Source: CAYFZR01 sp046760505 [NCBI: Candidatus Hydrothermarchaeota archaeon]
GTDB lineage: Archaea > CAYFZR01
Assembly (NCBI GenBank): GCA_046760505.1
Contig: JBHIEG010000039.1
Location: 1 to 13,252 of the forward strand
Direction of reading: 5' to 3'
DNA: 13,252 bases
Below, piece after piece: positions 1 to 13,252 of the stretch. Under the pieces are notes generated by a model. It was not told the DNA's origin. It made no database searches and saw nothing but the letters and a program-made list of their open reading frames with translations. The translations under genes were made by a program, and so were the position numbers. Positions within the stretch are counted from its first letter, which is position 1. Each line of letters starts with the position of its first letter.

Positions 1-75
1 GGCTCATGTAAAAGTACTCATTTAGCTTAGTTAATTCTCATTCATTTTTCAGCATCTAAAAGCAGGTGATAAAGA
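1..75. other. Left-edge intergenic stretch
   Basis: A+T-rich sequence downstream of the thioredoxin-like gene. It holds a run of five T at 45-49 on the plus strand, which could end a plus-strand transcript coming from outside the window, and a run of four T on the minus strand just after the thioredoxin-like stop. No gene or clear structure was seen. Confidence 0.4.
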
Positions 76-330
76 TTAGATCTTGCTGTTGATTGCCTCG
101 ATGAGGCTTTTCTTGTCGGGCCTTCCGACAAATTCTACGGTTCCGTTTATTGCAACGGTTGGAACCGCATATATTCCGTATTTCGATACCTTTGAAGGCT
201 GCTCTGACACGTCGATTATCTCGATTTCTGTCTCATTTCTCAATTCTTTCACAACACTCTTCACAAACTCTATGGTTGGATCACAATAGGGACAATCTGA
301 AGACTTAAATATCTCTATCTTAACTGGCAT
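76..330 (-). CDS. Small thioredoxin/glutaredoxin-like protein
   Basis: An 84-residue protein of the short archaeal thioredoxin-fold group, expected to act as a cytoplasmic dithiol/disulfide oxidoreductase. The first beta strand (residues 3-8) leads into the active-site motif C13-P-Y-C16; the cis-proline is P57 in a V-P-T sequence, and a G-R-P turn precedes the last helix. The length fits the minimal fold (about 80-85 residues), with no signal peptide or membrane segment. The ATG start is supported by AGGTGA about 4 bases upstream (335-340) and a TATA box at 367-376. It lies downstream of ppcA on the same strand, 62 bases away, but appears to have its own promoter. The CPYC motif is glutaredoxin-like, whereas the small archaeal relatives include both thioredoxins and thiol-transferases, so the physiological partner is unknown. 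The fold assignment is secure; the exact role is not. Confidence 0.85.
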   Translation of the reverse strand: MPVKIEIFKSSDCPYCDPTIEFVKSVVKELRNETEIEIIDVSEQPSKVSKYGIYAVPTVAINGTVEFVGRPDKKSLIEAINSKI

Positions 331-334
331 TAGT

Positions 335-340
335 TCACCT
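335..340 (-). promoter_or_regulatory. Shine-Dalgarno site of the thioredoxin-like gene
   Basis: AGGTGA on the minus strand, four bases ahead of the ATG at 330. It matches the archaeal anti-SD and fixes the start. Confidence 0.75.
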
Positions 341-352
341 CGCTTGTGATTG

Positions 353-360
353 AAAAAAAA
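353..360 (-). terminator. T8 tract after ppcA
   Basis: Eight consecutive T on the minus strand, 33 bases past the ppcA stop. Poly-T tracts are the usual archaeal termination signal. It lies between the TATA box and the start of the thioredoxin-like gene, so it would end ppcA transcripts just before or at the next transcript's start. Inference from sequence only. Confidence 0.45.
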
Positions 361-366
361 TTCTCT

Positions 367-376
367 TATTTATATC
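367..376 (-). promoter_or_regulatory. TATA box of the thioredoxin-like gene
   Basis: ATATAAATA-type element on the minus strand, about 37-46 bases ahead of the ATG. Transcription would start near 345, giving a short leader that contains the Shine-Dalgarno site. Confidence 0.6.
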
Positions 377-392
377 TTACGAGCACCCAACC

Positions 393-1853
393 TCATCCTA
401 AAAATCTTCTCAAATTTGCCGCTCTCAGAACGTATTCTCCCAGATATTCTTTTTTGACCTTTCTTAATGAACTCAAGATATAACTTGTTATTTCTTCGTG
501 TTCTCCATTGGTTTCGTAATCTGTAAGTTCACCTACTCTTATTTCCTGAGATTTTGGTAATAAACTCAGTGATTCTTGATTAAAATATTTGAGGGCGTCC
601 CTTAAATCATTCTCGAAATTTACATAGGCTTTCTTAACAAATTGGAGATCATTCTCATCTAAAGCGTTCAAACCCAAGATTTCTGGTGGCAAACCTATAG
701 AATACAGAGCAGCAGTAAATTTTATCGCTCTTGGAAGTTTAACCCCTTCAACATCTCTCGAATAACCGAATAAGCCTATATGTAACTTTCTTTTTCTTCT
801 GCTTGGCACATAATTTGCAATCTCGTTGATTACTGGTGCCAAGACCATTATCTGTTTCCTATATTCTTGTGAATATTTCTTAATTATTTCAAGACATATT
901 TCTTCATCTACTTCTTGCGGAGAATTTCTTTTCTTCCTCTGCATCTTTCTTATTGCTTCTCTGACCTCTTCTGGAGGATTGTCATACTTGAATGCGGATT
1001 GAATGGTGAATGTATGGGCGCTTGGATATTCTTTTCCAACCATTTCAACTGTTTGTGGTCTGAGGTTGCCTCTGAACGGGGCTGATCCAACTCCGACGAT
1101 AGGATAAATTTCAACCCCGATTTCCTTTGACAATCTTTCTAACCTTTGGAGAGCAATTTTATTTAGGAGAACTGCGCTAACCAACCCATAATTCAACGCA
1201 GGATCTGACCTTGCTAGGAAAACTCTTTGATACTCTACATTTTTGTCCTCCAGATACTCTTTGGTTATACCATGGGCGTTGAGCATGTGTTCCATGTCTT
1301 CAAAGAGAGGTATAACATTGATTCTTTCTGGCTTAAATTCTCCAATCCATTCAGCTATTGTTATATCTCTCTTTTTTAAAGATTTATTCTGTTTTCCTAC
1401 GACAAAATCACAGTAATACCTGTAAACTCTGTCAATACATCTTGATGAATCAGTCATTGGCAGGATAACTTCAAATATCGGCGGGATATCATCCTTATAG
1501 AATAATTTGGCAGCATCGAATGATCTGGGAATGCTCTCCAATGTTTCCAGTAATATCTTTGCTTCAGATTTTTCTACGCTTGGATTTGGTACCCTCAAAG
1601 TTATGAATATGTCCTTTCCTAATTTCTTGTTCCTGAAAAAGGATTCATACTTTGTCAATAGTTTTTTAACAACGTAGTTGTCCACTTCTTTGCCCTCGCA
1701 ATCCCACATTTGCTCATCGCACCCTAAGTGAGAGAATACATAATATGCTTCCTGTATTTCGTCCTCTCCACCAAGTTCAGTATTTTCCGCAAAGAAAGGA
1801 GGGTTCACGTTATCTGGGTGTTGTGTACTCATACACTTAGGTACCTTTGGCAT
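393..1853 (-). CDS. ppcA: Phosphoenolpyruvate carboxylase, archaeal type
   Basis: Catalyses PEP + bicarbonate to oxaloacetate + phosphate, the anaplerotic entry to the (often incomplete) citrate cycle. The 486-residue length is that of the archaeal family, about half the bacterial/plant enzyme. Family signatures seen are the N-terminal M-S-T-Q-H-P-D-N (residues 8-15), a G-G-E-D-E segment near residue 30, the loop G-S-A-P-F-R-G near residue 255, and F-G-Y-S-R-D-V-E-G with L-P-R-A-I-K-F-T-A-A-L-Y towards residues 360-380. I chose the ATG at 1853 (MPKVPKCMSTQ) because family members begin this way; an in-frame TTG at 1862 would add three residues. A TATA box lies 30-38 bases upstream and there is no Shine-Dalgarno, so the message is probably leaderless or nearly so. 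The promoter is flanked by a 7-base inverted repeat. It supplies oxaloacetate from PEP, complementing the pyruvate synthase genes nearby. Confidence 0.96.
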   Translation of the reverse strand: MPKVPKCMSTQHPDNVNPPFFAENTELGGEDEIQEAYYVFSHLGCDEQMWDCEGKEVDNYVVKKLLTKYESFFRNKKLGKDIFITLRVPNPSVEKSEAKILLETLESIPRSFDAAKLFYKDDIPPIFEVILPMTDSSRCIDRVYRYYCDFVVGKQNKSLKKRDITIAEWIGEFKPERINVIPLFEDMEHMLNAHGITKEYLEDKNVEYQRVFLARSDPALNYGLVSAVLLNKIALQRLERLSKEIGVEIYPIVGVGSAPFRGNLRPQTVEMVGKEYPSAHTFTIQSAFKYDNPPEEVREAIRKMQRKKRNSPQEVDEEICLEIIKKYSQEYRKQIMVLAPVINEIANYVPSRRKRKLHIGLFGYSRDVEGVKLPRAIKFTAALYSIGLPPEILGLNALDENDLQFVKKAYVNFENDLRDALKYFNQESLSLLPKSQEIRVGELTDYETNGEHEEITSYILSSLRKVKKEYLGEYVLRAANLRRFLG

Positions 1854-1869
1854 TTCAATCAATCTTATC

Positions 1870-1910
1870 GGTTATTTTCAATACTTATAAACTTTCAAAA
1901 ATCAATAACC
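1870..1910 (-). promoter_or_regulatory. ppcA promoter: TATA box inside an inverted repeat
   Basis: On the minus strand a TTTATAAGT element (1883-1891) lies 30-38 bases ahead of the ppcA ATG. It is flanked by a perfect 7-base inverted repeat, GGTTATT at 1870-1876 and AATAACC at 1904-1910, one arm between TATA and start and one behind the TATA box. The TATA call is firm. Reading the repeat as an operator is inference. Confidence 0.55.
1897..1901 (-). terminator. T5 tract after tRNA-Trp
   Basis: Five T on the minus strand, 21 bases beyond the tRNA 3' end: a plausible weak terminator for the tRNA transcript, just upstream of the ppcA TATA box. Confidence 0.35.
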
Positions 1911-1921
1911 TAATTTCTTGA

Positions 1922-2041
1922 TGGGGGCACAGGGATTTGAACCCTGGTCCACGGATATCTCCGATCATCGAATAATCTCAGTACTCCAGAGGATTCCAAT
2001 CTCTGGAGTCCGTGATGATAGCCAGGCTACACCATGCCCCC
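1922..2041 (-). tRNA. tRNA-Trp (anticodon CCA) with a 46-base intron
   Basis: On the minus strand the exons fold as a cloverleaf: acceptor GGGGGCA/TGCCCCC, discriminator A at 1922, anticodon stem ACGGA/TCCGT, loop CTCCAGA with anticodon CCA (2004-2006), variable loop GGAC, T arm CAGGG/CCCTG with TTCAAAT. The D stem is short (about three pairs, one G-U). Joining 2003-2041 to 1922-1956 gives 74 nucleotides. CCA is not encoded and must be added. The intron lies between positions 37 and 38, the canonical archaeal site. An archaeal promoter sits upstream. A73 and anticodon CCA agree with tryptophan identity. Confidence 0.95.
1957..2002 (-). ncRNA. tRNA-Trp intron with box D'/C'-like guide for C34 methylation
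   Basis: The splice site is a textbook bulge-helix-bulge: exon CTCC (positions 32-35) pairs with intron GGAG just before the 3' site, the bulges are AG|A and AT|A, and intron GATT pairs with GATC on the inner side. Inside the intron, CTCTGGAGT (1983-1991) is the exact complement of the anticodon-loop region ACTCCAGAG, followed after one base by CTGA (box D', 1978-1981) and, seven bases on, CGATGA (box C'-like, 1965-1970). The fifth base before CTGA pairs with C34, as the box C/D rule requires. Euryarchaeal tRNA-Trp introns are known to carry box C/D RNAs guiding methylation of C34 and U39; here I see only the C34 guide. There is no separate canonical box C, and the C' box has one mismatch. 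Confidence 0.75.
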
Positions 2042-2066
2042 GCGAATCCAAAGAAATCAATTCTCT

Positions 2067-2082
2067 TTTATATAACTTTCGT
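2067..2082 (-). promoter_or_regulatory. tRNA-Trp promoter (TATA box and BRE)
   Basis: On the minus strand CGAAAG (a purine-rich BRE-like hexamer, 2077-2082) precedes TTATATAAAA (2067-2076), centred about 31 bases before the tRNA 5' end. This is the expected spacing for an archaeal stable-RNA promoter. Confidence 0.8.
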
Positions 2083-2114
2083 GAAATTTATCTTATGGTT
2101 TTATTTTATGATTT

Positions 2115-2132
2115 CCACAAGATTGTGGTGAG
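2115..2132 (+). promoter_or_regulatory. Dyad overlapping the Shine-Dalgarno of the PH-domain gene
   Basis: GGTGAG at 2127-2132 sits seven bases ahead of the ATG at 2140 and is a good Shine-Dalgarno. Its first two G also form the end of a perfect dyad CCACAA-GA-TTGTGG (2115-2128). As RNA this would be a short hairpin covering the edge of the ribosome site; as DNA it could be a protein site. The role is inference. Confidence 0.5.
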
Positions 2133-2139
2133 CTAAAAA

Positions 2140-2502
2140 ATGAATGATGAAAGATTGTTGGAGGTAAGAGCATCTTGGTGGAATTTCTTTTGGCACATAG
2201 CCTTCGCTTGGTTAATCATCCCGCTTGTTGTTGCCCTATGGAAGCGCGCTTCTCTCGTTTTTCGTGTCTATGAGGATAGAATTGTTCTTGAGAGGGGAGT
2301 TCTCTCGAAAGAAATAAAAGAGATATTCATTACGGACATTCGCACAATCGATGTAAGGCAGAGTTTCATCCAAAGGATTTTTAACATAGGTGACTTAATG
2401 ATCGCAACATCTGGAACATCAGGGTACGAAAGCATTGCATATGGTTTACCAGATCCAAAGGGCATCAAGGACGTGATCATAGCGCAACGCAGGAGTAAGT
2501 AG
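2140..2502 (+). CDS. Membrane-anchored bacterial-type PH domain protein (bPH2/YdbT-like)
   Basis: A 120-residue protein with one hydrophobic segment (about residues 16-34), preceded by the aromatic run W-W-N-F-F-W-H, followed by a pleckstrin-homology-like domain (about 37-116). Features of the bPH2 family are the strand pair around R-I-V-L-E-R-G-V-L (47-55), the D-I-R-T-I-D-V-R-Q-S stretch followed by R-I-F-N-I-G-D-L near residues 78-86, and D-P-K-G-I near the end. Family members usually carry two membrane helices and often repeat the domain; this copy is single and minimal. ATG 2140 is supported by GGTGAG upstream. It runs towards the SHOCT-like gene, with 43 bases between the stops. The biochemical function of the family is poorly known; a membrane-surface or envelope role is a guess. 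No cysteines or catalytic residues are evident. Confidence 0.8.
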   Translation: MNDERLLEVRASWWNFFWHIAFAWLIIPLVVALWKRASLVFRVYEDRIVLERGVLSKEIKEIFITDIRTIDVRQSFIQRIFNIGDLMIATSGTSGYESIAYGLPDPKGIKDVIIAQRRSK

Positions 2503-2545
2503 ATTAATTTATAGAGATAATAACCTATAGGGAACTCTATAAAGT
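2503..2545. other. Convergent intergenic spacer with small inverted repeats
   Basis: The 43 bases between two converging stops contain TATAG (2526-2530) and CTATA (2537-2541) as a 5-base inverted repeat. At the right edge, overlapping the end of the minus gene, is the perfect 13-base dyad AGCATT-T-AATGCT (2548-2560). These may help 3'-end formation on both strands; no long T tract is present. Confidence 0.35.
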
Positions 2546-3190
2546 CTAGCATTTAATGCTCTTCATTATCTCGAGTATTTTTTCGCTTTGGGGATAACCA
2601 ACTGCGTAATGAATCTTTTTTTCACAAACCCAAAACAAAGAGTAACCTTCTCTACCATTTTCAAAAACAACCTTGGAGAGGGTAGCATTCTTTCCTTCTT
2701 TAAAGATCAAAGTAGAGTTTAACTCTTCTTTTATGTCCAGATATCCAGCTAACCTGCTCTTGAAAATTTCCGGGTTATCGATGATGTTCATGGACACCTC
2801 GGTTATTGAGCTGTTGTGATTCGAAATTTTAAGAATTCTAATGCCGTAAAAATCTGTTTTAGCCATCCTCACACTCCAATCTTTCGGAACTATAACGTAA
2901 TTGTCCGGATTTTTTACATCACCTATTTTAGGATTTAGGTAAAAAATTAGGGAAATTGACGCAATACAAAATAGGATTATCATTCCAAAGAAGAAGAAAG
3001 AAAGAATCCTTATCCAGTTTCTTTTTTCTTTAAAAAGAACTTTTGGTCTTTCATAGGAATTTTCTTCGATTCCTAGTTTATCTAGGATCTCCCTTCTCCT
3101 TCTTTCATATTCCTCATCAGAGATCTTGCCTAGTTCATAGTACGTCGTTAGTTGATCTAGTTCCATCCTTAATCTTTCTTCTTCTTCCAT
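2546..3190 (-). CDS. SHOCT-like membrane protein with an outer C-terminal domain
   Basis: A 214-residue protein of unknown function with three visible parts. Residues 9-40 resemble a SHOCT module (L-x-x-L-x-x-x-Y-E-x-G-K-I-S-D-E-E-Y followed by a basic helix ending L-D-K-L-G). Residues 60-85 form a single membrane helix after a basic stretch. Residues 95-214 are a polar domain that begins Y-V-I-V-P-K-D-W-S and ends I-M-K-S-I-K-C, a pattern like PsbP/DUF1795-type domains (tentative). This domain has three N-x-S/T sequons (N126, N158, N168) and two cysteines (C189, C214) able to form a disulfide, consistent with it lying outside the cell and the SHOCT end inside. The ATG at 3190 has no Shine-Dalgarno, but a TATA box lies 25-32 bases upstream, so translation is probably leaderless. 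SHOCT modules are more often C-terminal; here it is N-terminal. Topology is inferred. Confidence 0.75.
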   Translation of the reverse strand: MEEEERLRMELDQLTTYYELGKISDEEYERRRREILDKLGIEENSYERPKVLFKEKRNWIRILSFFFFGMIILFCIASISLIFYLNPKIGDVKNPDNYVIVPKDWSVRMAKTDFYGIRILKISNHNSSITEVSMNIIDNPEIFKSRLAGYLDIKEELNSTLIFKEGKNATLSKVVFENGREGYSLFWVCEKKIHYAVGYPQSEKILEIMKSIKC

Positions 3191-3212
3191 GAAATTAGAA
3201 TGTGCACAATTA

Positions 3213-3222
3213 GTATAAATAA
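3213..3222 (-). promoter_or_regulatory. TATA box of the SHOCT-like gene
   Basis: ATTATTTATA on the minus strand, about 23-32 bases before the ATG at 3190, which suits a leaderless start. An 8-base palindrome TGTGCACA (3201-3208) lies between it and the start. Confidence 0.5.
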
Positions 3223-3239
3223 TATGATCCAGACTTAAG

Positions 3240-3263
3240 TATCACTTTTATAATAGAGTGATA
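3240..3263 (+). promoter_or_regulatory. por operon promoter: TATA box within a 24-base perfect dyad
   Basis: TATCACT (3240-3246) and AGTGATA (3257-3263) are perfect inverted arms around a 10-base spacer containing TTTATAATA (3247-3255), the only good TATA box before porG. Transcription would start near 3276, leaving a leader of about 50 bases up to the porG ATG. A protein binding this dyad would compete with TBP, so it looks like a repressor operator. The sequence is certain, the role inferred. Confidence 0.65.
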
Positions 3264-3310
3264 AATGAGTAATGGATTGTGGAGGAGTAAGTTAAAGAAA
3301 CAGGTTAAAA

Positions 3311-3316
3311 AGGTGA
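3311..3316 (+). promoter_or_regulatory. Shine-Dalgarno deciding the porG start
   Basis: AGGTGA, eight bases ahead of ATG 3325. It favours this start over the in-frame ATG at 3265, which lies upstream of the expected transcription start. Confidence 0.75.
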
Positions 3317-3324
3317 AGGACGCC

Positions 3325-3849
3325 ATGATAGAGTTAAGGTTTCATGGGAGAGGAGGACAAGGGGCTGTAACCGCTGCTTCACTTTTGGTTTCCGCAGCCA
3401 TTGAAGAGGGAAGATATGCACAAGCGGTACCTAGTTTCGGACCAGAGAGGAGAGGTGCTCCGGTAGAAAGCTATGTGCGCATTTCAGACGAACCTATACT
3501 CGCAAGATACGATGTTTTGGAACCTGAGTACGTAATAGTACTTGATCCCACCTTGCTGAACGTTGTAGATTATAGGAAGGGATTAAAGGAAGGTGGAATG
3601 CCTATATTAAACCTTCCTACAAGACCCAATGAAAAAGGGGTTGCATGGGTAAATGCTACCGATCTTGCCAACGAGATTCTCGGAAAACCCATAACAAATA
3701 CGGCCATGTTAGGTGCTTTACTAAAGGTAAAGCGTCTTGTCAATTCTAGATCCTTGAGAAAGGCCATAAAGGACCAGTTTCCTGGTAAACTTGGCGAAAA
3801 AAATTGTAATTTAATAAGAAAAGCCTATAAGGAGACTGAAATACTATGA
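3325..3849 (+). CDS. porG: Pyruvate:ferredoxin oxidoreductase, gamma subunit
   Basis: Gamma subunit (also called PorC) of the four-subunit enzyme that interconverts pyruvate + CoA and acetyl-CoA + CO2 using ferredoxin, in the cytoplasm. The 174-residue protein opens with M-I-E-L-R-F-H-G-R-G-G-Q-G (G-R-G-G-Q-G at 8-13), the family signature, and has the conserved F-G-P-E-R-R-G-A-P-V segment near residue 40-50, which belongs to the CoA-handling domain. I chose ATG 3325 because it gives the normal family N-terminus and has AGGTGA eight bases upstream; an ATG at 3265 would add 20 basic residues not typical of the family. Its stop overlaps the porD start (ATGA). First gene of a por operon in the order gamma-delta-alpha-beta. 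Gamma subunits can be shared among 2-oxoacid oxidoreductases, but only one alpha/beta pair is present here. Confidence 0.93.
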   Translation: MIELRFHGRGGQGAVTAASLLVSAAIEEGRYAQAVPSFGPERRGAPVESYVRISDEPILARYDVLEPEYVIVLDPTLLNVVDYRKGLKEGGMPILNLPTRPNEKGVAWVNATDLANEILGKPITNTAMLGALLKVKRLVNSRSLRKAIKDQFPGKLGEKNCNLIRKAYKETEIL

Positions 3850-4127
3850 GTTGGAGAGAATTGCCAATTGGTGCTGTAATAAAGGGAGGAGCAACATCTT
3901 TGGTAAATAAGACAGGTTCTTGGAGAACAATGCGTCCGGTAATTATGTACGATAAATGCACAGACTGCGGTATATGCTGGCTTTACTGTCCTGATTCTGC
4001 CATAAGAAAAACAGAAAAGGGAAATTATGAAATAGACTACGAGTACTGCAAAGGATGTCAAATTTGCGCTGCAGAATGTCGTGTTGGCGCAATAGAAACT
4101 GTTGCGGAGGAATATAAAAGTGATTAA
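3846..4127 (+). CDS. porD: Pyruvate:ferredoxin oxidoreductase, delta (ferredoxin-like) subunit
   Basis: A 93-residue subunit with two [4Fe-4S] binding motifs: C38, C41, C44, C48-P and C68, C71, C74, C78. It carries electrons from the TPP/cluster centre of the alpha-beta pair to external ferredoxin. The N-terminal 30 residues (W-R-E-L-P-I-G-A-V, G-S-W-R-T-M-R-P) match the usual delta-subunit lead-in. The second cluster ends C78-R where most ferredoxin motifs have C-P. All eight ligands are present, so both clusters should form. Start and stop overlap the neighbouring genes (4 bases with porG, 8 with porA), suggesting translational coupling and equal stoichiometry. Confidence 0.93.
   Translation: MSWRELPIGAVIKGGATSLVNKTGSWRTMRPVIMYDKCTDCGICWLYCPDSAIRKTEKGNYEIDYEYCKGCQICAAECRVGAIETVAEEYKSD
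4106..4110 (+). promoter_or_regulatory. Shine-Dalgarno deciding the porA GTG start
   Basis: GGAGG inside the end of porD, nine bases ahead of GTG 4120. It supports GTG 4120 over the in-frame TTG at 4102. Confidence 0.7.
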
Positions 4128-5241
4128 GCCATTGACAGGTAATTATGCAGTAGCAGAAGCCGTCAAACTCTGTGATGTAGATGTTATCGCTGCCTACCCT
4201 ATAACACCATCTACCCAGATGGTAGAGAGGATTTCAGAAATGGTGGCAAATGGAGAAATTGATGCTGAATTCATACCTGTAGAATCCGAACACAGTGCGA
4301 TGAGCGCCTGCATAGGGGCTTCTTCAACTGGTGCGAGAGTATTCACTGGAACCGCTTCTCAGGGTCTTGCATTGATGCACGAAATGCTATTCGTTGCCTC
4401 GGGAATGAGACTCCCGATCGTTATGGGGGTTGGAAACAGGGCACTTTCTGCGCCACTTAGCATTTGGTGCGACCATAATGATACTTTGGCTCAAAGAGAT
4501 TCCGGATGGATACAATTTTATGCTGAGAACTCTCAAGAGGCTCTAGATCTTATATTCATAGCGTATAGAACTGCTGAGCATCATGAGGTGCAGTTGCCTG
4601 CTATGGTCTGTTTAGATGGATTCATACTCACTCACACGGTAGATAGGGTAAATGTACCTGAAAAAGAACTGGTTGATTCTTTCTTGCCCCCAAGAGATCC
4701 TATATATACGGTAAATCCTGAAGTCCCAACCACTATGGGTGCGTATGCGTTTCCAAGCCATTACTTTGAGTTCAGGAGGCAGCAGGAGGAAGGAATGAGA
4801 AATGCAAAGAAATTGCTTCCAGAATTTACCAAAGAGTTCCTAAAAATATTTGAGAGAAAATACGGATTCTTTGAGATTCTAAATCCAGAGGCAGAAACTT
4901 TCTTTTTTGCAATGGGTTCCTCATGCACGACAATGAAAGGCTTAATTCAGGGGAAGGATGATCTCGGATTGTTAAAGTTAACAGTTTTCAGACCTTTTCC
5001 CTATGAGGAACTGGAGAAGGCTCTAAAAAGCGCTGAAAGGGTGATAGTAGTGGATAGAGATATTGCACCAGGAGCACAAGGTGCCATTCTATATGGAGAG
5101 GTAAGGAATGCACTGTACGAGACAGGAGTAGATGTTATCAACGTGATAACAGGCCTAGGTGGAAGAGACATTAGACCTGATATACTTGAAAAGGCGCTCA
5201 AATTGGAAAAAGGAGTACACTTTTTGGGGTTGAGAGAATGA
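4120..5241 (+). CDS. porA: Pyruvate:ferredoxin oxidoreductase, alpha subunit
   Basis: The 373-residue alpha subunit carries the pyrimidine-binding half of the thiamine diphosphate site. The family lead-in L-T-G-N-Y-A-V-A-E-A-V-K is followed by Y-P-I-T-P-S-T-Q (26-33), the conserved glutamate of E-S-E-H-S-A (E57), G-T-A-S-Q-G-L (77-83), and R-A-L-S-A-P-L-S-I-W with D-S-G-W-I-Q-F-Y, which resemble PorA of pyruvate enzymes more than 2-oxoglutarate ones. The C-terminal domain has F-R-P-F-P and G-L-G-G-R-D-I. The start is GTG 4120, preceded by GGAGG; an upstream in-frame TTG (4102) would add six residues and lacks support. It overlaps porD by 8 bases and porB by 4. Pyruvate as substrate is inferred from sequence resemblance; 2-oxoisovalerate is the main alternative. 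Confidence 0.93.
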   Translation: MIKPLTGNYAVAEAVKLCDVDVIAAYPITPSTQMVERISEMVANGEIDAEFIPVESEHSAMSACIGASSTGARVFTGTASQGLALMHEMLFVASGMRLPIVMGVGNRALSAPLSIWCDHNDTLAQRDSGWIQFYAENSQEALDLIFIAYRTAEHHEVQLPAMVCLDGFILTHTVDRVNVPEKELVDSFLPPRDPIYTVNPEVPTTMGAYAFPSHYFEFRRQQEEGMRNAKKLLPEFTKEFLKIFERKYGFFEILNPEAETFFFAMGSSCTTMKGLIQGKDDLGLLKLTVFRPFPYEELEKALKSAERVIVVDRDIAPGAQGAILYGEVRNALYETGVDVINVITGLGGRDIRPDILEKALKLEKGVHFLGLRE

Positions 5242-6143
5242 AGATGTCTGAAATTCCATTGGAAGAATACTTTGCAAAGGGACATAGAGCCTGCCAAGGC
5301 TGTGGGGTAACTATCGCAGTTAGGCTTGCAATGAAGGTAATCGGGAAAAATTCCATCATTCCCTGCGCCACAAGTTGTTTAGAGATTGTATCCACGCCCT
5401 TTCCTGAAACTGCATGGGAAGTTCCATGGATTCATGCAGCCTTTGAATGTGCAGCCGCTGTTTCTTCAGGCATAACAAGAGGCATAGATGTCTTGATGAG
5501 AAAGGGAAAATGGAAGGGTGAAAAACCTAAAATCGTTGCCTTTGCGGGAGATGGAGGTACTTTTGACATTGGGCTTCAAGCTCTTTCCGGCTCATTAGAG
5601 AGAGGAGACGACTTCACATACATTTGTCTGGACAACGAGGCTTATATGAACACAGGGATTCAAAGATCCGGTGGTACCCCCTATGGGGCTTGGACCACGA
5701 CAAGTCCGCCGGGAAAATTGAAGATAGGCAAGGAAGAGTGGAAAAAAGATCTCGCTGCAATCGTAGCTGCGCATCATATACCCTACCTCGCTACCGCAGG
5801 TATAGCACAACCAATGGATCTCCTCACCAAGGTAAAGAAAGCAGTTGAAACGGAAGGACCGAGTTTCATACACATTCAATGCCCATGTCCAACGGGATGG
5901 AGATTTGAACCACATCAAACCGTTATTATAGCCAGAATGGCTGTTCAGACAGGAATGTGGGTCTTGTACGAAGTAGTGAACGGCGAGATGAATCTAACTT
6001 ATCACATAAGATCTAGGAGACCGGTTAAAGATTATTTGAGGGCTCAGGGAAGGTTTAAGCATCTCTCAGATGAGGATATAAACTACATCGATGAGATCGT
6101 AGAGAGAAGATACAAAGAGTTATCAGAGAAGAGACTTATATAA
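5238..6143 (+). CDS. porB: Pyruvate:ferredoxin oxidoreductase, beta subunit
   Basis: The 301-residue beta subunit holds the diphosphate-binding half of the TPP site and one [4Fe-4S] cluster. TPP motif: G104-D-G-G with N133 about 30 residues later (D-N-E-A-Y-M-N-T-G-I-Q). Cluster ligands by family pattern: C19 and C22 (A-C-Q-G-C-G), C47, and C217 in C-P-T-G-W. The C-terminal region (A-V-Q-T-G-M-W-V-L-Y-E-V, then R-P-V-K-D-Y-L-R-A-Q-G-R-F) is typical of PorB. The start ATG overlaps the porA stop. With porA, porG and porD it completes the enzyme. Its last 21 bases overlap the 3' end of the radical SAM gene on the other strand, so the two transcripts must run into each other. Confidence 0.94.
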   Translation: MKMSEIPLEEYFAKGHRACQGCGVTIAVRLAMKVIGKNSIIPCATSCLEIVSTPFPETAWEVPWIHAAFECAAAVSSGITRGIDVLMRKGKWKGEKPKIVAFAGDGGTFDIGLQALSGSLERGDDFTYICLDNEAYMNTGIQRSGGTPYGAWTTTSPPGKLKIGKEEWKKDLAAIVAAHHIPYLATAGIAQPMDLLTKVKKAVETEGPSFIHIQCPCPTGWRFEPHQTVIIARMAVQTGMWVLYEVVNGEMNLTYHIRSRRPVKDYLRAQGRFKHLSDEDINYIDEIVERRYKELSEKRLI

Positions 6144-7229
6144 ACCCAGAAGGTGGAGATTCCCCACGTGGACGTTATTTAAATATTTCTTAGAAGTCTC
6201 CAGACATTTCTTAACCTGCGAGAATGGAGTAACAGATAGATCCTTCATGTAAAATTGAGGGTGAAACACAAGAAGACTGTAAGGTATATCTCGATCAAGG
6301 TCTGATATGAATCTTGCAATACCCTCCACTTCCTTTTCATCTACGTATCCTGGCACAAGTAAAGTCGTTGCAGTGAGCAGTGGAACCTCCTTTCTTTCTT
6401 CATAGAAGTTGTGGTATATCATCTCGAAGTTTTTGTAGGCCTCTTCGTTAGAAACACCTGATAAAGCAAGACTTAGGGTAGGGGAAAAGGTTTTTAGATC
6501 AAACTTGATAATACCTCCACTCTCCAATGAGATTTTGGCTAATTTTTTCACCAAATTTTTGTTACCACAACCATTCCATTCCATACAAATTCTTACTAGT
6601 CTATCAGCCTCTTCTAAAATCTTCCTAGATGCTCTAATTACAAAAGGAAGCTGAGGCTCAGGAGAGCCCCCAAAATAACAGACACAACTTATTTTACCGT
6701 TACTCTTAATTTTATGAGTAAAATCGGATATATCGACCAGTTGGGAGTTTTCCAAATTTTTATGAGAGTAATTTTGACAGAACAGGCAACTGAAATTACA
6801 TCCATAGAAAAAAACAGCGTAATTATAGTATCCTAGCTCGCCGGATTTTCTGTAACTGTACTTTGGATATCCTCTTCCAGTTGCAGGACAGAACCATGCA
6901 GCGCAGCAATTAGTTATGTGTGGATCCAGATACGAGTACAGGAGAGCCCTATTCCCGCTTACTTCTGAGTGGAATTTCCCATTCTTGTTCCATCTGAGTC
7001 CACAGTATCCTCTCTTCCCTTCACTGATCCTGCATTTATTAGAGCATAAATTGCAAGATATTCCTTTTTCTCTTGGAGGCATTATTGGGAGATCGTATGG
7101 AAGCCTTGCATTTTGATGACTCTCTATTATGTAAGGAAGTGCTTCTTCACTTGATCGGATACAATCAGCACATATGCCCAGAATTTTAGAAACACTAACT
7201 TCTCTGCCGCATATTCGACATCTTCTCAT
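6123..7229 (-). CDS. Radical SAM protein, AmrS/PflA-activase group, with N-terminal zinc ribbon
   Basis: A 368-residue radical SAM protein of the COG1180 kind. The cluster motif is C144-x3-C148-x2-C151 in G-C-N-F-S-C-L-F-C-Q-N, followed by a G-G-S-P-E-P segment that takes the place of the usual SAM-binding G-G-E/P motif. The C-terminal half has K-F-D-L-K, L-V-P-G-Y-V-D-E-K-E-V and F-H-P-Q-F-Y-M-K-D, shared with AmrS-type proteins. Ahead of the core lie a CxxC-CxxC ribbon (C4, C7, C20, C23) and a second cysteine cluster (C59, C62, C66, C76 with G-Y-C-G-L-R) common in this group. The other AmmeMemoRadiSam partners are not in the window, and the substrate is unknown. It follows nfeD by 15 bases on the same strand, probably co-transcribed. 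A weak AAGGA lies about 10 bases before the ATG. It should not be called a pyruvate formate-lyase activase without a partner lyase. Confidence 0.82.
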   Translation of the reverse strand: MRRCRICGREVSVSKILGICADCIRSSEEALPYIIESHQNARLPYDLPIMPPREKGISCNLCSNKCRISEGKRGYCGLRWNKNGKFHSEVSGNRALLYSYLDPHITNCCAAWFCPATGRGYPKYSYRKSGELGYYNYAVFFYGCNFSCLFCQNYSHKNLENSQLVDISDFTHKIKSNGKISCVCYFGGSPEPQLPFVIRASRKILEEADRLVRICMEWNGCGNKNLVKKLAKISLESGGIIKFDLKTFSPTLSLALSGVSNEEAYKNFEMIYHNFYEERKEVPLLTATTLLVPGYVDEKEVEGIARFISDLDRDIPYSLLVFHPQFYMKDLSVTPFSQVKKCLETSKKYLNNVHVGNLHLLGLYKSLL

Positions 7230-7244
7230 GGATTAATTTTCCTT

Positions 7245-8510
7245 TCAATCACTTAAAGACCTTTGCCTTCTTACGTATAGCCTAAGTCCCTTGATATCTT
7301 CTACGACAACAGGAGTATCTTTTTCTATATCCCCCTCTAGGGATATGGCTTTCCAAATTTCTCCATGAATCTTGACCTCGCCCTCTGGTTTCAGTGGGGT
7401 TATGGTGATTCCTTCAAGCCCAACCATTCCCTCTCTTCCAGTAGTAGGTTTTCTTTTGAATGTTCTTATTACCGCTCCCAAAACAAGGATAAAGAAGCCG
7501 GCCGTTACAATTACGCTGGCCAATATCAAGTTGAAGGATACTTTGATGAATGGTTCTTTTTCTACATTAGGTAGTAACAAAGAACCCAGTATTAGAGATA
7601 TTATGCCCCCTACGGTTAAAGCACCGTAGGTAGGTGTGAGGAGTTCTGCAATGAATAAAATCAACGCAAAGATTATTAACGCTATTCCAGCCTTGTTCAT
7701 GCTTAAAACATTAAAGGACCATAGGGCTAGAATTATGCATAAACCGCCAAGAACTCCGGGTATCGTAGCACCAGGATTTGAAAGCTCTAATATTATACCA
7801 TAGATTCCTATCATAAAGAGTACGTATGCCACGTTTGGATTCGATAGGGTGTGGAGAATTTGTTGGCGCAGAGTCATCTCCTTGTACGTTAATCTTAGAT
7901 CTTTGGTGCTCAAGGTAATGTTCTCACCCTTTACACTAACATTTCTGTTATCTATCTTCTCTAATAAGACAGTTGTATTATCAGCGATTAATTCTATTAC
8001 GTTGAATTTTAATGCTTCTTCTGGAGTCGCAGACATGGATTTCCTTACTGCATACTCTGCCCAAGTGACGTTTCTGTGGTGTCTTTCTGCAAGAGCCTTC
8101 ATATAGGATGCAAAGTGTTCCGTTATTTTTTCAGGCACCTCTCCCTGACCCGTAATCTCTACTGGATGTGCTGCCCCTATTGTAGTGCCAGGAGCCATGG
8201 CGGCTATATGACTTGACATGAGAATAAATGTTCCCGCTGAAGCGGCTCTCGCGCCTGAAGGATAAACGTAAACTACCACAGGAGAATCGGAAGATTCTAT
8301 ATCTTTTACAATTTCCATCATAGAATCGCCCAATCCTCCAGGCGTATCTATTCTGATTATAATTATGTAATTCTCCTCTAAAAGAGATAGGTGGACGTAT
8401 TCTGCCACGGTAGGATCTATTACTCCTTTTACATCCAGTACTAATCCCTGCTTTCCAAAGACAGGAGCCATTATGAGCAGAATTATAAAGAGTATTAATC
8501 TCCTTCTCAT
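7245..8510 (-). CDS. nfeD: NfeD-type membrane serine protease (1510-N/ClpP-class with C-terminal OB domain)
   Basis: A 421-residue protein with the full long-NfeD layout. Residues 4-19 are a signal peptide or anchor. A ClpP/SppA-like protease domain (about 22-180) has I-D-T-P-G-G (54-59), the nucleophile S91 in A-A-S-A-G-T, and a lysine K128 in P-E-K-I-T that aligns with the Ser-Lys dyad of the Pyrococcus PH1510 protease. About five membrane helices follow (227-242, 250-268, 274-291, 296-313, 326-348), then the NfeD OB-fold domain (about 355-416). Family members are thought to cleave membrane proteins such as stomatin; no stomatin gene is in the window. The ATG has no Shine-Dalgarno but lies about 25 bases from a TATA element, so it is probably leaderless. 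Expected location: membrane, with protease domain outside and OB domain inside. Confidence 0.92.
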   Translation of the reverse strand: MRRRLILFIILLIMAPVFGKQGLVLDVKGVIDPTVAEYVHLSLLEENYIIIIRIDTPGGLGDSMMEIVKDIESSDSPVVVYVYPSGARAASAGTFILMSSHIAAMAPGTTIGAAHPVEITGQGEVPEKITEHFASYMKALAERHHRNVTWAEYAVRKSMSATPEEALKFNVIELIADNTTVLLEKIDNRNVSVKGENITLSTKDLRLTYKEMTLRQQILHTLSNPNVAYVLFMIGIYGIILELSNPGATIPGVLGGLCIILALWSFNVLSMNKAGIALIIFALILFIAELLTPTYGALTVGGIISLILGSLLLPNVEKEPFIKVSFNLILASVIVTAGFFILVLGAVIRTFKRKPTTGREGMVGLEGITITPLKPEGEVKIHGEIWKAISLEGDIEKDTPVVVEDIKGLRLYVRRQRSLSD

Positions 8511-8532
8511 ATAGGAACTTTAAAATATTGAG

Positions 8533-8542
8533 TATATATTTA
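8533..8542. promoter_or_regulatory. Shared TATA element between nfeD and rfcS
   Basis: TATATATTTA lies 16-25 bases ahead of the rfcS ATG and 23-32 bases ahead of the divergent nfeD ATG. Neither start has a Shine-Dalgarno, so leaderless transcription both ways from this nearly palindromic TATA stretch is plausible. A second A/T element at 8520-8528 (TTTAAAATA) could serve one direction instead. Confidence 0.5.
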
Positions 8543-8557
8543 TGTTTAGTGTTCAAA

Positions 8558-9514
8558 ATGGATATCCCTTGGACGGAAAAATACAGACCAAAGCGGCTTT
8601 CTGAAATTGTAGGTCAAGAGGAGATTGTGAAAAGACTGGAAACCTATGTGAAACTAAGAAATCTACCACATTTACTCTTTGCAGGAGGAGCCGGAGTAGG
8701 AAAAACTACATGTGCTTTAGTTCTTGCGAGAGAATTTTTTGGAGAAGAGTGGCACAGAAATTTTTTGGAATTAAATGCAAGCGACGAACGCGGGATAGAT
8801 GTTGTTAGAAATAAAATTAAGGACTTTGCTAGGACCATACCTCTCGGGGAGCACGGTTTCAAGATAATTTTTTTGGACGAGAGCGATGCTTTAACGCCGG
8901 ATGCTCAGAATGCTCTGAGGAGAACAATGGAGAGATATACGGCTACTTGCAGGTTTATTCTTTCCTGTAACTATTCTAGTAAAATTATACCTCCTATTCA
9001 ATCTAGATGCGCCTTGTTTAGGTTTAGGCCACTGAATTCTGAAGATATGACAAAAAGACTTAAATATATAGCGGAAAAAGAAGGAGTAAAGCTTGAAGAT
9101 GGCGCCATTGAAGCGACCATTTACATATCAGAGGGGGATATGAGGATGGCGATAAACATACTGCAAGCAGTATCTTCATTTGGAGAGACAGTAAATGCTG
9201 AGAAGGTTTATGAGATAGCAGGTACGGCGAGACCAGCAGATATAAGAGATATGATCAAACTGGCCTTACAAGGTAATTTTATGGGGGCCAAAGAAAAATT
9301 GGAGAATTTACTCACGAATTACGGAGTTTCAGGTTTAGACGTTATCAAACAAATCCACAAGGAACTCTTCAACCTAGATATACCCGATAAATTGAAGATT
9401 TTGATGCTTGATAAGACTGGAGAATTCGAATTTAGGCTGGTTGAGGGGAGCAATGAGAGAATACAACTTGAGGCATTGCTGGCGAATTTTGCTCTCTTAG
9501 GTAAAGGTGGTTGA
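8558..9514 (+). CDS. rfcS: Replication factor C small subunit (clamp loader)
   Basis: A 318-residue AAA+ ATPase subunit that, with RfcL, loads the PCNA ring onto primed DNA. It opens P-W-T-E-K-Y-R-P-K, the standard RFC start. Walker A is G43-G-A-G-V-G-K-T-T (usual form G-P-P-G-T-G-K-T-T), Walker B is F-L-D-E-S-D (105-110; usually D-E-A-D), sensor 1 is S-C-N-Y-S-S-K (136-142), and the arginine-finger S-R-C is at 149-151. Catalytic lysine, acidic pair and arginine are all kept. No intein is present and the length is normal. I chose ATG 8558 as the family start; an in-frame TTG at 8528 would add ten hydrophobic residues and overlaps the TATA box. It is probably leaderless. Its stop overlaps the next gene by 8 bases. 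No rfcL is in the window. Confidence 0.96.
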   Translation: MDIPWTEKYRPKRLSEIVGQEEIVKRLETYVKLRNLPHLLFAGGAGVGKTTCALVLAREFFGEEWHRNFLELNASDERGIDVVRNKIKDFARTIPLGEHGFKIIFLDESDALTPDAQNALRRTMERYTATCRFILSCNYSSKIIPPIQSRCALFRFRPLNSEDMTKRLKYIAEKEGVKLEDGAIEATIYISEGDMRMAINILQAVSSFGETVNAEKVYEIAGTARPADIRDMIKLALQGNFMGAKEKLENLLTNYGVSGLDVIKQIHKELFNLDIPDKLKILMLDKTGEFEFRLVEGSNERIQLEALLANFALLGKGG

Positions 9515-10421
9515 AATAACAATTTCAGGGCTCTCCTTCTCAAGGGAAATGGTAGAGAAGAACATACTTGTTATGGGGAAGGTAGACTATGAAGCCAGCC
9601 TTAAGATCTACAAAAAGGTGGGAGAAACGGGTTATGACAGGATAGCCTTCATAGGCAAGCGTGACTTGATAAAAACTCTTCCATGCGATTTGAGAATTTC
9701 ATGGCGAGAAATAAAAAATGATTCAATTATCGTTCCCATAGATTACTTTGAGATGAGCGAGTTTGAGTCATTGTATCATGCTGCGGCGGGATACCATCCT
9801 TCTTTTGAGGAATTAAAAATCTTGGAAAGAATACTTAATACTCTAAAAGAAAAGGGAAAAAACAAAGCCCAAGATTTTCAGGATATTGCTGAGGAGATTC
9901 TTGAAAGCGAAGGCGGCAGTGCAATTGAGAAAATAGTAATAAAATTAGTCGGCGGAGCTACGGAACGCTTATCTTGTGTACTGGGTGACGAAAGAGGACT
10001 GGAAAAAATGAAAGGAGACATTGTGATAGACGCTACGGAATTACCGGGTACCGGACAGAGAGCAATGCTTTTTACGCTCGCGAGCAGAATCCCTGCCTCG
10101 AATCTAGTAGTTTTTTTTGATAGGGGTGAAGTGCTCGCAGAAACCTCTCCATTCATAAGTTACGATTATACAATATTCAATGAATTGAGAAGGAGAAATA
10201 TTTTCTTTTTCCTGATCATAGAAAGCCTTGAGGGTATTCCAAAGATAATTCTGGATCAATTCAGGTATCATCTCGTAGGAAGGTTAAAAAAATTTGAGGT
10301 ATCTATACTTAGGGATTTCTACAAAATGGAAGCCAAGTTAGCTGATATAATTCTAGACCTCCCAGAAGGAGTCTTTTTGTTATTCAAGGATAATAAGTTC
10401 ATAGACGTTGTAGAGGTGTAA
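9507..10421 (+). CDS. HerA/FtsK-like protein with degenerate ATPase motifs (pseudo-ATPase)
   Basis: A 304-residue protein I could not name by simple recognition; its motif order suggests a decayed HerA-type RecA-fold ATPase. A strand N-I-L-V-M leads to G24-K-V-D-Y-E-A-S31, which occupies the place and length of the P-loop G-x4-G-K-S but lacks the second G and the K. Near 170-195, G-D-I-V-I-D-A-T-E-L-P and L-F-T-L-A-S-R-I resemble the HerA segment before Walker B; L-V-V-F-F-D-R (200-206) keeps the aspartate but has R where E is usual. Residues 227-260 (L-R-R-R-N-I-F-F-F-L-I-I-E-S-L-E-G-I-P, then G-R-L) resemble the HerA sensor region, with E-S in place of T-Q. There are no membrane segments. 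The start is GTG 9507, overlapping rfcS by 8 bases; an ATG at 9549 preceded by AAGGGAA is possible. The overlap suggests a role tied to the clamp loader, which is inference. Confidence 0.55.
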   Translation: MVEITISGLSFSREMVEKNILVMGKVDYEASLKIYKKVGETGYDRIAFIGKRDLIKTLPCDLRISWREIKNDSIIVPIDYFEMSEFESLYHAAAGYHPSFEELKILERILNTLKEKGKNKAQDFQDIAEEILESEGGSAIEKIVIKLVGGATERLSCVLGDERGLEKMKGDIVIDATELPGTGQRAMLFTLASRIPASNLVVFFDRGEVLAETSPFISYDYTIFNELRRRNIFFFLIIESLEGIPKIILDQFRYHLVGRLKKFEVSILRDFYKMEAKLADIILDLPEGVFLLFKDNKFIDVVEV

Positions 10422-10423
10422 CT

Positions 10424-11353
10424 TTGAGGAGCATCTTATCGGTTTTAGACTACAAGGATGTATTATTTGATCTGCTAAATTTTTCTAAATTTTTGAAAGA
10501 ACACAAGTTTCAGGAATTATTGAAGGGTAAAAGCCTTGGGATGATATTCGAAAAGCCTTCTACTCGCACAAGAGTCTCATTTGAAGTAGCAATGACCCAA
10601 CTAGGTGGTCATGCGCTGAATCTTTCTCCCGGAGATTTACAGCTTGCAAGAGGAGAATCAATAGAGGATACTGCAAGAACCTTAAGCAGATACGTCGATG
10701 CAATAATGATTAGGGCTAAGAAACATGAAAATTTGGAGCTTTTTGCTGAATACTCAGGCGTTCCTGTTATCAACGGCTTAACTGAAAGAGAACATCCATG
10801 CCAGGCTCTTGCAGATCTATTTACAATAAGAGAACACAAAGGTTTCGAATGCAAACTGGTCTGGATCGGAGATGCAAATAATGTTTGCAATTCTTTAATG
10901 CTTGGCTCATCTATTTTAGGCATGGATATGGTAGTTTCGTCCCCTAAGAAATACAAACCAAGACCAGAGATTTTCAATATTGCTAAAAAACTCTCAAAAG
11001 AGACTGGAGGAAAAATAGCGTATATAGAAAACCCAAAAGAAGCAATAAAAGATGCAGACATAGTTTATACAGATGTATGGGTGAGCATGGGAGACGAAGA
11101 AGAATACGAAGATAGAATCATCGCCTTTAAACAATATCAGGTTAATAAAGATCTCTTAGAACATGCTAAGGATGATTACATATTCATGCATTGCCTCCCT
11201 GCTCAGAGGGGACTGGAAGTAACTGACGATATAATCGATGGAAAAAATTCGGTTGTATTCGATCAGGCTGAAAACCGGCTTCATACCCAAAAGGCTTTAT
11301 TAGTATATGTGATGCTTGGAAGGCAGGCAGTAAGGAGGTTTTTGCATGGGTAA
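10424..11353 (+). CDS. argF: Ornithine carbamoyltransferase
   Basis: Transfers the carbamoyl group from carbamoyl phosphate to ornithine to make citrulline (arginine synthesis, cytoplasm). The 309-residue length is typical. Carbamoyl-phosphate site: S46-T-R-T-R50 and H124-P-C-Q127. Ornithine side: D217-V-W-V-S-M-G223, the S-M-G signature separating OTCase from aspartate carbamoyltransferase, and H256-C-L-P-A260. The start is TTG 10424, preceded by GAGGTG (10413-10418), giving the usual M-R-S-I-L-S-V-L-D opening; the gap from the preceding stop is 2 bases. It overlaps leuC by 8 bases. Other transcarbamylases (putrescine, N-acetyl- or succinyl-ornithine) are less likely given the S-M-G and H-C-L-P motifs. 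No other arg genes are present. Confidence 0.94.
   Translation: MRSILSVLDYKDVLFDLLNFSKFLKEHKFQELLKGKSLGMIFEKPSTRTRVSFEVAMTQLGGHALNLSPGDLQLARGESIEDTARTLSRYVDAIMIRAKKHENLELFAEYSGVPVINGLTEREHPCQALADLFTIREHKGFECKLVWIGDANNVCNSLMLGSSILGMDMVVSSPKKYKPRPEIFNIAKKLSKETGGKIAYIENPKEAIKDADIVYTDVWVSMGDEEEYEDRIIAFKQYQVNKDLLEHAKDDYIFMHCLPAQRGLEVTDDIIDGKNSVVFDQAENRLHTQKALLVYVMLGRQAVRRFLHG
11332..11340 (+). promoter_or_regulatory. Strong Shine-Dalgarno of leuC
   Basis: AAGGAGGTT inside the end of argF, five bases ahead of ATG 11346: the longest anti-SD match in the window. It fixes the leuC start rather than the ATG at 11358. Confidence 0.8.
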
Positions 11354-12602
11354 GACGATGGCTGAGAAGATACTTAGCAAAAAATCTGGAAGAGATGCTT
11401 ATGCCGGAGATATAGTGCTCGCCGATGTAGATTTCGCCATGGGTCAAGACGGTACTACTCCTCTGGCGATAAAGTCATTCAACGAAATGAATGGAAAAGA
11501 AGTATGGAATGGGGAAAAAATCGCATTTGTAATCGACCATAGTGCGCCAAGCCCAAACGAAAAAATATCATCTCTCCATAAAATGATGAGAGACTTCGCA
11601 AAAAAAAACAGGATTAGTGTTTACGACATAGGCTCTGGAATATGCCATCAGGTAATTGTAGAAAATGGCCATGTACTTCCTGGCTCACTCGTAGTTGGTG
11701 CAGATTCTCATACTTGCACCTATGGTGCATTAGGAGCCTTTTCCACAGGTATTGGAAGCACTGACATGGCTGCGGTATTCATATCAGGGAAATTATGGTT
11801 TAAGGTACCGGAAACCATAAAGTTTACTATCAACGGAAACTTACAGGCAGGAGTTTACTCAAAGGATCTTATTTTATATTTGATTGGTAAAATGGGAAGC
11901 GATGGTGCAACATATATGGCTTTGGAATTTGAGGGGGACACTATTTCTTCTTTAAGCATGGATGCAAGAATGACTATTTGTAACATGGCAGTTGAGATGG
12001 GTGCCAAGACAGGAATGATAAAGGCGGATGAAAAGACGATAGAATGGCTGAGAAAAAGAACTTCTAAAAATTTTGAGGTTATAGATAGCGATGATGACGG
12101 TAGCTTTAACAAAGTAATAGAAGTTAATGCCTCTGATATTTCTCCTATGATTTCTTGCCCACATGCAGTAGATAACGTTAGACCTGTAGAAGATGTAGAA
12201 GGAATTGAAATAAACCAAGCCTTTTTGGGAACCTGTACCAACGGAAGACTTGAAGATTTAACCATAGCCGCGAAAATATTGAAAGATAAAAAAATAGATG
12301 AAAATGTAAGGATGATCGTTGCTCCAGCCTCGAGAGAGGTATTGATAAGGGGAATGGAAACAGGAATCATCCAAGAACTAATAAGGGCTGGTGCATGTCT
12401 AATATCGCCAGGATGCGGTCCGTGCGTGGGAACGCATCTTGGAATCCCGAGCGATGGAGAGAATGTTATATCTACGGCGAATAGAAACTTTAAGGGAAGA
12501 ATGGGTAACAGCAATTCATTTATATATCTCGCATCTCCCGCAACAGTAGCGATCTCAGCACTTCATGGAGAAATAAGAGATCCGAGAGAGGAGATAAAAT
12601 GA
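11346..12602 (+). CDS. leuC: 3-isopropylmalate/homoaconitate-type dehydratase, large subunit
   Basis: Large subunit of the aconitase-family isomerase of leucine synthesis (2- to 3-isopropylmalate) or of homologous 2-oxoacid elongation (homoaconitase). The 418-residue length fits the archaeal LeuC/HacA branch. Signatures: V-D-F-A-M-G-Q-D-G-T-T (28-38), D-H-S-A-P-S-P-N (64-71), D-S-H-T-C-T-Y-G-A (120-128), F-S-T-G-I-G-S-T-D, and the three [4Fe-4S] ligands C297 (G-T-C-T-N-G-R), C357 and C360 (G-C-G-P-C-V-G). The start at ATG 11346 is supported by a strong Shine-Dalgarno. It overlaps argF by 8 bases and leuD by 4. Sequence alone does not separate isopropylmalate isomerase from homoaconitase in archaea, and no leuA, leuB or lys/aks genes are here to decide. 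Confidence 0.9.
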   Translation: MGKTMAEKILSKKSGRDAYAGDIVLADVDFAMGQDGTTPLAIKSFNEMNGKEVWNGEKIAFVIDHSAPSPNEKISSLHKMMRDFAKKNRISVYDIGSGICHQVIVENGHVLPGSLVVGADSHTCTYGALGAFSTGIGSTDMAAVFISGKLWFKVPETIKFTINGNLQAGVYSKDLILYLIGKMGSDGATYMALEFEGDTISSLSMDARMTICNMAVEMGAKTGMIKADEKTIEWLRKRTSKNFEVIDSDDDGSFNKVIEVNASDISPMISCPHAVDNVRPVEDVEGIEINQAFLGTCTNGRLEDLTIAAKILKDKKIDENVRMIVAPASREVLIRGMETGIIQELIRAGACLISPGCGPCVGTHLGIPSDGENVISTANRNFKGRMGNSNSFIYLASPATVAISALHGEIRDPREEIK

Positions 12603-13099
12603 TTTTTGAAGGAAAGGCTCATAAATTCGGAGACAACATAAATACGGATTACATCATCTCCGGAAAGTATAAGTTCTCTACTCTAGACATGAAAGAACTA
12701 GCAAAACATTTGATGGAGGATATAGACCCTAATTTCTACGAGAAAATCACTCCGGGAGATATAATTGTTGGAGGAAAGAATTTTGGTTGCGGCTCAAGCA
12801 GGGAGCAGGCACCTCTGGTAATAAAGCATGCCAACATTTCATGCGTTATAGCAAAGAGTTTTGCGAGAATATTCTACAGAAATGGAATAAACATAGGACT
12901 TCCTCTGATAGAATGCGAATCCGTTGATGAAATAAGCGATGGAGACTTAATCACTGTAAATTTAGAAGAAGGCAAGATAATAAACAGGACCAAGAATAGA
13001 GAGATTAAAACGAAAAAATTACCAGAATTCATGCTTAGAATACTCAGAGAAGGCGGTCTTGCAGAGCACTTTAAGAAGCATGGCGGTTTTAATTTCTAA
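12599..13099 (+). CDS. leuD: 3-isopropylmalate/homoaconitate-type dehydratase, small subunit
   Basis: The 166-residue small (swivel-domain) subunit partnering the preceding gene. It shows [10 protein letters not shown] (10-19), [12 protein letters not shown] (58-69), [11 protein letters not shown] and N-I-G-L-P-L, all standard in archaeal LeuD/HacB. The loop that sets substrate choice in this family, after the N-T-D segment, reads Y24-K-F-S27. Methanogen homologues are distinguished by motifs here such as Y-L-R-T in homoaconitase, so Y-K-F-S does not give a clear call. The ATG overlaps the leuC stop (ATGA), typical of coupled subunits. Last gene of the operon. Confidence 0.9.
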
Positions 13100-13252
13100 A
13101 GAAGGGGGTCTTAAGTAATTTATACTGAATTTACACTATTTCACCCTACCACCCCCTCTCTACACCCCTTATAAAATAGAGGGTGGAAATAGGGCGGATA
13201 AAAAGTTTAGAACGGAAAAAGAGTAAAAAAGTAGAAAACAACCCTCTTGTCT
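13100..13252. other. Right-edge intergenic region with C-rich hairpin and A-runs
   Basis: No reading frame of note. An imperfect hairpin spans 13144-13194: CCCTA/TAGGG (13144-13148, 13190-13194), CCACCC/GGGTGG (13149-13154, 13181-13186) and TCTA/TAGA (13159-13162, 13177-13180), with bulges AAA and CCTC and a loop of about 14 bases. Three A-runs (13200-13205, 13217-13221, 13226-13231) are T-runs on the minus strand and could terminate a converging gene beyond the window. The hairpin may mark the 3' end of the leu operon transcript. Confidence 0.45.

Follow-up and report, generated by a model that had tools for sequence, protein, structure and literature searches.

Downstream of the gene for the clamp-loader small subunit (rfcS), and overlapping it, lies an open reading frame (ORF) that raises two questions: what kind of protein does it encode, and does this protein have anything to do with the clamp loader? 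A preliminary description of this DNA had proposed a HerA-like protein with lost ATPase sites, perhaps a scaffold or regulator connected to the clamp loader. The whole stretch of DNA analysed here, 13,252 nt in length, is called the window. The ORF and its immediate neighbours are located as follows:

8558-9514, plus strand: rfcS, clamp-loader small subunit, upstream neighbour (Pfam Rep_fac_C, E 4.5e-25)
9507-9514, plus strand: overlap of rfcS and the ORF, 8 nt; the TGA stop of rfcS is at 9512-9514
9507-10421, plus strand: the ORF, 304 aa, GTG start, TAA stop; probable VirB4/HerA-type pseudo-ATPase core
10424-11353, plus strand: argF-like gene of the ornithine/aspartate carbamoyltransferase (OTCase) family, downstream neighbour, 2 nt after the ORF

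The intact 304-residue frame at 9507-10421 on the plus strand and its 8-nt overlap with rfcS were borne out, and so was the wording of the motifs in the preliminary description (GKVDYEAS at residues 24-31, FFDR at 203-206, then LRRR and IESLEGIP). Synonymous codon usage in the ORF frame gave a value of 0.056, compared with 0.054-0.127 for ten other genes of the window and -0.078 to 0.026 for the remaining five frames, which favours this frame as a coding one, although its value lies low in the neighbours' range. The 8-nt overlap suggests translational coupling of the ORF with rfcS, and nothing beyond that.

The window is an archaeal-type segment. rfcS, the ORF, argF and a pair of aconitase-family genes form a same-strand run. 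The DNA upstream of this run carries, distributed over both strands, the genes for NfeD, a radical-SAM protein and an archaeal-type PEP carboxylase, as well as a set of four oxoacid:ferredoxin oxidoreductase genes; the subunit assignments are our own reading. rfcS has no rfcL next to it here; the genes that follow are the ORF and then argF. Further genes of the window encode an 84-aa thioredoxin-fold protein with a CPYC motif (79-330, minus strand; Thioredoxin_3, E 2e-16), a 120-aa bPH_2 domain protein (2140-2499, plus strand; E 9.9e-14), which is overlapped by a shorter ORF on the opposite strand, and a 214-aa protein with a hydrophobic stretch (2549-3190, minus strand), whose first 39 residues give a weak, below-cut-off match to GvpG. 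Within the window, Pfam scans detected no secretion or conjugation genes among the 13 other proteins scanned and rfcS, and no NurA among 14 proteins scanned; the window also contains no partner ATPase of the VirB4/HerA type.

Searches of the ORF protein against Pfam, NCBIfam, PHROGs, PADLOC and PDB sequences returned no credible family, and Pfam found no P-loop family in it. A match to annexin (E 0.014) and other weak database matches were taken as chance. Exact-peptide scans found no match for the ORF in genome contigs or viral contigs, nor for RfcS in viral contigs, and a tblastn search with the ORF against phage yielded one record at E 0.3. Protein searches for the ORF in genomes were equally unproductive: there were no matches in a set of 4 genomes, in another set of 5, or in a second, overlapping draw of 389 genomes from the phylum of genome G004. 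Matches were obtained in 2 of 29 Altiarchaeota genomes (E <= 0.1), in 4 of 389 genomes of the G004 phylum (E <= 0.01) and in 3 of 392 genomes of the phylum of genome G423 (E <= 0.001). These nine matches were rejected as chance hits. Judged by eye from the ORFs, four of them are ThiI-like, coiled-coil-like, citrate-synthase-like and CheA-like, respectively, one is an acyl-CoA-ligase-like frame, one is a frame interrupted by stops, and the other three are short proteins that look exported. The genomes searched for an orthologue (29 Altiarchaeota, 389 of the G004 phylum plus the overlapping draw, and 392 of the G423 phylum) thus yielded none, a weak negative that extends to these phyla, since none of the genomes is known to hold an orthologue.

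By eye, the order of segments in the ORF follows that of archaeal DUF87/VirB4 proteins. Residues 10-304 were scored end to end with position-specific profiles by a home-made method in which both ends have to be aligned; the first residue scored (10) and the limits of the core were chosen after the by-eye alignment. Profile V was built from 10 Altiarchaeota VirB4-type cores. All three of the V proteins tested match PF19044 (E 5.5e-24 to 7.8e-29), and one V protein matches VirB4 in the PDB (4ag5) at E 9e-35. Profile W combines 6 of the 10 V members with four Thermoplasmatota proteins (L146-L149); left out were four close copies (L057, L061, L062 and L064), a protein read in the wrong frame and devoid of a P-loop (L150) and a short one (L151). 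The HerA set consists of 51 HerA-like cores from Altiarchaeota. Scores were compared with those of shuffled sequences and of real-protein pieces (245 pieces of 205 proteins from one Altiarchaeota genome).

With profile V, the ORF reached a Z of 5.1 against shuffles (0 of 1000 as high) and of 4.7 against real pieces (0 of 245), and over six gap settings none of 300 shuffles and none of the 245 pieces reached its score. Profile W, at four gap settings, gave Z values of 5.2, 4.8, 7.2 and 9.0 against shuffles (0 of 1000 each) and of 4.6, 4.5, 5.9 and 7.5 against real pieces (0 of 245 each). The signal is strongest in residues 58-192 (Z 8.9; none of 1000 shuffles and none of 531 real pieces as high). 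Residues 10-171 scored Z 6.0 (0 of 1000 shuffles) and residues 172-304 Z 3.7 (4 of 1000). On the W scale the ORF stands at 7.4, within the range of 5.7-11.5 covered by nine intact HerA/DUF87 proteins. KaiC-type proteins (12 of 24 scored) reached at most 2.95, RfcS proteins (n=11) at most 1.14, and the highest value among the first 100 real proteins was 3.61. In the reverse comparison, a KaiC-like core was rejected for the ORF (Z -0.4, 650 of 1000 shuffles as high), as was an RfcS-like AAA+ core (Z 0.57, 268 of 1000).

The HerA profile fitted much less well: the ORF scored Z 1.8, a value reached by 47 of 1000 shuffles and 7 of 245 real pieces, and Z ranged from 0.5 to 2.3 over six gap settings. 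An earlier HerA run had given a similar picture (35 of 500 shuffles and 7 of 158 pieces, after pieces from L027, L051 and L067, which hold true family members, had been removed from the negatives). The kinship first assigned to the ORF is supported at the level of the HerA/FtsK superfamily, and shifts from the HerA branch to the VirB4/TraG branch, to which the fit is much better. From these profiles, the ORF is likely, though not certain, to be related to VirB4-type ATPase cores.

On this alignment, the positions of the ATPase motifs in the ORF are:

9576-9599, plus strand: Walker A position, GKVDYEAS, residues 24-31; the Lys column falls on Ala30 at the stricter two of four gap settings
9741-9743, plus strand: Asp79, the D of the VirB4 motif NPFD, kept (four of four gap settings)
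10029-10031, plus strand: Asp175, the D of the VirB4 FDI strand, kept (four of four)
10119-10124, plus strand: Asp205-Arg206, position of the Walker B D-E (stricter two of four)
10188-10190, plus strand: Arg228, the conserved R of [CG]RK, kept (three of four; Arg229 in the fourth)
10221-10223, plus strand: Glu239, position of the motif-III Gln of T-Q (four of four)

The register of two of these sites shifts with gap cost. Under the two laxer settings, it is Lys33 or Arg45 that aligns with the Walker A Lys, the loop then containing gaps, and Ala211-Glu212 that aligns with the Walker B pair. The assignment of the pair to Asp205-Arg206 was also obtained in a single-sequence alignment with L146 and in a MAFFT alignment. 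GK[ST] is absent throughout the ORF. Given homology, the loss of the P-loop and of the motif-III Gln would be solid, and that of Walker B probable. Of the loss at three ATPase sites originally proposed, the P-loop and the Gln to Glu239 exchange (at all four settings) would stand on that condition, while the D-R at Walker B appears at two settings of four. An ORF that lacks a P-loop should not hydrolyse ATP, and if the homology holds there is a good chance that catalysis has been lost. Selection for a non-catalytic role, as suggested in the preliminary description, is an inference from this one sequence with a coding signal.

Several other results were at or near the level of chance. Residues 198-304, from Walker B onward, scored only Z 1.3 on W when taken alone, a value equalled by 99 of 1000 shuffles and by 47 of 701 real pieces, and the same stretch on V was matched by 341 of 1000 shuffles. 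It is on this stretch that the earlier argument from the sensor-like region leans. The best V-profile path skips the Walker B strand. An hmmsearch with the V model did not place the ORF among the best 10 matches listed, and in hhalign comparisons with HerA cores the ORF stood at null level, since 47 of 94 ORFs and 92 of 200 shuffles did equally well. Free-end alignment to VirB4 was equalled by 34 of 500 shuffles and by 13 of 176 pieces, a set that still includes the pieces from L027, L051 and L067. When individual Thermoplasmatota proteins were used, L148 (44 and 121 of 500 shuffles as high) and L149 (13 and 3 of 500) were weak.

In the MAFFT alignment, for which 120 null proteins were drawn from those long enough, the ORF keeps 13 of 65 V-invariant columns, a count also reached by 68 of 120 real proteins and 62 of 120 shuffles. 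Its mean identity was reached by 23 of 120 real proteins and 29 of 120 shuffles, and its identical-residue count of 61.7 by none of the 120 in either null. Structure prediction was uninformative: AlphaFold2 run on the ORF with no alignment gave a pLDDT of 35.1 and a pTM of 0.26, and a Foldseek search with this model returned no PDB match at E <= 0.001. The order of strands and helices in the model suits a VirB4 core, but at a pLDDT of 35 it carries no weight. A viral scan for VirB4 relatives found none and then two loci, too few to feed an AlphaFold alignment.

The VirB4 likeness might be coincidental, i.e. the ORF might encode an unrelated alpha/beta protein with a similar order of segments, its score having been raised by a global test of our own design, with ends fixed only after inspection. 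The failure of the local searches, an invariant-column count equal to the null, a C-terminal third that is not significant and a motif register that shifts with gap cost would all be consistent with this. We nevertheless consider it unlikely, because two profiles agree at all settings in that no real piece (0 of 245) and no shuffle (0 of 1000 for W, 0 of 300 for V across gap settings) reaches the score of the ORF, and because KaiC- and RfcS-type proteins do not score on W. It also has to be reconciled with the independent Thermoplasmatota VirB4 protein L146, which by itself gave Z values of 2.4 and 3.7 (7 and 0 of 500 shuffles, and 1 of 245 pieces both times). If the homology is accepted, the ORF could still be a decaying copy of a VirB4/HerA gene, in frame but devoid of function. 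Decay appears quite improbable given 304 codons uninterrupted by a stop, a codon usage like that of the neighbours (though at its low end) and a position tightly coupled between two functional genes; divergence so deep would normally have introduced stops. In its favour are the lost catalytic motifs and N-terminal domain, and the fact that no orthologue was found in the genomes searched.

A partnership with the clamp loader would make the ORF product a non-catalytic scaffold or regulator that binds RfcS, RfcL or PCNA and is co-translated with RfcS. The same-strand overlap of 8 nt speaks for it, but the ORF also ends 2 nt before argF, so that the run is not specific to replication. A search with RfcS yielded 16 loci. 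Twelve of them (L002-L013), from Thermoplasmata-labelled, Altiarchaeota-labelled and other archaeal assemblies, match most of the protein at 56-60%, so that the lineage of the window has no close relative in that scan. Against these 16 rfcS loci, all from other lineages, a tblastn search with the ORF reached E 0.27 at best; in 13 of them rfcS is followed by at least 1.2 kb of DNA. When 137 ORFs between 220 and 420 aa long, taken from loci L001-L025 and the window, were scored on profile V, the ORF alone came out above zero. Downstream of rfcS, read by eye, L002 has a gene for a SufC-like ATPase, L007 one for a regulator-like protein and L012 one for a methyltransferase-like protein. The RfcS profile, as given above, does not fit the ORF either.

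In the portion available, a gene-context survey of archaeal replication genes names RFC-s and RFC-l, which co-localise in several groups, Cdc6 nearby and other replication neighbours, but no HerA/VirB4-type neighbour of RFC (PMC2643942). Our literature search found no report of such an RFC partner, which does not prove its absence. The proposed link to the clamp loader is one of adjacency and is not supported: a clamp-loader partner is very unlikely. Were it true, the ORF would represent a new kind of RFC-associated factor, which the present evidence does not show. More improbable still is the widest version, in which a non-catalytic VirB4/HerA subunit, co-translated with RfcS in an unsampled archaeal lineage, would tie a DNA-pumping ATPase ring (import, resection, segregation) to sliding-clamp loading.

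We therefore return to the ORF as a probable VirB4/HerA-type pseudo-ATPase, for which a non-catalytic subunit or scaffold is the role that we moderately favour, because dead relatives are known (Rickettsia VirB4b and EssC D3, see below). Its product would be a stand-alone ATPase-like core from the VirB4/HerA branch of the FtsK-HerA superfamily, lacking the N-terminal domain of VirB4 and the residues that bind and hydrolyse ATP. It is predicted to fold like VirB4-type cores, to be co-translated with rfcS and to act as a non-catalytic subunit or scaffold. In other ring ATPases, dead subunits keep the ring interface and supply a residue to the neighbour's site. By analogy, the ORF protein might join or cap the ring formed by an active VirB4- or HerA-type ATPase whose gene lies at another place in the genome, with the interface kept and Arg228 perhaps supplied to the neighbour's site; this is the mechanism that we think likeliest, though a tentative and rather doubtful one, and the trans-acting role of that arginine is putative. 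The available portion of the HerA paper does not give such a role in trans, nor does it contain the term "arginine finger" (PMC5715905).

Archaeal VirB4-type ATPases (PF19044 P-loop_TraG; PDB 4ag5) are the known proteins to which the ORF is most usefully compared. It resembles them along the entire core and keeps the D of NPFD, the D of FDI and the R of the [CG]RK region. It differs from them in that GK[ST] is missing and the motif-III Gln is replaced by Glu, in that no secretion genes were detected near it among the window proteins scanned, and in its N-terminus: only about 10 residues precede the first core strand in the ORF, where the V proteins carry about 250-530 residues. In Altiarchaeota, a VirB4-type protein was detected at E <= 1e-100 in 20 of 29 genomes (G001, G003, G010-G016 and G019-G029), with a second copy in G024, G026 and G029; the frames are 497-880 aa long, most of them about 750-820 aa, with fragments of 127-273 aa left out. 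This protein looks like a conserved chromosomal ATPase with a C-terminal extension. With HerA (PF01935 DUF87, with NurA as its partner) the ORF shares the superfamily and the general order of segments, but the fit is weaker than that to VirB4, the N-terminal domain is lacking and there is no NurA among the 14 window proteins scanned.

Most of the pseudo-ATPases known from the FtsK-HerA superfamily are either full-length copies or domains in secretion machines. Rickettsia VirB4b carries seven specific substitutions in the NTP-binding cleft, and its authors propose a possible channel-forming, non-powering role, or pseudogenisation (PMC2653234, in the part available). Unlike the ORF, which is an archaeal core only, it is a full-length protein of about 810 aa in a known secretion system. 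Some EssC orthologues of type VII secretion have a third, FtsK-type ATPase domain (D3) that lacks ATP-binding motifs (PMC4925161, likewise in part); this is a domain of a larger protein, whereas the ORF is a separate gene. A stand-alone archaeal core with no nucleotide site, translated together with a replication gene, would extend this list of pseudo-ATPases by a small and testable protein.
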